NCBI GenBank assembly: GCA_938048185.1
Contig: CALIVT010000019.1
Span: forward strand, 1 to 64,000
Length of the DNA stretch: 64,000 bases
Direction of reading: 5' to 3'
Source: an uncultured Arenicella sp.
Lineage (GTDB): Bacteria > Pseudomonadota > Gammaproteobacteria > Arenicellales > Arenicellaceae
Shown piece after piece: positions 1 through 64,000 of this stretch. The notes beneath the pieces are model-generated. The model was given only the letters and a program-made list of their open reading frames with translations. It was not told the origin of the DNA and did not search any database. How positions within the stretch are numbered: position 1 is the stretch's first letter; every line of letters begins with the position of its first letter. Both the position numbers and the translations under genes were made by a program.

Positions 1-17
1 CTTCGAACTAGCTGGCT

Positions 18-1352
18 TTACCAGGCTAGAGGGGTCTCTTCGTTTTTCCAAATTAACCATCTACGAGTCTCAGTATGACCACTATTTCCGATTTCATAGT
101 CCGCACTTTTTCCTTGATCCATCTTAAAAATTGATAAAAAACCTGCGTATGTACTACAAACCATTGTCTCACCATCTGGCGTCACGTCGATTGAACCAAC
201 AGAGGAACCTATAAAATGTTGCCAATGCTGTTTTCCGTCAGATCCAAAAGCTCTTATGTACCCCCTCGCATCACCAATGATAAATTCGTCTTTACGATGT
301 ACACCAGCGTAAACGCGCGCGCCACCCTCCAATATACTTATTCTTGGGTCTTGTTCGTATGGTTCAGTTTTTAACCCTTCAAGAAGTTCTGTACGAACTC
401 CTAGCGTCACACCGTTATAAAAATGACAGGAGTTTAGCGCTAAGTATTCAGTGTTACTGTCAAACAAAGCGTAATGCGGGTATTCAGATTGATTTCCTAT
501 ATCCGCAACTTGTCTATAGGCGTCGTCAAATACGAGATGGGTGCCATCTTGCGAGCCCACCGCTATAAACCTTCCATCTGGTGAGATTGCTCCATGTTGC
601 ATACTTAAATCAGCCGTAAGCTCATCGTCAGGATACTCCTCCTTTGACCACTCAAAATGCTCTGCTAAATCTTCCGCTGTTGGCAAGAGGCGTATGGCTT
701 TGGTTTCAGTTAGAACAAAGATTCCGCCAGAGCTCACAAACAAGACACGACGACCATCCGGAAATGGAACTAAACAGCTCGGTGATGGCGGACTATCAAA
801 AGGCGTGATTTCAAAACCATTTGGTATGCCTTCATTTCCGAGCGGGTAAGGACATAGAGCGACTCTCTGGCCGAGCCACCCATCTGTAATTTTAATTCCA
901 CTCGAGGTTGTATAAGCAAAATATCGTCTATCTGGACTTCGACCGAAAAGGTCAACGCCCTCTACCTTTTTTGTATTTAATCCGTCAATCTCCAGAACAT
1001 AGCCATCCTGATACTCAGTGCCAATTCGAGCCACGATACGACCATCATCTAAAATAGACACGGTCGGAATAGATTGACCATTTTTCTCCAATTCGCTTAT
1101 CAATGGTGTGTGCGCGATAGGCCAATCATCACGAAGACCGTCTAGCTCACCTGATTGATTTGCTGCTCTTATAGCATCCAATAATGCAGGCACGAACTCT
1201 TCTCGACCCTGGGCTTCAGGCTCCTCGCCTGCATTTTCCCAACCATCCTTTAAGCCTACTTCGACAAACTTATTTATCGCTTTCGCGTAACGTATTGTTT
1301 GTTCTTTCCATTCTTTTTGACTACGCGATTTCTTACTAAAATTACCAAACAT
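18..1352 (-). CDS. Predicted cytoplasmic beta-propeller protein, function unknown
   Basis: I do not recognise a named family. The 444-residue product has a charged helical N-terminus (about residues 1-95) followed by strand-rich sequence with repeated turn motifs typical of WD40/YVTN-like blades: SPDRR (139-143), PFPDGRR (196-202), SPDGR (257-261) and TPDGE (391-395). A late segment with GKQHW (373-377) resembles a PQQ/WD-type blade. There is no signal peptide or membrane helix, so a cytoplasmic location is inferred. The start is the ATG at the upper end of the frame. The gene stands alone, with the small antitoxin-like genes upstream on the same strand. Propellers of this kind usually bind partners and are not usually catalytic. 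No catalytic motif is visible. Confidence 0.6.
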   Translation of the reverse strand: MFGNFSKKSRSQKEWKEQTIRYAKAINKFVEVGLKDGWENAGEEPEAQGREEFVPALLDAIRAANQSGELDGLRDDWPIAHTPLISELEKNGQSIPTVSILDDGRIVARIGTEYQDGYVLEIDGLNTKKVEGVDLFGRSPDRRYFAYTTSSGIKITDGWLGQRVALCPYPLGNEGIPNGFEITPFDSPPSPSCLVPFPDGRRVLFVSSGGIFVLTETKAIRLLPTAEDLAEHFEWSKEEYPDDELTADLSMQHGAISPDGRFIAVGSQDGTHLVFDDAYRQVADIGNQSEYPHYALFDSNTEYLALNSCHFYNGVTLGVRTELLEGLKTEPYEQDPRISILEGGARVYAGVHRKDEFIIGDARGYIRAFGSDGKQHWQHFIGSSVGSIDVTPDGETMVCSTYAGFLSIFKMDQGKSADYEIGNSGHTETRRWLIWKNEETPLAW

Positions 1353-1530
1353 TCAACTACCTCAGCCCGGAAGCTTATTTTTGATTTAGCACATGACATC
1401 TAACTTTATGCCTTTCAGTTTAGCGTCTTTGGGAAACTCTTGCACTGTGGTTCAGACTTCGTTGTTTATGATTCGAAGATCGCTTGAGCGATTACTCGTA
1501 AATTAAAACGTGGCAGTTACACAGTTAGAT

Positions 1531-1761
1531 TTACACTCTCGAGTCTACGATAGACCTGTATACACTGAAACCTCTATTTTCCTGAGCGCAACAACCACGT
1601 TCCTTATACTTTTCGATTTTCTTTAATGAACCCTGATAACCAAGTTGATCCGCAAGAAGCGGCAATATCCACCAAACGACTATGATCGCAATGAAAACGG
1701 TCGAAGAGTAGCCCCTTAATGGGTACCGCGGTGCACTAATTTGGCAATACTCACATCTCAT
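1531..1761 (-). CDS. Possible small CxxC membrane protein
   Basis: Unrecognised short frame, listed with caution. From the ATG at 1761 it would give about 76 residues: a CEYC pair near the N-terminus, one hydrophobic segment (TVFIAIIVVWWILPLL) and a charged tail with a second Cys pair. The start overlaps the end of the antitoxin gene by 11 bases on the same strand, as in a translationally coupled pair, but no clear ribosome binding site is visible. A longer form could start at 1785. It does not look like a RelE, Doc or PIN toxin, so the antitoxin would lack its usual partner. It could equally be a non-coding frame. Confidence 0.3.
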   Translation of the reverse strand: MRCEYCQISAPRYPLRGYSSTVFIAIIVVWWILPLLADQLGYQGSLKKIEKYKERGCCAQENRGFSVYRSIVDSRV

Positions 1762-1954
1762 TAAGAACTTCAGTGCCCAACTCATGAGCGTAAAACGCTT
1801 GCTGATCCAATTGCCTTAAACTAGCGTACTTTTCTGCGGAGATTAGCACCAAATCATCGTTACCATGATTAATGATCATCGCCGGCTGATTGTGAGCTTC
1901 AGTTAGGTATCGGCCAAAACTCTCTTGAGGCTCTGCTGAGGTTATTTTAGTCAT
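1751..1954 (-). CDS. Phd/YefM-family antitoxin-like protein, apparently orphan
   Basis: The 67-residue product fits the Phd/YefM fold: an N-terminal DNA-binding half (ITSAEPQESFGRYLTEAHN) with the usual beta strand (PAMIINHGNDDLVLISAEKY) and then a helix, SLRQLD. Members of this family neutralise a RelE/ParE or Doc toxin encoded directly downstream and repress their own promoter. No such toxin is seen here. The only downstream frame is a small CxxC/membrane protein. The gene is divergent from the VapBC-type pair at 2164 with about 210 bases between them, so the two may share a regulatory region. It may be a remnant of a lost toxin-antitoxin pair or act on a toxin elsewhere. Confidence 0.7.
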   Translation of the reverse strand: MTKITSAEPQESFGRYLTEAHNQPAMIINHGNDDLVLISAEKYASLRQLDQQAFYAHELGTEVLNEM

Positions 1955-2112
1955 TCGAAAATACCTTTATTAATTTAGTATAACCACATGATATGGAAAA
2001 TAGAGATTTGCCAAGGCGTTGAATTCGCTCAGAGACACGCCTTAGATTGAACCATGTCAATATGCTCTTTCACGCTCATATGCACAACAGCTATAATTCC
2101 TTACATGATCAC

Positions 2113-2149
2113 CTTACTGTATAGTAAGATGTATCTTCAACTACAAGAT
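2113..2149. promoter_or_regulatory. Inverted repeats upstream of the vapBC-type operon
   Basis: A perfect palindrome with arms CTTACT and AGTAAG around GTAT lies at 2113-2128, and a second inverted repeat (ATCTT, 7-base spacer, AAGAT) at 2133-2149. Both sit 15-50 bases before the antitoxin ATG. VapBC and MazEF-type operons are usually repressed by the antitoxin or the complex binding such repeats, so an autoregulatory operator is the likely role. This is inferred from position and symmetry only. Confidence 0.5.
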
Positions 2150-2163
2150 GTCAGAGGTAAACA

Positions 2164-2403
2164 ATGATTACCGCAACCATTACAAGCAAAGGTCAGATCA
2201 CCATTCCGAAAGATATTCGGCTGCAGCTCGATCTTCATGCCGGTGATAAAATTAGTTTCATTAAAGACGAAGACGGCTCAATTAATTTGGTACCCATTAA
2301 GAAACCGCTGAGCGCTCTAAAAGGTTTGGTGGCGAAGCCCAAAGAACCCGTCAGCATCGAAGCCATGAATAATGCCGTCAAACTTAAGGCCGGCCGTTCT
2401 TGA
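2164..2403 (+). CDS. vapB: VapB-type antitoxin, AbrB/MazE (SpoVT) fold
   Basis: A 79-residue protein with the swapped-hairpin AbrB DNA-binding domain at the N-terminus: TSKGQITIPKDIRLQLDL followed by GDKISFI, a hallmark of MazE/VapB antitoxins. The C-terminal part (about residues 45-79) would wrap the toxin. It starts with ATG after a good ribosome binding site (AGAGG). Its TGA stop overlaps the TTG start of the PIN-domain gene (TTGA), the usual arrangement that couples antitoxin and toxin translation. It should neutralise the downstream ribonuclease and, with the palindromes upstream, repress the operon. Confidence 0.85.
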   Translation: MITATITSKGQITIPKDIRLQLDLHAGDKISFIKDEDGSINLVPIKKPLSALKGLVAKPKEPVSIEAMNNAVKLKAGRS

Positions 2404-2837
2404 TTGCACTCGACACCAATGTACTAGTGCGCTATCTGGTGCAGGACGATCCGGCACAAGCAAAGCTTGCTACCATTTTTATCGAAACAAATTGCACCGA
2501 GGATAAACCCTGTTTCATCGGCCAGATTGTGCTTTGTGAACTGGCTTGGGTGTTGGAAAGTAGTTACGACCAAGACAGACAGCAAATAGCGCATATCATT
2601 GAAGAATTGCTGCAGGTAGGTCAGCTCAAAGTTCAACAACCCGAAGTGGTTTGGCGCGCCCTATCCGACTACAAAAACTCAAATTCCGATTTTCCCGATC
2701 ACCTGCTTGCTAGAGTGAACCAATCAGCGGGTTGTAATTGCACCATTACCTTTGACAAAAAAGCCAGCAAGCAACCGACCTTTGAACTATTGACGTCCGC
2801 TCGTAAACCCAAGCCTGGCAAAAGCTCTACCGAGTGA
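2400..2837 (+). CDS. vapC: VapC-type PIN-domain ribonuclease toxin
   Basis: A 145-residue PIN-domain protein. The acidic active-site residues are visible: Asp5 (ALDTNVLVRYL), Glu47 (LCELAWVL), Asp97/Asp100 (SDFPDHLLA) and Asp119 (TFDKKA). These bind Mg2+ and, in VapC toxins, cut tRNA or rRNA sites. The start is a TTG that overlaps the antitoxin stop, which fits coupled translation at a lower rate. The last residues are followed immediately by the IS66 remnant, so the final few codons may have been altered by the insertion, but the catalytic residues are all present. Type II toxin-antitoxin assignment is firm. The RNA target cannot be told from sequence. Confidence 0.85.
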   Translation: MIALDTNVLVRYLVQDDPAQAKLATIFIETNCTEDKPCFIGQIVLCELAWVLESSYDQDRQQIAHIIEELLQVGQLKVQQPEVVWRALSDYKNSNSDFPDHLLARVNQSAGCNCTITFDKKASKQPTFELLTSARKPKPGKSSTE

Positions 2838-3207
2838 AGTAAACGGCTACCTACCTGACGATGTAGCTGCTCGCCAGTCGTCCTCTTAAACGATACTACC
2901 AACCAATTTTTGAAAAGCATTGATAGTAGTGTGAATACCGACGTTTCAATTTGAATGAGTGGATGTCCAGCTATTAAGTGTCACAAAGGATAAAGCCGCC
3001 TCAGTCAACTCAACTTTACGAGTGCTAAAGTACTTAGGATTAATCGACTCGCGTCGACAAAACTCCGCCGCCGTCAAACCACTCGATTGTTGCTGTGATA
3101 TTAATTCGCGCCACTGGGCTTTGCTTCGTCGACTCATTCTTGTTTCCTCGTAAAACCATAGATGACAGCCGGCTAGATGAATAGAGTGCCGTTTACTGGG
3201 CGCTTAC
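2838..3207 (-). mobile_element. Remnant of an IS66-family element
   Basis: Read on the minus strand from 3207 the sequence begins GTAAGCGCCC and continues AGTAAACGGC. GTAA-type ends are typical of IS66-family terminal repeats. A truncated accessory gene tnpA follows at 3137-2946. The internal 10-base block AGTAAACGGC is found inverted at 2838-2847 next to the vapC stop, suggesting the second end, with its outer part lost. No tnpB or tnpC transposase remains, so the element is internally deleted and cannot move on its own. Confidence 0.6.
2946..3137 (-). pseudogene. Truncated IS66 accessory protein (TnpA-like)
   Basis: The first ~40 residues (SRRSKAQWRELISQQQSSG, then LTAAEFCRRE and PKYFSTRK) match the conserved N-terminus of the IS66 orfA/TnpA helix-turn-helix protein. 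After about residue 42 the sequence no longer looks like the family and stops at residue 63, where the family is normally over 100 residues. It is therefore a fragment left by deletion of the rest of the element. Confidence 0.65.
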
Positions 3208-3209
3208 AT

Positions 3210-4943
3210 TTAATCATCATTACTGAGTAACAATAAAATTAGAGCGGCTATCGAAACATTTGATGCTTCACCAAATAGAACGCCCCACTTTTCATTTTGA
3301 AAGCCTCGTGATGTATCTGATGCTCTAAATGAAATTTTGTTTTCACCCTGTATCAATTGATCTTTTGGGATCACTATTCTATCGGTTTTACTGTAAGCAG
3401 AAGATAAGGTTGAACTCGTTAAATGCTGTAAAAAATTGCCATTAACATAGACACTTACTTCAGCATCAAAGTCTATATCCCAGCCTGTTACAACAATGGT
3501 CTCATCTCTTGTAGCCGTGCTAGTGAAAGTAGCATGCAATCTACTTTGGTATTCTTCTTCTGAATAGCTACGTCGCCAACCTAAAGGAATTCCAGCACGA
3601 TGTTTAACAAAATAACCAAAGTCTCTGTCTAAGTTATTCTCATCATTCAGGTCGATGATTGGACTGGTATCTACGAGCAGGTCTGTGATACCCCAAGTCT
3701 GGTCTTGAGACGTAGCGGATAGTCTAAATGACAAGGTGTTTGAGCCACTATTGAGGGTTCTAGATGCAACGGTAATTTTCTCCCTATTACCTAACCTGTT
3801 ATTACCAGTAGTGTTCATTGTCTTTAACAGACTACCATTAATATAGACTTCTAAATCAGTATTGCGCTCGATATCAAAGCCTTTCCATGAAATTTGGTGG
3901 TCGTGTTGAGACTGGGCTAAAAATTTAACATCTAGTAAAAGTGGGTTTTCGTTTGTACCGTAATTGCTACCATACTTAACTCCATTGTTGACCCCTAGCG
4001 CGAGCGTTGGTGAAGAACCATCGAGCACGACAAACAAATTCTTTACACCCCAGTTCCTCCCACCGTTTTTTTGTATAAGCTCAATGTTGTTGCTACCTTC
4101 AGCTACGTCGTCTTTTGAAAAAGTAAAAGTATCGGGTGGACTATACCTATCTGACATGCGTAGCTTACTACTTAAAAAACCATAAGATTTACCGTTAAGG
4201 AACACAGCTACTTCGTCGCTTCCACTGACTTCCCAGCCAGTCACAAAAAACACCACATCTTCTGACGTGTCTTCCAGTGAAAAACTGGCTCTTAACCCTG
4301 TAGGACGTTCTAAATCAGCATTTTCATCTGAACCATACTGATTTCTATCTACCTGATTAAGCACAAGCTCGATCACTGGAGTAAACTCAGCTTTGATATT
4401 CTTTATACCCCAAGGTAATTCCGTATTCGTAGGCTCTATCCTTATTTGATTTTTACCGGATTGAAACTCGTTTCGATTCAAGATAAACGAGAAGCTTTTA
4501 TCGCCGTTGAAAGAGATAACCGATTCTTTAGTCACTCCGTTCACAGAGATAGACAATCCATTTCTTTGAAAAAGAGAGGTGCCCATTCTTGAATCAAATG
4601 ACAACACCACATCGCGTATAACAGACACCTCGGTGTTTAAACCTGCGTTTTGTGCCGTTACTTCTTTGGAAGATAGCCCATTACTAGCTATAAGATTATC
4701 AAAATCTATTTCGAAACCGTAGCCCAAGGAGGGAGTACTATCGGCATAAGTATTTCCGTATGATTCAGGGTCGTCAAAGAAAATATTATCAAAATTATTA
4801 TCTACCAACGTTCTTAATATCTCTATCGCTTTTGGAATATCTCGCTCACGTATTCTATTTCTTTTGTACTCTTTATTATTGAATTTATAATTTCGCGTGA
4901 GCGCATCATCTACGCCCTGATGGTTGAACTCTCTCTTCAACAA
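3210..4943 (-). CDS. S8 peptidase fragment 3: four-repeat C-terminal domain
   Basis: The 577-residue frame continues the peptidase. After a helical linker it has four related beta-sandwich repeats of about 90-100 residues, each ending in a WG signature: LPWGIKNI, RNWGVKNL, QTWGITDL and EKWGVLFG. Each repeat also has a strand with a 'V-x-V-N-G' type turn (SVNG, FLNGKSYG, YINGSLL, YVNGNFL) and a GxNxI/L strand. This looks like tandem carbohydrate- or protein-binding modules on a secreted peptidase. The C-terminus is a short hydrophobic run (IAALILLLL) and SNDD, possibly a sorting or membrane tail. Confidence 0.6.
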   Translation of the reverse strand: MLKREFNHQGVDDALTRNYKFNNKEYKRNRIRERDIPKAIEILRTLVDNNFDNIFFDDPESYGNTYADSTPSLGYGFEIDFDNLIASNGLSSKEVTAQNAGLNTEVSVIRDVVLSFDSRMGTSLFQRNGLSISVNGVTKESVISFNGDKSFSFILNRNEFQSGKNQIRIEPTNTELPWGIKNIKAEFTPVIELVLNQVDRNQYGSDENADLERPTGLRASFSLEDTSEDVVFFVTGWEVSGSDEVAVFLNGKSYGFLSSKLRMSDRYSPPDTFTFSKDDVAEGSNNIELIQKNGGRNWGVKNLFVVLDGSSPTLALGVNNGVKYGSNYGTNENPLLLDVKFLAQSQHDHQISWKGFDIERNTDLEVYINGSLLKTMNTTGNNRLGNREKITVASRTLNSGSNTLSFRLSATSQDQTWGITDLLVDTSPIIDLNDENNLDRDFGYFVKHRAGIPLGWRRSYSEEEYQSRLHATFTSTATRDETIVVTGWDIDFDAEVSVYVNGNFLQHLTSSTLSSAYSKTDRIVIPKDQLIQGENKISFRASDTSRGFQNEKWGVLFGEASNVSIAALILLLLSNDD

Positions 4944-5556
4944 GGCTTTTGGGAACAGCTTCTCTCAACATAGCTAAAGCCGTTGCGATTCTTGGCGCAG
5001 CAAGGCTATTCCCATCGTTTGGATTGTTGGTACGAACACTATTTTTTGCGTAAAGGTCGATATCCATAGCTCCTACGCCTATCCTACCCGACTGTCCACC
5101 AACTTTTACAACGCCGTCTAGACAAGCAGGCCAAGTAACCTCTCCCACCTCTAAGTCTCGATTATCTAAGCCAACGACAAAGGGTATTCCCATTTCTCTT
5201 AGTTCAGTGACTTCGGCTTGACCAGTTGGAATTCGGTTATCAGTCCTGTCACATGGTCCAGGTATAAGATTTCCCTTTATTAATTCGCAGTAGGGATTTC
5301 TAAAAACAATAGACATATTGATCGCATCAACACCATCAGGATTATTGATAATTTCCCTTAGAGCGTTAAGGATTGTTTCTGTACCGCCGATAGTTCCCGT
5401 ATTCTCTGAATACGAATAGGTTTGGGGCGAGCGACATTGAGCTACAGTCTCCCGGCGATTAGGCGCCCTAGAGATACTATATATCTGAATCATCTTTCTT
5501 CGAACGCTACTGTTAAAGTCATACGCGGCATTGGCAACATCCGTGCCATGCCTCAA
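4906..5556 (-). CDS. S8 peptidase fragment 2: His and Ser motifs
   Basis: A 216-residue frame opening at TTG with RHGTDVANAAYDF, the His motif, and carrying GNSLAAPRIATALAML, the Ser motif, near the end. Between them lies normal S8 core sequence (VDAINMS, then GIPFVVGLDNRD around the oxyanion-hole Asn). The last ~12 residues (LVEERVQPSGRR) are out of frame. The following in-frame sequence is read in fragment 3. Without the Asp of fragment 1 it cannot form an active site by itself. Confidence 0.65.
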   Translation of the reverse strand: MRHGTDVANAAYDFNSSVRRKMIQIYSISRAPNRRETVAQCRSPQTYSYSENTGTIGGTETILNALREIINNPDGVDAINMSIVFRNPYCELIKGNLIPGPCDRTDNRIPTGQAEVTELREMGIPFVVGLDNRDLEVGEVTWPACLDGVVKVGGQSGRIGVGAMDIDLYAKNSVRTNNPNDGNSLAAPRIATALAMLREAVPKSLVEERVQPSGRR

Positions 5557-6005
5557 CCCTCCTCCAAAAGGAATATTTTGAAAGCTGTATACAGTTTAGC
5601 GTAACTTGTTGGAGTAAAAAGCAATGCAAATTCTTGATAGTCAAACTCTTGACCAAAATTATCTACACCTACCGATGGCAGCCCTCGAAATCTGGGGACA
5701 GAGACACTACCGTTTAGATTAACGCCTACCGAACCAGATCTACATAAGCTCATACGATACACGCCGACGTAAGCATCAGGGAGTAAAACATCATTAGCGT
5801 CTGTATTTACTAAGGCTGGGTAACTCTCGTTCGGATCATCCTTCCTCGTCCACTCATCGCGCCTACCTACGCACAAGGGATTATAAAATAGTCCATTATT
5901 TGTAAAGTTAGCATTAAGCCCTTGATCGATAATGGCAATTTCTTGCGCAACTGAACTAACAGGCAAAAGTATAGCGATAACCGCTAGCAGTTTAAGTACT
6001 TTCAT
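5553..6005 (-). CDS. S8 peptidase fragment 1: signal peptide and Asp motif
   Basis: The 150-residue frame starts with an ATG after a very strong ribosome binding site (AAGGAGG). Residues 1-20 are a signal peptide (KVLKLLAVIAILLPVSS, then VAQ) and Asp27 lies in IAIIDQGL, the first triad motif of subtilases. The last residues (KIFLLEEG) are the out-of-frame reading of the region that, in frame 2, encodes the approach to the catalytic His. It therefore ends by frameshift, not at a natural C-terminus. Its TGA overlaps the TTG from which the next fragment could start (TTGA). Confidence 0.65.
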   Translation of the reverse strand: MKVLKLLAVIAILLPVSSVAQEIAIIDQGLNANFTNNGLFYNPLCVGRRDEWTRKDDPNESYPALVNTDANDVLLPDAYVGVYRMSLCRSGSVGVNLNGSVSVPRFRGLPSVGVDNFGQEFDYQEFALLFTPTSYAKLYTAFKIFLLEEG

Positions 6006-6022
6006 AACTCCTCCTTGAGTAT

Positions 6023-6625
6023 TTAATTCGCGATTTCTTCTAACGGTTGCCTTGGGCTTGTAATCATTTCTATATTTCTGACTCTAGGGTCTCGAATTAG
6101 AAACTCTAGTTCCGAAGACTCCTTAACATGAATCTCGATAGAAACTGTTCTCGTAGTTGCGCCCCAAAAATGGGCAGAACTAAAGCGGCGATAATCTGCA
6201 CCTAAGTATTCTGTAAGTGCTCGATCTGACCATTCCTTATTAAAGGCGTCACCCTCAGTTCTATCCATTTTTAAAGATTTACTTCCTTTTACAAAGACAG
6301 CTTTCGGCGTGACTGGTATGTGTTCAGCTCGCTCAAAAGTAAGACTTACTTTGTAATGTCCTTGAACCATATATCGATTTTCAAGACATATTTTGGTCGT
6401 TGGATATCTACCTTCTACTTTTTCACAATACTCATTCTCGGTAGCTATTTGTTCCGCTGTTTTCTTACTACTTAGTGACGGCTCATACGCGTCTAAATCA
6501 GAGAATATTGTCGATCTATATTCTGCTACTAAATCGCTCGCACATACAGTCGTCGAACCTAATAGAGTAAATGCAAGAACTAACGTCCTACCCTTAAATA
6601 ATTTCCTTAAAATCATTTTTTCCAT
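6023..6625 (-). CDS. Secreted protein with a possible I9-like propeptide fold
   Basis: A 200-residue protein with a signal peptide (hydrophobic LVLAFTLLGSTTVCA). I do not recognise the family as a whole. The C-terminal part (SSELEFLIRDPRVRNIEMIT) resembles the last strand-helix-strand of subtilase propeptides (inhibitor I9), which end in a 'L-x-x-x-P-x-V-x-x-V/I-E' pattern. It lies 17 bases upstream of the split S8 peptidase, whose own sequence goes straight from signal peptide to the catalytic Asp with no propeptide. The natural reading is that this gene supplies the folding chaperone/inhibitor in trans. Start may be the first ATG or Met4, which has a better spaced GGAAAAA site. It could instead be an unrelated exported protein. 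Confidence 0.5.
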   Translation of the reverse strand: MEKMILRKLFKGRTLVLAFTLLGSTTVCASDLVAEYRSTIFSDLDAYEPSLSSKKTAEQIATENEYCEKVEGRYPTTKICLENRYMVQGHYKVSLTFERAEHIPVTPKAVFVKGSKSLKMDRTEGDAFNKEWSDRALTEYLGADYRRFSSAHFWGATTRTVSIEIHVKESSELEFLIRDPRVRNIEMITSPRQPLEEIAN

Positions 6626-6828
6626 TTCCCAAATTTTCTATTCCCAAGCAAAACTATATACAAAAAATTTACTTTTGTGTAGACCAATATTACTGAGCGA
6701 TTAGGACTCGCCCTATTCTCAGCATTACTTGAATAAAAGAATTAGGACGAGCCTGTTTAACAATCTATATAAGACTAAAAAAAACCAAAACCATTCCGAC
6801 CCAACATATACAAGTCGTTTTCAGGATA

Positions 6829-7445
6829 TCAAGACCATACAGAATTACTCTTAAAGCTTCGCATTGGTGAGGTGTAGCTCGCATCGAAAGTAAACGAGTC
6901 TTTAATGCCACCTTGTATCTCTATATCAATAAACTCGCCCGAAATCCTATTTCGGTCATATACTTGGATGTCTGAACTATTATCTCTGAACTCTATTCCG
7001 TTTTGATCTAGAGGTTGATTGCAGACAAGCACTCCCAAAACCTTATAACCTTTCGCTACAAGTTCTCGTATACTGTTCCTCTTTAAAATTTGCTTAAGCT
7101 CGGCGTTGGCCCACCCCCTTCAAGCGCTTTTACAGCTTCCACACTGCTAAATTGCGACAGTGTCCCAGCCAACTCGCGTAAAACTGAATCTCCGATTGTA
7201 GATTCCTTCTGTTTGACCTTGCCTTGAATTATGTGGATTTCCCCCTGATTATGATCAACTGAAATAGCATCAACTCCGTTATCGTTGGCTCGATCACAAA
7301 CGGCATCGTCTGCATTGATAGAGTCAAATCGATAGATATTCTCTAAAAACCAGCTCAAGAAAGCTCTAGACTCACCTCGCCCACTATTTTCATAAGACTC
7401 AATTAGTTTTTTTAAATTCCTATACTGTAAATCTTCAGGGGTCAC
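6829..7445 (-). pseudogene. Degraded AIPR-like gene, N-terminal part only
   Basis: The frame 7445-7083 encodes FLSWFLENIYRFD, then DRANDNGVDAISVD and EIHIIQGKVKQ. This fits the N-terminal PD-(D/E)XK-like region of AIPR (abortive infection phage resistance) proteins. It goes out of frame at a G-rich run (minus strand, about 7108-7120) and the correct continuation (AELKQILKRNSIRELVAKG, then GVLVCNQPLDQNG) is read in the next frame to 6829. AIPR proteins usually exceed 500 residues, whereas here only about 200 remain before a foreign-looking tail. It is thus both frameshifted and truncated. Family assignment is moderate, based on this segment alone. Confidence 0.55.
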
Positions 7446-7554
7446 AAGGCTCTCCTTGTTGTGATGTAAATATCCAACTTAAGTATGTTTTTGCCAAAAT
7501 AAGAAAGTCAATGGATTAAAATATTGCGCCCTTCAACATCGACGCCAATCGCCA

Positions 7555-8166
7555 TTACAACGAATCTATCGCATTTTTTAGGTTAATTTTCGCTTGTTTC
7601 TCAAGCTTTTCATAGAAAAAATCGTATTGGTATATTCGATCACGCTCTAGAAAACTGTCCAATATTTCCTTGCGTTTCTTTCTATACAAAAAATAAGGCA
7701 CAAACTTATATTCATACCGCACATCCTTCTCAAATTGATCGTACACAGCTGGCTTAGCTCCAAGTATAGATAGATCGATACCGACCATAAGCAATTGATC
7801 ATTGCCTTTTGTCTCTGCTGTATGAAGAGTCGCCATTATCAAGTTATAAACACGATCAATACGGTCTTTAGCAACTTCATTATCTGACAAAAAATTTGAT
7901 GCCCAAACCGCGCTATCTAACTCATTGCTGGCTGAAAACGGTTTATAAATTGCATCGTGAAACCAGAGTGCTATTTCAATCTCGCAAGAATCATTTGCTA
8001 AATCTGTAACCGTGTCGAGATGCTTTAAGGTCGCGTCGATATGTGCACCAGTGTGATACCTACGATGCTTCTCGGAATAGACTTTAACTAGTGCGTGATA
8101 CGTATCTTCATTGAGAGAGATATCCAACTTGCCCATTAGCTGTTGCCAGCGCTCTAAGTCCATCAT
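7555..8166 (-). CDS. HD-domain metal-dependent phosphohydrolase-like protein
   Basis: The 203-residue product matches the small HD-domain proteins of the COG4339 type. The metal ligands are visible as YHTGAHI (His38, His42) and ALWFHDAIY (His70-Asp71), with a later candidate Asp in MVGIDLSILG. There is no signal peptide, so it is cytoplasmic. Such proteins are presumed to cut phosphate from nucleotides, but the substrate is unknown. The start overlaps the upstream gene's stop by 4 bases, so it is the last gene of a three-gene operon (8686 to 7555). Confidence 0.75.
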   Translation of the reverse strand: MMDLERWQQLMGKLDISLNEDTYHALVKVYSEKHRRYHTGAHIDATLKHLDTVTDLANDSCEIEIALWFHDAIYKPFSASNELDSAVWASNFLSDNEVAKDRIDRVYNLIMATLHTAETKGNDQLLMVGIDLSILGAKPAVYDQFEKDVRYEYKFVPYFLYRKKRKEILDSFLERDRIYQYDFFYEKLEKQAKINLKNAIDSL

Positions 8167-8534
8167 CTTAACCTCGGAGCATCGTCCTTTCTTAAGCCTA
8201 TTGCTTGAACTAAATTTTTACCCGACAAAACCGTATAAAGCCAAGCCTTCTTCCATCTATTACCCAAGAGCACTATATGAACATGCCAGCCTTTCTCGCG
8301 CCTAGCGCTATAACCACTGTATAAAATCGTAAATGCCTCAGCGTCATTTAACAATTCCAGTGCTAGTTTTTGCGCGTGCGATGTACCTAGGGTTAGCATC
8401 TCAGATATCTCTTCAGCAGAAGGTTCACCTTGCGATTTTGGAAATGCTAAAAGATAGTAATTTGGTATTAGGTCTCTCCGTATCCTAAGCAACTGACAAA
8501 TATTGCCAGTATCTAAAACTATTTCTTTATTCAA
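8163..8534 (-). CDS. Small HIT-like protein (HxH motif), function unknown
   Basis: 123 residues with a GWHVHIVLLGNRWKK segment. The H-hydrophobic-H arrangement is reminiscent of the HIT superfamily of nucleotide hydrolases/transferases, but the third histidine of a classical HIT triad is not present (it reads HVHIV), so the link is tentative. The only plausible start is a TTG that overlaps the stop of the 51-residue gene upstream (TTGA). Its own end overlaps the HD gene by 4 bases. Tight coupling of three genes suggests one function, possibly nucleotide handling. Confidence 0.5.
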   Translation of the reverse strand: MNKEIVLDTGNICQLLRIRRDLIPNYYLLAFPKSQGEPSAEEISEMLTLGTSHAQKLALELLNDAEAFTILYSGYSARREKGWHVHIVLLGNRWKKAWLYTVLSGKNLVQAIGLRKDDAPRLR

Positions 8535-8686
8535 TCTTCAGTTATTTCCTTAGTCTTAGAAAGCGAACCTTGGCCTTCTGATACATCGATATCAGGAACG
8601 TTGCCCTCACAACTACTATCGTCGCTTTGCGCGAACTCAAGAGCCTCTTTGACACCTTGGATTATGCTTTCGCCTACTTTGCTCAT
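8531..8686 (-). CDS. 51-residue protein resembling an antitoxin N-terminus
   Basis: A short frame starting at ATG 8686: MSKVGESIIQGVKEALEFAQ, then an acidic/polar tail ending ITED. The opening resembles the N-terminal helix of HigA/XRE-type antitoxins ('G-x-x-I-x-x-x-K-E-A-x-x-x-A'), but the helix-turn-helix that should follow is missing. It could be a small protein in its own right or a remnant. Its TGA overlaps the TTG start of the HIT-like gene, so its translation probably drives that gene. GAGAAAG upstream can serve as ribosome binding site. Confidence 0.5.
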   Translation of the reverse strand: MSKVGESIIQGVKEALEFAQSDDSSCEGNVPDIDVSEGQGSLSKTKEITED

Positions 8687-8749
8687 AGTTATGCTTTCTC
8701 TCAGCTTTCTGACGCGCTTCGCTTGTCGGCTCTTCCAAAACGCATAACT
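8687..8749. repeat. Long-range perfect inverted repeat with nested hairpin
   Basis: AGTTATGC at 8687-8694 and GCATAACT at 8742-8749 are perfect 8-base complements 47 bases apart. Between them lies a nested GC-rich stem (GCG-loop-CGC flanked by GAC/GTC). It lies immediately before the 51-residue gene on the minus strand, so its transcript would form a stem just upstream of the start codon. A folded attC-like recombination site was considered, but the core bases do not fit well. Confidence 0.45.
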
Positions 8750-8786
8750 AAAATTATACGCTTTGGTGAGCTTTGATTTTTAAACA

Positions 8787-9029
8787 TTAATGTTCAAATG
8801 TAATCTTTAAATGTGTACCCGTGGCTTCGGCAACCCGCAACAGCGTCTCAACTGTGGTGTTATGATCACCCGACTCAATGCGAACCACTAGCGATTGCTT
8901 GGCATCCATTCTGTCGGCCAATTCTTCCTGAGTTAAGCCTCCAATAGCGCGTGCCTCGATGACGGCTGAAGCCAGTGAAAACTCATCGGCCATGCCTTCA
9001 TAAGCGGCTTTGAACTCAGGGTCTTTCAA
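8787..9029 (-). CDS. XRE-family antitoxin-like regulator with early stop
   Basis: The intact frame gives 80 residues with a clear helix-turn-helix (GLTQEELADRMDAKQSLVVR, then IESGDHNTTVETLLRVAEA), as in HigA-type antitoxins. The natural start looks like the ATG at 9062, which has a strong GAGGAG site, but codon 11 of that frame is TGA (9030-9032) in the sequence MSNLTDLKTQ-stop-LKDPEFK. Relatives normally have Trp there (TGG), so a single G-to-A change has probably cut the gene. Translation could restart at the TTG at 9029, leaving the DNA-binding part whole. It is 20 bases after the Fic gene. No HigB-type toxin is adjacent, so it may be a Fic-associated regulator or an orphan. Confidence 0.65.
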   Translation of the reverse strand: MKDPEFKAAYEGMADEFSLASAVIEARAIGGLTQEELADRMDAKQSLVVRIESGDHNTTVETLLRVAEATGTHLKITFEH

Positions 9030-9082
9030 TCACTGCGTTTTCAAATCGGTTAGGTTACTCATTAGTCTCCTCGTTCACCAAT

Positions 9083-10222
9083 TTATAATATCTTTAAAAA
9101 CTGATCTTTTGTGGGTAAGTTCAATTCATAGCTAGTGTTACGACCCGCCCCAGGAAGCGGCTTTATTGCCTCGATTGAAACTAGTGTTTGTAGATCACGA
9201 GTTGCCGTTGCTTTTGCACAGTCACCAATGCGCATATATTTTTTCGCTGAAATTCCGCCTTCGAATCCACTAACGCCTTCGTCAAACATACGTGCTATTA
9301 CTTTGTTTTGACGTTCATTCAAATGCTCTCGATAAGATTCATAGTATCGAGTTTTTGCTATAACAAAATCAAGCACCTGCTTACTGTAGGCTTGCGCTTC
9401 GCTCACAACAGTAATGAAATAGCTTAACCAGTTGTCTATATCAAGGTCACCCGTTTGAGCCTTCTCGAGTTCATCGTAGTATTTTTTTCGAGAAGACTTA
9501 TTCTGTGTGATCGCGGTTGATAGACCAGATATAATCGGGTGCCCAAAGGCTTGCGAAAGCGCATGATCTGCAATGGCTCTGCCTACTCGTCCATTTCCAT
9601 CGTCGAATGGATGAATTGTTTCAAACCATAAATGTGCTATTCCAGCACGAATAATACTGAGCCCCAAACGTTCTTCATTAGAATTTTCGTTATACCATTT
9701 GAGGAAATCGGTCATTTCATGCTCAACGCGATCTGGTGGCAGCGCTTGAAAATAAACTCGGTCGTTGCCAACGACAGTTGAACCAATCACCACATCGTCG
9801 AAGCGATAGTCTCCACTTGCTATCAATGACAGAGATAGCCCAGACACTATTTCACTCTGCCATGCGCACAATATTTCGTCGGACAATGGCTGGTTCCATC
9901 GCTTTATTACATCAAGTAATAGCGCTGAAATACCATTGGCTCGCTGATCTTTGGTAAGTGGTTTAACTTTTGAAAGCCCAGCTAAATACCTGACCGAGGC
10001 ACGAACAGATACTCGGTCGAGGTCTTGACCCTCTATAAAGCTTGTTCTTATTGCTTCAGAGACAACCATATCTATAAGTGCATCTGATTGTGCCTCTGAA
10101 GGAAGTGCTTCGATACGCCCAAAAATCTCCTTAGATGACGTTACTAGACGATCAAGTGCGCCCTGATGCCTAGAAAGGTCATAAGTAAAATTTGGCCAGT
10201 CTTTTTTCTCCCATATCCACAT
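9083..10222 (-). CDS. Fic-family protein (putative AMP transferase) with winged-helix tail
   Basis: From ATG 10222 the product has 379 residues. The N-terminal MWIWEKKDWPNFTYD matches the usual opening of DUF4172-Fic proteins. The Fic active site HPFDDGNGRVGR (residues 204-215) is complete, including the catalytic His. An upstream TSFIEG segment (Glu64) fits the inhibitory (S/T)xxxE(G/N) helix, so activity is probably held off in cis. The C-terminal ~80 residues look like a winged helix (ISAKKYMRIGDCAKATATRD), common in Fic proteins that regulate transcription. A GTG at 10240 is an alternative start. Upstream inverted repeats suggest self-regulation. The XRE gene follows 20 bases downstream. 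Confidence 0.85.
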   Translation of the reverse strand: MWIWEKKDWPNFTYDLSRHQGALDRLVTSSKEIFGRIEALPSEAQSDALIDMVVSEAIRTSFIEGQDLDRVSVRASVRYLAGLSKVKPLTKDQRANGISALLLDVIKRWNQPLSDEILCAWQSEIVSGLSLSLIASGDYRFDDVVIGSTVVGNDRVYFQALPPDRVEHEMTDFLKWYNENSNEERLGLSIIRAGIAHLWFETIHPFDDGNGRVGRAIADHALSQAFGHPIISGLSTAITQNKSSRKKYYDELEKAQTGDLDIDNWLSYFITVVSEAQAYSKQVLDFVIAKTRYYESYREHLNERQNKVIARMFDEGVSGFEGGISAKKYMRIGDCAKATATRDLQTLVSIEAIKPLPGAGRNTSYELNLPTKDQFLKIL

Positions 10223-10294
10223 GAGCCGATAGTACAACACATTCGGCTCATTTTATAGATTACTATGAGCCGAATAAGCCATTTAATCGGCTCA
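10222..10294. promoter_or_regulatory. Paired inverted-repeat operators over the fic promoter
   Basis: Two perfect copies of TGAGCCGA-13 bases-TCGGCTCA lie at 10222-10250 and 10266-10294, 44 bases apart. On the minus strand a TATAAA (-10 like) lies between them and the nearer pair runs into the fic start codon. A repressor bound here would block both initiation of transcription and ribosome access. The obvious candidates are the Fic protein's own winged helix or the XRE gene downstream. Confidence 0.6.
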
Positions 10295-10437
10295 TAATCA
10301 GCGGTAGTACCTGAGAAAGGTGCAGTTTGCAGGGAGCACGGCACACTACGTCCCGCAAGAGCGCTGCAAGCGCGTTAACGGGATTACACAGGTCAGCATA
10401 AATACCACTAATTCTCTAAGCCCAAGTTGCGCTCAAC

Positions 10438-10495
10438 CATGACTACTATCTTACGCGGACACCCAACATGACTACTATCTTACGCGGACACCCAA
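10438..10495. repeat. Perfect tandem duplication, 29-base unit x2
   Basis: The 29-base unit beginning CATGACTACTATCTTACG and ending CACCCAA occurs twice without change. On the other strand it contains GTGTCCGCGTAAGATAG, which looks like a transposon end, but no transposase gene is near. The stretch 10295-10550 otherwise holds no gene. It has one short perfect hairpin (GCGCT-GCA-AGCGC at 10361-10373). Confidence 0.7.
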
Positions 10496-10550
10496 CATTA
10501 AAATCAACATAGGTCGTTGATTATTATAGATTCGGAGTAATAAAATAAAA

Positions 10551-10637
10551 TGGTGCCCGGGGCCGGACTTGAACCGGCACGGTGTTGCCACCGACGGATT
10601 TTAAGTCCGTTGCGTCTACCAATTTCGCCACCCGGGC
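10551..10637 (-). tRNA. tRNA-Leu (TAA anticodon)
   Basis: Read on the minus strand the 87 bases form a standard class II tRNA: acceptor GCCCGGG paired with CCCGGGC, D-arm TGGCGAAATTGGTAGACG, anticodon loop with TAA (CTTAAAA), long variable arm, T-arm GGTTCAAGTCC and an encoded CCA. It is the third tRNA after pgsA, like leuZ in enteric bacteria. Its 3' end faces the accessory region. Confidence 0.95.
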
Positions 10638-10813
10638 ATCGGGATAAGTGCAGAGGTTGGTGTCCTCTTCAAGTTTTTCATAGCAGCGCTTTGCGCGCTG
10701 CCGGTCTTTCTCGGGCTCCTGCCCTTCGCGGTGTTCGTGCCTCCTGCACATCACTTCGCCATTCGGGCATCGGGATAAGTGCAGAGGTTGGTGTCCTCTT
10801 TAAATTTTTCATA
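10623..10813. repeat. Duplicated tRNA-Leu 5' end and leader (two copies)
   Basis: About 60 bases at 10623-10682, covering the first bases of tRNA-Leu and its upstream leader, recur at 10756-10813 with few changes, about 132 bases away. The second copy keeps only the first ~15 bases of a tRNA (GCCCGAATGGCGAAG on the minus strand) before turning into unrelated sequence. Each copy contains the hairpin AGAGG-7 bases-CCTCT. It is probably the trace of a second tRNA-Leu gene that was lost. Confidence 0.6.
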
Positions 10814-10930
10814 ACCGTTCATTACGAACTGTCGTTATATCAAATAAACCCAAGCGCTTTCAGCGCGGGAGGCCTATCACTTCGTGACGAGGCCGACGAT
10901 TGCTAAGCAATCTCCGCGAACAAAAAGTTC

Positions 10931-11004
10931 TGGAGGCTCGAGCCGGAGTCGAACCGGCGTACACGGCTTTGCAGGCCGCTGCATAACCACTCTGCCATCG
11001 AGCC
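10931..11004 (-). tRNA. tRNA-Cys (GCA anticodon)
   Basis: Minus strand, 74 bases with encoded CCA: acceptor GGCTCGA, D-arm TGGCAGAGTGGTTATGC, anticodon loop CTGCAAA with GCA, T-arm GGTTCGACTCC and acceptor return TCGAGCC. It lies between tRNA-Gly and tRNA-Leu, as cysT does in enteric genomes. Confidence 0.95.
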
Positions 11005-11106
11005 GTCTTGAGGCGGTAATTCTGGTGAAGTATAGCTTAACTAGAATTACGTGTTACTCAAACAAAAACGGGAAAAGACGTTGCTTTTCCCGCTTTCGCT
11101 GAATTT

Positions 11107-11181
11107 TGGAGCGGGAAACGAGATTCGAACTCGCGACCCCAACCTTGGCAAGGTTGTGCTCTACCACTGAGCTATTCCCGC
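11107..11181 (-). tRNA. tRNA-Gly (GCC anticodon)
   Basis: Minus strand, 75 bases with encoded CCA: acceptor GCGGGAA paired with TTCCCGC, D-arm AGCTCAGTGGTAGAGC, anticodon loop TTGCCAA with GCC, and T-arm AGTTCGAATCT. First of three tRNAs downstream of pgsA (like glyW), probably co-transcribed with it. Confidence 0.95.
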
Positions 11182-11248
11182 TTGAGTGGGCGTATTATAT
11201 GCAGTTAGAACGACCAGTCAATCTTTGTTTATACTTTTTTTAAAATAC

Positions 11249-11827
11249 TTATTGATCGCCTTTAACGACGTTGTAAGCGGCTAATAAATAGATGCTCATC
11301 GACCAGATTGTGAGCACCCCTGCCGCGTATAACATTAGCTCGGATATCAGCAGAACAGGTATGCCTAAAAGCGGCTTGGCGAAGAGTAAGCCTCCGATAG
11401 CGCCCATTTGTATGCCGGTTTTGTACTTACCCACCACCGACACCGCAACGTTTGAGCGTTTGCCTAACTCGGCCATCCATTCGCGCAACGCCGACACGGT
11501 GATCTCTCGACCGATGATGACCATCACCGTAACCGAGAACAGAAACTTTGACCATAAGCCAGCCTGCAACTCAACGTTGCACATTGCCAGAATCAGCATG
11601 GTCGATACCAATAGTTTATCTGCTACAGGGTCAAGAAAGGCCCCGAGTTTGGATGTTTGGTTCCATTTGCGTGCTAAATAGCCATCTAGCGCATCGCTAA
11701 TACCCGCGAGCGAGAACAGAACAACGCAGTACCAATTGCTGTACGGCCAGCCAGAAAAATAGACCGACACAATAAGCGGAATAGCGAGTATTCGAAAAAA
11801 CGTTAAACAGTTTGGAATGTTGATCAT
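11249..11827 (-). CDS. pgsA: CDP-diacylglycerol-glycerol-3-phosphate 3-phosphatidyltransferase
   Basis: Inner-membrane enzyme that joins CDP-diacylglycerol and glycerol-3-phosphate to make phosphatidylglycerophosphate, the first committed step to phosphatidylglycerol and cardiolipin. The CDP-alcohol phosphotransferase signature is complete: SDALDGYLARKW followed by GAFLDPVADK, with the metal-binding Asp residues. Several hydrophobic segments span the membrane. I place the start at the ATG giving MINIPNCLTFFRI (192 residues) instead of the TTG one codon earlier, because it matches the usual N-terminus. It follows uvrC and precedes the Gly-Cys-Leu tRNAs. Confidence 0.93.
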   Translation of the reverse strand: MINIPNCLTFFRILAIPLIVSVYFSGWPYSNWYCVVLFSLAGISDALDGYLARKWNQTSKLGAFLDPVADKLLVSTMLILAMCNVELQAGLWSKFLFSVTVMVIIGREITVSALREWMAELGKRSNVAVSVVGKYKTGIQMGAIGGLLFAKPLLGIPVLLISELMLYAAGVLTIWSMSIYLLAAYNVVKGDQ

Positions 11828-11909
11828 CAAAAAAGGCGTTGTGCTTGCTGCGCGTGGAGTTTAACACTAAAACTTCGGCGAGTTTGCGGCGCCAATGGCT
11901 CAGGGGCCG

Positions 11910-13718
11910 CTATTTCTTTAAATATTGGTAAATTTTCTCTGCCAAATCAACATTAATACCAGCAACCTTATTCAGATCTTTGATACCAGCTTGTTGAATG
12001 CCTTGTAAACCACCAAAATGCTTGAGCAAAGCTTGCCTGCGTTTTGCGCCAATACCGGGAATTTCTTGCAATACCGAATGCGTTTGGGCCTTGCCTCTGC
12101 GGGCTCGGTGACCGGTTATCGCAAAGCGGTGTGCTTCGTCGCGAATTTGCTGCACTAAGTGCATTGCCGCTGAATTAGCGGCTAATTTTATGCCAACCGA
12201 TTGGCCCTGCACAAAAAGGGTTTCTAAGCCGGGTTTGCGCCCCTCGCCTTTGGCAACGCCGACTAATAACACATCACGAATTTGCAACTCGTTCATAATT
12301 TCAGCAGCGGACGATAACTGCCCTTTGCCGCCATCAATAAGTAGCACATCGGGTAACTTACCCTCTTCCTTTAGCACCCGCTTATAGCGGCGTAGAATCG
12401 CCTGTCGCATCGCCGCGTAATCATCGCCGGGGGTAATATTATTAATGTTGTAGCGCCGATAGTCTTGCTTGGTCACACCTTTTTCCGTAAAGACCACGCA
12501 ACTCGCGACCGTTTGCTCGCCCATTGTGTGGCTGATATCAAAGCATTCTATGCGGCCAATGGTTTGTTCTAGTTGAAAGACATCGGTCAGCGCTTGTAAG
12601 CGCTTTTGCACGCTTTGAGTCTCAGACAGATGACGTTTTAAACGCTCAGTAACATTTAGTTGCGCCATGGCCAACCAGTCACGCCGACTGCTGCGAACCG
12701 AGTGCGAGATGACCACCTTGCGCTCACTTTGTTCCGTCAACCACGATTCGAGCTGTTCAACGTCATCGAGTTTTACGCCGACGATAATTTCTTTAGGTGC
12801 TGGTCGGCGATGATAATACTGTGCAATAAAAGCCGCGAGAATCTCCTGCTCGCTAAAGTCCAGCGGTACTTTGGGGTAATGACCGTTGCTGCCACTGTGT
12901 CGGCCACCGCGAATAAAGGTGACTTCAACGCAGACTTTGCCATGCAAACTCGCCACCGTGATGATATCAATATCGCTATGACCTGAGGTAATCGACTGAT
13001 GCGATTGCACGCGGCGCAAGGCGTTGATTCGGTCGCGCCAGCCAGCGGCTTCTTCAAAGTTTAAGTTCTTTGATGCCTCGGCCATATTCGTTTGCAACAG
13101 CTCATTCAGGGATTCATCTTTACCCTGTAAAAACATGCCCGCCAACTCGATATCTTTGGCGTACGCTTCTCTAGAGATTAAATCTACGCATGGGCCACTG
13201 CATCGTTTAATTTGATATTGCAAGCAAGGCCGCGAGCGATTACTAAAAAACACGTCATCGCATTGGCGTACTGGCAGCACCTTTTGCAGAAGTGACAGAG
13301 TTTCGCGAATTGCAGTCACGCCTGGATATGGACCAAAATATCGGCCCGGCGCACTGCGGTCACCACGATAAAAGCTCAAGCGCGGAAACTCATGCGAGTC
13401 GTCAATATGTATGAATGGGTAGCTCTTACTGTCGCGCAACAAAATATTGTAACGCGGCTTGTGCTGCTTGATTAAATTAGACTCTAAAATAAGAGCTTCG
13501 TTTTCGGTAAAGGTAACGTTGACTTGAACATCAACAACCTTTTTCATCATCGCTTCGGTCTTAATCGGCAAGCCTGACTTACGGAAATAGCTTGCGAGGC
13601 GCTTCTTTAAGTTCTTGGCTTTGCCAACATAGAGAATCGTGCCCTCGTCATCAAACATCTGGTAGATGCCAGGGCCTTGACCGACGTTTTGCAAAAATGT
13701 TTTATGATCGAATGACAA
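11910..13718 (-). CDS. uvrC: Excinuclease ABC subunit C (UvrC)
   Basis: Nucleotide-excision-repair endonuclease that makes both cuts around a lesion in the UvrB-DNA complex. The 602 residues show the N-terminal GIY-YIG nuclease (GPGIYQMFDDEG, then ILYVGKAKNLKKRL), a Cys cluster (CDDVFFSNRSRPCLQYQIKR, CSGPC), the UvrB-binding UVR region near residues 205-235 (NFEEAAGWRDRINALRRVQ), the RNase H-like C-terminal nuclease (IECFDISH, LLIDGGKGQL) and a C-terminal helix-hairpin-helix pair (LQEIPGIGAKRRQALLKHFG). The called start is a TTG with a weak ribosome site. pgsA follows about 80 bases downstream. Confidence 0.95.
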   Translation of the reverse strand: MSFDHKTFLQNVGQGPGIYQMFDDEGTILYVGKAKNLKKRLASYFRKSGLPIKTEAMMKKVVDVQVNVTFTENEALILESNLIKQHKPRYNILLRDSKSYPFIHIDDSHEFPRLSFYRGDRSAPGRYFGPYPGVTAIRETLSLLQKVLPVRQCDDVFFSNRSRPCLQYQIKRCSGPCVDLISREAYAKDIELAGMFLQGKDESLNELLQTNMAEASKNLNFEEAAGWRDRINALRRVQSHQSITSGHSDIDIITVASLHGKVCVEVTFIRGGRHSGSNGHYPKVPLDFSEQEILAAFIAQYYHRRPAPKEIIVGVKLDDVEQLESWLTEQSERKVVISHSVRSSRRDWLAMAQLNVTERLKRHLSETQSVQKRLQALTDVFQLEQTIGRIECFDISHTMGEQTVASCVVFTEKGVTKQDYRRYNINNITPGDDYAAMRQAILRRYKRVLKEEGKLPDVLLIDGGKGQLSSAAEIMNELQIRDVLLVGVAKGEGRKPGLETLFVQGQSVGIKLAANSAAMHLVQQIRDEAHRFAITGHRARRGKAQTHSVLQEIPGIGAKRRQALLKHFGGLQGIQQAGIKDLNKVAGINVDLAEKIYQYLKK

Positions 13719-13790
13719 AGTAAGCGAACCGTAAATATCAACAACGCGATTATAACGCGTATCCGCTAGTCAGAAGACGCTTCGTTCACC

Positions 13791-13796
13791 TATAAT
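13791..13796 (+). promoter_or_regulatory. Likely -10 element of efp
   Basis: A consensus TATAAT lies 37 bases before the efp start codon, in the gap between divergent uvrC and efp. No good -35 box is seen at the expected distance, so this is a suggestion only. Confidence 0.45.
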
Positions 13797-13832
13797 CACC
13801 GCCATTGTAAAAACTAGGCGCTAAACACACTC

Positions 13833-14396
13833 ATGGCAAAAATATCCGCAAACGAAATCCGCTTAGGCGGCCTCATTGAACATCAAGGCAACCTATGGCG
13901 CGTGCTCAAAAAAAGCCATGTAAAGCCAGGCAAAGGCGGCGCGTTTGTACAATGTGAGCTGAAAGACATTATCAACGGCACCAAGTTAAACGAGCGTTTT
14001 CGTTCAACCGACAAAGTCGAACGGCCCCATGTAGAGCCACGCAAAATGCAGTATTTGTATGCTGAAGGCACTGACCATATCTTCATGGACTCAGAAACCT
14101 ACGACCAAATGACCTTGAGCGCCGACGATATTGCCGACCAAGCGGGTTATTTGCTACCCAATACTGATGTGCAAATAAATTTCTACGATGAAACACCAAT
14201 CGGCTTAGACCTACCCGCCAACGTGGTGCTTGAAGTCACCGACACAGAAGGCGTGGTCAAAGGTCAAACCGCCGCCAGCGGTGGCAAACCAGCAACACTC
14301 GAAACCGGCATTCGTGTGACGGTGCCAACGTTCGTTAATATTGGCGAGAAGATTAAAGTGAACACCGAAACCGGCGAGTACGTCGAACGAGCGTAA
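13833..14396 (+). CDS. efp: Elongation factor P
   Basis: Binds the ribosome between the P and E sites and helps form bonds in proline-rich stretches. The 187-residue protein has the three EF-P beta-barrel domains. The tip loop VKPGKGGAF carries Lys34, the residue that is lysylated or otherwise modified in many bacteria. The family C-terminal signature appears as ASGGKPATLETGIRVTVPTF and NIGEKIKV. The opening (ISANEIRLGGLIEHQGNLWR) and the FVQCELKDIINGTKLNERFR segment look more like the EF-P subtype common in alphaproteobacteria than E. coli EF-P. No epmA/epmB gene is nearby. Divergent from uvrC. Confidence 0.95.
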   Translation: MAKISANEIRLGGLIEHQGNLWRVLKKSHVKPGKGGAFVQCELKDIINGTKLNERFRSTDKVERPHVEPRKMQYLYAEGTDHIFMDSETYDQMTLSADDIADQAGYLLPNTDVQINFYDETPIGLDLPANVVLEVTDTEGVVKGQTAASGGKPATLETGIRVTVPTFVNIGEKIKVNTETGEYVERA

Positions 14397-14510
14397 GGCT
14401 TAGCGCGCTTTATTTGCGAGACCGATAACTAATATAGAAAACATCGTTTTCACTTTGCGCTCTTTCTGCGCTAGACTGGAATCAACTTTCAGATAGCGCA
14501 GGAGACGATC

Positions 14511-14927
14511 ATGGACTCAAGAACCGCCCGTAATATTATGCGGCCCGCTGAGGTAATTAGCCTCAAACCTGACATGTCTTTAGATAAAGTCAGCGATCAC
14601 TTAAGTAAACTACACCTGCCCGGCGCACCCGTTACCGACCAAAACGGCGCACTAATTGGCTACGTATCGGAATACGACTGCTTACAACAGCTAATGCAAT
14701 CGTCCTACTACTGCGACAACGCATCACTGGTTGAAGACGTAATGAGCACCAAGCTAATTTTCAGCAAGCCTGACATAGCCGTGATCGATTTAGCCTCATT
14801 GATGAACAATAATAAGGTCAACGTCATGCCCATTGTTGAAGGTAACAAGCTAATAGGCGCAGTGTCTCGAGGCGATGTTATGCGCGAGCTAGTATCAGAT
14901 ATGGAAGCGTGCAAGGTTCCAGTTTAA
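14511..14927 (+). CDS. Protein with a pair of CBS domains
   Basis: 138 residues made almost wholly of two CBS motifs: ARNIMRPAEVISLKPDMSL to GYVSEYDCLQQL, and VEDVMSTKLIFSKPDIAV to GAVSRGDVMREL. Tandem CBS domains bind adenine nucleotides or related ligands and usually regulate another protein. No catalytic domain is attached, so it is a stand-alone sensor, cytoplasmic. A ribosome site GGAGACG lies before the ATG. No operon partner is evident. The next downstream features are a tRNA remnant and tRNA-Arg. Confidence 0.85.
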   Translation: MDSRTARNIMRPAEVISLKPDMSLDKVSDHLSKLHLPGAPVTDQNGALIGYVSEYDCLQQLMQSSYYCDNASLVEDVMSTKLIFSKPDIAVIDLASLMNNNKVNVMPIVEGNKLIGAVSRGDVMRELVSDMEACKVPV

Positions 14928-14977
14928 TAGCGAACCAACTTTTTGGTGACACTGCGAACCCCGAAATTCAATACACG

Positions 14978-15077
14978 CCTCGGTAGCTCAGCTGACAAAC
15001 CTGTCAGGAACAGGGTTGAACTGCCGCAGGCAGCCCGCTAGGGTGAGGCACACGATGTGCCGAATAATAGAGCAGCC
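14978..15077 (+). pseudogene. tRNA-Arg remnant interrupted by a hairpin-rich insert
   Basis: CGGTAGCTCAGCTG (14981-14994) and ATAGAGCAGCC (15067-15077) are exact pieces of the 5' half of the intact tRNA-Arg at 15133, in the right order. They are separated by about 72 bases that contain three short perfect hairpins. The rest of the tRNA (anticodon arm, T-arm) is missing. It looks like a partial tRNA duplication split by an insertion. Confidence 0.55.
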
Positions 15078-15080
15078 ACT

Positions 15081-15102
15081 GTCGGCGCTAGCCGACTTTT
15101 TG
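15081..15102 (+). terminator. Rho-independent terminator-like hairpin
   Basis: GTCGGC-GCTA-GCCGAC forms a perfect 6-base stem followed by a run of five to six T. It lies between the tRNA-Arg remnant and the intact tRNA-Arg and would stop transcription coming from the CBS gene. Confidence 0.55.
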
Positions 15103-15132
15103 GTTATACTTCAATATACAAAACCATTGCAC

Positions 15133-15209
15133 GTCCCGGTAGCTCAGCTGGATAGAGCAGCCGCCTCCTAAGCGGCAGGTCGGAGGTTCGAATCCTCTCC
15201 GGGACGCCA
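15133..15209 (+). tRNA. tRNA-Arg (CCT anticodon)
   Basis: 77 bases with encoded CCA: acceptor GTCCCGG paired with CCGGGAC, D-arm AGCTCAGCTGGATAGAGC, anticodon loop CTCCTAA with CCT, and T-arm AGGTTCGAATCCT. It reads AGG codons. Confidence 0.95.
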
Positions 15210-15359
15210 CTAAGAACTCACATTTTTTGCGGCCTTTTAAAGTGGCTTCTCCGAGATTACTTCGAGAGACTCCTAAGATTCATAAAACGGTATGGAGCAG
15301 CTATAAGCTCCGATCAACCCAGTGCGAACCAGTTCAATCGTATTTAAAGATTGTCTAGT

Positions 15360-16016
15360 TTAAAGCCTCAAAACATTCATTTTTAGTTGTTCGATACAGC
15401 TTTTTGCGCCGAGTAAAAGCTCTTCTTTCAGCCTTGCAGCGGAATCAGTCAGCAACTGTTCTTTTGTTGGAGCATTATCATCGTATTCTGGTGTTCTTTG
15501 ACAGAAACCTTCAGCCAATAATTTCCCTGAGCCGGAATCGACTAACCTAAGTTTTGCACTATAAATAACCCTGTATTTCCCCCACTTTGTTGGAAAGTAG
15601 AGGAAGCTCCAATTAATCGTTTGAACATCAAGCAATATTCCAACGTCTGAGTAAGTGTCTATAACGGATTGAGTTTTAAGGCCGCTGACTACTTTGTCGG
15701 ACCTTAAAACTTCTACGGAACCGTATTTTTCGGCTAACGTTTTGCCTAATTCAGCACTTATAAAGTTAGCGGGGTCTGCAATATTGTTCTCTTCAATTAT
15801 CTTGTTACCAGCGCTGATCATTGCCAAGGCTCCAAACCCACCAAAAGCAGCTTTACCAGGGGTCGTTGCAGAAAAATCGGGCTTCTCTCGCTTTGACAAT
15901 GAGATCTTAGAAAACTCAATTTTCTCAAATGAATTTATATCTAATGGAACATTCTTAGTACTTACACAAGCTGAACAGAAGGCCAAGACAAAAGCCGTTA
16001 AAAAAAGATTTCTCAT
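15360..16016 (-). CDS. Outer-membrane-type lipoprotein, function unknown
   Basis: 218 residues with a lipoprotein signal: MRNLFLTAFVLAFCSAC, with the lipobox FCSAC and Cys17 as the expected lipidated residue. The mature part has a short hydrophobic Gly/Ala-rich stretch (AAFGGFGALAMISAG), a central alpha/beta region and a late RLVDSGSGKLLAEGFCQR segment. The pattern is reminiscent of lipoproteins that sense or assemble at the envelope, but I cannot name a family. The residue after Cys is Val, not Asp, which favours outer-membrane sorting by the usual rule. Single gene, convergent with tRNA-Arg. Confidence 0.65.
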   Translation of the reverse strand: MRNLFLTAFVLAFCSACVSTKNVPLDINSFEKIEFSKISLSKREKPDFSATTPGKAAFGGFGALAMISAGNKIIEENNIADPANFISAELGKTLAEKYGSVEVLRSDKVVSGLKTQSVIDTYSDVGILLDVQTINWSFLYFPTKWGKYRVIYSAKLRLVDSGSGKLLAEGFCQRTPEYDDNAPTKEQLLTDSAARLKEELLLGAKSCIEQLKMNVLRL

Positions 16017-16752
16017 TTAAATTTTCCTTACAATGTTGTTCCTAAATATCTTATTAGAGATCACGGCCAGACATTACAAAAAGCTACTGAAAGTTTTTTA
16101 TACGGTCAAATTTTAGTATGTTTCTGCTCTACGGAAAAGTAAAGTCCAGCTACAAAATTAATTCGTGGATTAAAACAGTCATCGACCGAATTAAACGGGT
16201 AAGTGCTAATCACTGGTAAACTACATAGCTTATCTATTTAGCAATAAAGGCACGGAAAGAGCTCACGGATAGCCATCTAATCATATCAACAAAACAATTG
16301 GTTCTAATAATCTAATGCTCTATAAATACGGCCCCGATAACTTTTATGGCATCGTCCATCGCAATAGATATGTGATACTTCTCGGTGTCAGTTGTAACCA
16401 TACTAGTAGGAACCGCCCTGCCCTTGATTGTGCTATTGCAACGCAAACGTCATGACCGCGATACTGCCTATCATAAAGCCAAGCGGTAGAAGCGGGTTGG
16501 GCCACTTTTCATAGACTGACTAGATTTCGGTATGAGAAAGCTTTGAAAGGTATGTAATCTTATCGATTGACATAGTGTTACTCGTGAAAAATAAGTTTTG
16601 CGATTTCGACACATAGCAAAACACGGTCTACGGACAAAAAATAACGACGCCATTCCATAATCTTGTAAAGCGCCGATCGCCGGTTAATATCGAACTAACG
16701 GGGAATTCGTGACGCTACAGGCTTCATTAATTTACGCTAGCTGCAATAGTAT
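16017..16752. other. Gene-poor stretch
   Basis: No convincing gene in about 735 bases. One 34-codon frame on the plus strand (GTG at 16385 to TAG at 16487) would encode a single membrane span followed by basic residues (VTILVGTALPLIVLL, then QRKRHD). It has no ribosome site and is probably a relic. A 60-codon minus-strand frame at 16471-16653 has no recognisable features. Confidence 0.4.
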
Positions 16753-17538
16753 TTAACTAAACTCTGGTTTTCGCTTCTCCAGAAATGCAGCGACGCCCTC
16801 TTTCCCGTCGGCCGACTCTGCATTCTGTTTAATGGCATCGCGTTCCAGTTCCAATTGTGCTTCCAAATTGTTCGCGTAGGTCACAGACAAAAGCTGTTTA
16901 ATAGTGGCGTTCGAACCTCTTGCTCCTTGAACGAACGACTGAGCTAACCTTAAGGCCTCAGCTTGCAACTCATCATCTGCCACCACGTTGGTTACTAAGC
17001 CCCATTCGTACGCTTCCTGAGCGCTTAAAAGCCGATTGGTGAACATCAACTCTTGGGTCTTTCTAAGGCCGATTAATCGCGGCAAATAGTAACTTGAGCT
17101 GCCATCCGGGCTTAGCCCCACATTTGAGTAGGCCATGGTAAATTTTGCCGATTCAGCCGCAAGCACCAAATCACCCGATACCGCGAGACTAAAACCTGCG
17201 CCCGCGGACGTTCCGTTTACCGCGCAAATTAGCGGCAACTCCATTCGCGCAAACACTGAAATCGCATTATGCAAAGCATCGGCAATTCGTTTAACGCCAT
17301 TACCGGGGCCATCTTGCGAACTCTGCATTTCGTTAATATCGCCACCCGCACAAAAGAAGCGCCCGGTGCCGGTAAGAATGACGGCTTTTAACTCAGTGTC
17401 ATTCGCGCAATCGTGCGCCGCACGTGCTAACTCAGTGGTCAACTGCAAACTCATTCCGTTAGCGGCATTAGGGCGATTTAGCGTGATGGTCGCGACACGG
17501 TCTTGCTTAACAAAAGCGATGGTTTGATAGTCGGTCAT
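16753..17538 (-). CDS. Enoyl-CoA hydratase/isomerase (PaaG-like)
   Basis: A 261-residue crotonase-fold enzyme acting on an acyl-CoA in the cytoplasm. The oxyanion-hole segments are CAGGDINEM (about 63-71) and NGTSAGAGFSLAVSGD (108-123). The catalytic region GLSPDGSSSYYLPRLIG has Asp145 but not the Glu used by hydratases in the neighbouring positions, which fits isomerases of the PaaG type (phenylacetate degradation) or delta3-delta2 enoyl-CoA isomerases. No other paa or fad genes are near, so the pathway is not known from context. The gene stands alone, 46 bases upstream of the HEAT genes' end on the same strand. Confidence 0.85.
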   Translation of the reverse strand: MTDYQTIAFVKQDRVATITLNRPNAANGMSLQLTTELARAAHDCANDTELKAVILTGTGRFFCAGGDINEMQSSQDGPGNGVKRIADALHNAISVFARMELPLICAVNGTSAGAGFSLAVSGDLVLAAESAKFTMAYSNVGLSPDGSSSYYLPRLIGLRKTQELMFTNRLLSAQEAYEWGLVTNVVADDELQAEALRLAQSFVQGARGSNATIKQLLSVTYANNLEAQLELERDAIKQNAESADGKEGVAAFLEKRKPEFS

Positions 17539-17583
17539 GAATTACTCAGCGATATTAGTTTGGTCATTCGCATTGTAACTTAT

Positions 17584-18672
17584 TCACCACACACCTGTAG
17601 CGTCCGAGGCGCGCTCTTGAAAGTCACGTTTTTGGTTTTCATCAAAGCTATCGTAAACGCCCCGCAGCTCGTTGGAAATTTGAGTTACAAGGATCTTGTC
17701 GCTATCGGACAAGGTAAGCCCCGCTAAACTATTTGCAATATTCAGCCGCTCGTACATATCTAAAGATGTGTCTTGCAATGAACTCATTGCTTTCGCCCTA
17801 AGCGCCTGCGAAAGCGGTGCCTTATTGACAAATACCGACCTAGCCGCTTGCCTTACTTTAGGTGATGGGTCATTCGATGCCGTTAACAGCGAACGCTCAA
17901 GGTTGTCAGTAGGGTAACGCGCCAAGGCATAAACCGCTGCACTTTTAACATCATCGTTAGCTGCACCGAGGTGGCGATGCACGTTAGCAATCAACCGTTT
18001 TCGCACGCCGGGTTTAACTGGCAAATGAGAATCAGCCGCAGGCCCAGACAACGCCTTTATGGCCGCTAGAATATCGCGGTCTTCGGTCATGAATGTTAGC
18101 TCCTCACTGACATACTCAATCCCCTCAACCGAACCGATTCCGATTTCGCCAAGCACGTTCAACCAATCAGAGCGGCGATCACCTTTCTTTATCTCTTCAA
18201 TTACCAGGCTGTCTAGACTCACGTGCTTAAGCAATCGCACAGCCAACAACAATGCAGTTAAATCGCGTTTGGCCTCGCCATCATCGAGATCTACTACTTT
18301 TTCCAACAACTCTTTTGCCATGCCTGGTGTTTCGTAAACCAAGTTTCTGAGTTCCTTGTCTCGCATCGGCGTGTAGTATTTATTGTTTGCTCGCCGCTCA
18401 GCTAACAGGCCAGTGACATTCTCAGAGCTAAGCTGTGGTGGTTGCGGCTGAGTTTTTAGCGAATCTTGAATAGTCGGCTTGGGGCCGAGACTCTTATCGC
18501 TTTCGATTGGATTATCAATCGGCTGGCTCACTCGAGCCACCCCACCCTGGTAGCGTGTTTGTCGCGCCTCTTGGTTAGAATACCACTGCGTGTTAGCCGC
18601 CCAACCTACTAATGTCGCGACACCAAAAATAACGGCGCTGTTTAGATATCGATTATTAGAAAACCAACTCAT
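17584..18672 (-). CDS. Membrane-anchored HEAT-repeat protein (second of a pair)
   Basis: 362 residues with one N-terminal membrane helix (LNSAVIFGVATLVGWAANT), a Pro/Gln-rich linker and, from about residue 130, alpha-helical repeats with the HEAT pattern (DDVKSAAVYALARYPTDN; DPSPKVRQAARSVFVNKA). The anchor with an N-in orientation would put the repeats in the periplasm. HEAT solenoids bind protein partners, and no catalytic motif is visible. The ATG overlaps the stop of the upstream gene (ATGA), and the two products have the same layout, so they probably arose by duplication and work together. Confidence 0.65.
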   Translation of the reverse strand: MSWFSNNRYLNSAVIFGVATLVGWAANTQWYSNQEARQTRYQGGVARVSQPIDNPIESDKSLGPKPTIQDSLKTQPQPPQLSSENVTGLLAERRANNKYYTPMRDKELRNLVYETPGMAKELLEKVVDLDDGEAKRDLTALLLAVRLLKHVSLDSLVIEEIKKGDRRSDWLNVLGEIGIGSVEGIEYVSEELTFMTEDRDILAAIKALSGPAADSHLPVKPGVRKRLIANVHRHLGAANDDVKSAAVYALARYPTDNLERSLLTASNDPSPKVRQAARSVFVNKAPLSQALRAKAMSSLQDTSLDMYERLNIANSLAGLTLSDSDKILVTQISNELRGVYDSFDENQKRDFQERASDATGVW

Positions 18673-19763
18673 TGTAAACTCTCTTTATACTCAGCACGCT
18701 GCTTGTCAAAATATAAGCGTTTCAAATCATCGGCCTCGTTAACCCCGAACTCATACGCCGCTTGGTGTTGCTCATCGGTCAAAGAAAAAACACCTAGCAT
18801 TTGATGCGCGGTTAGTCGCTCAAGCGCTGGCGCCGATTTATTCAGCATAATATCAACAACAGCGGTTTGAATTTTCTGTGGCTTAATGTGTTGATTCGAT
18901 ACAACGCGCATGGCCGCTAGGCGCACCGAGCTGGCGTCGTCAAGTAACGATTTATGCAAAATTTCTTCTTTCTGTTTAAACGGGTACAGCGCAATCGCAG
19001 ACACGGCAGACGCCCTAACACGTTCATCGCTTGAAAATAGATACGGCGCAACACCTTCCACGATAGTACTCACTTCGTGATCAGCCAATTCAGACACTCC
19101 GTAGCCTGATGCAATAGCGGTTATTGCATCACTGCGCTGCTGCTCGTCACTATACGCTTGAAGCTGGTCGTTTAGAAAAAGCACACTTTCTTTGTCTTCG
19201 AGCATCCAATTTTTTAGAACACTCAGCCATTCAGGTGCTCGATCATAAGCTCGAATCTTATCCATCATAAACTTTTCAGCACTATGCTGATTGCCTCGAA
19301 CGCTTTGATACACAAGAATCTCCTGAATCTTGTGCTTGAGGCCCTTATTTTCGACATCAACAATGCCTGAAAGCAAACTAATATAGAGCTCAGGGGATCG
19401 GTCAAAAATTAAATCAAAATGCTCAGAGTTTACTAACTCGTAAAAGTCTTCAAGCGACATTTGAGAAAGGTAATTAGCTAGCTTATCTGCAGTCCAAGTG
19501 CGATTTTCATCAGCGTCTTGCGGTAGATCAACGTCATCAACAACAGGCGCAGTAGACGACTGCTCAGCGTGTGACTCTACCACTAAGGGTCGATGAACTA
19601 TTTCATCATCGCCGCTCACGTCGACAATCTTGACTGGTGGCGCAGCTGAAATGCTAAACAGCGAGCTCAATTGCCAACCTACCATAAGGCCCAAGCCTAT
19701 CAACACGATTACGCCTAGAAAACCTATGCCTAGACCGCTTTTGCAACTCCCGTCACGTTCCAT
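18669..19763 (-). CDS. Membrane-anchored HEAT-repeat protein (first of a pair)
   Basis: 364 residues from the ATG at 19763, which is spaced correctly behind AAGGTG. A GTG two codons earlier is too close to that site. One N-terminal membrane helix (LGIGFLGVIVLIGLGLMVGW), an acidic linker, then helical repeats: DERVRASAVSAIALYPFKQ and DASSVRLAAMRVVSNQHI are typical HEAT units. Overall layout matches the gene that overlaps its stop. No enzyme motif is seen. Function unknown. A protein-binding role at the periplasmic face of the inner membrane is inferred. Confidence 0.65.
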   Translation of the reverse strand: MERDGSCKSGLGIGFLGVIVLIGLGLMVGWQLSSLFSISAAPPVKIVDVSGDDEIVHRPLVVESHAEQSSTAPVVDDVDLPQDADENRTWTADKLANYLSQMSLEDFYELVNSEHFDLIFDRSPELYISLLSGIVDVENKGLKHKIQEILVYQSVRGNQHSAEKFMMDKIRAYDRAPEWLSVLKNWMLEDKESVLFLNDQLQAYSDEQQRSDAITAIASGYGVSELADHEVSTIVEGVAPYLFSSDERVRASAVSAIALYPFKQKEEILHKSLLDDASSVRLAAMRVVSNQHIKPQKIQTAVVDIMLNKSAPALERLTAHQMLGVFSLTDEQHQAAYEFGVNEADDLKRLYFDKQRAEYKESLQ

Positions 19764-19873
19764 AATCACTCACCTTAAAAAAACCTATTCACTTAGCTAG
19801 CTTGAGTCGTTCTTCTTAATCCCTAGCCTTGAAGTAAGGTTATAGCAAAGTGGCCAGATGGCGCAGTCTGAAA

Positions 19874-20359
19874 TTACAGCTTGCGTTTTAGGCGCTTCTC
19901 GACTTGGCGTTTTTCCCAATCGGTGCCGAAAAAGCTAAACACTTCGAACACCGATACACCATGCGAGACGATCCCAATGCCCCAACCGAATACGGCCCAG
20001 AATACCCATAAATAGCTCGGCGTCACTATCAAGTTAAATATAAATAACCCTGCGATTACAATTAAAAAAGTTATTAGGTGTGAGTAAAAGCCTTTTACAT
20101 CGCGCACATACTCAAGCGCTTTCTGCTCTTCCCAGGTCATATTCTTTTCGTTCAGGCTTAGTTCTTGTGTCGTCATTTGCGGTTCCTCATAGAGATGTGT
20201 TAGATCAAGGTTAAACACGGCACCAAGTGACTTTAGCGATTCTAAGCCAGCGCGCTTGCCGCGCTCGACTCTCTGAATTGTACGAACACTCAGGCCCGAC
20301 ATTTGGGCCAGTTGCTCTTGTGACCAACCTTTCTGTAATCGCAATTTTCTAATAATCAT
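19874..20359 (-). CDS. XRE regulator fused to a 2TM domain
   Basis: 161 residues. The N-terminal helix-turn-helix is clear (LRLQKGWSQEQLAQMSGLSV, then RTIQRVERGKRAGLESLKSL). The C-terminal half has two membrane helices (HLITFLIVIAGLFIFNLIV and YLWVFWAVFGWGIGIVSHG) between charged ends, the layout of the small '2TM domain' seen in many XRE proteins. It is a membrane-tethered DNA-binding protein. Target genes unknown. The start is an ATG. No operon partner. Confidence 0.8.
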   Translation of the reverse strand: MIIRKLRLQKGWSQEQLAQMSGLSVRTIQRVERGKRAGLESLKSLGAVFNLDLTHLYEEPQMTTQELSLNEKNMTWEEQKALEYVRDVKGFYSHLITFLIVIAGLFIFNLIVTPSYLWVFWAVFGWGIGIVSHGVSVFEVFSFFGTDWEKRQVEKRLKRKL

Positions 20360-20533
20360 ATTTTCACTCGTTTACTGTGCCAGAAGAATTTTCAAACAAC
20401 GCACGCTATTTGACCACGACAGGTGCCCGACAGTCGGGTGACAAACACTAATATGGCCTTTATTTCAGTCACTTAACGTAAAATGTTCAGCGAAAAATTT
20501 TAGAACCATAAACGTTTGAAACAGGTTAATTCG

Positions 20534-21976
20534 CTATTTATTCAGTTTATTCACCGAACCGTTGGACAACGCGGCGCGCACGCACGCGGCTAATTGCAGC
20601 AGAGCGTCTTCTATACTGCGATGCGAGTCATAGCGCTCAGCAAGCGCCCAACCGACATTAATTCGGAAACAATCTCGGTATAATTTTCGTGTCGTAAACT
20701 CAGCGCCAAAACGAACATCTAAGCCGGCGTCTTCGGTAAGTTTACGCAGTTTAGTATCGTTCAAGCCCGGCACTTGAACCCACAACACCAAGCCACCGCT
20801 CGGCGCACTAACGGCGGCTCCGTGCGGCAGCGTACGCAGTAACAAATGTCGATACGCGCCAGTGTTAGATAGAATTATCTTTTTTACCGCGCACACGTGC
20901 TTGCGATACTGACCGGCATTAATAAAGTCTGCCAAACTGGCTTGCATGACACCGTTATGACCAAGATGTTCGATGGCAGACAATTCGGTGCACGCTTCTA
21001 GGTACCGACCTGCCGAGCACCAGCCTACTCGAAGCCCGCTGGCCAAGGTTTTAGATATTGATGAGCACCAAAGCACATAACCGTTTGTGTCCCAGTGTTT
21101 AATCGGCAACGGGAATGCGTTTTGGTAACCCAATTCGCCGTAGACATCATCTTCAATAATGGGTACGCGGTATTTGTTTGCCAGTGTCGCAAGCGTTTGT
21201 TTTTGAGTAACCGACAAGCTGATGCCATGTGGGTTCATGTGTGAGCTGCTTAACAACGCGGCTCCGACTTCCCTATCTTTAAATTTTTGCTCTAGCTGCA
21301 TCAAATCAACGCCCTCAGCATTAGACGGTATTTCAACTACTCTGCGAGAAAGACTAGAAAGCAGTTGTAAAAGCCCGTTAAAACATGGAGAACTAATTGC
21401 GACCGCGTCGCCAGGCTTAGTGGTGATCAACAACGCCTTACGAATTGCATCCATACAGCCATTGCTAATGAATATTTCATCGGCGGCTAATGCAAAACCA
21501 CGGCTACTAAAGTGCTCGGCTAAGGCCTGACGCAGTTGCTGATTGCCCTGAGGGTCAGAGTAAGTAGACAGCAAATCATCGCTGCGCTGAACAGTGCGTT
21601 TGATGCTTCGCTTTAGTTCAACTAAGGGTACTTGACGGGGGCTAAGTTGGCTGATGCCGAATGGGCCGGAAGTAATAAGGTCGTTAGTACAAACCTTAGA
21701 TTCTAGCGCGCTCGGTAAACGTCGCGAACTGCTGCGAAATTGCGGTTGCGTGGGAACATGGCCATGGCTCAGCGGAGTTGACACAAAGAAACCCGATTTA
21801 GGTTGAGTCACAACCCACCCCATTTGCTCGAGACTACGGTAGCTGCTCACTGCGGTGGTCATGCTCACGCCTAATTGCTTTGATAGGTGTCTTAACGAGG
21901 GTAGGCGCTGCCCTTGAGCCAGCTTCTGGCTTTTAATATCGGTGATGATTTGTTCAGCAATGGCTTTGTATTTCAT
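20534..21976 (-). CDS. MocR/PdxR-type regulator (GntR wHTH + aminotransferase domain)
   Basis: 480 residues. Residues 1-70 are a GntR winged helix (GQRLPSLRHLSKQLGVSMTT, then VSSYRSLEQMGWV). The rest is a fold-type I aminotransferase domain with ISNGCMDAIRKAL, EDDVYGELGY and the PLP-lysine segment SSISKTLASGLRVGW. Members sense PLP or an amine and activate or repress a divergent gene. Here the divergent gene, 126 bases away, is an EamA transporter, so the regulator very probably controls export or import of its effector. Not obviously PdxR, since no pdxST genes are adjacent. Confidence 0.88.
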   Translation of the reverse strand: MKYKAIAEQIITDIKSQKLAQGQRLPSLRHLSKQLGVSMTTAVSSYRSLEQMGWVVTQPKSGFFVSTPLSHGHVPTQPQFRSSSRRLPSALESKVCTNDLITSGPFGISQLSPRQVPLVELKRSIKRTVQRSDDLLSTYSDPQGNQQLRQALAEHFSSRGFALAADEIFISNGCMDAIRKALLITTKPGDAVAISSPCFNGLLQLLSSLSRRVVEIPSNAEGVDLMQLEQKFKDREVGAALLSSSHMNPHGISLSVTQKQTLATLANKYRVPIIEDDVYGELGYQNAFPLPIKHWDTNGYVLWCSSISKTLASGLRVGWCSAGRYLEACTELSAIEHLGHNGVMQASLADFINAGQYRKHVCAVKKIILSNTGAYRHLLLRTLPHGAAVSAPSGGLVLWVQVPGLNDTKLRKLTEDAGLDVRFGAEFTTRKLYRDCFRINVGWALAERYDSHRSIEDALLQLAACVRAALSNGSVNKLNK

Positions 21977-22102
21977 AACAGGAACGAGGACGCGTCGATC
22001 TGTATTCTTTTTATTTTAAATTATTGTATCTGTTATTTGTTTCAAATCAATGGATAATGGTAACGCTATTGACCATAAAAGCCTCACGCGAGAAGCCAAT
22101 AC

Positions 22103-22978
22103 ATGACGAGAAAAGACATTTTAATCAGCTTAGCACTGACATGTCTGTGGGGGTTTAACTTCTCTGCAATCAAACTCGGCGCAACACAAACGGACCCTAT
22201 TCTACTTACCGCGTTGCGTTTTATTTTTGCGGTTTTTCCGATCATTTTCTTTATCCCTCGCCCACCTGACGCTGTTCGCTATTTAATAGCCTACGGACTC
22301 ACTTTCGGCTTAGGCATTTGGGGCATGATGGTGTGGTCAATCAGCCTAGGAGTGTCTGCCGGTATGGCTGGATTACTAATGAATATGAGTATTATATTTA
22401 GCTTAGGTATCGGCTACTTCCTGCTCAAGGAAACGATTGGTTTGCATAAGATCGTTGGCGCAGGCCTGGCGGTTGGAGGCCTTATAGCCAGTATGGTGCT
22501 CAGCGATGGCTCGGCGCCACTAAACGCATTGCCGTTGACGCTGATTGCAGCCCTCAGCTGGGCCCTAATGGCGTATATCGTCAAAAAATCGAAAACCAAG
22601 CACGTGTTTGCGTTTAGCGTTTGGGGCATGCTGTTCGCACCGTTTCCGCTAATTACCTTTGCCTATTTGTTAAACGGTACCCAACCTTTTCTGGAATTGC
22701 CATCGCAACTCAATTCACAAGTTTGGTTTTCAATCTTATTTCAAGCGTACCCGACAACACTTCTGGGGTATTGGGTGTGGAATAAAATGACGCTCAAATA
22801 TCCGTTATCTACAATGGCACCGTTTGCACTACTCACACCCGTTTTTGGCCTAATCGGCGGCGTTATTTTTTACAATGAAGACGTTACCCCAATGAAGCTT
22901 CTCGCCTACGTATTAATATTAGGAGGCTTAGCGGTGAGTCAATGGCAACCGAGGAAATCAAGCACGGCTAACGCATAA
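22103..22978 (+). CDS. EamA/DMT-superfamily transporter
   Basis: A 291-residue inner-membrane protein with about ten hydrophobic helices forming two EamA repeats. The first begins ISLALTCLWGFNFSAIKLGA and the second LIAALSWALMAYIVKKS. Family members move amino acids, purines, other small metabolites or drugs. The substrate here is not known. Divergent from the MocR regulator, with a typical intergenic control region of 126 bases that contains no strong palindrome. ATG start with no strong ribosome site. Confidence 0.85.
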   Translation: MTRKDILISLALTCLWGFNFSAIKLGATQTDPILLTALRFIFAVFPIIFFIPRPPDAVRYLIAYGLTFGLGIWGMMVWSISLGVSAGMAGLLMNMSIIFSLGIGYFLLKETIGLHKIVGAGLAVGGLIASMVLSDGSAPLNALPLTLIAALSWALMAYIVKKSKTKHVFAFSVWGMLFAPFPLITFAYLLNGTQPFLELPSQLNSQVWFSILFQAYPTTLLGYWVWNKMTLKYPLSTMAPFALLTPVFGLIGGVIFYNEDVTPMKLLAYVLILGGLAVSQWQPRKSSTANA

Positions 22979-23351
22979 CTATTCGAGATGCGCTTAGCTT
23001 GGTCAATAAAGATCATAGCCTATAGAAACGCGGGTTTTCTGACGACGGCAGCGTATCACTGCATCAAGTTTATAGAGTTACTGCCATAACTTTGATCGTA
23101 TACGAGCGAATTGCGTAAAGTCGAGTTGTGTCGAAAGATTAAGAGGCCTCATTTATAGAAATTTTCTATGGAAAGCAAAAGCTTAATCGTGCGCTTCTTT
23201 GTTGCCTCATACGAAAACCTAACTTGTCATTAAACTCCTTAAAAATTAGTGGCGCTCTTAGCCAGAGCGACTTATGCTAGTTCCGTTTCGCCCAAGCTGT
23301 GGTACTTGTTTGGTGAGAACACTCCCTACAGACAATAAAAATAGGATTACC
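22979..23351. other. Intergenic region before the S8 peptidase gene
   Basis: No gene seen. A short hairpin (CGCTCT-TAGCC-AGAGCG) lies about 85 bases before the peptidase start. An in-frame ATG at 23274 exists but would place 26 extra polar residues before the signal peptide, so it is not used. TAGGATTACC just before the ATG at 23352 can act as ribosome site. Confidence 0.5.
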
Positions 23352-25430
23352 ATGAAAATTAAAGAAACCTTCTTGCGTCATACCTTGTGTGGCGTGTCTT
23401 TGGCTTTGTTAAGCCAGTCAGCGGTTGCCGTCTTTCCCAGTGATCAATCAAATATCGTTAATCCAAGAGCGATTGCCGCGGCAACAAATAAGTCTATTGT
23501 TACTCCACGTTTCATTGTTAAGTATGTTGACAGTGCAAATACTCGGTCGCTGTCCAGCTCGTCTTCGAATTTATCGGCTATGGCGGCGGCAAGCGGGCAC
23601 AAAATGAAAGTTTTGCGCGAAACGGCTACCGGTGCTTATGTCGTTCAAGTTCAGGGTGATATGACTCAGAATGACATTCAAAATATGGTGCAAGAGATGT
23701 CGGGAGATCCGAACATTGAGTACTTTGTAAAAGACCAATTGCTGCAGGTTATGGCGACCCCGTCAGACCCTCGTTATGGTGAGCAATGGCACTATTTCGA
23801 AGCTGACGGCGGGCTCAATTTACCCGATGCATGGGATAACTCTACTGGCGAAGGCGTTGTCGTTGCGGTGATCGATACTGGTATCACAAACCATTCTGAC
23901 CTTCGGGCAAATATTTTGCCGGGTTATGACATGATAAGTGATGCGACTATCGCTAATGATGGTGACGGGCGAGATGCCGATGCTAGCGATACCGGCGATG
24001 CGACTGCGAATGGTGAGTGCAGTGAGACCTCTGTTGGTCGTAATAGCAGTTGGCATGGTACTCACGTGGCCGGCACCGTCGCCGCCGTTGCAAATAACGG
24101 GCGTGGTGTGGCAGGTGTTGCCTATAACGCGAAAGTTGTTCCTGTTCGCGCCTTAGGTCGTTGCGGCGGTTTTACGTCAGACATAGCGGACAGTATGATT
24201 TGGGCCGCCGGTGGCCGTGTTCCCGGAGTACCGACCAATCGCAATCCGGCACAAGTTTTGAACTTAAGTCTAGGTGGGAGTGGGTCCTGTAACGCCGCTT
24301 CCCAGGATGCAATTAATCAAGCCGTTGCCCTTGGCACAACGGTTGTAATTGCGGCGGGTAATAGCAGCACTAACGTAAGCGGAGCGACTCCTGCAAACTG
24401 CAATAACGTAGTCAGTGTGGCTGCAATTGGTCGTAGTGGCGCTCGTGCAAGTTACTCTAATTTTGGTAACTTGGTCGATGTAGCTGCTCCTGGCGGCGAT
24501 CAGCTCAGTGGCGGGTTCACGTCGGGCGTTTTATCTACGCTGAATACTGGCCGCACATCGCCACAGAACGAAACCTACCAGTTCTATCAAGGAACGAGTA
24601 TGGCGGCTCCACACGTAGCGGGTGCTGCTGCTCTACTGTATTCACTGAACAGAGATATAACCCCAGCCGAAGTAGAGAATATTCTTGAAACAACCGCCCG
24701 AGCGTTTTCAGCAAACTGCGGTGGTTGTGGCGCCGGTGTAGTGGACGCCGCTGCGGCGGTCGCAACACAGGTTTCCACTCCCGATAGTGCAACATTCATA
24801 ATTGCCAGTAACCAAACCATCTCACGATGGAACGGTTCATCCTTCGAGCGATTTGGCCCTAGTGGCGGCCGCTTGGTGCGCATCGACGTGGGCGAAAATG
24901 GCCTTCCATGGGGTATCAATCGGGCAGGCAATATTTATGAATGGACAGGTAGTCGCTGGGTGAATCGTGGTGCCAATGGTCAAGGCATTGCCGTAGGTGG
25001 TGGCGAGGTGTTCTTGACGCGAACAGACGATACGATCTGGCGATGGAATGGCTCGTCTTTCGAGCGCTTTGGCACTCCTGGCGGCCGCTTGCAGCGCATC
25101 GATGTTGGCGCAGATGGCGTGCTGTGGGGCATCAATGTTAACAACGATGTCTATCAGTGGAATGGTCGCCGATGGTTGCGTCGTAGCTCCGATGGCCAGG
25201 ATATTGCCGTGGGTGGTGGCAACGTGTTCATGACGCGAACAGACGATACAATCTGGCGTTGGAATGGCTCGTCTTTTGAGCGCTTTGGCCCTAGCCGAAG
25301 TCGCTTGCAGAATATTGACGTTGGCGAAGATGGCGTGCTGTGGGGCGTTAATGTTAACGGCATGTCCTATTTTTGGAATGGCAGCCGGTTCATAAATGTC
25401 GGCGACAATGCGCTCGAGATTGGCCGCTAA
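23352..25430 (+). CDS. Secreted S8 (subtilisin-like) peptidase with propeller tail
   Basis: 692 residues from ATG 23352. Order: signal peptide (1-26, LALLSQSAVA), I9 propeptide (about 50-135, ending DPNIEYFVKDQ), S8 catalytic domain with Asp175 (VAVIDTGITNH), His235 (WHGTHVAGT), Asn337 (AAGNSS) and Ser416 (GTSMAAPHVAG), then a repeated beta-propeller-like tail (about 490-692). Paired Cys suggest disulphides and an extracellular place. The tail repeats contain WxWNGSSFERFGP and DVGxDGxxWGIN, similar to tectonin-type blades, which bind sugars in other proteins. A terminator follows. It is monocistronic. Probably a scavenging protease that binds a glycan-rich surface, the second point being inference. 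Confidence 0.9.
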   Translation: MKIKETFLRHTLCGVSLALLSQSAVAVFPSDQSNIVNPRAIAAATNKSIVTPRFIVKYVDSANTRSLSSSSSNLSAMAAASGHKMKVLRETATGAYVVQVQGDMTQNDIQNMVQEMSGDPNIEYFVKDQLLQVMATPSDPRYGEQWHYFEADGGLNLPDAWDNSTGEGVVVAVIDTGITNHSDLRANILPGYDMISDATIANDGDGRDADASDTGDATANGECSETSVGRNSSWHGTHVAGTVAAVANNGRGVAGVAYNAKVVPVRALGRCGGFTSDIADSMIWAAGGRVPGVPTNRNPAQVLNLSLGGSGSCNAASQDAINQAVALGTTVVIAAGNSSTNVSGATPANCNNVVSVAAIGRSGARASYSNFGNLVDVAAPGGDQLSGGFTSGVLSTLNTGRTSPQNETYQFYQGTSMAAPHVAGAAALLYSLNRDITPAEVENILETTARAFSANCGGCGAGVVDAAAAVATQVSTPDSATFIIASNQTISRWNGSSFERFGPSGGRLVRIDVGENGLPWGINRAGNIYEWTGSRWVNRGANGQGIAVGGGEVFLTRTDDTIWRWNGSSFERFGTPGGRLQRIDVGADGVLWGINVNNDVYQWNGRRWLRRSSDGQDIAVGGGNVFMTRTDDTIWRWNGSSFERFGPSRSRLQNIDVGEDGVLWGVNVNGMSYFWNGSRFINVGDNALEIGR
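24825..25430 (+). repeat. 216-base in-frame repeat encoding propeller blades (2.8 copies)
   Basis: Units start at 24825, 25041 and 25257, exactly 216 bases (72 codons) apart. Each opens with a near-identical stretch encoding RWNGSSFERFG. The third is cut short by the stop codon. The high DNA identity between the later copies points to recent duplication or gene conversion. Each 72-residue unit seems to hold two tectonin-like blades. Confidence 0.75.
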
Positions 25431-25461
25431 ACTGCCTTAACAAGTAAACCCTAGCAAATAA

Positions 25462-25492
25462 AAACTCGGTCGTTCGCGGCCGAGTTTTTTTT
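25462..25492 (+). terminator. Terminator of the S8 peptidase gene
   Basis: AAACTCGG and CCGAGTTT form a stem around a short GC-rich loop, followed by a run of T, 32 bases after the peptidase stop codon. Confidence 0.85.
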
Positions 25493-25601
25493 CGCCTATT
25501 GTTAGCGGCGATGACCCTTCTTGGTTGAGCACACCTTGCTGTTCGATTTAAAAGCGTCAACATTTGGAATAAAACGTAAATCAAGGACTGAGCGAATTGG
25601 T

Positions 25602-25638
25602 AAAAAAAACCTCTTTTAACCAAAGTCAAAAGAGGTTT
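25602..25638 (-). terminator. Minus-strand terminator-like hairpin
   Basis: AAACCTCTTTT and AAAAGAGGTTT pair perfectly. On the minus strand the stem is followed by eight T. It lies beyond the ssb terminator and may be a backup stop for minus-strand transcription. Confidence 0.65.
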
Positions 25639-25722
25639 GTAATTAAGTTATCAGCTTGATTTTTATTAAAAATAATCTCACACAGCGATAATCAAATTTA
25701 ACACTTACATTTCTGCTGACTC

Positions 25723-25747
25723 AAAAAAAGGCTTGTAAAACAAGCCC
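25723..25747 (-). terminator. Terminator of ssb
   Basis: On the minus strand GGGCTTGT-TTT-ACAAGCC is followed by seven T, about 40 bases after the ssb stop codon. Confidence 0.85.
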
Positions 25748-25785
25748 TTATGATTGGTTATCAACAATAACGTTTTATGTAATGC

Positions 25786-26310
25786 TCAGAACGGAATATC
25801 GTCATCAAAATCATTAGCTGGAGCAGGCTTTGACGGCGCTTGTTGTTGCGGTTGACCACCGCCAAATTGTTGGCCGCCGCCCTGCTGTTGAGCTTGGCCT
25901 CCGCCATACTGCTGACCGCCGCCTTGTGGTGCTTGTGAATAACCGCCACCACCTTGGCCGCCGCCCATACCACCACCGCGTGAGTCTAGCATTTGCATTT
26001 GATCGGCAACAATTTCAGTCGAGTAGCGGTCTTGACCTTGTTGGTCCTGCCACTTGCGAGTTTGTAATTTGCCTTCGATATAAACTTTTGAGCCTTTCTT
26101 TAAGTACTCACCCGCGATTTCGCCAAGGCGATTGAACATCACAATTCTGTGCCATTCTGTACGCTCTTGCTTTTCGCCAGTGGTTTTATCTTTCCAACTG
26201 TCCGATGTTGCTACGCTGATGTTTGCGATCGCTGACCCGCTTTGGGCATAACGAACTTCTGGGTCATTACCCAAATTACCAACGATGATTACTTTGTTTA
26301 CGCCTGCCAT
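25786..26310 (-). CDS. ssb: Single-stranded DNA-binding protein
   Basis: 174 residues. The OB-fold (1-110) is clear: [20 protein letters not shown], then [41 protein letters not shown] and [11 protein letters not shown] long Gly/Gln-rich flexible linker follows, and the conserved acidic tip DFDDDIPF ends the protein and docks partner enzymes of replication and repair. GGAG precedes the ATG. It is downstream of the MFS gene on the same strand, with uvrA divergent beyond that. An ssb-uvrA neighbourhood is common in gammaproteobacteria. Confidence 0.97.
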
Positions 26311-26434
26311 ATTAGTTTCTCCGTTTCCCCGGTCGGGGCAAATTAGTTGATGTTAGTGGCGAGTGAATTCTAACGTGGAATTGCTGTTCTGCAAAGAGGG
26401 GGTGAGCGCGAAATGATCGAATTAGATGAAAAAT

Positions 26435-27826
26435 TCAGTCATGAATAATTATCTTATCAAGCGCCGCTTGATCGAGACGTTCTTTATCGATTTTCAAGTA
26501 GGCGGTCGACTCGCCTTCGAGAATGATCACCTCTTCAACGCCTTCAACCGCGTCTAGCATCGCTTGGCAGTCAACACCCGCTTGATGGTCTACGTTAACC
26601 ACCAAGCTATCGAGCAAACGCAATGCTGGCGCACTGTAAACGAGATAGCACCATACAAGTAGCAGTAACGCGCAGACAACAAACACCGCAGAGACACCGA
26701 GCTTTCCGTAAACCAAGCCGCCTATAAAGCCACCAAAAAATACGCCTAAAAATTGGAAGGTATTGTAAACCCCCATTGCTGAACCCTTGCTGGCGGCTGG
26801 GGCAACGCGCGAAATCATCGAAGGTAACATCGCCTCTAGCAGGTTAAAGCCCCAAAAGAAAAAAAACAGACACAAGGTCAAAGCCATGACGCTGTCGGGG
26901 CCTCGCATTAACAATATTTGCGCAAAAAAGAGTATCGAAACCGCGAGCAGAAACACCTTCATCAGCAGATGTTTGCGACTTGAGAGAATGATCAACGGGA
27001 CCATAAAGAAGATCGAGCCGATCAATGCGGGTATATATACCTGCCAGTGATCACGGGTCGCAAGTCCGAGCTTCTCGAGCATGATGATGGGCACCACAAC
27101 AAACATGGCGGTGAGTACAAAGTGTAGGATGAAAATGCCGAAATCCAGGCGAATGAGCTGTTTATTCTTTAATAAACCTAGCATTTTCGCTGGCACAGCT
27201 CGCACTTCAAGATTGTAGGTTTGAATCGGTGTGGGCACTACTTTAACGATGACGATCATCGACACAACAGCCAACGCCGCGGTCATGACAAACAAGCCTT
27301 GAACACCGATGTAGGATGCTAACCACGGCGCTGCAATCAGAGCGAGTAAGAACGCGGCGCCAATTGTCATTCCGATTAACGCCATGGCTTTGGTACGTTG
27401 ATTTTCGCGTGTCAAATCACTGGTGAGCGCTAACACTGCCGCTGCGATGGCCCCTGCACCTTGCAAAGCCCGTCCGAAAATCACACCTTCGATTGACGTT
27501 GCTACTGCCGCAACCAAGCTACCAAAGGCGAAGATAGCTAAGCCCGCCAAAATGACAGGCTTGCGCCCAAACTTATCTGACATCATGCCAAAGGGTATTT
27601 GAAATAGTGCTTGGGTTATGCCGTAGATACCCAGCGCAATACCCATTAGCATCGGCGACGCACCGTCCAATTGCTCGGCGTATATGGCCAGCACTGGTAA
27701 GATCAAAAACAGGCCGAACATGCGCAGGCCATAGACCGAAGCTAAGGCCGCTATTGAGCGGCGCTCTAATCGATTTAATCCGGATTTATTTAGCGTTGAG
27801 GCTTTCAAATTTTGCTGTTCCCGCAC
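26435..27826 (-). CDS. YajR-like MFS transporter with C-terminal ferredoxin-like domain
   Basis: 463 residues. About twelve membrane helices with the MFS motif A (GMMSDKFGRKPVI) in the first loop. After the last helix (~residue 395) a soluble domain of about 65 residues (VNVDHQAGVDCQAMLDAVEG, then VEEVIILEG) has the beta-alpha-beta pattern of the YAM domain of YajR, unusual among drug-efflux MFS proteins. It is a proton-driven exporter of unknown substrate. Start is a GTG with weak ribosome site. It sits between ssb and divergent uvrA, a neighbourhood seen in related bacteria. Confidence 0.85.
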   Translation of the reverse strand: MREQQNLKASTLNKSGLNRLERRSIAALASVYGLRMFGLFLILPVLAIYAEQLDGASPMLMGIALGIYGITQALFQIPFGMMSDKFGRKPVILAGLAIFAFGSLVAAVATSIEGVIFGRALQGAGAIAAAVLALTSDLTRENQRTKAMALIGMTIGAAFLLALIAAPWLASYIGVQGLFVMTAALAVVSMIVIVKVVPTPIQTYNLEVRAVPAKMLGLLKNKQLIRLDFGIFILHFVLTAMFVVVPIIMLEKLGLATRDHWQVYIPALIGSIFFMVPLIILSSRKHLLMKVFLLAVSILFFAQILLMRGPDSVMALTLCLFFFFWGFNLLEAMLPSMISRVAPAASKGSAMGVYNTFQFLGVFFGGFIGGLVYGKLGVSAVFVVCALLLLVWCYLVYSAPALRLLDSLVVNVDHQAGVDCQAMLDAVEGVEEVIILEGESTAYLKIDKERLDQAALDKIIIHD

Positions 27827-27995
27827 TTCACTAACAAGGGTTCGCGAAAGTCGCGACGTCTTGTAAAAACAAGGCCAAAAAAAGATGTCGCTTTGACATC
27901 GGGCAACGTATATTAACAGGTTGTTCTTTTGGCTTATACCGCTTTAACGTCTAGCCAATTCACGCATTTACTGTCCAATAAAAGAAGTCTCTCAA

Positions 27996-30827
27996 GTGAT
28001 TGAAAAAATAACCATCCGCGGTGCGCGGACGCACAACCTCAAAGGTATTGATTTAGAGCTACCACGTGACAAATTGATTGTCATCACGGGTCTCTCAGGA
28101 TCGGGCAAGTCGTCGTTGGCCTTCGATACCATCTATGCCGAAGGTCAACGCCGTTACGTAGAATCTCTATCGGCCTACGCACGCCAGTTTTTATCGTTGA
28201 TGGAAAAGCCAGATGTAGACGTTATTGAAGGTTTGTCACCTGCGATTTCAATCGAGCAAAAAGCGACCTCACACAACCCGCGCTCGACGGTCGGTACGAT
28301 CACGGAAATTTATGACTACATGCGCCTGCTATTTGCGCGTGTAGGTGACCCGCGCTGCCCTGAACATCAAGTAACCTTAGAAGCGCAAACCATCAGTCAA
28401 ATGGTGGACCAGACCATGGAGCTTAAAGCAGGCACTAAAGTGATGTTGATGGCACCTGTGGTGCGCGACCGTAAAGGCGAATTTGCCAATTTGCTTGAAA
28501 GCATGCATGCCCAAGGCTTTGTGCGCGCGCGCGTTGACGGACAGGTCATTGACTTATCTGAGCCACCGGCTCTTAAAAAGAATTTCAAGCACAACATCGA
28601 CATCATTATTGATCGTTTGGTAATCAAAGAAGGCAATGAACAACGCATGGCTGAGTCGTTCGAAACCGCACTCGAATTAGCCGAAGGCGTGGCCGAAGTG
28701 CTGGTGATGCCAAGCGATACGGAAAAAGAGCGTACCTTAGTGTTTTCGGCGCGCTATGCCTGCAACCATTGCGGTTACAGTCTAAGCGAGCTAGAACCGC
28801 GTTTATTCTCGTTTAATAACCCGGTTGGCGCCTGCACCTCGTGCGACGGTTTGGGCAACAAACAGTACTTCGATCCGAAGCAAATAATCTTTGATGACGG
28901 AATCAGTTTGTCTCAAGGTGCAATTAAGGGTTGGGACCGACGCAGCCTATTCTATTTTAGAATGCTGCAAAACGTCGCTGATCACTATGATTTTTCGGTC
29001 GATGAACCACTGAGCACGTTAAACAAAAAACAACGTGAGAAGCTGCTGTATGGCAGTGGCGAAGAAGCAATAGAATTCAGCTACTTACGGCATAAAGGTA
29101 AAGGCGTTACACGGCATCATTCCTGGGAAGGCATTATTCCTAATATGGAGCGCCGCTACCGTGAAACAGAGTCGAACAGTGTGCGCGAAGAACTGGCGAA
29201 ATACATTAGCTCGCAAAGCTGCCCTGATTGCAGCGGCACGCGTTTGCGTCTTGAAGCGCGCAATGTGTTTATTGATAAAACCAGTATCGACCAAATTGTA
29301 AGCCGCTCAATTGGCGACGCGTTAGCGTTCTTTGAACAACTCACGTTAAGCGGTAATCGGGCCGAGATCGCCGAGAAAATAGTGAAAGAAATTCACGACC
29401 GACTGGGCTTCTTGGTGAACGTAGGCCTCAATTATCTAAGCATGGACCGCTCCGCCGAAACCTTATCAGGCGGCGAAGCTCAACGAATTCGATTAGCGTC
29501 GCAAATTGGCTCAGGCTTGGTTGGGGTGATGTACGTGCTTGACGAGCCCTCTATCGGCTTACATCAACGTGACAACGATCGTTTGATCAGCACGCTTACG
29601 CACTTACGTGATCTTGGTAACACCGTTATTGTGGTTGAGCATGACGAAGATGCGATGCAACACGCCGACTATATTGTCGATATTGGGCCCGGCGCTGGCG
29701 TGCACGGCGGGCAGATCGTAGCCCAGGGCACGATCGAGCAGATCAGGAATAACCCGAAGTCGCTAACGGGTAAATTCTTATCCGGGGTAGAGAAAATTGC
29801 CTTACCTGACGCACGAAATAAACCCAACAAGAAAACCCAGATCAGCATTAACGGCGCGTCGGGCAACAACCTAAAAGACGTGTCGGTTGATATTCCAATT
29901 GGCTTGTTGACCTGCGTCACCGGGGTTTCTGGCTCCGGCAAGTCAACCTTAATCAACAACACGCTCTACCCCGCTGCAGCGCAGCTAATCAACCGTAGCC
30001 GTCTTGAAGCGGCGCCACATGTCAGTATCAAGGGTTTAGAACAGGTTGATAAAATTGTCGATATTAACCAAAGCCCGATTGGGCGCACACCGCGCTCAAA
30101 CCCGGCGACTTACACCCAATTGTTCACGCCAATTCGCGAGTTATTCGCCGGCACACCCGAGGCGCGAGCACGCGGTTACAAGCCCGGCCGCTTCTCGTTT
30201 AACGTTAAAGGCGGTCGCTGTGAAGCGTGTCAAGGCGACGGCATGATTAAGGTCGAGATGCACTTTCTACCGGATATTTACGTTGCCTGTGATGTGTGTA
30301 AAAGCGAGCGCTATAACCGCGAAACCTTAGACATTCGCTACAAAGGCCAAAACATTCACGATGTGCTAAATATGACGATCGAAGATGCCACCGACTTCTT
30401 TAGCGCGGTGCCAAACATTCATCGAAAACTCGAAACCTTGATGTCGGTCGGCTTGGGTTATATCAAGCTAGGTCAAAGCGCGATCACGCTTTCGGGCGGG
30501 GAAGCACAGCGCATCAAGCTTGCGCGCGAGCTGTCAAAACGTGATACCGGCCAAACACTTTATATTCTCGACGAGCCGACCACCGGCTTGCACTTCTTTG
30601 ATATTCGCCAACTCTTAGAGGTATTGCATAAACTAAGAGATCATGGAAATACGGTGGTGGTGATTGAGCACAACCTCGATGTGATCAAAACGGCAGACTG
30701 GATTATTGATCTCGGTCCTGAGGGTGGTAATGGTGGCGGAGAAGTGGTAGCCCAAGGCACGCCAGAAACGGTGGCGAAAACGAACGGGTCTTATACCGGA
30801 AAATATCTAGCGCCATTTCTTAACTAG
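27996..30827 (+). CDS. uvrA: Excinuclease ABC subunit A (UvrA)
   Basis: Damage-recognition ATPase of nucleotide excision repair, acting as a dimer with UvrB. 943 residues with two ABC modules: Walker [10 protein letters not shown] (32-40) and GVSGSGKST, two LSGGEAQRI signatures, and D-loops [11 protein letters not shown] and [11 protein letters not shown]. Zinc-binding Cys pairs are present (CNHCG with [14 protein letters not shown] with CDVCKSE). Starts with GTG ([14 protein letters not shown]). No convincing LexA box was found in the 170 bases upstream, so SOS control is not evident. Together with uvrC at 11910 this window holds two of three core excision-repair genes. Confidence 0.97.
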
Positions 30828-30918
30828 CGCCCGACTCTTCAAACGTTTTCATCAGTTGCCTAACTCGATCGTCACTGGCGAGTAGCAAGCGAGTGAGGTA
30901 ACCGTTCAGTTGTAGCGT

Positions 30919-31329
30919 CTATTTTTCGATAACTTGGTTCGCGGCTTGCCAGCCGAGCATGTCGCCGTCTAAATGGTAAACCGCTTTCGTGCCGGTAAAG
31001 CCCGATTTCGTTAATAAGTCGGTAACACGCCCGGCTCGCACTCCGCTGCGGCAGTAGAAAACTAAGTCTTTACCTTGATATTGATCGAGCAAAGAGATGT
31101 TATCCAAGATGTCGCCATGCGGAATGTTAATTGCATTAGGCACCCGGCCTTGCGCGAACTCGCCAGCAGAGCGAACGTCAATAATGACGGCATTAGGGTT
31201 AGCCGCGATTTTCTGCGCTAGCTCTGCGTGCGACAAATCAATGACACCAAGCTGTGCATACACGTTCGAGTAGACCGCGACGGCCAATAGCACGATCGAA
31301 ATCTTTACATAATTCATTATATATTTCAT
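30919..31329 (-). CDS. Exported rhodanese-domain protein
   Basis: 136 residues from the ATG at 31329, which overlaps the stop of the C25 peptidase gene (ATGA). A longer frame begins 33 bases earlier but lacks this logic. Signal peptide IVLLAVAVYSNVYA, then a single rhodanese domain with VIIDVRSAGEFAQGRVPNA and the active-site loop CRSGVR (Cys93-Arg98). Single-domain periplasmic rhodaneses (PspE/GlpE type) move sulfane sulphur or act on Cys thiols. As the last gene of the giant protein-peptidase operon it may keep the peptidase's catalytic Cys in the right state. This is a guess from context. Confidence 0.85.
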   Translation of the reverse strand: MKYIMNYVKISIVLLAVAVYSNVYAQLGVIDLSHAELAQKIAANPNAVIIDVRSAGEFAQGRVPNAINIPHGDILDNISLLDQYQGKDLVFYCRSGVRAGRVTDLLTKSGFTGTKAVYHLDGDMLGWQAANQVIEK

Positions 31330-33509
31330 AAAGTTAACTCCGGAAACCCTAATAAGGTCCAACCAAGAATCACGTCCAGCGCGCCGCCACGTTTGCTTGC
31401 AAACTCTTGCTTAGCGTCAGTGATAGCTTGGCCTAGCATCTGCCCTTGCGTGAGTCGTTCAAACACTAAGCGCGCCAATATTTTTTCACTTGAGGCACTG
31501 GTAAGCGTGGTCGCGCCCATCACGGCCACCGCGCCGCGGTTACCTTCCATCATAAAACGATGGCCCATAGAATCTTCATTAGGGTTCACGTAATAGGTAT
31601 TCCAACACCCCCATTGCGTCACAATAGTGGGCCGATTTGCGTTATGTAGATTAGCGGCATCAAAGCCATTAAACATGCCATCGAAGGTCCATTGCGAGGT
31701 TGACGAGTGTCCAAAAAACGACGTTAACGATACGCCCTGATTGATGCTATCAATCACCGTTCGACGAGCTTCGCCTGCGCTCATGTCATCAATAAACGCT
31801 GTATCCACGGTCCAGTCAGAGAAAAACTCCTCTTGCACGCTTAGCGCGTCGAGCTTGAAACTGTATTGTTCGAGCGGGTCAAAACCGTCGGCGGCGAACA
31901 TTGCCCGTCTATTGTACGTGCGGTTCATATACGCCGTACGCTTAGCAATTAAAACCTGCAACTCAGCCATGCTGCGCACTGGCAAGCGGCCGATTGGAAT
32001 GTCAGGTGTATCATTGTCATCAAAATCGACATACTTCGCGTCTACCGGTGCAAAATTAATCAAGTCATCTGTCGCAACGTAAATTGACGGAATGAAACTG
32101 CGAGCATCTCGGTTTTCGAAACCCTTGTAGTCATAGACATCACCACCCACCATCAACACGACCTGGGTGCCACGATTCTCGTAGGAAAATTTAAGATAGT
32201 CACGAATCGCTTGCGGGTCAAAAATATGGTCGCCAAATTGAGCGTAAATTTGTTCAACGTCAACCACATCAACACTCGCAAAACCTGAGTCAGCGACCAA
32301 GCTTTGTGCGAGCGTGGCTAACAAATCTTGTTCACCAGCAGCCGGTAAAAAATCGGCATGCGTGACAATTAAGTACTGCGCGTCGCCGCTGCGTATGTCC
32401 TCACTCAACGGCAAGTAAGATAACTCAGCTTGTTTTACACTGTTCGGGGTTACCACGTGATAACTGGCGACGTTTAGATCACTGCTGAACCGTACTGAGC
32501 AACGCGGCGTTTGAGCGTTACATGTTCCGCCCGCCTCAGCCGCGACCAAGTTTGCGACATCGCCATCATCGACTGCGCTCCGGTAGACCGACACTTGATC
32601 ACTGTTAAAACCTCTGATGCGAAAATTAGTGCCGCTTGAGGTGAAAGACAAGGCATCGTCTTGCGCAACAAACGCTCGAGGATACTTAATTTCAATTGAA
32701 TTTAAATTCAGCGCTTCAAACTCATAACCCTGATCAAGCGGTAACTCCATACGTACACTGTTTTGCCCAACCCGTACATTAGACAAGGTAGTACTCATTC
32801 GTTTTTCAGCAAAGCCGTCAAACGTTTCATCTAGTACCGCTTGGCCATTTAATTGAACGCGAACATGATGGTCATCCAACGTACCCGGCAAATCAGTACC
32901 ACCCCACACTTTGACGATCATCTCCGGCTTGGTGGCGCCAGTATTGCCGCCCGGCACCATGTCGTCGAGCGTTATCGTCACTGTCTCGCTGGCGGGTTTG
33001 CGCAAGGCTAATATACGCTGGGCGTAAAACGGGTCTTGCTTGTCCGGCGACGCGAACGTATACGCATTTTGTGGCGCGTACATTTCACTTGCCAAATAGC
33101 TGGTCGCAAACGGCACGCGTTGTGCAAAGGTAACGGATTGCTGCGTAATACTGCGGTGCTGCTCAGTATCCAAACGCAGGGTGTATACGTTTGTGTCGGT
33201 GTATAGGGTGTCCAGCCGCTGGGCAACAAAGCGTAAGTAAGCGCCCGCGCCGAACTTGGTGGGGTCGCTGGTGCTGCCGACTAACTCAAGTTGCACCGCT
33301 TCGCCGCGGTTAATTAACGCAATTCGACTAAGCGGTTCGCCAGTCATATCCAGCCCGCTGCCGACAAGCTGCGCGTGCGTAACTTGATACACGCCGTCTT
33401 CTTTTACGTTTAAGTTGATCAAGTCTTCAGCGTTCAAGTCTTGCGCTATGGTCTTACTAACAATGAGTGAGAGCGATAAAGCCACTAACGTGCTATTTAA
33501 TAATTTCAT
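31326..33509 (-). CDS. Gingipain-type cysteine peptidase (family C25)
   Basis: 727 residues, exported (signal peptide LVALSLSLIVSKTIAQ). The N-terminal ~230 residues are beta-rich (KEDGVYQVTHAQLVGSG at about 36), the region that often precedes C25 domains. The catalytic domain carries YLIVTHADFL, the fold-core DIPIGRLPVRS, catalytic His601 (FFGHSSTSQWTF) and catalytic Cys635 (TQWGCWNTYYV). These match the His-Cys dyad of gingipains. It starts 3 bases after the giant-protein stop, so the two are co-translated. The usual C-terminal sorting domain of Bacteroidetes C25 enzymes is absent, the sequence ending soon after the catalytic fold. Confidence 0.85.
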   Translation of the reverse strand: MKLLNSTLVALSLSLIVSKTIAQDLNAEDLINLNVKEDGVYQVTHAQLVGSGLDMTGEPLSRIALINRGEAVQLELVGSTSDPTKFGAGAYLRFVAQRLDTLYTDTNVYTLRLDTEQHRSITQQSVTFAQRVPFATSYLASEMYAPQNAYTFASPDKQDPFYAQRILALRKPASETVTITLDDMVPGGNTGATKPEMIVKVWGGTDLPGTLDDHHVRVQLNGQAVLDETFDGFAEKRMSTTLSNVRVGQNSVRMELPLDQGYEFEALNLNSIEIKYPRAFVAQDDALSFTSSGTNFRIRGFNSDQVSVYRSAVDDGDVANLVAAEAGGTCNAQTPRCSVRFSSDLNVASYHVVTPNSVKQAELSYLPLSEDIRSGDAQYLIVTHADFLPAAGEQDLLATLAQSLVADSGFASVDVVDVEQIYAQFGDHIFDPQAIRDYLKFSYENRGTQVVLMVGGDVYDYKGFENRDARSFIPSIYVATDDLINFAPVDAKYVDFDDNDTPDIPIGRLPVRSMAELQVLIAKRTAYMNRTYNRRAMFAADGFDPLEQYSFKLDALSVQEEFFSDWTVDTAFIDDMSAGEARRTVIDSINQGVSLTSFFGHSSTSQWTFDGMFNGFDAANLHNANRPTIVTQWGCWNTYYVNPNEDSMGHRFMMEGNRGAVAVMGATTLTSASSEKILARLVFERLTQGQMLGQAITDAKQEFASKRGGALDVILGWTLLGFPELTL

Positions 33510-33512
33510 CTT

Positions 33513-36500
33513 TTAACTCCCACTCTTGAGCATGCGTTGCTGACGTTCGCGACTGCGTTCGAGCATTTTCTCTCGACGTTTCGCATCTCGCGTCTGTTGC
33601 TTAGTTTGACTGCGTTTGATCGAATCACTCCAATCAGTGGTTTTGCGTTGCTGCTCAGCACCGTAGGCTTTGCCAATTAAGAACGGCCCATGCAGCTCTT
33701 CTTCACCACGTGCGTTAACGTCACTGATCGCAAGTGCGGTAACGCCGAGCGCCGATGCGCTAAACGAGTAAGACACAACTTCTACCGAATCACCCTGCCC
33801 TGGGATTACGTCAGGGTTCAAACGCTGCCAGTCGTCTTCACCGACCTTGCCGTATAAATTAAAGCCTAAGTTACCGACCTCGGTTTGTGTCTGCCATTCG
33901 ATAAGCAATGTTTGCCCGACTAATTGGCTGGTGAATTTACCCAGCACAATTGGTAAGTCGGCAATGTCTTCTAAAGTGACAATTGTTGGAGCAACGCCAC
34001 CACCCGAGCCGTCGGTTGGGTCATTACCGCTGTTTGACTGATCGCTGACGGTGCTGCCATCGGGCGCGGTTGCCGCGCCATCGGCCACATTACGAAAGTC
34101 AGCGGGTAGCACCGGCAATAAAGCCGGGTTCGCACGTACCGAAAACACGACCTGAATAACATCGCCTACGCCAAGTGTGCCGCTACTGCCATCAAAGATA
34201 TTGCCCGCGCCGCCATCGAATGTGGCGTCAACATTGGGTAATTGTAAATCGAGATCACCCGCATCGCTTACCACGCTTACCACCGGTGCAGTTAGTACGC
34301 CGCCACTGGTGTCAGTTGCCGCTGAAGGTACATACGCCGCACCGAATTGGGTGACCAAGTCGTCAAACAACTCGAGATTAGTCAGGTCTACATCACCTGT
34401 ATTCTGAATCAGAATGGTGTATTCCACATCGAATGAAAAATCATCATTAAAGGCTAATAATGTCGCTGATTTAGCAAGGCCTAGCTCAGGGTTCGGGGTC
34501 GGTGGAGTAAACGGGGTTGGCACACCCGCATCATCCGGCCCCGCAGTATCCGGGTCGATGCCGTTGTCAGACACATCATTGGCTTCGTTTGAGCCTCCGC
34601 TGGCAGAATTCTGTGCCGGGTCAGGGAATACACAGCCGGCTGCATTCGGATCAAACTGAACGCTAAAACCCGACACGATTAGGCTGTCGCCCACACCAAT
34701 GGAGTCGGCCATCGCAATAATTGGGGCCGCACCAGAGACTGCGTTAACTGAATCAGCAAGCGGCGCAACATCATTTACCGAGACAATTCCGGCTTGCGCG
34801 ACACCGACATAGCAGGCGCCAAACTGCGCCGGAATATCATCTGAAATAGTCACGTTGTTTAGTGAAATATTGCCTAGGTTCTTGAGTTCAAAGTCGAAGC
34901 TTTGATCAAACGACCCGTCACTATTAAGCGTCGCCGTGCCCGCTGATTTAACCAAACTCATTGAGGGTGTTTGCACAACATCAGTCTCTTCTCGGTCAGT
35001 AGCGTTCTCTAAGCCACCACCCGGCGCAGTGCCCATCGCAGCGACTTCATTGATGACAACGCCTGCGTTCATCTCATCTTGGGTAACCGGTATTGAGGTA
35101 CACGAATACGCCCATTGTTCCGCAGCGGGCACCCCCCCTGCTCCGGCTGGCGACAACACATTATCGCTACCAACATCAGTGCTGGTATCGAGCGTCGCGA
35201 CGCCGCCAACGCATTTGGCGTCTTCGACAATAATCGTGTTGATACTGGTATTACCGGTGTTGGTAAGTACAAATGTATAGTCCAGCGTTTGATTAGCCGC
35301 AGTGGGCACCGACAGAGTTGACTTATCTATTTCCCAAGCGGGTGTTCGCGGCAGTAAGGTATTGGTTGGATCATCGTCGCCCGTACCGCCGTCGCCGCTG
35401 TTAGCAGTATCAGAATCATCGTCGACCGGATTGCCCGCTGGGTCTTGGCCTGAGCCATTGGCGGTATTTTGAACAGTACCCGCGTCTAAATCAGTTTGCG
35501 TGATCGCGTAGCCACAAGAGAACACCCACGTTTCCCCTACATCTAGAGACTGAGCAATGACGCCTGTATCACCGGACACATAGCCGCTTGAGAACGACAA
35601 TGGCGACGCAGGGGTTTGGCACTGAGCATCGGTAATTATCGGGTTGCTGATGGTGACGTTGCCTGAATTTCGTAAACTAAACGTATACGTCACTACTGAG
35701 CCCGCCGCGACTGGGGCCACAATGCTTGAGGTTTTTATTAGCTCAAGCATTGGGTCAGGCGCAACACCGGTCTCGACCGTGCTTGGCGGCACCGGAGGTA
35801 TGGTGCCGTTAGCTGGCTCGCCGTCGGCCGTAGCGGTGTTAGCGATAGCTGTTGTTGGGTCTGCAGCGGCCGCCATATTATCCAGATCTTGTTGCGAGAT
35901 TTCGTACGTCGCAGTAAACAGCTGGCTAGTGCCTGGGGCCAATTGTGCAACAGTCGGTGAGTAACCACTCAAGGCATTAGTGCCGGTCACACCATTAAAG
36001 GTTGGACCGAGATCAATTGGTGCAACGTTAGATATCGATACGTTACCGGTATTCTCCACCGTGTAGTTGTAGGTAATGATCGTGCCAGCAGTGACGTTTG
36101 CAGGAATCGTAAGCACCGACTTATCGATGCTCAACGACGGCTCAGGCGTGATCGGCACCATGCTGCCACTGGACGCTTCAGGCGGAGGAGGAACATCGCC
36201 CGGTGGGTCACCGGCTGCGGTAGCAGTATTCGATATACTTCCGGCGTCGATATCAATTTGAGTCAATTCATAGTCAGCAGTACACGTTACCCCGTCGCCC
36301 GCAGGCAGTGGGTCGGTATCGAGTACAAACGCGGTGGCCGTGCCGCTGAGCACACAATTAAAAGAGCCGTTGTTTGGCGAGGCAGTGATCAGCGGGTCAA
36401 GCAGCGACACCGTTTCAAAGGTCACGTTGCTCTCGTTAACGATATTAAAGGTAAATGTGACGCTGTCGCCGACATCGGTTGCGGTTAACAGTGTGCCGTC

Positions 36501-39500
36501 CGCATCACTAGGAATGCCAGCTACTTTATCTAAGGTAATCGCAGAGAAAAGCTGAGCTCTCACAACCGCCGAGCTGGTGCTGGACGGTACATCCAGACCT
36601 GAATCGACAGGCGGAGTGCCACTGCCGGTCGCGGTATTGGTTATTTCACCGCCAGCGTCAAGATCATCGCTTGTGAGCGCATACTGACACTCAAAGGTCC
36701 AGCTTTCTCCGGCGTCGAGTATTCCGTCCGAATTATCGTCGGTCAGTAAATCCAAGCCGTTGGTCGCGGTTAGCGGGCCCGCCGGAATTTGGCATTGACC
36801 ATCGTCCACCTGCGCGCCTGTCAAACTAACGTTACCCGTGTTCTCCAACACGAAGGTATAGGTAATTAAATCATTGGCAACCGGCGCGGGCACGGTTGGC
36901 AGTGGCAACGCGCTCTTCTCAAGTGCGATCGACGTCTTCTGGGTAAACGATGTGGTTTCTTCAACAACACCATTAACCGGCGTGCCTGCGGGGTCGCTAC
37001 TGGTTACCGTTGCTGTGTTCACAACGTTGCCATTATTAATATCGGTCTGCTCGATAGTGTACGTCGCTAAACAGACTACGCTGTCACCGACTGCAAGCAC
37101 CGACGAGGCATCACCTAGGTTAGTAAACGCATCGCCTGATGGACTCGCAACTGCGGGGCAGTTGACCGTAGTTAGGCTGTCGGCGACCAGTACATTATCC
37201 AGAGCAGTATTACCGGTATTTTCTACTGTAATTTCGTAGTCAACGGTGTCGCCGGGGTCGGTCAAAACTGGGTCAAGACCGAGCACGGTCGTTGGCGCCC
37301 CCGCTGTTTTCAAAATTTGCACCATCGGGTCACTGGTGATGGACGTCATTGCCACGGATGGCGGCGAGGTTACCGCGCCAGTATCTGGGTCTTGGCCTTG
37401 CGCTTCGGCACTATTTTCAACCGAGTTGAGGCCAGCTGCCACCGCGTTGTTGACATCAGTTTGGGTCAGCGTATAGGTGGCGCTACAAGTCGTCGACTGC
37501 ATCGGCAATAGGGTCGTCACAGGGCACGACACGCCAGTCCAATTGGCGGCGGTTCCAGCGTTTCCAGCAAATGTCGGGCCGGGGTCAACAACCGTCAACG
37601 CTGAAATGCTCACATTGCCCTCATTAGTAACGACAAACGAATAGCTAATGGTGTCGCCCGCATCGGTCGCACTGCTGATACCTCCAAGGCCGGTCGTCGG
37701 GGCCGCTGCGGTTTTTTCGATACTCAATTCCGCCATCGGTAAAATGGTCGTGGATTCCGTCGCTTGGTCCGGTGCAAGTGGCGGTGCGCTTGGCGGCGCG
37801 GAGCCGGTCACGTCAACGGTGTTGTCCACCATGCCGTCATCAACTTCGGTCTGCGTGACCGCGATCGATGTACATTCATAGGTCCATGTTTCGGGTGGCG
37901 ACAAAATCAAATCGGAACCGATATCACCGCTTATCAAGACTGGCGCAACCGCGCATTTTGCATCGACCACAGACACGGAGCTGATATCCACATTGCCCAA
38001 ATTTTCGAGCATGAATTGATAAATCAGGGTGTCCCCCGCTACGCTGGGCGTCGAGTTGGTGCCTTTGGTGATGTTCCAATCAGACACTTGATCCAGAGGT
38101 GTGTCGACACTCGCGTCGTCTTCAATTGTCGCGCCCGATGGATCTTGCCCTCCGCCGGTCGCCATATTGGCAACCGTTCCGGCATTGATATCTGCTTGTG
38201 AAATTGGGTAGGTACAACTAAAGCTCCACACCTCACCGACATCCAACGCGCCTGGTGTGGCACCGGTATCACCTGAATCAAAGCCACTGGTAAATGTCAG
38301 TACGGCGCCCGGCACAACGCAACGAGCGTCATTAATCACCGGGTTTTCAAGTGTCACATTGCCGGTATTGCTTAAGGTAAATGTGTAGTTGATATCCGCG
38401 CCAGCAATAACCGGCACCGGGGCTGTTGAATTTTTCGCCAACTCGACCAGTGGGTTGGGTGCTGCACCAGTTTCGGTCACACTCGGCTCAATGGTTGGTA
38501 AGGAACCGTTTTCAGGCACACCGGTCGCGCTGGCAGAATTATCAATCGCGGTTAACGGATCAACCGCCGCCGCAATATTATCAATATCGGTCTGCGATAA
38601 CTCGTAAGTCGCCATAAAGCTTTGAGACGTGTTGGGCTGAAGGCTAACCGGAGTCGGAACAAACGCCGACAAATTATTAGTGCCCGGCGCACCATTAAAA
38701 GTGGGCCCAGAGTCTACCGGCGTTACGCCGTCAATAGTGACATTGCCGGTATTTTCAACAACGACGGTATAGGTAATTAAGTTCCCTTGTGCAAGCGGCG
38801 CGGTCAAAGTACCCACCGATTTTTCAACCTCCAGATCAGGCATTGGCGCAATAGTAACCATGTTCGAGCTGCTGGCTTGAGGCGAATCAGCTTGTGGCAC
38901 GCTCGGTGGAGGCGTGCCGATAACGTCAGCGGTATTAGCAATCATCCCCGCATCAATATCCGGCTGGGTCACGCTATAGGTCGCCGTACACGTAACCGTA
39001 TCACCGGGCACCATTAAACTAATGCCCGCTGGGCAATCTATATTACCGCTATTCGGAGCAGCGGTTATTAACGGGTCGGTCACCATGACGTTGGTCAGTG
39101 TCACGTTGCCGGTGTTTTCAACTAGGAAACTATAGGCAATGGTATCGCCGACGTCAGTAGCAGTCGTCAGGTTTCCAGCGCTCACCGTTGGTAACGACGA
39201 TGACTTGTCTAGCGCGATTGCCGCATTTTGTTGTGCCTTGGCTAAGTTACTCGCTGTGTTGCTGGGGTCAGGCAAGCCCGAGCTCGGGGGCGGTGTTCCA
39301 GTGCCGGTAGCGGTATTAGCAACTTCACCATCATCAACGTCATCTTGGTCAATTGTGTATACGCACTCAAACTCCCATGTTTCGCCGGCTTCCATCTCAC
39401 CAACCGCACCGCCATCACCGCGTTGATAACCATTGGTAAAGGTGAGCGGACCAGCAGGCACTTCACAAATCGGGTCGGTTATTTGCGGTGACGTCAGGGT

Positions 39501-42500
39501 CACGTTACCCGTATTGGTCAACATGAACGTATAGGTAATCGGGTCACCGTCGTTCGCAGGGTCAGGTAACGGAGTAGCAGACTTAGTCAACGCCACTGAC
39601 GTCTTCTGGGTGAACCCTGAGTCAACCACGCTGGTGTCACCGACGCCGACTCCCGTCGGGTCCGTACTCGCGACGGTAGCGGTGTTTTGTACCCCGCCGG
39701 CGTCTAGGTCAGTTTGTTCTAATACATACTCGGCGGTACACACAACGCCATCGCCCACTAAGAGCTCGGCACTGCCATCATTAATGAAAGGATTGCCTAA
39801 GTTAGTCGTTGCTGGGCACGTTACCGCTGCGATCGAATCAGTTACTAGCACGTTGCTCAACGTGGTATTGCCGGTGTTGTCCACTGCCAGTTGATAAGCA
39901 ATGCTGTCACCCGGGTCGACCAGTGTTGCGTCCGCGCCATTCGTCGTGGTTGGTGCCGACGCCGACTTGGCGATTTCAATCGAGGCGTCATTCGCGATGG
40001 TTGCGTTCGCAGTCGCGTCTGGTGAGTTGACTGGGTTATCAGCAGGGTCTTGTCCAGTGGCCGTTGCGGTGTTCTCTACCGCATTCGCGCCACCGATGAT
40101 CGCGTTGTCGACATCAGCCTGCGACAGTGTATAGGTCGCGGTACACGTGGTCATTTGACCAGGGTCTAAGGCAGTAAGTGGACAATTAATGGCGGACAAG
40201 CTGCCGCTGCCTGCGGCGCTGTTAAAGGTCGGCCCACTGTCATCGATACTCAGCATATCAATCGTCACGTCACCTGAGTTAGTGACCTCGAAACTATATG
40301 CAATGGTGTCGTCGGCATCGGTCGCCGCGGTATTTAAACCGAGGCCCACCGTAGGCACACCGGCCGATTTCGCAACCTCTAACGTTGCGTCTAGCGTAAA
40401 ACCGGTTACCGCCGTACTGTCTGGCACGGTCGGCAGCGTGCCGCCGGTTGGTTCGCCAGTTGCTGACGCGATGTTTTCAATCGCGGTTGTGGTGTCAGCC
40501 GCCGCAAACATATTATCAATATCTTGCTGCGACAATACGTAGCTTGCCGTCACCGTAACTGGAACTGGCGCCGCGGGTGGTACAGCGGGCAACAGTGTCA
40601 CCGTCGCTGGAGAAAAACCACTCAACGAATTAGTTCCCACAACGCCGTTAAATGTTGGGCCACTATCAGTTGGAACCGCATTATTGATTGTCACATTACC
40701 CGTGTTTACTAATTCATATTCGTAGGTAATAGTGTCGCCGGCTTGCGAAAACACCGGCGCGGCGGCCACGGACTTAGCCACGGTCATTGACGGGTCTGGT
40801 AGAAACCCGGTTTCTACCGTGCTGTCGGGCACGGTCGGTAACGGCGCAGCGCCAACAGGGTCACCGCTGGCACTGGCGGTATTATCAATCGCGGTCAGTG
40901 GGTCTGCCGCTGCCGCCATATTATCGACATCGTCTTGTTGCAACTGATAAGTGGCAGTAAAAACTAGATTTTCCTGAGGTGCAATACTGGCCGCAGGTGG
41001 CGTAAAGCCTGAAAGCGTACCCGCCGCGGCGATACCATTAAACGTTGGCCCAGCGTCAGTCGGCACAACGCTGTCAACGGTAATATTGCCGGTATTGGTA
41101 ACCGTATATTCGTACGTAATAGTGTCGCCGGCCGCACTAAAGCTGGTTGCCGCACTAACGCCTTTAACTACCGTAAGACTTGGCATCGGCGCGAAGCCGG
41201 TTTCAACGGTGCTGTCTATGACTGGCGCTAAAACTCCATCGACTGGGTCGCCAACAGCGCTCGCGGTATTGTCTATCGCGGTCAGTGGGTCACCGGCAGC
41301 GGCCATTAGGTCTACGTCAACTTGATTTAATAAGTACGTTGCGGTGAATACTTGCGAATTGCCTGGCGTGATCGTGACCGAAGGCGGAGAGAAGCCGACC
41401 AAGGCGTTAACCCCGGGAAACCCATTGAAGGTTGGCCCGCTGTCAGTAGGCATTACATTTTCAATGTCTACATTACCCACGTTGCTAATTAGATAACTGT
41501 ACGTAATCGTGTCACCCGCCGCGTCGAAACTGGTATCCGGACTGATCGATTTCTGTATTGTCAACTCAGGAACTGGAGGCTCCGAGACGGTGAAGGTGAA
41601 GGTTAATTGGTCACGCGACGAGCAAACACTTTCGTTCGCGAGCGCGGTACTGGTTTCGTTGGTTAGAATCGCCCCCGGCGCCACGCTTGCGTCAACTTGG
41701 GCGACCACGGTTAATGTACGATCAACGCCAACCGGCACATTGACATCGGTCCACGATATTGTTTCAGGTGGGCCTGCACTGGTCGTCACGATGCCGTTGT
41801 CTGCGCTCGCCGATACCAAATTCAAACCTGGCGGCAAAGTATCAATAAGGTTGCCGCCGGTTGCGTTTTCAGGGCCAGCATTCGACATAATGATTTCGAA
41901 CGTAATAAACTCACCTGGCTCGGGCGACGCCAGGCTGCCGGGTGCCAACTGCTTAATCGTGGCCATTTCAACTAAGTTGATTGCAACTCGGGTACCGTCA
42001 AACGGTACGTCACCGTCTGCATCGTGCACAAACCAACGGCCACCGGTGGTCGCGAAGTAATTCACTACCCAACTCGATATTCCGTTCCAGGAGTACTGTA
42101 AATAACCTTCTTGCTGATTACCATTTTGATTCTGTGTGCCCTCACCAAGAATGTTACCGCCGGACTCCGAGACTCGAATATTGGTCTGACATTGCGTATT
42201 AGTATTGGCGTTACACACGCCCCCGTTCGGCAAGCCAAAATCACCGTTGATCGTATACGATGTGAGCCCAGCGCACGCCGCAGAAACACTTTCAATGGGG
42301 CTACCGTTGCTGCCATCAATATCGGTGATTAGAAAGTTAGGGTCGGCCAGAATAGGCGCGCCGGTAGCGGCGTTGAATACTTCCCATAACACGCTGGAGT
42401 CAAGCGTGCCGGTATTGGCTCTGACCACCGGGTTGTCACCGCTGGTAAAAAAACTGACCGTGTCTCCGGCTGAAATTGAGGTAAGCGTGGCACGTAAGCT

Positions 42501-42707
42501 GATCGGAGTGCCATTGACCGACCCAGCATTTGGCCAAAATTGGGAGGTACCGGCCACCCCGGTGGTGACGGTAGGCGGCGCGTTCGATATTGAAATCAGT
42601 GTTTGCCCGTGCGCCACTGCCGCAAAAACACTATAGAGTGCGAAAAATACTGCGAATTTTAGGCTTAGCACCAGTTTCTTATATACGCTCTGACTCGTTC
42701 TTTCCAC
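33513..42707 (-). CDS. Giant secreted DUF11-repeat protein
   Basis: 3064 residues with a signal peptide (SLKFAVFFALYSVFAAVAHG). A unique N-terminal region (about 35-250) is followed by one DUF11 domain (SNAGPENATGGNLIDTLPPG) and then about 19 related modules of 100-135 residues. Each opens with a pattern like L-x-V-x-K-S, then G-D-x-I-x-Y-x-x-x-x-N-T-G-N-V (for example GDTITYEYTVTNTGNITVD). Almost no Cys-rich or catalytic segment is seen. The C-terminal ~150 residues change style: FTSQLVGQTLLIEWQTQTEV, GNLGFNLYGK, ending in a very basic tail (RREKMLERSRERQQRML). The gene heads an operon with the C25 peptidase and rhodanese. A long cell-surface adhesin or fibre cut by the peptidase is the likely role. 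Confidence 0.85.
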   Translation of the reverse strand: MERTSQSVYKKLVLSLKFAVFFALYSVFAAVAHGQTLISISNAPPTVTTGVAGTSQFWPNAGSVNGTPISLRATLTSISAGDTVSFFTSGDNPVVRANTGTLDSSVLWEVFNAATGAPILADPNFLITDIDGSNGSPIESVSAACAGLTSYTINGDFGLPNGGVCNANTNTQCQTNIRVSESGGNILGEGTQNQNGNQQEGYLQYSWNGISSWVVNYFATTGGRWFVHDADGDVPFDGTRVAINLVEMATIKQLAPGSLASPEPGEFITFEIIMSNAGPENATGGNLIDTLPPGLNLVSASADNGIVTTSAGPPETISWTDVNVPVGVDRTLTVVAQVDASVAPGAILTNETSTALANESVCSSRDQLTFTFTVSEPPVPELTIQKSISPDTSFDAAGDTITYSYLISNVGNVDIENVMPTDSGPTFNGFPGVNALVGFSPPSVTITPGNSQVFTATYLLNQVDVDLMAAAGDPLTAIDNTASAVGDPVDGVLAPVIDSTVETGFAPMPSLTVVKGVSAATSFSAAGDTITYEYTVTNTGNITVDSVVPTDAGPTFNGIAAAGTLSGFTPPAASIAPQENLVFTATYQLQQDDVDNMAAAADPLTAIDNTASASGDPVGAAPLPTVPDSTVETGFLPDPSMTVAKSVAAAPVFSQAGDTITYEYELVNTGNVTINNAVPTDSGPTFNGVVGTNSLSGFSPATVTLLPAVPPAAPVPVTVTASYVLSQQDIDNMFAAADTTTAIENIASATGEPTGGTLPTVPDSTAVTGFTLDATLEVAKSAGVPTVGLGLNTAATDADDTIAYSFEVTNSGDVTIDMLSIDDSGPTFNSAAGSGSLSAINCPLTALDPGQMTTCTATYTLSQADVDNAIIGGANAVENTATATGQDPADNPVNSPDATANATIANDASIEIAKSASAPTTTNGADATLVDPGDSIAYQLAVDNTGNTTLSNVLVTDSIAAVTCPATTNLGNPFINDGSAELLVGDGVVCTAEYVLEQTDLDAGGVQNTATVASTDPTGVGVGDTSVVDSGFTQKTSVALTKSATPLPDPANDGDPITYTFMLTNTGNVTLTSPQITDPICEVPAGPLTFTNGYQRGDGGAVGEMEAGETWEFECVYTIDQDDVDDGEVANTATGTGTPPPSSGLPDPSNTASNLAKAQQNAAIALDKSSSLPTVSAGNLTTATDVGDTIAYSFLVENTGNVTLTNVMVTDPLITAAPNSGNIDCPAGISLMVPGDTVTCTATYSVTQPDIDAGMIANTADVIGTPPPSVPQADSPQASSSNMVTIAPMPDLEVEKSVGTLTAPLAQGNLITYTVVVENTGNVTIDGVTPVDSGPTFNGAPGTNNLSAFVPTPVSLQPNTSQSFMATYELSQTDIDNIAAAVDPLTAIDNSASATGVPENGSLPTIEPSVTETGAAPNPLVELAKNSTAPVPVIAGADINYTFTLSNTGNVTLENPVINDARCVVPGAVLTFTSGFDSGDTGATPGALDVGEVWSFSCTYPISQADINAGTVANMATGGGQDPSGATIEDDASVDTPLDQVSDWNITKGTNSTPSVAGDTLIYQFMLENLGNVDISSVSVVDAKCAVAPVLISGDIGSDLILSPPETWTYECTSIAVTQTEVDDGMVDNTVDVTGSAPPSAPPLAPDQATESTTILPMAELSIEKTAAAPTTGLGGISSATDAGDTISYSFVVTNEGNVSISALTVVDPGPTFAGNAGTAANWTGVSCPVTTLLPMQSTTCSATYTLTQTDVNNAVAAGLNSVENSAEAQGQDPDTGAVTSPPSVAMTSITSDPMVQILKTAGAPTTVLGLDPVLTDPGDTVDYEITVENTGNTALDNVLVADSLTTVNCPAVASPSGDAFTNLGDASSVLAVGDSVVCLATYTIEQTDINNGNVVNTATVTSSDPAGTPVNGVVEETTSFTQKTSIALEKSALPLPTVPAPVANDLITYTFVLENTGNVSLTGAQVDDGQCQIPAGPLTATNGLDLLTDDNSDGILDAGESWTFECQYALTSDDLDAGGEITNTATGSGTPPVDSGLDVPSSTSSAVVRAQLFSAITLDKVAGIPSDADGTLLTATDVGDSVTFTFNIVNESNVTFETVSLLDPLITASPNNGSFNCVLSGTATAFVLDTDPLPAGDGVTCTADYELTQIDIDAGSISNTATAAGDPPGDVPPPPEASSGSMVPITPEPSLSIDKSVLTIPANVTAGTIITYNYTVENTGNVSISNVAPIDLGPTFNGVTGTNALSGYSPTVAQLAPGTSQLFTATYEISQQDLDNMAAAADPTTAIANTATADGEPANGTIPPVPPSTVETGVAPDPMLELIKTSSIVAPVAAGSVVTYTFSLRNSGNVTISNPIITDAQCQTPASPLSFSSGYVSGDTGVIAQSLDVGETWVFSCGYAITQTDLDAGTVQNTANGSGQDPAGNPVDDDSDTANSGDGGTGDDDPTNTLLPRTPAWEIDKSTLSVPTAANQTLDYTFVLTNTGNTSINTIIVEDAKCVGGVATLDTSTDVGSDNVLSPAGAGGVPAAEQWAYSCTSIPVTQDEMNAGVVINEVAAMGTAPGGGLENATDREETDVVQTPSMSLVKSAGTATLNSDGSFDQSFDFELKNLGNISLNNVTISDDIPAQFGACYVGVAQAGIVSVNDVAPLADSVNAVSGAAPIIAMADSIGVGDSLIVSGFSVQFDPNAAGCVFPDPAQNSASGGSNEANDVSDNGIDPDTAGPDDAGVPTPFTPPTPNPELGLAKSATLLAFNDDFSFDVEYTILIQNTGDVDLTNLELFDDLVTQFGAAYVPSAATDTSGGVLTAPVVSVVSDAGDLDLQLPNVDATFDGGAGNIFDGSSGTLGVGDVIQVVFSVRANPALLPVLPADFRNVADGAATAPDGSTVSDQSNSGNDPTDGSGGGVAPTIVTLEDIADLPIVLGKFTSQLVGQTLLIEWQTQTEVGNLGFNLYGKVGEDDWQRLNPDVIPGQGDSVEVVSYSFSASALGVTALAISDVNARGEEELHGPFLIGKAYGAEQQRKTTDWSDSIKRSQTKQQTRDAKRREKMLERSRERQQRMLKSGS
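35000..40400 (-). repeat. Seven-module block duplicated in the giant protein
   Basis: Modules 4-10 (minus strand, from about 40400 to 37745) and modules 11-17 (about 37740 to 35000) match one by one in the same order. Each pair shares features absent from other modules: PTVGLGL/PTTGLGG; DPGDSIAYQ/DPGDTVDYE; KTSVALTKSATPLP/KTSIALEKSALPLP; DVGDTIAYSF/DVGDSVTFTF with PLITAAPNSG/PLITASPNNG; SGPTFNG/LGPTFNG; ARCVVPGA/AQCQTPAS; SDWNITK/PAWEIDK. The spacing between partners is about 2.66-2.74 kb. Boundaries are approximate. Confidence 0.75.
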
Positions 42708-43108
42708 TGAAACACTCTCGCTATAATGAGGTCAAAATTGTCCTCTGCATCAGAAACCGCTTATTTCAATACTCGACTTTAGAGTCGAGCACACACAATA
42801 GTAAGCGGTCAATTAAACGTGGCCCCAAACTTTAGCCACACGTTATCCAACAAAGGATACCATCCGAAAACCGTGGACGCAGCTTTAAATAGTTCCGTTA
42901 AACTGCTGTTTTAGCATATTTAAACCTTTTTTACATTTGCCCCTTTCGCCGCCGCCTGAGGAAAATGTAATCACAATAACCACGCTTTTCGTCGGCCGCC
43001 CCTTCACAGCGAGCCCTATTCAGCCTCGGATTTGTGACCAACAACAGACATAACAATGGTAATCTTTTGTCTATTTCCTCGAAGAACTAACCTGACCACG
43101 ATCACACC
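42708..43108. promoter_or_regulatory. Control region of the giant-protein operon and yaaA
   Basis: About 400 bases between divergent genes. The main feature is a perfect inverted repeat CTCGACT-TTAG-AGTCGAG at 42772-42789, 65-82 bases upstream of the giant protein's start. It could be an operator or a 5'-leader hairpin. No consensus sigma-70 pair stands out on either strand. Confidence 0.45.
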
Positions 43109-43879
43109 ATGTTAATTTTAATTTCACCCGCTAAAACACTTGACTTTGAAACACCGCCAACAGCGCCTACTCACACGCAACCAAGCATGTTGTCGCAAAG
43201 CGAAAAACTAATAGACATACTCACTACAAAGTCGCCGACTGACATCGAAAACCTGATGAAAATCAGCCCAAAACTCGCTGAGTTAAACGTTGACCGATAT
43301 CATAAATGGTGTCGCCCGTTTACCAAAAAAAACTCGAAGCAGGCGATATTGGCATTCAAAGGTGACGTTTACACCGGCCTCGAGGCAGACCAGTTCACTC
43401 ACCAAGACTTTAGCTATGCGCAAGACCACTTACGTATCCTCTCTGGCTTGTATGGCGTGCTTCGTCCGCTCGACCTAATACAGCCCTATCGCCTTGAAAT
43501 GGGGATCAAACTCGAGAACCCCTTGGGTAAAAACTTATATGAGTATTGGGGCGAAAGCATTACCGAAAAAGTAAACAAGCAGTTAAAAGCGATAAAGTCT
43601 GATTTGGTACTAAATTTAGCGTCCAATGAGTATTTCAAATCGGTCAAGCTCAAAGCGCTAACAGCGGACGTCGTTACCCCAGTTTTTAAAGACTGGAAAA
43701 ATGGCCAATATAAAATGATCAGCTTTTACGCAAAAAAGGCACGTGGCGTCATGTCTGCCTGGGTTATTCAAAATCAAATCGAAGACCTTGATAGCCTTAT
43801 AAAGTTCAAACAAGACGGCTACAAGTACAGTGCCAGAGACTCAGACGCACTTAACCCGGTGTTTCTGCGCAAACAATAG
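43109..43879 (+). CDS. yaaA: Peroxide stress protein YaaA
   Basis: 256 residues, full length for the DUF328/YaaA family. Conserved opening LILISPAKTLDFETP, then FKGDVYTGL, LRILSGLYGVLRPLDLIQPY and RLEMGIKL, and the end segment FYAKKARGVMSAWVIQNQI. In E. coli YaaA is induced by OxyR and limits free iron and DNA damage under H2O2. It is a cytoplasmic DNA-binding protein with a cantaloupe-like fold. The start is ATG with a weak ribosome site. Convergent with the truncated haemoglobin gene. Confidence 0.95.
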   Translation: MLILISPAKTLDFETPPTAPTHTQPSMLSQSEKLIDILTTKSPTDIENLMKISPKLAELNVDRYHKWCRPFTKKNSKQAILAFKGDVYTGLEADQFTHQDFSYAQDHLRILSGLYGVLRPLDLIQPYRLEMGIKLENPLGKNLYEYWGESITEKVNKQLKAIKSDLVLNLASNEYFKSVKLKALTADVVTPVFKDWKNGQYKMISFYAKKARGVMSAWVIQNQIEDLDSLIKFKQDGYKYSARDSDALNPVFLRKQ

Positions 43880-43951
43880 CCTATTTCTAGATGCAATTTT
43901 AAACACGGACGTACCCAATAAGTGCCGAATACTCGTCGAGCACTGGAGACG

Positions 43952-44374
43952 CTACAAGGTTAAGTTCATGTCGCCGCGCTTCGTTTTAAGCAGCGCGGCG
44001 GAAATACTTTTAGCCACTTGCTCGGCCTTGGTTTTCATCAATTGAGCGTTGACCCCCTGATGCTTAGCGTCAACCGCACGATTAAATAAAAATAGCCATC
44101 GGGTGAAGTGCCCTGGCCGCAAGGGGAATTTTTGGTGCACGTCTAGGTGCTTCTGCAAAGGGTTACCTTTGTAGCGCTCTTGAGCCTCTTGCTGTTTGGT
44201 GCCAAACAAACTATCAGCCCAAAAATTAACAATAATTGGTAAGTGATGCTCTAATTCAATACTAACCACGTCGGTAAAAATAAAACCGATAATTGCGTCA
44301 TCTAATACATCTGCATAAAAGCGCGCGACAATATCTTCAATATCCGCACGTTGAGCTACGTCTTTCTTCAACAT
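43952..44374 (-). CDS. Group III truncated haemoglobin
   Basis: 140 residues with a 2-over-2 globin pattern of group III: IVARFYADVLDDAIIGFIF, LPIIVNFWADSLFG and the haem-side helix with HLDVHQKFPLRPGHFTRWLF, where a His acts as proximal ligand. These cytoplasmic haem proteins bind O2 or NO and are tied to nitrosative or oxidative stress. A basic, unusual C-terminal tail (KTKRGDMNLTL) follows the last helix. It lies head to head with lipA (54 bases) and tail to tail with yaaA, itself a peroxide-stress gene. Confidence 0.88.
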   Translation of the reverse strand: MLKKDVAQRADIEDIVARFYADVLDDAIIGFIFTDVVSIELEHHLPIIVNFWADSLFGTKQQEAQERYKGNPLQKHLDVHQKFPLRPGHFTRWLFLFNRAVDAKHQGVNAQLMKTKAEQVAKSISAALLKTKRGDMNLTL

Positions 44375-44428
44375 TAGTTGTTATACTTCTCAGCCAATTT
44401 GATCCCACTAGTTTAGCCTAGCATCTTA

Positions 44429-45433
44429 ATGTCTGACACTACTGCTAAAAGCCCACGACCTCAAGCCGACCCAAAATCCAAGCCTAAGCCGGTAGTCGCT
44501 GGGGAAAAGCTGCGCGGCGCCGAAAAAATGGCACGCATTCCGGTCAAAATTGAAAAGACCGTCAACCCCTTGCGCAAACCAGACTGGATTCGCATTCGCT
44601 TGCCGCACGGCAATAAAGTGCAACAACTCAAGCAAACGCTGCGGGACAATAAGCTACACACCGTGTGTGAAGAAGCGTCCTGCCCTAACCTGTCTGAATG
44701 CTTCTCACGTGGTACCGCCACCTTCATGATCATGGGTGATATTTGCACACGTCGCTGCCCATTTTGTGATGTAGCTCACGGCCGACCTCTCGCGCTCGAC
44801 CAAGAAGAACCAACGCACCTCGCGCAAACTATTGAGGCCATGAAACTCAATTATGTGGTGATTACGTCGGTTGACCGTGATGATTTGCGTGATGGTGGCG
44901 CTGGCCACTTCGTTGATTGCATTAAAGAGACGCGCGCGCTAAACCCGAAGACTCAAATTGAAATTCTTGTGCCGGATTTTCGGGGGCGCATGGACGTTGC
45001 CATTGAGCTTATGGCTGACAACCCGCCAGACGTGTTTAATCACAACCTAGAAACCATTCCTGCGCTGTACCGAAAAGTGCGCCCAGGCTCAGACTATCAA
45101 TGGTCACTCGACCTAATTAAGAAATTTAAGGCCGCACAGCCAACGGTGCATACTAAGTCTGGGCTGATGCTGGGAATCGGTGAAACGATTGACCAGGTTA
45201 AAGATGTGCTGCGTGACCTAAAAGCACACGACTGCGACATGATTACGCTAGGGCAATACCTACAACCCAGCCTAAGCCACCTGCCGGTTGATCGATATGT
45301 TCATCCTGACGAGTTTGCTGAACTAAAAGACTTTGGCGACGCGCTTGGGTTTAAACACGTTGCGTCCGGGCCAATGGTTAGATCGTCTTACCATGCCGAT
45401 GTTCAGGCGCACGCAGCTGAGGAAAATGGCTAG
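44429..45433 (+). CDS. lipA: Lipoyl synthase
   Basis: 334 residues. A radical-SAM enzyme that inserts two sulphur atoms into octanoyl groups on lipoyl domains. Both cluster sites are present: auxiliary [12 protein letters not shown] (Cys80, Cys85, Cys91) and radical-SAM CTRRCPFC (Cys106, Cys110, Cys113). The conserved C-terminal [14 protein letters not shown] is present. The N-terminus is longer and Pro/Lys-rich compared with the core. The partner octanoyltransferase gene lipB is not next to it. It lies just before the malic enzyme and pyruvate dehydrogenase genes, whose E2/E3 lipoyl domains are its substrates. Confidence 0.96.
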
Positions 45434-45541
45434 ACCCAACTCATTACCACTAGAGGCCATATTGTAATGCGGCTGACAACGGCCGAATAACGAGCAATCA
45501 CGTTAAATTGCCAATAATAACAACTAACTAATCATCTACTT

Positions 45542-47722
45542 ATGAGTAAATCACTACGCGATGCGGCACTGCACTATCACCGTAGCCCTAAGCCCGGAAA
45601 AATTCGAATTCAAGCGACCAAACCGCTGTCAAATCAAGGTGATTTGGCGCTCGCGTATTCCCCAGGTGTGGCAGAGCCATGTTTAGAGATTGAAAAAGAT
45701 CCGCTTGCGGCCGCGTATTACACGTCACGTAGCAATTTAGTTGGCGTCGTCACCAATGGCACGGCGGTACTCGGCTTAGGTAATATCGGCGCATTAGCGT
45801 CAAAACCTGTAATGGAAGGCAAAGCCATTCTTTTTAAGAATTTTGCAGATGTAAACGCCTATGATATTGAGGTAGACGAAACCGACGTTGATGCATTTTG
45901 TGATGTGGTCGCCGCCTTAGAGCCAACCTTTGGCGGCATCAACCTTGAAGATATAAAAGCGCCGCAATGCTTTGAAATTGAAGCAAAATTACGCGAACGC
46001 ATGAACATTCCGGTGTTCCATGATGACCAGCATGGTACCGCTATTGTGTGTGCCGCTGCGGTTCGTAACGGCTTGCGTGTCGTTGATAAAGACATCAGCC
46101 AAGTCAAGCTTGTTGTGTCGGGCGCTGGTGCTGCGGCAATGGCTTGCACCAACCTATTGATTGACATTGGCGTTGACATCAATAACGTTCTAATGCTCGA
46201 TAGCCGCGGGGTCATTCACTCGGAACGCGAGAATTTAGACAAGTCTAAGCAGCGCTTTGCAATTCAAACAGAGGCCCGCACCTTGGAACATGCCATGCAT
46301 GATTGCGACGTGTTCCTCGGCGTATCGCAGCCGAACCTAGTGAGCGTGCCCATGCTCAAAAGCATGGCAGACAAACCACTGATACTGGCGATGTCCAACC
46401 CTGATCCTGAAGTGCGGCCTGAATTGGTCTATGAGCACCGACCCGACGCAGTAATGGCAACCGGTCGATCAGACTTCCCAAATCAGGTGAACAACGTATT
46501 GTGCTTCCCCTTTCTGTTCCGTGGCGCACTGGATGTTGGCGCCACCACAATTACGCGCGAAATGGAAATCGCCTGCGTAAATGCATTGGCCGATTTAGCC
46601 TTATCTGAGAGCAATGAGGTGGTAGCGAGCTACTACCAAAACGAGACAATGCAATTTGGCGCTGGCTATATTCTACCCAAACCTTTTGATCCGCGATTGA
46701 TCACTACCATCGCACCAGCGGTAGCACAAGCAGCAATAGACAGCGGTGTTGCGACTCGCCCATACGAAAGTTTTGACGCATATCAAAAAAGCCTAGAGCC
46801 CTTGGTCTATCGCACCGGCAATGTAATGCGCCCAATTTTCGAGAAGGCCTTAAACACGACCCATAAAGTGGTCTATACCGACGGCGAAAATGAACGCGTA
46901 CTGCGTGCTGTACAAGATGTCGTTGATCAAGGTTACGCAAGGCCGTTGCTCATTGGCGACGCCGACGTAATTCTTAAGACCATTGAAACGCTGGGCTTGC
47001 GCCTCAAACAAGATACTCACTTCGAAATTATTGCGCCACGCGGCGAGAGTGCCAGTGACCGCATCACTTACGCCTGTGTATTGATTGAGAACGGCACCGC
47101 GCATGCGGCGCTAACCGGCCCTAGCGTAAAGCTGCATGAGCAAATCGAGTCGATTGAACGCTGCGCCGGGGTACGCCATGATGACGAGCACATGGCGGTG
47201 ATGCATCTTCTCTTGTTAGACAACGGCTCGTACTTTATTGCAGATACGAGTATTCATGATGATCCCAGCGCGGAAGAGCTTGCGAACATCACGGTGATGG
47301 CTGCCGAAGAGATAAAACGGTTTGGCATGGTGCCCCGCGCAGCCTTGTTGTCACATTCCAATTTCGGTAGTCACCCGACTAAATCAGCACTTAAAATGGC
47401 CAAGGCCAAAGAAATACTTGCGAAAATTGCGCCCGATCTAGAGGTTGATGGCGAGATGAAAGGCGGCATGGCACTCAACCCCGAGGTACGCGCTAAGTCT
47501 GGAAAAAGCTCATTAACAGGTAACGCCAACTTATTGATTATGCCCAACTTAGACGCGGCTAATATCACTTACACAATGCTAAAGTCGCTGGCGAATGGCA
47601 TCTCTGTAGGCCCAATTATTTTGGGCGCAGATGTTCCCATACACGCCATCACACAAACCACAACACCGCGCGGAATCGTGAACTTGACAAGCTTGGTAAC
47701 CGCTAGCGTAAAAGCACATTAG
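45542..47722 (+). CDS. maeB: NADP-type malic enzyme with phosphotransacetylase domain
   Basis: 726 residues, the size of the MaeB family. The N-terminal half is malic enzyme ([62 protein letters not shown]). The C-terminal ~300 residues are a phosphotransacetylase-like domain ([18 protein letters not shown], then [20 protein letters not shown]), thought to allow control by acetyl-CoA. It converts malate to pyruvate and CO2 with NADPH. Pyruvate is the substrate of the pyruvate dehydrogenase encoded next. A strong terminator follows, so it is not in one transcript with aceE. Confidence 0.95.
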
Positions 47723-47751
47723 CGGTCTGTTATTTAGACAACAGCTAGGCG

Positions 47752-47799
47752 AGCCCTTGATATAGTCATTTACGTTGGGCTTATATCAAGGGCTTTTTT
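47752..47799 (+). terminator. Terminator of maeB
   Basis: AGCCCTTGATATA and TATATCAAGGGCT are perfect 13-base arms around a 17-base loop, followed by six T. It starts 30 bases after the maeB stop codon. Confidence 0.9.
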
Positions 47800-47951
47800 A
47801 CGGTAGCGCGTCCGAAAATTCGAAATGATCGGCAAAATAAAGCGTCAGCCTTTACATCACTGAAACTTATGGTTATCATTCACGCCGCAAATAAAGGCTC
47901 ACAGCTAATACGATCCACCCACTATTTTCGACTCCAATTAAAGGAAACCTC

Positions 47952-50627
47952 ATGAGCAACGAACCTCTCGTTCCGCAAACCGATATTGATGCCCTGGAAA
48001 CCCAAGAATGGGTCAACGCGCTCGAGAGCGTTATTGAAGCCGACGGTTCGGACCGTGCACGGTTTTTATTGCGAGAGTTAGCCGATGTCGCACGCGAGGC
48101 CGGTGCACAGCTGCCCTATGGCCTGAATACGCCCTATATAAATACAATTCCGGTGGAGAAGCAGCCAGCGCTGCCTGCTGACCGCCAGTTAGAATTTAAA
48201 ATCCGCTCGATGATTCGCTGGAACGCGGCCGCAATGGTGTTGCGTGCGAACAAAATCAGCACCGAATATGGCGGTCATATCGCCAGCTTTTCATCCGCCG
48301 CGGTATTGTACGAAATCGGCTTCAACCACTTCTGGCGGGCGCGCTCTGATGAGCACGGTGGTGACATGATTTATTACCAAGGACACTCCGCACCTGGCAT
48401 GTATGCCCGAGCGTTTTTGGAAGGCAGGTTAACCGTAGAGCAATTAGATAATTTTCGTCAGGAAGTCGGCGGCAACGGCCTGTCAAGCTACCCTCACCCG
48501 TGGTTGATGCCGAATTTCTGGCAATTCCCAACCGTGTCTATGGGGCTTGGGCCTATCATGGCAATCTATCAGGCCCGCTTTCAAAAATACCTTGAAAACC
48601 GCGAACTGGTTAGCGTCGAAAACCGTAAGGTTTGGGCCTTTTTAGGCGACGGAGAAATGGATGAACCAGAATCGCGCGGCGCCCTCGGGCTCGCGGGTCG
48701 CGAGAAACTTGATAACCTAATCTTCGTCATTAACTGCAATCTGCAACGCTTGGACGGGCCAGTACGCGGCAACGGAAAGATCATTCAAGAACTTGAATCT
48801 GAGTTTAGGGGCGCAGGCTGGAATGTCATTAAGGTAATCTGGGGCTCTCAGTGGGACATTTTGCTGGAAAAAGACAGCGACGGAATTCTGCAAAAACGTA
48901 TGCAAGAATGCGTCGATGGTGAGTACCAAGCGTTTAAAGCTAAGGGGGGCGCTTACACCCGCGAGCACTTCTGGAATACGCCGGAGTTGAAGGCGATGGT
49001 CGCTCACATGAGCGACGATGATATCGATTTAATGTCGCGTGGTGGTCACGACACGGATAAAGTTTACGCGGCGTATCGCGCGGCAGTTAAGCATTCAGGC
49101 CAACCTACTGTGATCTTGGCGAAGACCGTAAAGGGCTTAGGAATGGGGGAATCCGGCCAAGGCCAGAATACCTCACACCAACAAAAGAAGATGGATTTAG
49201 TGTCGTTGAAAGGCTTTAGAAACCGCTTTAAAATTCCAGTATCAGACGAGCAAGTAGAGAATGTAGAGTACATCCTGCCTGATGAAAATTCGCCTGAAAT
49301 CAAATACTTACACGCAAGACGTCAAGCATTAGGTGGCTATCTACCAAGCCGCCCTAACCCGTCGAACACGTTAGAAATTCCGTCGTTGGACACATTTAGC
49401 AAATTGCTAGAATCGTCTGGTGATCGAGAAATTTCGTCCACCATGGCGTTTGTGAGAATCTTATCGTCGCTCGTGCGCGACAAAAACATCAAAGACCGCA
49501 TCGTGCCAATTGTGCCCGATGAAGCCCGGACCTTCGGTATGGAAGGCTTGTTTCGCCAGCTCGGAATTTATGCCAACGAAGGCCAAAAGTACGAACCGGA
49601 AGACTCAGACCAACTGATGTACTACCGCGAAGATAAAAAAGGTCAGGTACTCGAAGAAGGCATTAATGAAGCCGGGGCGTTCTCATCCTGGATTGCCGCA
49701 GCTACGTCGTATTCGACCAACGAATTACCGATGATTCCGTTCTACATCTACTATTCAATGTTCGGCTTCCAACGCATAGGCGACTTGGCGTGGGCCGCTG
49801 GTGACATGCAAGCTCGCGGCTTTTTAGTCGGCGGTACCGCCGGCCGAACGACTCTCGCTGGCGAAGGCTTACAGCACCAAGACGGTCACTCGCACATTCA
49901 AGCATCAACGATCCCTAACTGCGTTTCATACGACCCAACGTTTAGTTACGAATTAGCGGTAATTGTGCAAGACGGTATGCGCCGTATGTATGTAAACGAG
50001 GAAAACGTTTTCTACTATCTAACCGTGATGAACGAGAACTACAAGCACCCCGCCATGCCCGAAAATTCGGCTGAGGGTATCTTGAAAGGCTTATACCAGC
50101 TGTCGAAAAGCGAAAAAGATAACGGCAAAAATCCAACCGTGCAATTAATGGGTTCAGGCACCATTTTAAATGAGTGCATTGCCGCAGCGGAGATATTAGA
50201 AACTGAATTCGGTGTTGCCGCGAACGTCTGGAGCGCGACCAGTATCAACGAACTGCGCCGAGAAGGTTTAGAAGCACAACGTTGGAATATGCTGCACCCT
50301 TCTGAGAAACCCAAACTTTCTTATGTAGAGCAATGCTTTCAAGAGCAAACCGGGCCGGTAATTGCGGCTACCGATTATATGAAAGTCTACGCGGATTCGA
50401 TTCGCGAGTTCGTACCATCACGCTATGTCGTGCTTGGCACCGATGGCTTTGGCCGCAGTGATGACCGCCAGCAGCTGCGCAGTCATTTTGAAGTTAACCG
50501 TGAGTATATTATCGTGGCTGCGCTCTCTGCTTTATTTGAAGACGGTAGTCTAGACGCCAAGATAGTGAATAAAGCCATTAAACAGTTTAATATCGACCCA
50601 AAGAAACCGGCGCCAGATAGACTCTGA
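47952..50627 (+). CDS. aceE: Pyruvate dehydrogenase E1 component, homodimeric type
   Basis: 891 residues, full length for the AceE family. It uses thiamine diphosphate to decarboxylate pyruvate and passes the acetyl group to lipoate on AceF. Thiamine-pocket motif GDGEMDEPESRG followed by NCNLQRLDG. Also FYIYYSMFGFQRIGDLAWAA, then GLQHQDGHSH, and at the end LGTDGFGRSD and RSHFEVNREYI. AAGGAAA precedes the ATG. No pdhR regulator gene is upstream, unlike E. coli. aceF follows after 85 bases, containing a partly symmetric GGTCATGACC element. Confidence 0.97.
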   Translation: MSNEPLVPQTDIDALETQEWVNALESVIEADGSDRARFLLRELADVAREAGAQLPYGLNTPYINTIPVEKQPALPADRQLEFKIRSMIRWNAAAMVLRANKISTEYGGHIASFSSAAVLYEIGFNHFWRARSDEHGGDMIYYQGHSAPGMYARAFLEGRLTVEQLDNFRQEVGGNGLSSYPHPWLMPNFWQFPTVSMGLGPIMAIYQARFQKYLENRELVSVENRKVWAFLGDGEMDEPESRGALGLAGREKLDNLIFVINCNLQRLDGPVRGNGKIIQELESEFRGAGWNVIKVIWGSQWDILLEKDSDGILQKRMQECVDGEYQAFKAKGGAYTREHFWNTPELKAMVAHMSDDDIDLMSRGGHDTDKVYAAYRAAVKHSGQPTVILAKTVKGLGMGESGQGQNTSHQQKKMDLVSLKGFRNRFKIPVSDEQVENVEYILPDENSPEIKYLHARRQALGGYLPSRPNPSNTLEIPSLDTFSKLLESSGDREISSTMAFVRILSSLVRDKNIKDRIVPIVPDEARTFGMEGLFRQLGIYANEGQKYEPEDSDQLMYYREDKKGQVLEEGINEAGAFSSWIAAATSYSTNELPMIPFYIYYSMFGFQRIGDLAWAAGDMQARGFLVGGTAGRTTLAGEGLQHQDGHSHIQASTIPNCVSYDPTFSYELAVIVQDGMRRMYVNEENVFYYLTVMNENYKHPAMPENSAEGILKGLYQLSKSEKDNGKNPTVQLMGSGTILNECIAAAEILETEFGVAANVWSATSINELRREGLEAQRWNMLHPSEKPKLSYVEQCFQEQTGPVIAATDYMKVYADSIREFVPSRYVVLGTDGFGRSDDRQQLRSHFEVNREYIIVAALSALFEDGSLDAKIVNKAIKQFNIDPKKPAPDRL

Positions 50628-50712
50628 TAATACCTGCGGGAAAGACTCGCTGATTAGAATACAGTGGCCGGTCATGACCACTTGTAGTGACCAGTTAGGA
50701 ACCAGCTGAATA

Positions 50713-52992
50713 ATGATTAAATACGTTGAACTCACCGCGCCAGAAGCAAGCGCTTTTCGGCAGGCGAAGATCCTGTCGGTTGAGTGCCAAGAAGGTGATC
50801 AGATTAAAGAAGGCGACACTCTTTTTAGGGTCCAAAGCGGCGCGTTTGAGGTTAACTTGCCCGCGACTAAAACCGGCAAAGTTGTTGAGTTGATTGCAGT
50901 TAAGAATGAAAACATAACGCTGTCGACCGCCCTGCTTCTGCTTGAGATGGAAGTAGACGGCAGCACAGCAAGCACGCCAATTAGCAACGACGATGATTTG
51001 GCGATTCAAGCGATGCCTCAAACTAAAGCCCAGCCAAAAACTGAGCCAGCGTCCGAGGCAACACCAAAGCCCAGCAAAAGCAAAACTGAACCAGGTAGCA
51101 AACCATCCGAAGCTATAACAACAAAACAAAGTTCACCAGAACCTAAGAAAAGAAAGCGCAAAGCTAAGCGAACCAAAACGTCATCAAAGCAAGTTAAACA
51201 GCACACACAACAGTCGTTGGATCTAGGCGGTGAAGGCATTAGTGCCGAGCCAGAAGAACAACAAAGTCAAGACAACAGCAACGCGATTGAACAAACGAGC
51301 CAAGCAATGTCAGCAAATTCGATTACCCAAATTACCGTTCCCGATATCGGCGCAGACAGCGCAAAAGTAATAGACATCCTGGTGTCTGTCGGCGATACCG
51401 TCGTGCCCGAAGACCCATTGGTCACGCTTGAGAGCGATAAGGCGAGTATGGACGTACCAAGTACGCACTCAGGTGTTGTGCACTCTATTTCGGTGCACGT
51501 CGATCAAGATGTTAGCGAGGGCACCGTGCTTATTGAATTAGACTCGGGAGGCAACGACAGCGAAAATGATAAAAAAGCTGACGTGCAAGCCGCCGCCAAC
51601 AGCTCAGACTCTAACGGTTCGAGCTCTAACAACAATGAAGTTCAGGTGAACGCCCCTGCGACCTCGGCAAAGCCCGCGGGTGAGAAAGCCTCGTCAACCA
51701 GCACCCCAGTAATGATCCCAGATATCGGTGGCGATTCAGCCAAGGTTATAGAAATACTGGTCGCGGTTGGTGATGAAATTAACGTAGAAGATTCACTGGT
51801 CACACTGGAGAGCGATAAGGCCAGTATGGAAGTACCCAGCTCAGTTGCTGGGCGCATTGAGAGTATCGAAGTATCGGTTGACCAAGACGTGAGTGAGGGC
51901 AGCGTAGTGGTGATCATTGCCAGCACTAACGACAACGAGCTTACTGAACAGGCCGCCGGATCAGAAAAAACAGACACTCAAGCCGACGTACCCGCCAAAC
52001 CGGCGACAACGCCTAGCCCGGTTAAAGAAACAGTGCAGCCCGCGACGCTAGGCGCGCCCAGCTCGCCACAAGGCAAGTCACACGCGTCGCCGTCAATACG
52101 ACGTTTTGCACGTGAACTCGGTGTTGATTTAAGCCGTGTATCGGGCAGTGGTCGCAAGGGACGCGTTACCGAGACCGACGTCAAGAAATTCGTCAAAGGC
52201 GCGTTGAGTCACGCTTCTGAGACGAGCAGCACGCACGTTCAAGGCGGCAGTGGAATTCCAGCGGTGCCGGCTCAGGATTTCAGTAAATTTGGGGAAATCG
52301 ATGTTCAACCACTCAATAAAATAAAACGCTTAACCGCCGAAAATTTGCACCGCTCTTGGCTAAACGTGCCGCATGTCACGCATCACGACGAATCGAATAT
52401 CAGCGACTTAGAAGAATTTCGCAAACAGCTGAACGACGAGTACAAACGAGCCAAGCAAGATACGAAGTTATCACCACTGGCCTTTATCGTAAAAGCCGTA
52501 GTGAGTGGCTTGCGCAAATACCCCCAATTCAATGCGTCTTTGGAACCAGGCGGCGCAAACTTAATTTACAAGAAGTATTTCAATATTGGGATCGCGGTAG
52601 AAACGCCTAACGGTTTGGTGGTGCCCGTCGTTAAGGACGCCGATAAAAAATCGGTTGGCGAAATCGCAAAAGAGATGGGCGAGTTAGCCGCTAAAGCGCG
52701 AGATAAAAAGCTAACGATGGCCGACATGAGCGGCGCCTGCATCACTATTTCGAGCCTCGGGGGCATCGGCGGCACCAGCTTTACGCCGATAGTTAACACG
52801 CCAGAGGTTGCAATTTTAGGTGTTTCCAGAAGCAAGGTACAGCCGGTTTGGAACGGCAAAGATTTTGAACCAGGCATGGTCTTGCCACTCAGCTTATCGT
52901 ATGACCATCGAGTGATCGACGGTGCTGAAGCCGCACGTTTCACTCGGCACATTGCAGCAGTGCTCGAAGACGTGCGCCGCTTAACGGTTTAA
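50713..52992 (+). CDS. aceF: Pyruvate dehydrogenase E2, with a degenerate first lipoyl domain
   Basis: 759 residues. Order: a degenerate lipoyl-like domain (1-80), a long charged linker with a basic patch ([10 protein letters not shown], ~145), lipoyl domain 2 (Lys243 in [11 protein letters not shown]), an Asn/Ser-rich linker, lipoyl domain 3 (Lys369 in [11 protein letters not shown]), a peripheral-subunit-binding domain (about 457-495, [18 protein letters not shown]) and the acetyltransferase domain with [14 protein letters not shown] (His732). In the first domain the usual 'SDKA' reads SGAF (41-46 VQSGAF), so the lipoyl Lys is Ala44 and it cannot be lipoylated. Lpd follows after 10 bases. 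Confidence 0.94.
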
Positions 52993-53002
52993 GAGGCTCA
53001 AA

Positions 53003-54796
53003 ATGGCAAACACAATTGAAGTCAAGGTTCCCGATTTGGGTGGCGCTAGCGACGTTGAAATTATCGAAATTTTGGTGAGCATAGGTGATACCGTCTCGGT
53101 TGAGGACTCGCTTCTCACGCTTGAAAGCGATAAGGCATCAATGGATATTCCCGCGCCATCTGCCGGAAAAATTTCCGCCATTTTAGTGAATGTTGGAGAC
53201 ACACTAAACGAAGGCGATGCGATCGTGACTCTCGAGTCTGACGCGAACCAAACCACGAGTGAACCTACCTCTGCGGCTGCGTCAAAATCGACGTCGGATC
53301 AGGCGGACGAAAGCCAGCCAGTTGCCGACACCGTTAAGAGCGCAGCTCAGTCTAACCGCACTTTCAACGCAGACGAACATGCGCCACTAGTCGTTATTGG
53401 CTCTGGGCCTGGAGGCTACACTGCCGCTTTTCGTGCTGCCGACCTTGGGCAAGATGTGACGCTAATAGAACGTTATGAGGAACTCGGGGGTGTATGTCTA
53501 AACGTCGGGTGTATACCGTCAAAAGCTCTGCTCCACTCTGCTGCCGTAATTTCAGAAGCACGTGCCATGGAGCAGCACGGAATTAGTTTTGGCAAACCAA
53601 GCATCGATATTGACAAACTGCGTAGCTATAAAGAGTCGGTCATTGGAAAATTGACCGGCGGCTTGGCGGGCGTGGCAAAGGCACGTAAGGTCAAAGTGAT
53701 TAATGGTTATGCGAAGTTCACCTCAACGAACACGCTAAGTGTCGAGAGCAAGGACGGTACGTCCTCTTTGTCTTTTGACAAAGCAATTATCGCAGCAGGA
53801 TCAAGAGTTACAATTTTTCCAATGTTCGAAACTGATGACCCAAGGGTGATCGATTCAACTGGCGCGCTCGAACTTAAGGAAATTCCGAAAACGATGTTAA
53901 TCGTTGGCGGCGGTATCATTGGCCTCGAGATGGCAACTGTTTACGCCGAACTGGGGACAGATGTCTCAATTGTGGAGTTCATGCCTCAAATCATCCCCGG
54001 CGCCGATAAAGACTTAGTTGCGCCACTGCAAAAGCGAATGAAAGGCCTGCTTACAGAAATCATGCTCAAGACCAAGGTAGAAAGCATCGAGCCCCAAACC
54101 AAGGGCATCAAGGTTAATTTCGCGAACGCGGATGACAGTGCAAACGGACCGGCGTCCAAAACCTACGATATTGTGTTGGTGGCCACTGGCAGACGTCCAA
54201 ATGGAGACTTGATTGACGCTGACAAAGCTGGCGTTAACGTAGACGAACGAGGCTTTATAGCGGTCGACAATCAAATGCGCACTAATGTGTCACACATACA
54301 CGCAATTGGTGACATCGTCGGCCAACCAATGCTGGCGCACAAAGCAACTCACGAAGCCAAGGTTGCCGCTGAGGTTTGTGCCGGTGAAAAAAGTGGCTTC
54401 GAGGCGAACGTTATTCCATCGGTCGCCTACACTGACCCTGAAATAGCTTGGGTTGGTCTTACGGAGACCGACGCTAAAGCGCAAAAGATACACTACGAGA
54501 CTGGCGTGTTCCCGTGGGCGGCGTCTGGACGAGCAATCGGCAACGATCGCACCGAGGGTAAGACTAAATTGCTTTTCGATCCAGAAACACACAGAGTATT
54601 AGGTGGCGGCATTGTTGGAACCAGTGCTGGAGACCTTATTTCCGAGGTGGCACTAGCAATAGAAATGGGGGCCGACGCCGGCGATATTGGCTTGACCATT
54701 CACCCTCACCCGACCCTCTCAGAGACGGTTGCAATGGCGGCTGAAGTTTATGAAGGCACCATTACCGACCTATATTTACCCAAAAAGCCTAAATAA
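53003..54796 (+). CDS. lpdA: Dihydrolipoamide dehydrogenase with N-terminal lipoyl domain
   Basis: 597 residues, longer than the usual ~470 because a lipoyl domain (1-80, Lys44 in [11 protein letters not shown]) and a Ser/Thr-rich linker precede the flavoprotein. FAD site [20 protein letters not shown], redox disulphide [13 protein letters not shown] (Cys165, Cys170), NAD site [19 protein letters not shown], and the C-terminal catalytic HPHPTLSE (His569, Glu574). It reoxidises lipoate on AceF and passes electrons to NAD+. Such lipoyl-E3 fusions occur in several proteobacterial pyruvate dehydrogenase operons. AAGAGGC precedes the ATG, 10 bases after aceF. Confidence 0.96.
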
Positions 54797-54886
54797 TTGG
54801 ATACAGTGATTTTTTTCTCATTTTCGCTTAATTAATACGCAATTTTCTGCTACATTAAGCCCCGATGTCGCGGTGGTTACTAATTT

Positions 54887-55044
54887 AGTTCACTAGAACT
54901 CGACAACTTCATTTTCAGAGAAACGAAGCTGTGTTAAAAGAGTCGGACTAAGTGCTTGGTAGTGCCGTTGGGTAAACGGACGTGACATTACAATCAGCGT
55001 TGGAAAGCATGGGGTTTTCCAACCAAATAGCATCCCTATATGCT
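54887..55044 (+). promoter_or_regulatory. Structured leader before the 127-residue gene
   Basis: Four perfect hairpins follow one another: AGTTC-ACTA-GAACT (54887-54900), CCGTT-GGGTA-AACGG (54965-54979), GTTGGAAA/TTTCCAAC (54999-55023) and AGCAT-CCCTAT-ATGCT (55029-55044). The last ends 7 bases before the AAGGAG ribosome site. This could be a regulatory RNA leader. I cannot match it to a known riboswitch. Confidence 0.4.
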
Positions 55045-55061
55045 GTGATTAAGGAGTTAAA

Positions 55062-55445
55062 ATGGGTAAATTAATAAGCCTCGATGAGGTGAATGCGTCG
55101 GTGTTGCCAGCGAAAGTGTTGGTACTACTTTCTAAGTACGCGCAGTCTATGCGTAAGCATACCGGGTTGGTCATAAAAATCAGTTCAATGAATGTCTTCA
55201 AACATGTCCACAACACGAACAAATTAACGGAACACCCTGAAGTACGCCGCCTTCATCGCGACTTGCTCGTGGAAGTGAACCATCACTTGTTAGAGGGCAC
55301 AATGCAGACGAATCGCCAACGGTATGAAGCCACCGAATTCCCGGTTACACAGCGCTTCAAAAGCGAGAGCCTAGGCTCGGTGAAACCAAGTGGAGAAGTC
55401 AGCAGCCGAAAATTCGACATCGAGAATTCGCTGTCAGTTTTCTAA
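55062..55445 (+). CDS. Hypothetical protein (127 residues)
   Basis: Not recognised. The start is well supported by AAGGAGTTAAAATG. The N-terminal two thirds looks alpha-helical and basic (LPAKVLVLLSKYAQSMRKHT, HPEVRRLHRDLLVEVNHHL) with several His residues. The C-terminal 35 residues are polar and probably disordered (SLGSVKPSGEVSSRKFD). No signal peptide or membrane helix. Downstream the stop codon runs directly into a tandem repeat. A structured leader precedes it. A regulatory or nucleic-acid-binding role would fit the composition but is unproven. Confidence 0.6.
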   Translation: MGKLISLDEVNASVLPAKVLVLLSKYAQSMRKHTGLVIKISSMNVFKHVHNTNKLTEHPEVRRLHRDLLVEVNHHLLEGTMQTNRQRYEATEFPVTQRFKSESLGSVKPSGEVSSRKFDIENSLSVF

Positions 55446-55485
55446 GGGAGCTTCAAGATAACGTCGGGAGCTTCAAGATAACGTC
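55446..55485. repeat. 20-base tandem duplication
   Basis: Two perfect copies of a unit starting GGGAGCTTCAAG and ending ACGTC lie side by side, starting at the base after the stop codon of the 127-residue gene. Confidence 0.85.
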
Positions 55486-55614
55486 TAAGTCTATCTAGCA
55501 AAGCAATACACAGAAAATTGAGGTGTACAGGCTCGGGCGCGTGCATTTTAGATGACACGCGAGAGGCTAGTACGTTGTTAGATGTACCTGTGTTAGATTT
55601 CAGAACGATTTCAG

Positions 55615-55795
55615 AGCTAAGGGCCAGATAGTAGATTTCGGAGCTAAGGGCTTATGTGAGCTAAGGGCTTATGCCAGCTAAGGGCTTATGCCAGCTAAGG
55701 GCTTATGCCAGCTAAGGGCTTATGCCAGGCCAGCTAAGGGCTTATGCCAGGCCAGCTAAGGGCTTATGCGTGTTAAAGGCTAGCTAAGGTTTCAT
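55615..55795. repeat. Minisatellite, 17-22-base units, about eight copies
   Basis: AGCTAAGGG-type units begin at 55615, 55642, 55659, 55676, 55693, 55710, 55732, 55754 and 55782. Four spacings are exactly 17 bases (AGCTAAGGGCTTATGCC), two are 22 because AGGCC is added, and outer units are 27-28 and degenerate. There is no coding frame through it. It looks like an array that grows and shrinks by slippage. The 300 bases on either side (55486-55614, 55796-56145) hold no gene. Confidence 0.85.
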
Positions 55796-55870
55796 ACCCC
55801 AAGATTTTAGATTCTAACGTCTTGGTTCGCGGGTCGCCGTAATATATACACCGCAGCAAACACACTAATT

Positions 55871-55908
55871 AAAAAAGGCCGCAAGTTAAATACTTGCGGC
55901 CTTTTTTT
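55871..55908. terminator. Strong bidirectional terminator
   Basis: GGCCGCAAGT and ACTTGCGGCC pair perfectly over 10 bases. The stem is flanked by six A on the left and seven T on the right, so it can stop transcription in both directions. Confidence 0.9.
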
Positions 55909-56145
55909 GAATTTGTGATTTTGCCGATTACTGCAATCCTTAGCAAGACAAAAGCAAGACAAATCTTAAGAACTGAAGAGATGTCGAAAAAAAATCCTGG
56001 AAAATTGATAAAAAATCTTTAAAAATCAAACGATTACGCTTAAAAAATAAGCGTATCCTACATAACCTTTCTAACCTCAAGCGACACGACTGCAATCAGC
56101 AGCGCATCAACCATACTGGTTTAGGGTAGTAATACCCTCGTGCAC

Positions 56146-56457
56146 CTAATGAAAATGGCCGTTAACTGGCAATAAATCTAGAAAGTCATCTTCAGACATG
56201 AAGTTACCCTCGTCGTTTGCGGCACTCACAACAGTCTGCTCACCTGAGCGTGCAAGTTTACCGAACCATGGGTAACCCGCTTCAGTCATGATAGCAATTA
56301 TTGTCTCGCGACTCGCTGAATTGTCAGTTGAACGATACAGCTTCAATAGGCTTTTTCTCAGATCACTCTCTTCACCGGCTAAAAATTGATTATTTTCGGG
56401 CGACTCAATTTCGCTTAAGTTAAACAATAACTCTGTAATCTTTGAATTAATTTTCAT
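56146..56457 (-). CDS. Hypothetical acidic protein (103 residues)
   Basis: Not recognised. An acidic, soluble-looking protein: helical N-terminus (INSKITELLFNLSEIE), a central SLLKLYRSTDNSASRETIIA segment, then AGYPWFGKLARSG and an acidic end (SEDDFLDLLPVNGHFH). No signal peptide or membrane helix. It is flanked by gene-poor DNA, with a bidirectional terminator about 240 bases beyond its end. ATG start without a strong ribosome site. Frame composition looks like real coding sequence. Confidence 0.5.
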   Translation of the reverse strand: MKINSKITELLFNLSEIESPENNQFLAGEESDLRKSLLKLYRSTDNSASRETIIAIMTEAGYPWFGKLARSGEQTVVSAANDEGNFMSEDDFLDLLPVNGHFH

Positions 56458-56867
56458 ACCTAGTATCCCAAATTTGTAGGTTAGCCACTACGGTTGCCGC
56501 TCATATTGCTTGCAACCCGCTCAGTTGTAATACGCATATCATGCCCTCATTTCTTGGCAAACACAGTCAAAAACAGACAAATATACAGTCTTTGACAATT
56601 AAAAATACAATTTGCGGAAACGCAGCGCGCTAACCGTATGAAATGCGTGAGTCTTATATAAGATAACTTAATTTAACAATTACAGTCGAACGAAAACGTA
56701 GAATCTAAAGTCACTTAGGTTCATAAGCCTCGTTTATTGAACCTAATTATCTATTTGAAAATAAGCTAGGCCAACGTTGTCGATGAGGATTTTTTAAATA
56801 AAAGCTATCTCCTGATCGAAGATAACCGACATCCGAACAGGAAGCAAGCCGTCTTATCAGTCGAGCA
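56458..56867. other. Gene-free stretch
   Basis: About 410 AT-rich bases with no coding frame, RNA gene or repeat that I can support. Confidence 0.4.
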
Positions 56868-57119
56868 CTATAAAGCGAGTGTGTAGAGCGATAAAACCAC
56901 CATTAAATCTCGAGAAAATCCATGAAAACCGAGAACTAAAGCGGCCATTATCATACCAAGAAGCGACACAAAAATTAATAAATTCATAAGCTTATAGAAA
57001 CTATTTAATAAAACACTAGAGAAACGTTTCCCGCTTAAACCGTTAATAGTAAAGTGATAACGAAATACCTTCCTTCTACATTCACTGCATTTGCGTAAAG
57101 ATTTACGCAAGATTTCCAC
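56868..57119 (-). CDS. Possible small membrane protein with a Cys pair
   Basis: 83 residues, unrecognised. A basic N-terminus with CSECRRKVFRYHF (a possible half zinc ribbon) is followed by two hydrophobic segments (LMNLLIFVSLLGMIMAALVL and DLMVVLSLYTLAL). The arrangement of a Cys pair then membrane helix is like the frame at 1531-1761, though the sequences differ. No strong ribosome binding site. The region is AT-rich and gene-poor, so this may not be expressed. Confidence 0.35.
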   Translation of the reverse strand: MEILRKSLRKCSECRRKVFRYHFTINGLSGKRFSSVLLNSFYKLMNLLIFVSLLGMIMAALVLGFHGFSRDLMVVLSLYTLAL

Positions 57120-57368
57120 TTGGCCTAATACGACTAAACCCCACTCTCTTTAATACGGCCCTTAAGCGCCGTCACTTTGAACGAGTGCGGCGTAAGTTTT
57201 AGCCGTTCGATAAAACCTAATTGTGGTAGGCCAATCGAACTAGAAAGAGTTTAGTGCCCGCCCTATTTCCGCCACAGGCGTGTTATATTCCGCATGTAAT
57301 TTAAGTGCCTCAACTCAAGCCAGCGCCTGCAAACGCGGCGTATTGCAAGACGACAAAATAACAACATT

Positions 57369-60300
57369 ATGCAGCAGCAATTTATGCTCTTGGAATCCAA
57401 CCCTAGCTTGGGACTCAAAGACGGTATCTATCAAGACACCAGCGAGATTTTTCACGACTCGACTCTGTCAAATTACATTCAGATCGCGGTGGCTGATGTC
57501 TTTGCTGAGGCAAACGATAAGTCCCTATTCTCTTTAGACATTGAACGCCTTTGTACGACCGATGAGCTCAAACGTGCGCTTTCTACCAGTCAATTTAGGT
57601 ATTTACAGTCGTTTGACCTATCAAAGGTAAACAACGTTCTCGACATATCTGAAGATTTTGGCGGAGTAGCGCATTATTTGGCTGACCATGTTGGGCAGCT
57701 TGAAGCGCTAAAAATTGACCCTTCAAGAGCGCTTCTGGCGAGTAATCGATGCGCCAACAAACCGAACGTAAGGCACATTTCCGAAGACCTGCAAAAACTT
57801 AACTTCGCGCAAGGTCACTATGATTTGATAGTTATTGGTGAACTTGAAGCACTAAAACTAAGTCTGCAAGAGCTCTCCGACCTATTGGGTAAGCTACGCG
57901 CGGCGCTTAGCCCAAAGGGCACTCTGGTGCTGAACGCGTTAAACAGCCAGCGTTTGAGTAAATGGTTCGATGCGAAGAGTGAGCTAACAGACAATCAACT
58001 GGACCATGCGGATCTATACCTAGCGGGCGCGAGCAGCAGTAAGCAAAAGCCGGAGACGTGTCAAGAACTTGATCGCAAACAACTGCGAGACCTGATGCTG
58101 ACGAACAAATTCTCGGCGGTCGACGTGCACGCTAACTTCTCTCGGCATAAGGAGTGTGGCGTTCTATTTTCTGAGGACTATCTTACTACTAGCGTAAATG
58201 GACTGAACCACTTTTATCGCCTAGGGTCGATAACTGGCGCGATGTCCAGCCGAGCAATCAACGAATATTTAGTCTACCAAAAGCTGGTCGCAGATAAGCG
58301 TAACTTGGTCGATTTTGCCAACCGGTATTTACTGATAGCCGGAACGAGCAGCGTGAACACGCGTTCACTGTACGACAACGACTTTAGTCACTTTCCCGGC
58401 GCAGGTCGCAAACCTCAATGGCGCACGATCACGTCGCGCGCGCGCGCGGCACATAATGTCATCAAAACCAGTGTTTACCCTGACAGCCCAACCGAGTCGC
58501 AGCTCGTTAGCCAAAATCTCAGCCCCCAACCTTTCTACAAAGGTCGCACCCTGGTGAGCGATTGGCTGAATGCGGTGTGTGAAAATGACCACCGCCGCTT
58601 TGCCAAACTTGTTGAAGAATACGCAACGTGGCTAAACACGCTTTCTGAAAACGCTAGTTTTACCAAAACTGCGTATGACCTATTGCCGTTTAATATCGTA
58701 CTAAATGAGCGCGGTGGCCAGCGTCAATTTCAAACCATCGATACCGAATGGCAAATCAATCATGAGTTCACGGCCGACTTTGTGTTGTTCCGCGCCCTAT
58801 TTTGGTTCGCGTTCGAAAATAAAGCGGTATTGAAAGCGTTCGCGCACGAGCATGATATTTTCTCGCTTGGCATGTTTGTTTTGCACCACATGCCCCATTC
58901 GCATCACATTGACGAACTGACACCGTTTATCGCGTTAGAGGAGCGTATTCAAGCGGAGATCGACAATAGTTTCAGAGCCAACTCGGTACAACACGCGGCG
59001 CTGCAAGCCTTCGATGATCTTGGTTTAGTCGACGAAAGCGCTCTTTTTGCACAAGCCGCTTGGTCTGACTCGCAAGGCGTTGTAGACGAAGAGAACGCAA
59101 AAATTGCAAACTGGCATAAAGATTCTAACTCGCAAAACCTTGTACTTGAGCTGACAACGTTCAACCGGTCAAAACCAATACTTCGCATTGACCCTATGGC
59201 TTGCGCAGGCGGCTTCGATTTTGACTCAATTGAGCTTGTGGATAAAGATGGCGAGCAAATTTGGGGCTTAGATTCTAACCGTCTAATCGAAAAAACAGCG
59301 GAGTACTCTGGCGTTAAACCCGTTGAGAGCTGGTTTGTCGCGTTAAATCAGGACCCTTACTTTCTATTCGACCTGTCTAAGACTGAGCGCATGGACGAGG
59401 TTGCTAGCCTGCGTTTACGCCTAGCGTGGCGATGGGACGAAAGCCACAGTGCTACCCTAAGCAGCTTGTCGCAAGCCATCAGCACGCAAAACTCAGCGCT
59501 TATCGGGCAGTCTCATCGACTAAATCAATACCGCGCGGATATCGAGTATAAGGATCAGCGGATCAACGATCTGCTCGGGCATCGCAGCGACTTAACCGCA
59601 ATGCTCAAAGAAGAAGAAACGCGTGCGCGGCAAGCCAAGGCACGCTTTCAGTCGGAAATTAACCACCTGAATGCCCGCCTGCATGCTCAACACGCTCGTA
59701 ACGACGAACTGCACGGCTATCTATTGATGCGCCCAACGACGCGCGGAAAACGCGTTGCAAGACGGTTTCTGAATCGACTCACCGGAAAGCCAATTATTGA
59801 GGCAGTTCCAGAGCCTGAAGTAGTGGAGAAGCCGGTTGCAGCATCACCCTTACCGACCGGCGAATTGATTGGTCAAAACACCGAAGACTATGCGCTATGG
59901 GTAACTGAAAACTCACTAAGCGAGGCCGATGTCGAGGTAGCGAAATCGGAAATTGATGGTATGTCATACAAGCCGGTTTTTTCAATTTTGGTGCCGATTT
60001 ACAACACCGACCCCGAGTATTTGCTGCCGATGATTGAGTCAGTGCAACAACAGATCTACCCACATTGGCAGCTCTGTTTAGTTGATGATTGCTCTCCTAA
60101 AACCTACCTAAAGCGCATTCTCGAGCACGAGGCGCTGCAAGACGAGCGCATATCAATCCAATTAAACGACATCAACCAAGGCATTTCGGTCACCACCAAC
60201 GACGCCCTAGCCATGGCGACTGGCGATTATATTGCGCTGCTGGATCACGACGACGAGATTAGCATCGACGCGTTGTATGAAAACGCGAAAATCATCAATG

Positions 60301-61577
60301 CCATGCCTGAAGCCGGTTTGATCTACAGCGACGAAGACAAAATGGACATGCAAGGCGCACGCTTAGAGCCTTTTTTCAAACCGGATTACTCGCCCGACCT
60401 GTTACAGACCAATAACTATATTTGCCATTTCACGGTAATCAAAAAATCGATTGCAGATGAAATTGGCGGTTTTCGTGAAGGCCTAGATGGCTCGCAAGAC
60501 CACGACATCATTATTCGCGCGGCGGCAGCCGCTGAACGCGTGGTGCATATTCCTAAAATCTTATATCACTGGCGTAAAATTCCCGGCTCGACGGCTGTGG
60601 CCTATGATTCGAAATCTTATGCGTGGGAAGCCGGACGCAAGGCGATTGAAGACCAACTGCAAAAAGATGAAACTGGTGTGCGGGTAGAGTTCGGCTCAAT
60701 GAAAGGCACCTACCGCGTGTTTCGCGAAATCAAGGGCGAACCGTTGGTCAGCATTATCATCCCGTTTAAGGACAAACCTGAATTACTTGACTCGTGCTTA
60801 AACTCGGTCTTGAACCGGTCAAGCTACAGCAATTTCGAAATCGTAGGGGTGAGTAACAATAGCGAGCAAGCACTCACGTTTGAGCGCATGACGCATTTCT
60901 CCGATGCCGATGAGCGCATTCGTTTTGTCGAAAAAAACATCCCGTTTAATTTCTCAGCAATTTGTAATTACGGGGTTGAGCAAGCCCGTGGCGAATACAT
61001 CGTTCTGCTAAACAATGACATAGAGATCATCTCGCCTGATTGGATTGAACTCATGCTAGAGCATGCTCAGCGGGACCAAATTGGCGCCGTCGGCGGTAAA
61101 TTACTTTACCCTGACGGGCGAATCCAACACGCTGGCGTCGTCGCTGGCATGGTCGGTGCCGCTGGCCACCCACATAAATTTTTCCCTGACAACCACATTG
61201 GGTATCACGGCAGGCTGCAGATGGTGTTCAACACGAGTGCGGTTACCGGCGCAATGATGATGATGCGAACCGATAAGTTCAATGAGGTTGGCGGCCTCGA
61301 CGAAGACAATTTGGCCGTCGCCTATAACGACATCGATCTGTGCCTAAAACTGCTCGACAAAGGCTACTACAACCTATTTACACCACATTGCCGAGCAACC
61401 CACCATGAATCAATCAGTCGCGGCTACGAAGACACCGACGAGAAGATGCAGCGTTTACTAACAGAACAAAAACATTTTCTAACAAAATGGGCTGACTTTC
61501 TTGAATCAGGCGACCCGTATTACAATCCAAATTTAAGTTTGAAGAACGAGCGTTTTTCGCTCAACTTCAAGGACTAA
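57369..61577 (+). CDS. Methyltransferase-like / double GT2 glycosyltransferase fusion
   Basis: 1402 residues. Residues about 80-260 look like a SAM-methyltransferase fold (VNNVLDISEDFGGVAHYLA, then YDLIVIGELEAL), with the glycine loop partly degenerate. Residues ~260-700 are uncharacterised. A coiled coil (~700-785) follows. Two GT-A/GT2 domains end the protein: one from ~869 (FSILVPIYNTDPEYLL, metal motif LDHDDEIS near 956) and one from ~1124 (VSIIIPFKDKPELLDSCLNS, LNNDIEIISPDW near 1213). Both keep the DxD-like acidic residues. Such proteins build O-antigen or capsule chains at the inner membrane face. The coiled coil may set chain length, as in other fused polymerases. It heads a four-gene operon; the ATG has no clear ribosome site. 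Confidence 0.85.
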   Translation: MQQQFMLLESNPSLGLKDGIYQDTSEIFHDSTLSNYIQIAVADVFAEANDKSLFSLDIERLCTTDELKRALSTSQFRYLQSFDLSKVNNVLDISEDFGGVAHYLADHVGQLEALKIDPSRALLASNRCANKPNVRHISEDLQKLNFAQGHYDLIVIGELEALKLSLQELSDLLGKLRAALSPKGTLVLNALNSQRLSKWFDAKSELTDNQLDHADLYLAGASSSKQKPETCQELDRKQLRDLMLTNKFSAVDVHANFSRHKECGVLFSEDYLTTSVNGLNHFYRLGSITGAMSSRAINEYLVYQKLVADKRNLVDFANRYLLIAGTSSVNTRSLYDNDFSHFPGAGRKPQWRTITSRARAAHNVIKTSVYPDSPTESQLVSQNLSPQPFYKGRTLVSDWLNAVCENDHRRFAKLVEEYATWLNTLSENASFTKTAYDLLPFNIVLNERGGQRQFQTIDTEWQINHEFTADFVLFRALFWFAFENKAVLKAFAHEHDIFSLGMFVLHHMPHSHHIDELTPFIALEERIQAEIDNSFRANSVQHAALQAFDDLGLVDESALFAQAAWSDSQGVVDEENAKIANWHKDSNSQNLVLELTTFNRSKPILRIDPMACAGGFDFDSIELVDKDGEQIWGLDSNRLIEKTAEYSGVKPVESWFVALNQDPYFLFDLSKTERMDEVASLRLRLAWRWDESHSATLSSLSQAISTQNSALIGQSHRLNQYRADIEYKDQRINDLLGHRSDLTAMLKEEETRARQAKARFQSEINHLNARLHAQHARNDELHGYLLMRPTTRGKRVARRFLNRLTGKPIIEAVPEPEVVEKPVAASPLPTGELIGQNTEDYALWVTENSLSEADVEVAKSEIDGMSYKPVFSILVPIYNTDPEYLLPMIESVQQQIYPHWQLCLVDDCSPKTYLKRILEHEALQDERISIQLNDINQGISVTTNDALAMATGDYIALLDHDDEISIDALYENAKIINAMPEAGLIYSDEDKMDMQGARLEPFFKPDYSPDLLQTNNYICHFTVIKKSIADEIGGFREGLDGSQDHDIIIRAAAAAERVVHIPKILYHWRKIPGSTAVAYDSKSYAWEAGRKAIEDQLQKDETGVRVEFGSMKGTYRVFREIKGEPLVSIIIPFKDKPELLDSCLNSVLNRSSYSNFEIVGVSNNSEQALTFERMTHFSDADERIRFVEKNIPFNFSAICNYGVEQARGEYIVLLNNDIEIISPDWIELMLEHAQRDQIGAVGGKLLYPDGRIQHAGVVAGMVGAAGHPHKFFPDNHIGYHGRLQMVFNTSAVTGAMMMMRTDKFNEVGGLDEDNLAVAYNDIDLCLKLLDKGYYNLFTPHCRATHHESISRGYEDTDEKMQRLLTEQKHFLTKWADFLESGDPYYNPNLSLKNERFSLNFKD

Positions 61578-61589
61578 CGAAGAAACACA

Positions 61590-62441
61590 ATGTCACTTAG
61601 CAAAGAACAACACAAAGAGTGGGATGATAACGGTTATCTGCTGTTAAAGAATTTTTACTCGGCAGACGAGATAGACAAAATAAACATCTTGATTGATGGC
61701 TTATGGAAAAACCGAAAAAAGTTAGATTCGCAGTACGTAATTGATATATTCGTTGAAACCGAGCAAGAACGCCGAGTTTATTTCGCCGACGCGCCCTTGG
61801 CTGCTCGTGACCAACCTTATAAGCTCAACGACCTATATTTGAGCCGTGATGAAATTCGCCAATTGGTGGTGGGCGAGCGCTTAGCGCCAATACTCAAGGC
61901 CTTACTGCAAGACTTCCCAATGGTATGTAATAGCCTTAACTTTGAATTTGGCTCACAGCAAGACTATCATTTCGACACATTTTACATGCCCTCGCCCACA
62001 CCCAATAAAATGGTCGCATCTTGGATCGCGCTGGAAAATGCAACGCCTGAGAACGGCCCGCTGAGTTACTACCCGGGCAGTCATAAAATTCCTCCGTATC
62101 AATTTTCAAGCGGCTCAACCATCGTCGTCAATGACGAAATGCCGGCCTTTAGAGAATATATAGACGCCGAAATTGAGAAACGAGGCTTACAAGCCGAGAC
62201 CCTGCTTGCGGAAAAAGGCGACGTCTTGATTTGGCATTCGCAACTCTTTCACGGCGGCAGCCCAATTAAAGACAAGACCAAAACTCGAAAGTCGCTGGTC
62301 ACGCATTACTTTACCAACGAGGACTTCCCCGACCTCGAGCCGCCTCTGGTGTGCGAGCACGGAAGTTACATGGCACGAGCAGCGCAACCTGTCGCCTATG
62401 AGTACAAACCTAAAAATTGGCTACAACGAGCGTTTGGTTAA
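61590..62441 (+). CDS. PhyH-family 2-oxoglutarate/Fe(II) dioxygenase
   Basis: 283 residues of the phytanoyl-CoA dioxygenase family. Iron ligands: His127 and Asp129 (YHFDTFYMP) and a distal His (LIWHSQLFHGGSP, most likely His221), with Arg233 placed to hold 2-oxoglutarate. Cytoplasmic. Such enzymes hydroxylate small molecules or modify sugars and lipids in secondary pathways. Its place 12 bases after the double glycosyltransferase and overlapping the membrane protein suggests a role in making or tailoring a surface glycan. Substrate unknown. Confidence 0.85.
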   Translation: MSLSKEQHKEWDDNGYLLLKNFYSADEIDKINILIDGLWKNRKKLDSQYVIDIFVETEQERRVYFADAPLAARDQPYKLNDLYLSRDEIRQLVVGERLAPILKALLQDFPMVCNSLNFEFGSQQDYHFDTFYMPSPTPNKMVASWIALENATPENGPLSYYPGSHKIPPYQFSSGSTIVVNDEMPAFREYIDAEIEKRGLQAETLLAEKGDVLIWHSQLFHGGSPIKDKTKTRKSLVTHYFTNEDFPDLEPPLVCEHGSYMARAAQPVAYEYKPKNWLQRAFG

Positions 62442-63741
62442 GCTCATAAATTATATTAAAATTTTGCCTAAACCCCTTAATAGTAGACAGTTTTTTCTAG
62501 CCGCAGTCGGCATTGCTGTGCTGCTAAGGGTGGCTCTAATGCCGTTCTTTGGGCATGTCGATTTATATTCAGAAGCGCGGCGAGTATTCTATGCCCTAGA
62601 AAACGGATACTACTTTGACCACAGTTATCGCTTTGTGGTGTTCTACATTGAAATGTTTTTCGCGGCCATTTCAACTCTTTTCATCGACGTGACCCCTGGC
62701 CTTTTTCATATCGCGGACCCGACGCAAAGCACCTCGAACTTGGTAGACTATGGCTTTTTCTTAAACGACCCAAACATCTATCGTCATCTATTTTTCTTCA
62801 AACTACCCTATCTTCTGTTTGACCTGGCCACAGCGGCAGTGATTTGGAACTTTATAGACAAACCCGAACACAAAAAAATTGCACTACTGATTTGGTTGTT
62901 CAACCCAGTCACCCTATTCGCGACCTACGTTTTTGGTCGCTTTGAAGTAATCAGCCTATTTTTCTTAGCCCTAACCGCGCTGCAACTCAAATACGACCGC
63001 GTGTTCCTAGCCAGCTTGTTTTTCGCAATGGCGTTACAGTGCCGCGAGATTAATCTGATGTTCGCGCCATTCTTCTTAATCGCGTTGATCGATTTCAAAG
63101 ACCACTATCTGCGCAATCTAGTTCTTGTCAGTGCCAGCGCGTTACTCATTGCCTTGCTGTATTATCTACCAGATTGGTTAATCGGTCTTAGCGGTGGCGA
63201 GTTAGGCTTGTTCGTAGACCCAAATGCGACACATGGTAGCGATGCCTTTAATAAACTACTGTCACTCGGCTACTACTGGTTCTACCCTATCGTTATCGGT
63301 TTATCCGCATTGGCTATTTATCAGTGGGAAATCGGTCAACGTTCTCGTGCTGAACGATTTGTTGTATGTGCATCAGTTGCCCTATTCATATACTTTGGTT
63401 TTAACGTTCACAGCGTGCACTACGCCGCGTGGATCGTCTTATTCCCAATTATGACGATACAATTTGGCAAAAAAGTGGTGCTTCCCTTTATCGCCTTTAG
63501 CGGAATTTGGATTATTCTATGGCTGCTTAAAACCGATAGTGGCGTATTCACTTTATTTCTAGCGGCACCGCTCAGCACCGATTTTATCGGCATGGGGCAC
63601 TTCCCTAGCTACTTTCAGCAAAACTTTGCCAGCGACAAACTGAGCCTCTACCAGACGATTCAAATAGTACGCTCACTGTTTCTAGTGGTAATGGGATTTT
63701 TTGCCTACAGAATTTTACGACGCAGCAGCAATGAGTACTAA
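62398..63741 (+). CDS. Multi-span membrane protein, GT-C glycosyltransferase-like
   Basis: 447 residues with about ten to twelve membrane helices. A long first loop with acidic residues (VDLYSEARRVFYALENGYYF) after helix 1 resembles the Asp-bearing loop of GT-C mannosyl/arabinosyl transferases that use polyprenyl-phosphate sugars. The end has a C-terminal helix and basic tail (RILRRSSNEY). The called ATG overlaps the PhyH gene by 44 bases. A TTG at 62434, overlapping its stop, is an alternative that would give a normal short overlap. The next gene starts 11 bases inside its end. Confidence 0.7.
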   Translation: MSTNLKIGYNERLVKLINYIKILPKPLNSRQFFLAAVGIAVLLRVALMPFFGHVDLYSEARRVFYALENGYYFDHSYRFVVFYIEMFFAAISTLFIDVTPGLFHIADPTQSTSNLVDYGFFLNDPNIYRHLFFFKLPYLLFDLATAAVIWNFIDKPEHKKIALLIWLFNPVTLFATYVFGRFEVISLFFLALTALQLKYDRVFLASLFFAMALQCREINLMFAPFFLIALIDFKDHYLRNLVLVSASALLIALLYYLPDWLIGLSGGELGLFVDPNATHGSDAFNKLLSLGYYWFYPIVIGLSALAIYQWEIGQRSRAERFVVCASVALFIYFGFNVHSVHYAAWIVLFPIMTIQFGKKVVLPFIAFSGIWIILWLLKTDSGVFTLFLAAPLSTDFIGMGHFPSYFQQNFASDKLSLYQTIQIVRSLFLVVMGFFAYRILRRSSNEY

Positions 63742-64000
63742 CCAGCTAAGCATTACTCGCATCGGCGTTTGCATACGTGCTTGCCTGTCGCCGGCTTTCA
63801 GCCGACAACTCAGCCTAGTGATCGCACTATTAGCGAGCTCGCACTTAGTAGTGGCCAATGCTCAGGTCGAGCTCTTGAACACCCATGACCTTGTAGAAAA
63901 AGGCACTAACAACTATCAAGTCGCGGGTAATGACCCGTACTGGGTATTTAAGCCAAAAGCGTCGGAGCTACCCGCCCAGTTTCTAAAATTAAACATAACA
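63731..64000 (+). CDS. Start of a secreted protein (cut by window end)
   Basis: The frame opens at ATG 63731 (overlapping the previous stop by 11 bases) and runs 90 codons to the window edge. A basic N-terminus and hydrophobic LSLVIALLASSHLVVANAQ form a signal peptide; the mature part begins VELLNTHDLVEKG and contains NDPYWVFKP. In other surface-glycan operons a short domain of this look precedes membrane or glycan-binding parts. Function cannot be given from 90 residues. Confidence 0.6.
   Translation, partial: MSTNQLSITRIGVCIRACLSPAFSRQLSLVIALLASSHLVVANAQVELLNTHDLVEKGTNNYQVAGNDPYWVFKPKASELPAQFLKLNIT

Follow-up and report, generated by a model that had tools for sequence, protein, structure and literature searches.

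C25 peptidases are best known as the gingipains of Bacteroidota and as PorU, the sortase of the type IX secretion system (T9SS). PorU, which has a T9SS C-terminal domain of its own, is one enzyme acting on many substrates with a common tail, and RgpA and Kgp are adhesin-plus-protease polyproteins. A gingipain pro-domain inhibits its enzyme, and clan-CD self-processing domains are a means by which giant proteins are released. Here we compare with these systems a C25 peptidase that is encoded directly behind a giant repeat protein in the window, a 64,000-nt stretch of DNA from an uncultured Arenicella sp.

The locus and its rhodanese gene

The unit under study consists of three minus-strand genes, flanked by uvrA (27996-30827, plus strand, convergent) and yaaA (43109-43879, plus strand, divergent), with the following features:

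33513..42707, minus strand: giant secreted repeat protein of 3064 aa with a GTG start, comprising DUF11, about 19 DUF7507 repeats, a C-terminal module and a basic tail
34317..41930, minus strand: DUF7507/DUF11 repeat array inside the giant (Pfam)
33660..33965, minus strand: C-terminal module of the giant, shared with fused C25 proteins (profile A2, E 2e-35)
33516..33635, minus strand: basic tail of the giant, DWSDSIKRSQ..., 40 aa with 13 K/R and 6 D/E, occupying the linker position of fused proteins
31326..33509, minus strand: PorU/gingipain-like C25 cysteine peptidase (P0002) of 727 aa with an ATG start, N-domain at about 27-370 and catalytic domain at 377-727
31605..31709, minus strand: catalytic dyad of the C25, His601 (GHSS, codon 31707-31709) and Cys635 (WGCWN, codon 31605-31607)
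30919..31329, minus strand: periplasmic single-domain rhodanese (PF00581), with an ATGA overlap with the C25

In agreement with the earlier note on this DNA, which had described three minus-strand genes joined by a 3-base gap and an ATGA overlap, we found 3 nt (33510-33512) between the stop of the giant and the ATG of the C25, and an ATGA formed by the C25 stop and the rhodanese ATG. Because of this overlap, the rhodanese likely starts at 31329 and not at the TTG at 31362. Judged by eye, the giant, the C25 and the rhodanese all begin with hydrophobic leaders that resemble signal peptides, as the note had also claimed. Promoter- and terminator-like matches over 30600-43200 showed no excess above the shuffled expectation, so that it is the gene spacing alone that suggests co-transcription of the three genes.

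The identity of the rhodanese was clear (PF00581, 70.2 bits against a cut-off of 22.2), and the ATGA overlap and common direction within the window are what would be expected if it belonged to a three-part operon and served the catalytic Cys of the C25, as had been proposed. The linkage is not conserved, however: among 108 distinct C25s (loci including the best 80 of 108 GTDB relatives), 94 of them with at least 500 nt of readable downstream DNA, a rhodanese followed just one, the window's own, and a search for triplets of giant, C25 and rhodanese thus gave no second example in this set. The best match to the rhodanese elsewhere in the 21 family genomes (L155 in genome G004, 55 % identity) lies convergent to uvrA, as in the window, and beside an SQR-like oxidoreductase gene; the 3.3 kb in view there holds neither a giant nor a C25. 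On these two grounds we rejected the rhodanese as a part of the system and consider the three-part operon very improbable; the gene appears to be a chance neighbour, native to the surroundings of uvrA, that has ended up next to the pair.

The peptidase, the module and their pairing

P0002 scored 186.2 bits against the Peptidase_C25 family (PF01364, cut-off 23), and its dyad is preserved across the C25 rows that we aligned, with His601 kept in 97/97 and Cys635 in 96/97, the remaining row being cut off at that point. When a profile of split C25s was compared with the PDB, PorU was the best match (E 4e-16) and the gingipains came next. The predicted model of P0002 (pLDDT 84.8) aligned with PorU over residues 27-727 (Z 21.2, 548 aa aligned, rmsd 6.0 Å) and with RgpB over residues 377-727 (Z 38.3, 313 aa at 2.2 Å), and as modelled P0002 has the PorU/gingipain fold; its closest solved whole-length relative is a structure titled latent PorU.

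Against the PorU model NF033707, P0002 reached 144.9 bits, the cut-off being 420, and its chain ends directly after the catalytic domain. A scan with NCBIfam found no T9SS sorting tail on either the giant or the C25 (P0002 at E 0.001), and the same library does detect the tail TIGR04183 in a leucine-rich module protein, L206. A search for SprA matched 0/21 family genomes, with the controls equally silent. The window's genome does encode a GspD secretin (G000:C1; 546.4 bits, its neighbours in the frame included), so type II exit is possible for the giant and the C25.

The giant matched DUF7507 (PF24346, 996.8 bits, cut-off 27) and DUF11 (PF01345, 183.2 bits, cut-off 24.6), in both cases above the curated cut-off. 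It has two DUF11 stretches, the best at residues 260-352, and 19 of the 21 DUF7507 matches in the window's genome fall within its open reading frame, at 34317-41570; it is presumably located at the surface. Its end carries a module with the pattern LxxF...W.T..E..N.GF.LY...HGPF..G..YG, whose profile found no match among PDB sequences at E values up to 5.

The earlier note had stated that, in some other bacteria, a module of this kind precedes a C25 catalytic domain in the same protein. A pattern scan of GTDB contigs, from which the best 80 of 108 relatives were taken, gave 78 loci in Gammaproteobacteria, Acidobacteriota, Chloroflexota and a few other groups, and bore this out. Over all gathered loci, the best 80 of 108 GTDB relatives included, we counted 104 distinct C25s, of which 60 were fused behind the module, 35 were split with a module gene directly upstream, 2 were frame-broken fusions and 7 were cut or masked; in this set, every C25 of the clade with readable upstream DNA has a module. 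A signal-peptide-like segment lies in the linker of 6 of the 60 fused proteins. Individual loci that might have been read differently included L085, in which the module is broken across two frames, and L136, in which a run of unknown residues lies just upstream of the C25, while L061/L021 was rejected as a lone C25 because an overlapping module ORF was found in another frame.

Among the loci from the best 80 of 108 relatives, all readable C25s whose record titles place them in Acidobacteriota or Chloroflexota, or in a class or order of either phylum, are fused; L100, L108, L131 and L136, which also bear such titles, are cut or masked. In the same set, the titled split loci are gammaproteobacterial with the sole exception of L133, titled Candidatus Binatia, which places inside an Arenicella clade on C25 trees and may be a misbinned contig.

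Both arrangements were found in the window's own genome, which encodes four C25 proteins. A second C25 (on C27) is 50 % identical to P0002 and lies 10 nt downstream of a giant with the same module and basic tail, and two further loci, L006 and L007, encode single proteins of 1270 and 1110 aa that run from an N-terminal part through the module and a basic linker into the C25, so that a single genome holds the split as well as the fused form. In congeners, single ORFs of 4495 (L046) and 4119 aa (L049) encode a giant and the C25 together, and a 71 %-identical relative sits on an Arenicella contig. Across the family, the C25 was present in 17 of 21 genomes and the module in the same 17; both are absent from G002 and from the three genomes that represent two other genera. 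The fused versions and this shared distribution support the note's proposal that the giant and the peptidase are parts of one machine.

In the window's genus, a C25 follows the module in 64 of 67 matches, on the same strand and 117-304 nt on. One of the three exceptions reads in frame via the linker into the C25 N-domain until the contig ends, another lies 21 nt from a contig end, and the third is L206, whose T9SS sorting tail scored 50.5 bits and which probably sits on a contaminating contig. Conversely, 7 of 70 C25 matches in the genus are without a module, all of them at contig edges. We also searched 369 sampled genomes from the class of the window's organism with the module and C25 profiles, and found the module in 14, the C25 in 13 and both in 12, with the module only in G213 and G240 and the C25 only in G344. 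Module and C25 are fused in G077, G130, G205 and G246; in G052, G196, G251 and G384, distant C25s and weak generic relatives of the module are unlinked, one of the G196 module genes ending near a contig end. Because of these four genomes, we rejected the module as an exclusive marker of C25 partners in all bacteria; near-exclusive pairing is true for this clade and not for the whole module superfamily. A small gene downstream of one class of pairs gave no NCBIfam or Pfam match.

In the sequences compared, giant and C25 make up a single evolutionary unit, each being one half of it. As relatives from several phyla encode them as one continuous protein, the two almost certainly function as a unit as well. 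The pairing is real and widespread, and apparently undescribed: we found no description of it in a search of the literature by title and start of abstract, a scope outside which preprints and most subscription journals fell. That there is one C25 per module fits action in cis or on a 1:1 partner, and not one shared sorting enzyme.

One C25 per partner would also be expected if the peptidase were a tethered effector, that is, the working end of a digestive or defensive protein in which the repeats serve as stalk or adhesin and the module as joiner, with the split halves associating non-covalently and the giant left uncut. The catalytic dyad kept in all readable rows is in line with this, as are the N-terminal parts of the module/C25 proteins, which vary from DUF7507 in the window to a proprotein-convertase P-domain in L007 and an SdrD-like stretch in L102, much as secreted enzymes have exchangeable accessory domains. 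By itself, however, such a tether does not account for a break that lies in the charged linker in every split clade, nor for the tail that persists on the giant after fission, and we regard it as possible, though on the doubtful side.

The linker, its fissions and a proposed route of processing

The linker came into view in the predicted model of a fused relative (an 880-aa stretch of L080; pLDDT 88.4, pTM 0.89). Here an all-beta module is followed by a confident long charged helix (119-152), then by a low-confidence linker (about 155-190), and then by the peptidase. It is at the position of this low-confidence linker that the split genes break; the low confidence may be due in part to the few rows that aligned with the query's internal signal-peptide-like stretch.

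This order, with an all-beta module (as modelled) directly N-terminal to the PorU-like part, led us to consider whether the module could be a pro-domain or chaperone that keeps the C25 latent until export, in cis where the two are fused and in trans where they are split. The title of the latent PorU structure named above would suit such a role. The C25 nevertheless retains its own PorU-like N-domain, which may itself suffice for latency, and relatives of the module exist in proteins that have no C25, making a pro-domain role quite unlikely.

The charge of the tail differs among classes, being basic in the window's class and acidic in another. The module itself scored higher in split pairs (median 170.5 vs 87.5 bits), a difference that is expected because the profile was built from split rows. 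We also examined the residue that aligns with Asp163 of RgpB, its S1 Asp; in a sequence alignment, this position corresponds to D554 of the window's C25. Asp was present there in 35/35 split C25s, in 5 of 6 fusions with an internal signal peptide and in 11 of 54 plainly fused C25s, and in a tree-corrected test the association of Asp with the split state was not significant (4 independent pairs, median p 0.5). There is no support for a common Arg-directed cut, given that the S1 Asp is found in just 11 of the 54 plainly fused C25s, and we rejected an Arg-specific cut at a basic tail as a general rule on the basis of the acidic tails in one class, the absence of this Asp from most fused forms and the independent-pairs result.

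To place the split forms, we built one tree of 97 C25 domains and another of 56, using a simple model and leaving both unrooted; L004 was marked as a long branch, and a dozen rows as unusual in composition. The split form occurred in three supported gammaproteobacterial clades, each wholly or mostly split and all broken at the charged linker, with weak branches between them. On both trees, four changes are required to account for the split state, and in 0/200 bootstrap trees of the 56-row set did the split rows alone form one group. A tree joining all three split clades was nevertheless not rejected (p-AU 0.395; 0.33 for the two Arenicella clades alone), so a firm count of at least three independent fissions is not supported, and anything from one to three or more fissions fits. 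Fusion would be the ancestral state, since the distant phyla are fused. Among the fused proteins with an internal hydrophobic segment, L016, L080 and L084 lie among split rows, L086 lies at the base of that clade, and L122 and L129 lie among fused rows; these may have re-fused and kept a remnant signal peptide, or may represent a stage before fission, with the signal peptide emerging within the still-fused gene.

In most of the relatives found, giant and C25 form one polypeptide, presumably exported, that consists of a signal peptide, a cargo often made of repeats, the all-beta module, the charged helix and flexible linker, the PorU-like N-domain and the C25 catalytic domain. In several gammaproteobacterial lineages, the window's included, the gene is broken in the linker, and the C25 half has an apparent signal peptide of its own. 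As both halves would then be exported separately, they would have to reunite outside the cytoplasm, probably via the retained module and tail. We propose that the C25 is dedicated to its own partner and would cut at or near the linker or tail behind the module, much as PorU cuts the linker ahead of a T9SS tail and as clan-CD self-processing domains free giant proteins, so that fused forms would process themselves and split forms would undergo 1:1 processing or persist as a docked pair. Taking the comparative analyses together, we put at about one in two the probability of this main reading, namely that the C25 is dedicated to its own module partner and cuts at or near the linker after export, with the rhodanese belonging to the uvrA neighbourhood.

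PorU is described as cutting, independently of sequence, an unstructured linker that joins two Ig-like domains (PMC4804311), which is a close analogy to the cut proposed here. L206 has a relative of the module placed immediately ahead of a T9SS tail within a single chain. A bolder version of the main reading would see here a PorU-like maturation that operates without a T9SS, in which each giant has its own C25 that cuts, and perhaps re-ligates, the linker behind a dedicated module. The unit would shift between one self-processing chain and two exported genes by way of a signal peptide arising at the linker, and those fused giants, some 4000 residues long, that contain an internal signal-peptide-like segment would be either at the step before fission or relics of re-fusion. 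This version is tentative, and we think it rather unlikely in full.

Comparison with described systems

A PorU-like branch in Gammaproteobacteria, Acidobacteriota and Chloroflexota that is associated 1:1 with giant repeat proteins, and that has no T9SS tail where one was looked for, suggests that PorU-type processing may occur outside the T9SS. The natural fissions would then mark the likely processing linker, and the small fused members (about 1000-1280 aa) offer a simple system in which the question of self-processing is directly testable in the laboratory.

The N-terminal part of the giant resembles the DUF11/DUF7507 and SdrD-type repeat giants in its repeat content, but differs from them at its end, where in place of a curated sorting tail (none was found in the NCBIfam scan) it has a module and tail that are tied to a C25. 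Self-processing clan-CD domains of the C80 type likewise place a caspase-like domain in a giant exported protein, whereas C25 is another family and some lineages here encode the parts as separate genes. With the gingipains RgpB and Kgp, the C25 shares its catalytic fold and His-Cys dyad; unlike in the gingipains, the repeat part here is N-terminal and not C-terminal, the PorU-like N-domain is retained, there is no T9SS tail and the S1 Asp is not general.

The likeness to PorU of P. gingivalis (PDB 6za2) extends to the order of the N-domain and the C25 catalytic domain over residues 27-727, and to the partner, whose module has a relative located ahead of a T9SS tail in one protein. P0002 differs from PorU in scoring below the PorU model cut-off and in ending after its catalytic domain without a T9SS tail. 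The allotment of one C25 to each partner, itself a departure from PorU, would fit an effector protease equally well. Of the 67 module matches in the window's genus, 64 have a peptidase of their own.

Fused giants with an internal signal-peptide-like segment

In fused giants, in which the all-beta module and the C25 peptidase lie in the same protein, a signal-peptide-like segment with AHA at its end was observed between the two, and in some of them an in-frame Met lies ahead of this segment. The fused giants with the segment, by locus (L) in related genomes, include:

L046:2831-16318, fused giant with internal segment
L080:3-5507, fused giant with internal segment
L084:3-7697, fused giant with internal segment
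L086:2-12148, fused giant with internal segment

A small gene downstream of C25

At seven loci of one pair class, which has SdrD-like repeats as judged by eye, a small protein of 160–205 aa is encoded 43–112 nt after C25 (L005, below, and likewise L041, L042, L044, L045, L046 and L047).

L005:7036-7554, +, small-protein gene downstream of C25

The leader at these seven loci resembles RR..LL.G...WHKPVINS..TPAHAQ, and a Pfam and NCBIfam scan of one of the small proteins returned no match.

Further proteins in the window and elsewhere

window 23274-25430, +, subtilase that also has a tectonin domain (204.1 bits for Peptidase_S8, 92.7 bits for Tectonin)
L155:1498-1947, periplasmic rhodanese in convergent orientation with uvrA
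L206:1453-4179, leucine-rich protein carrying both a module relative and a T9SS sorting tail

The L155 rhodanese lies near an SQR-like FAD oxidoreductase, which scored 206 bits against NF049943, under the cut-off of 525. The L206 contig belongs to a MAG of the window's genus, in which it is probably contamination.

Genomic site and copy arrangement of C25 genes

A single genome carries a tandem pair of fused C25 genes with equal match scores (L072:2427-9914). Directly downstream of C25 in L051, L055, L058, L060, L063 and L066 we observed a miaB-like gene, identified by eye; the C25 pairs adjoining it are mostly of the acidic-tail type, and the spot upstream of this gene is possibly a favoured genomic site for C25 genes.
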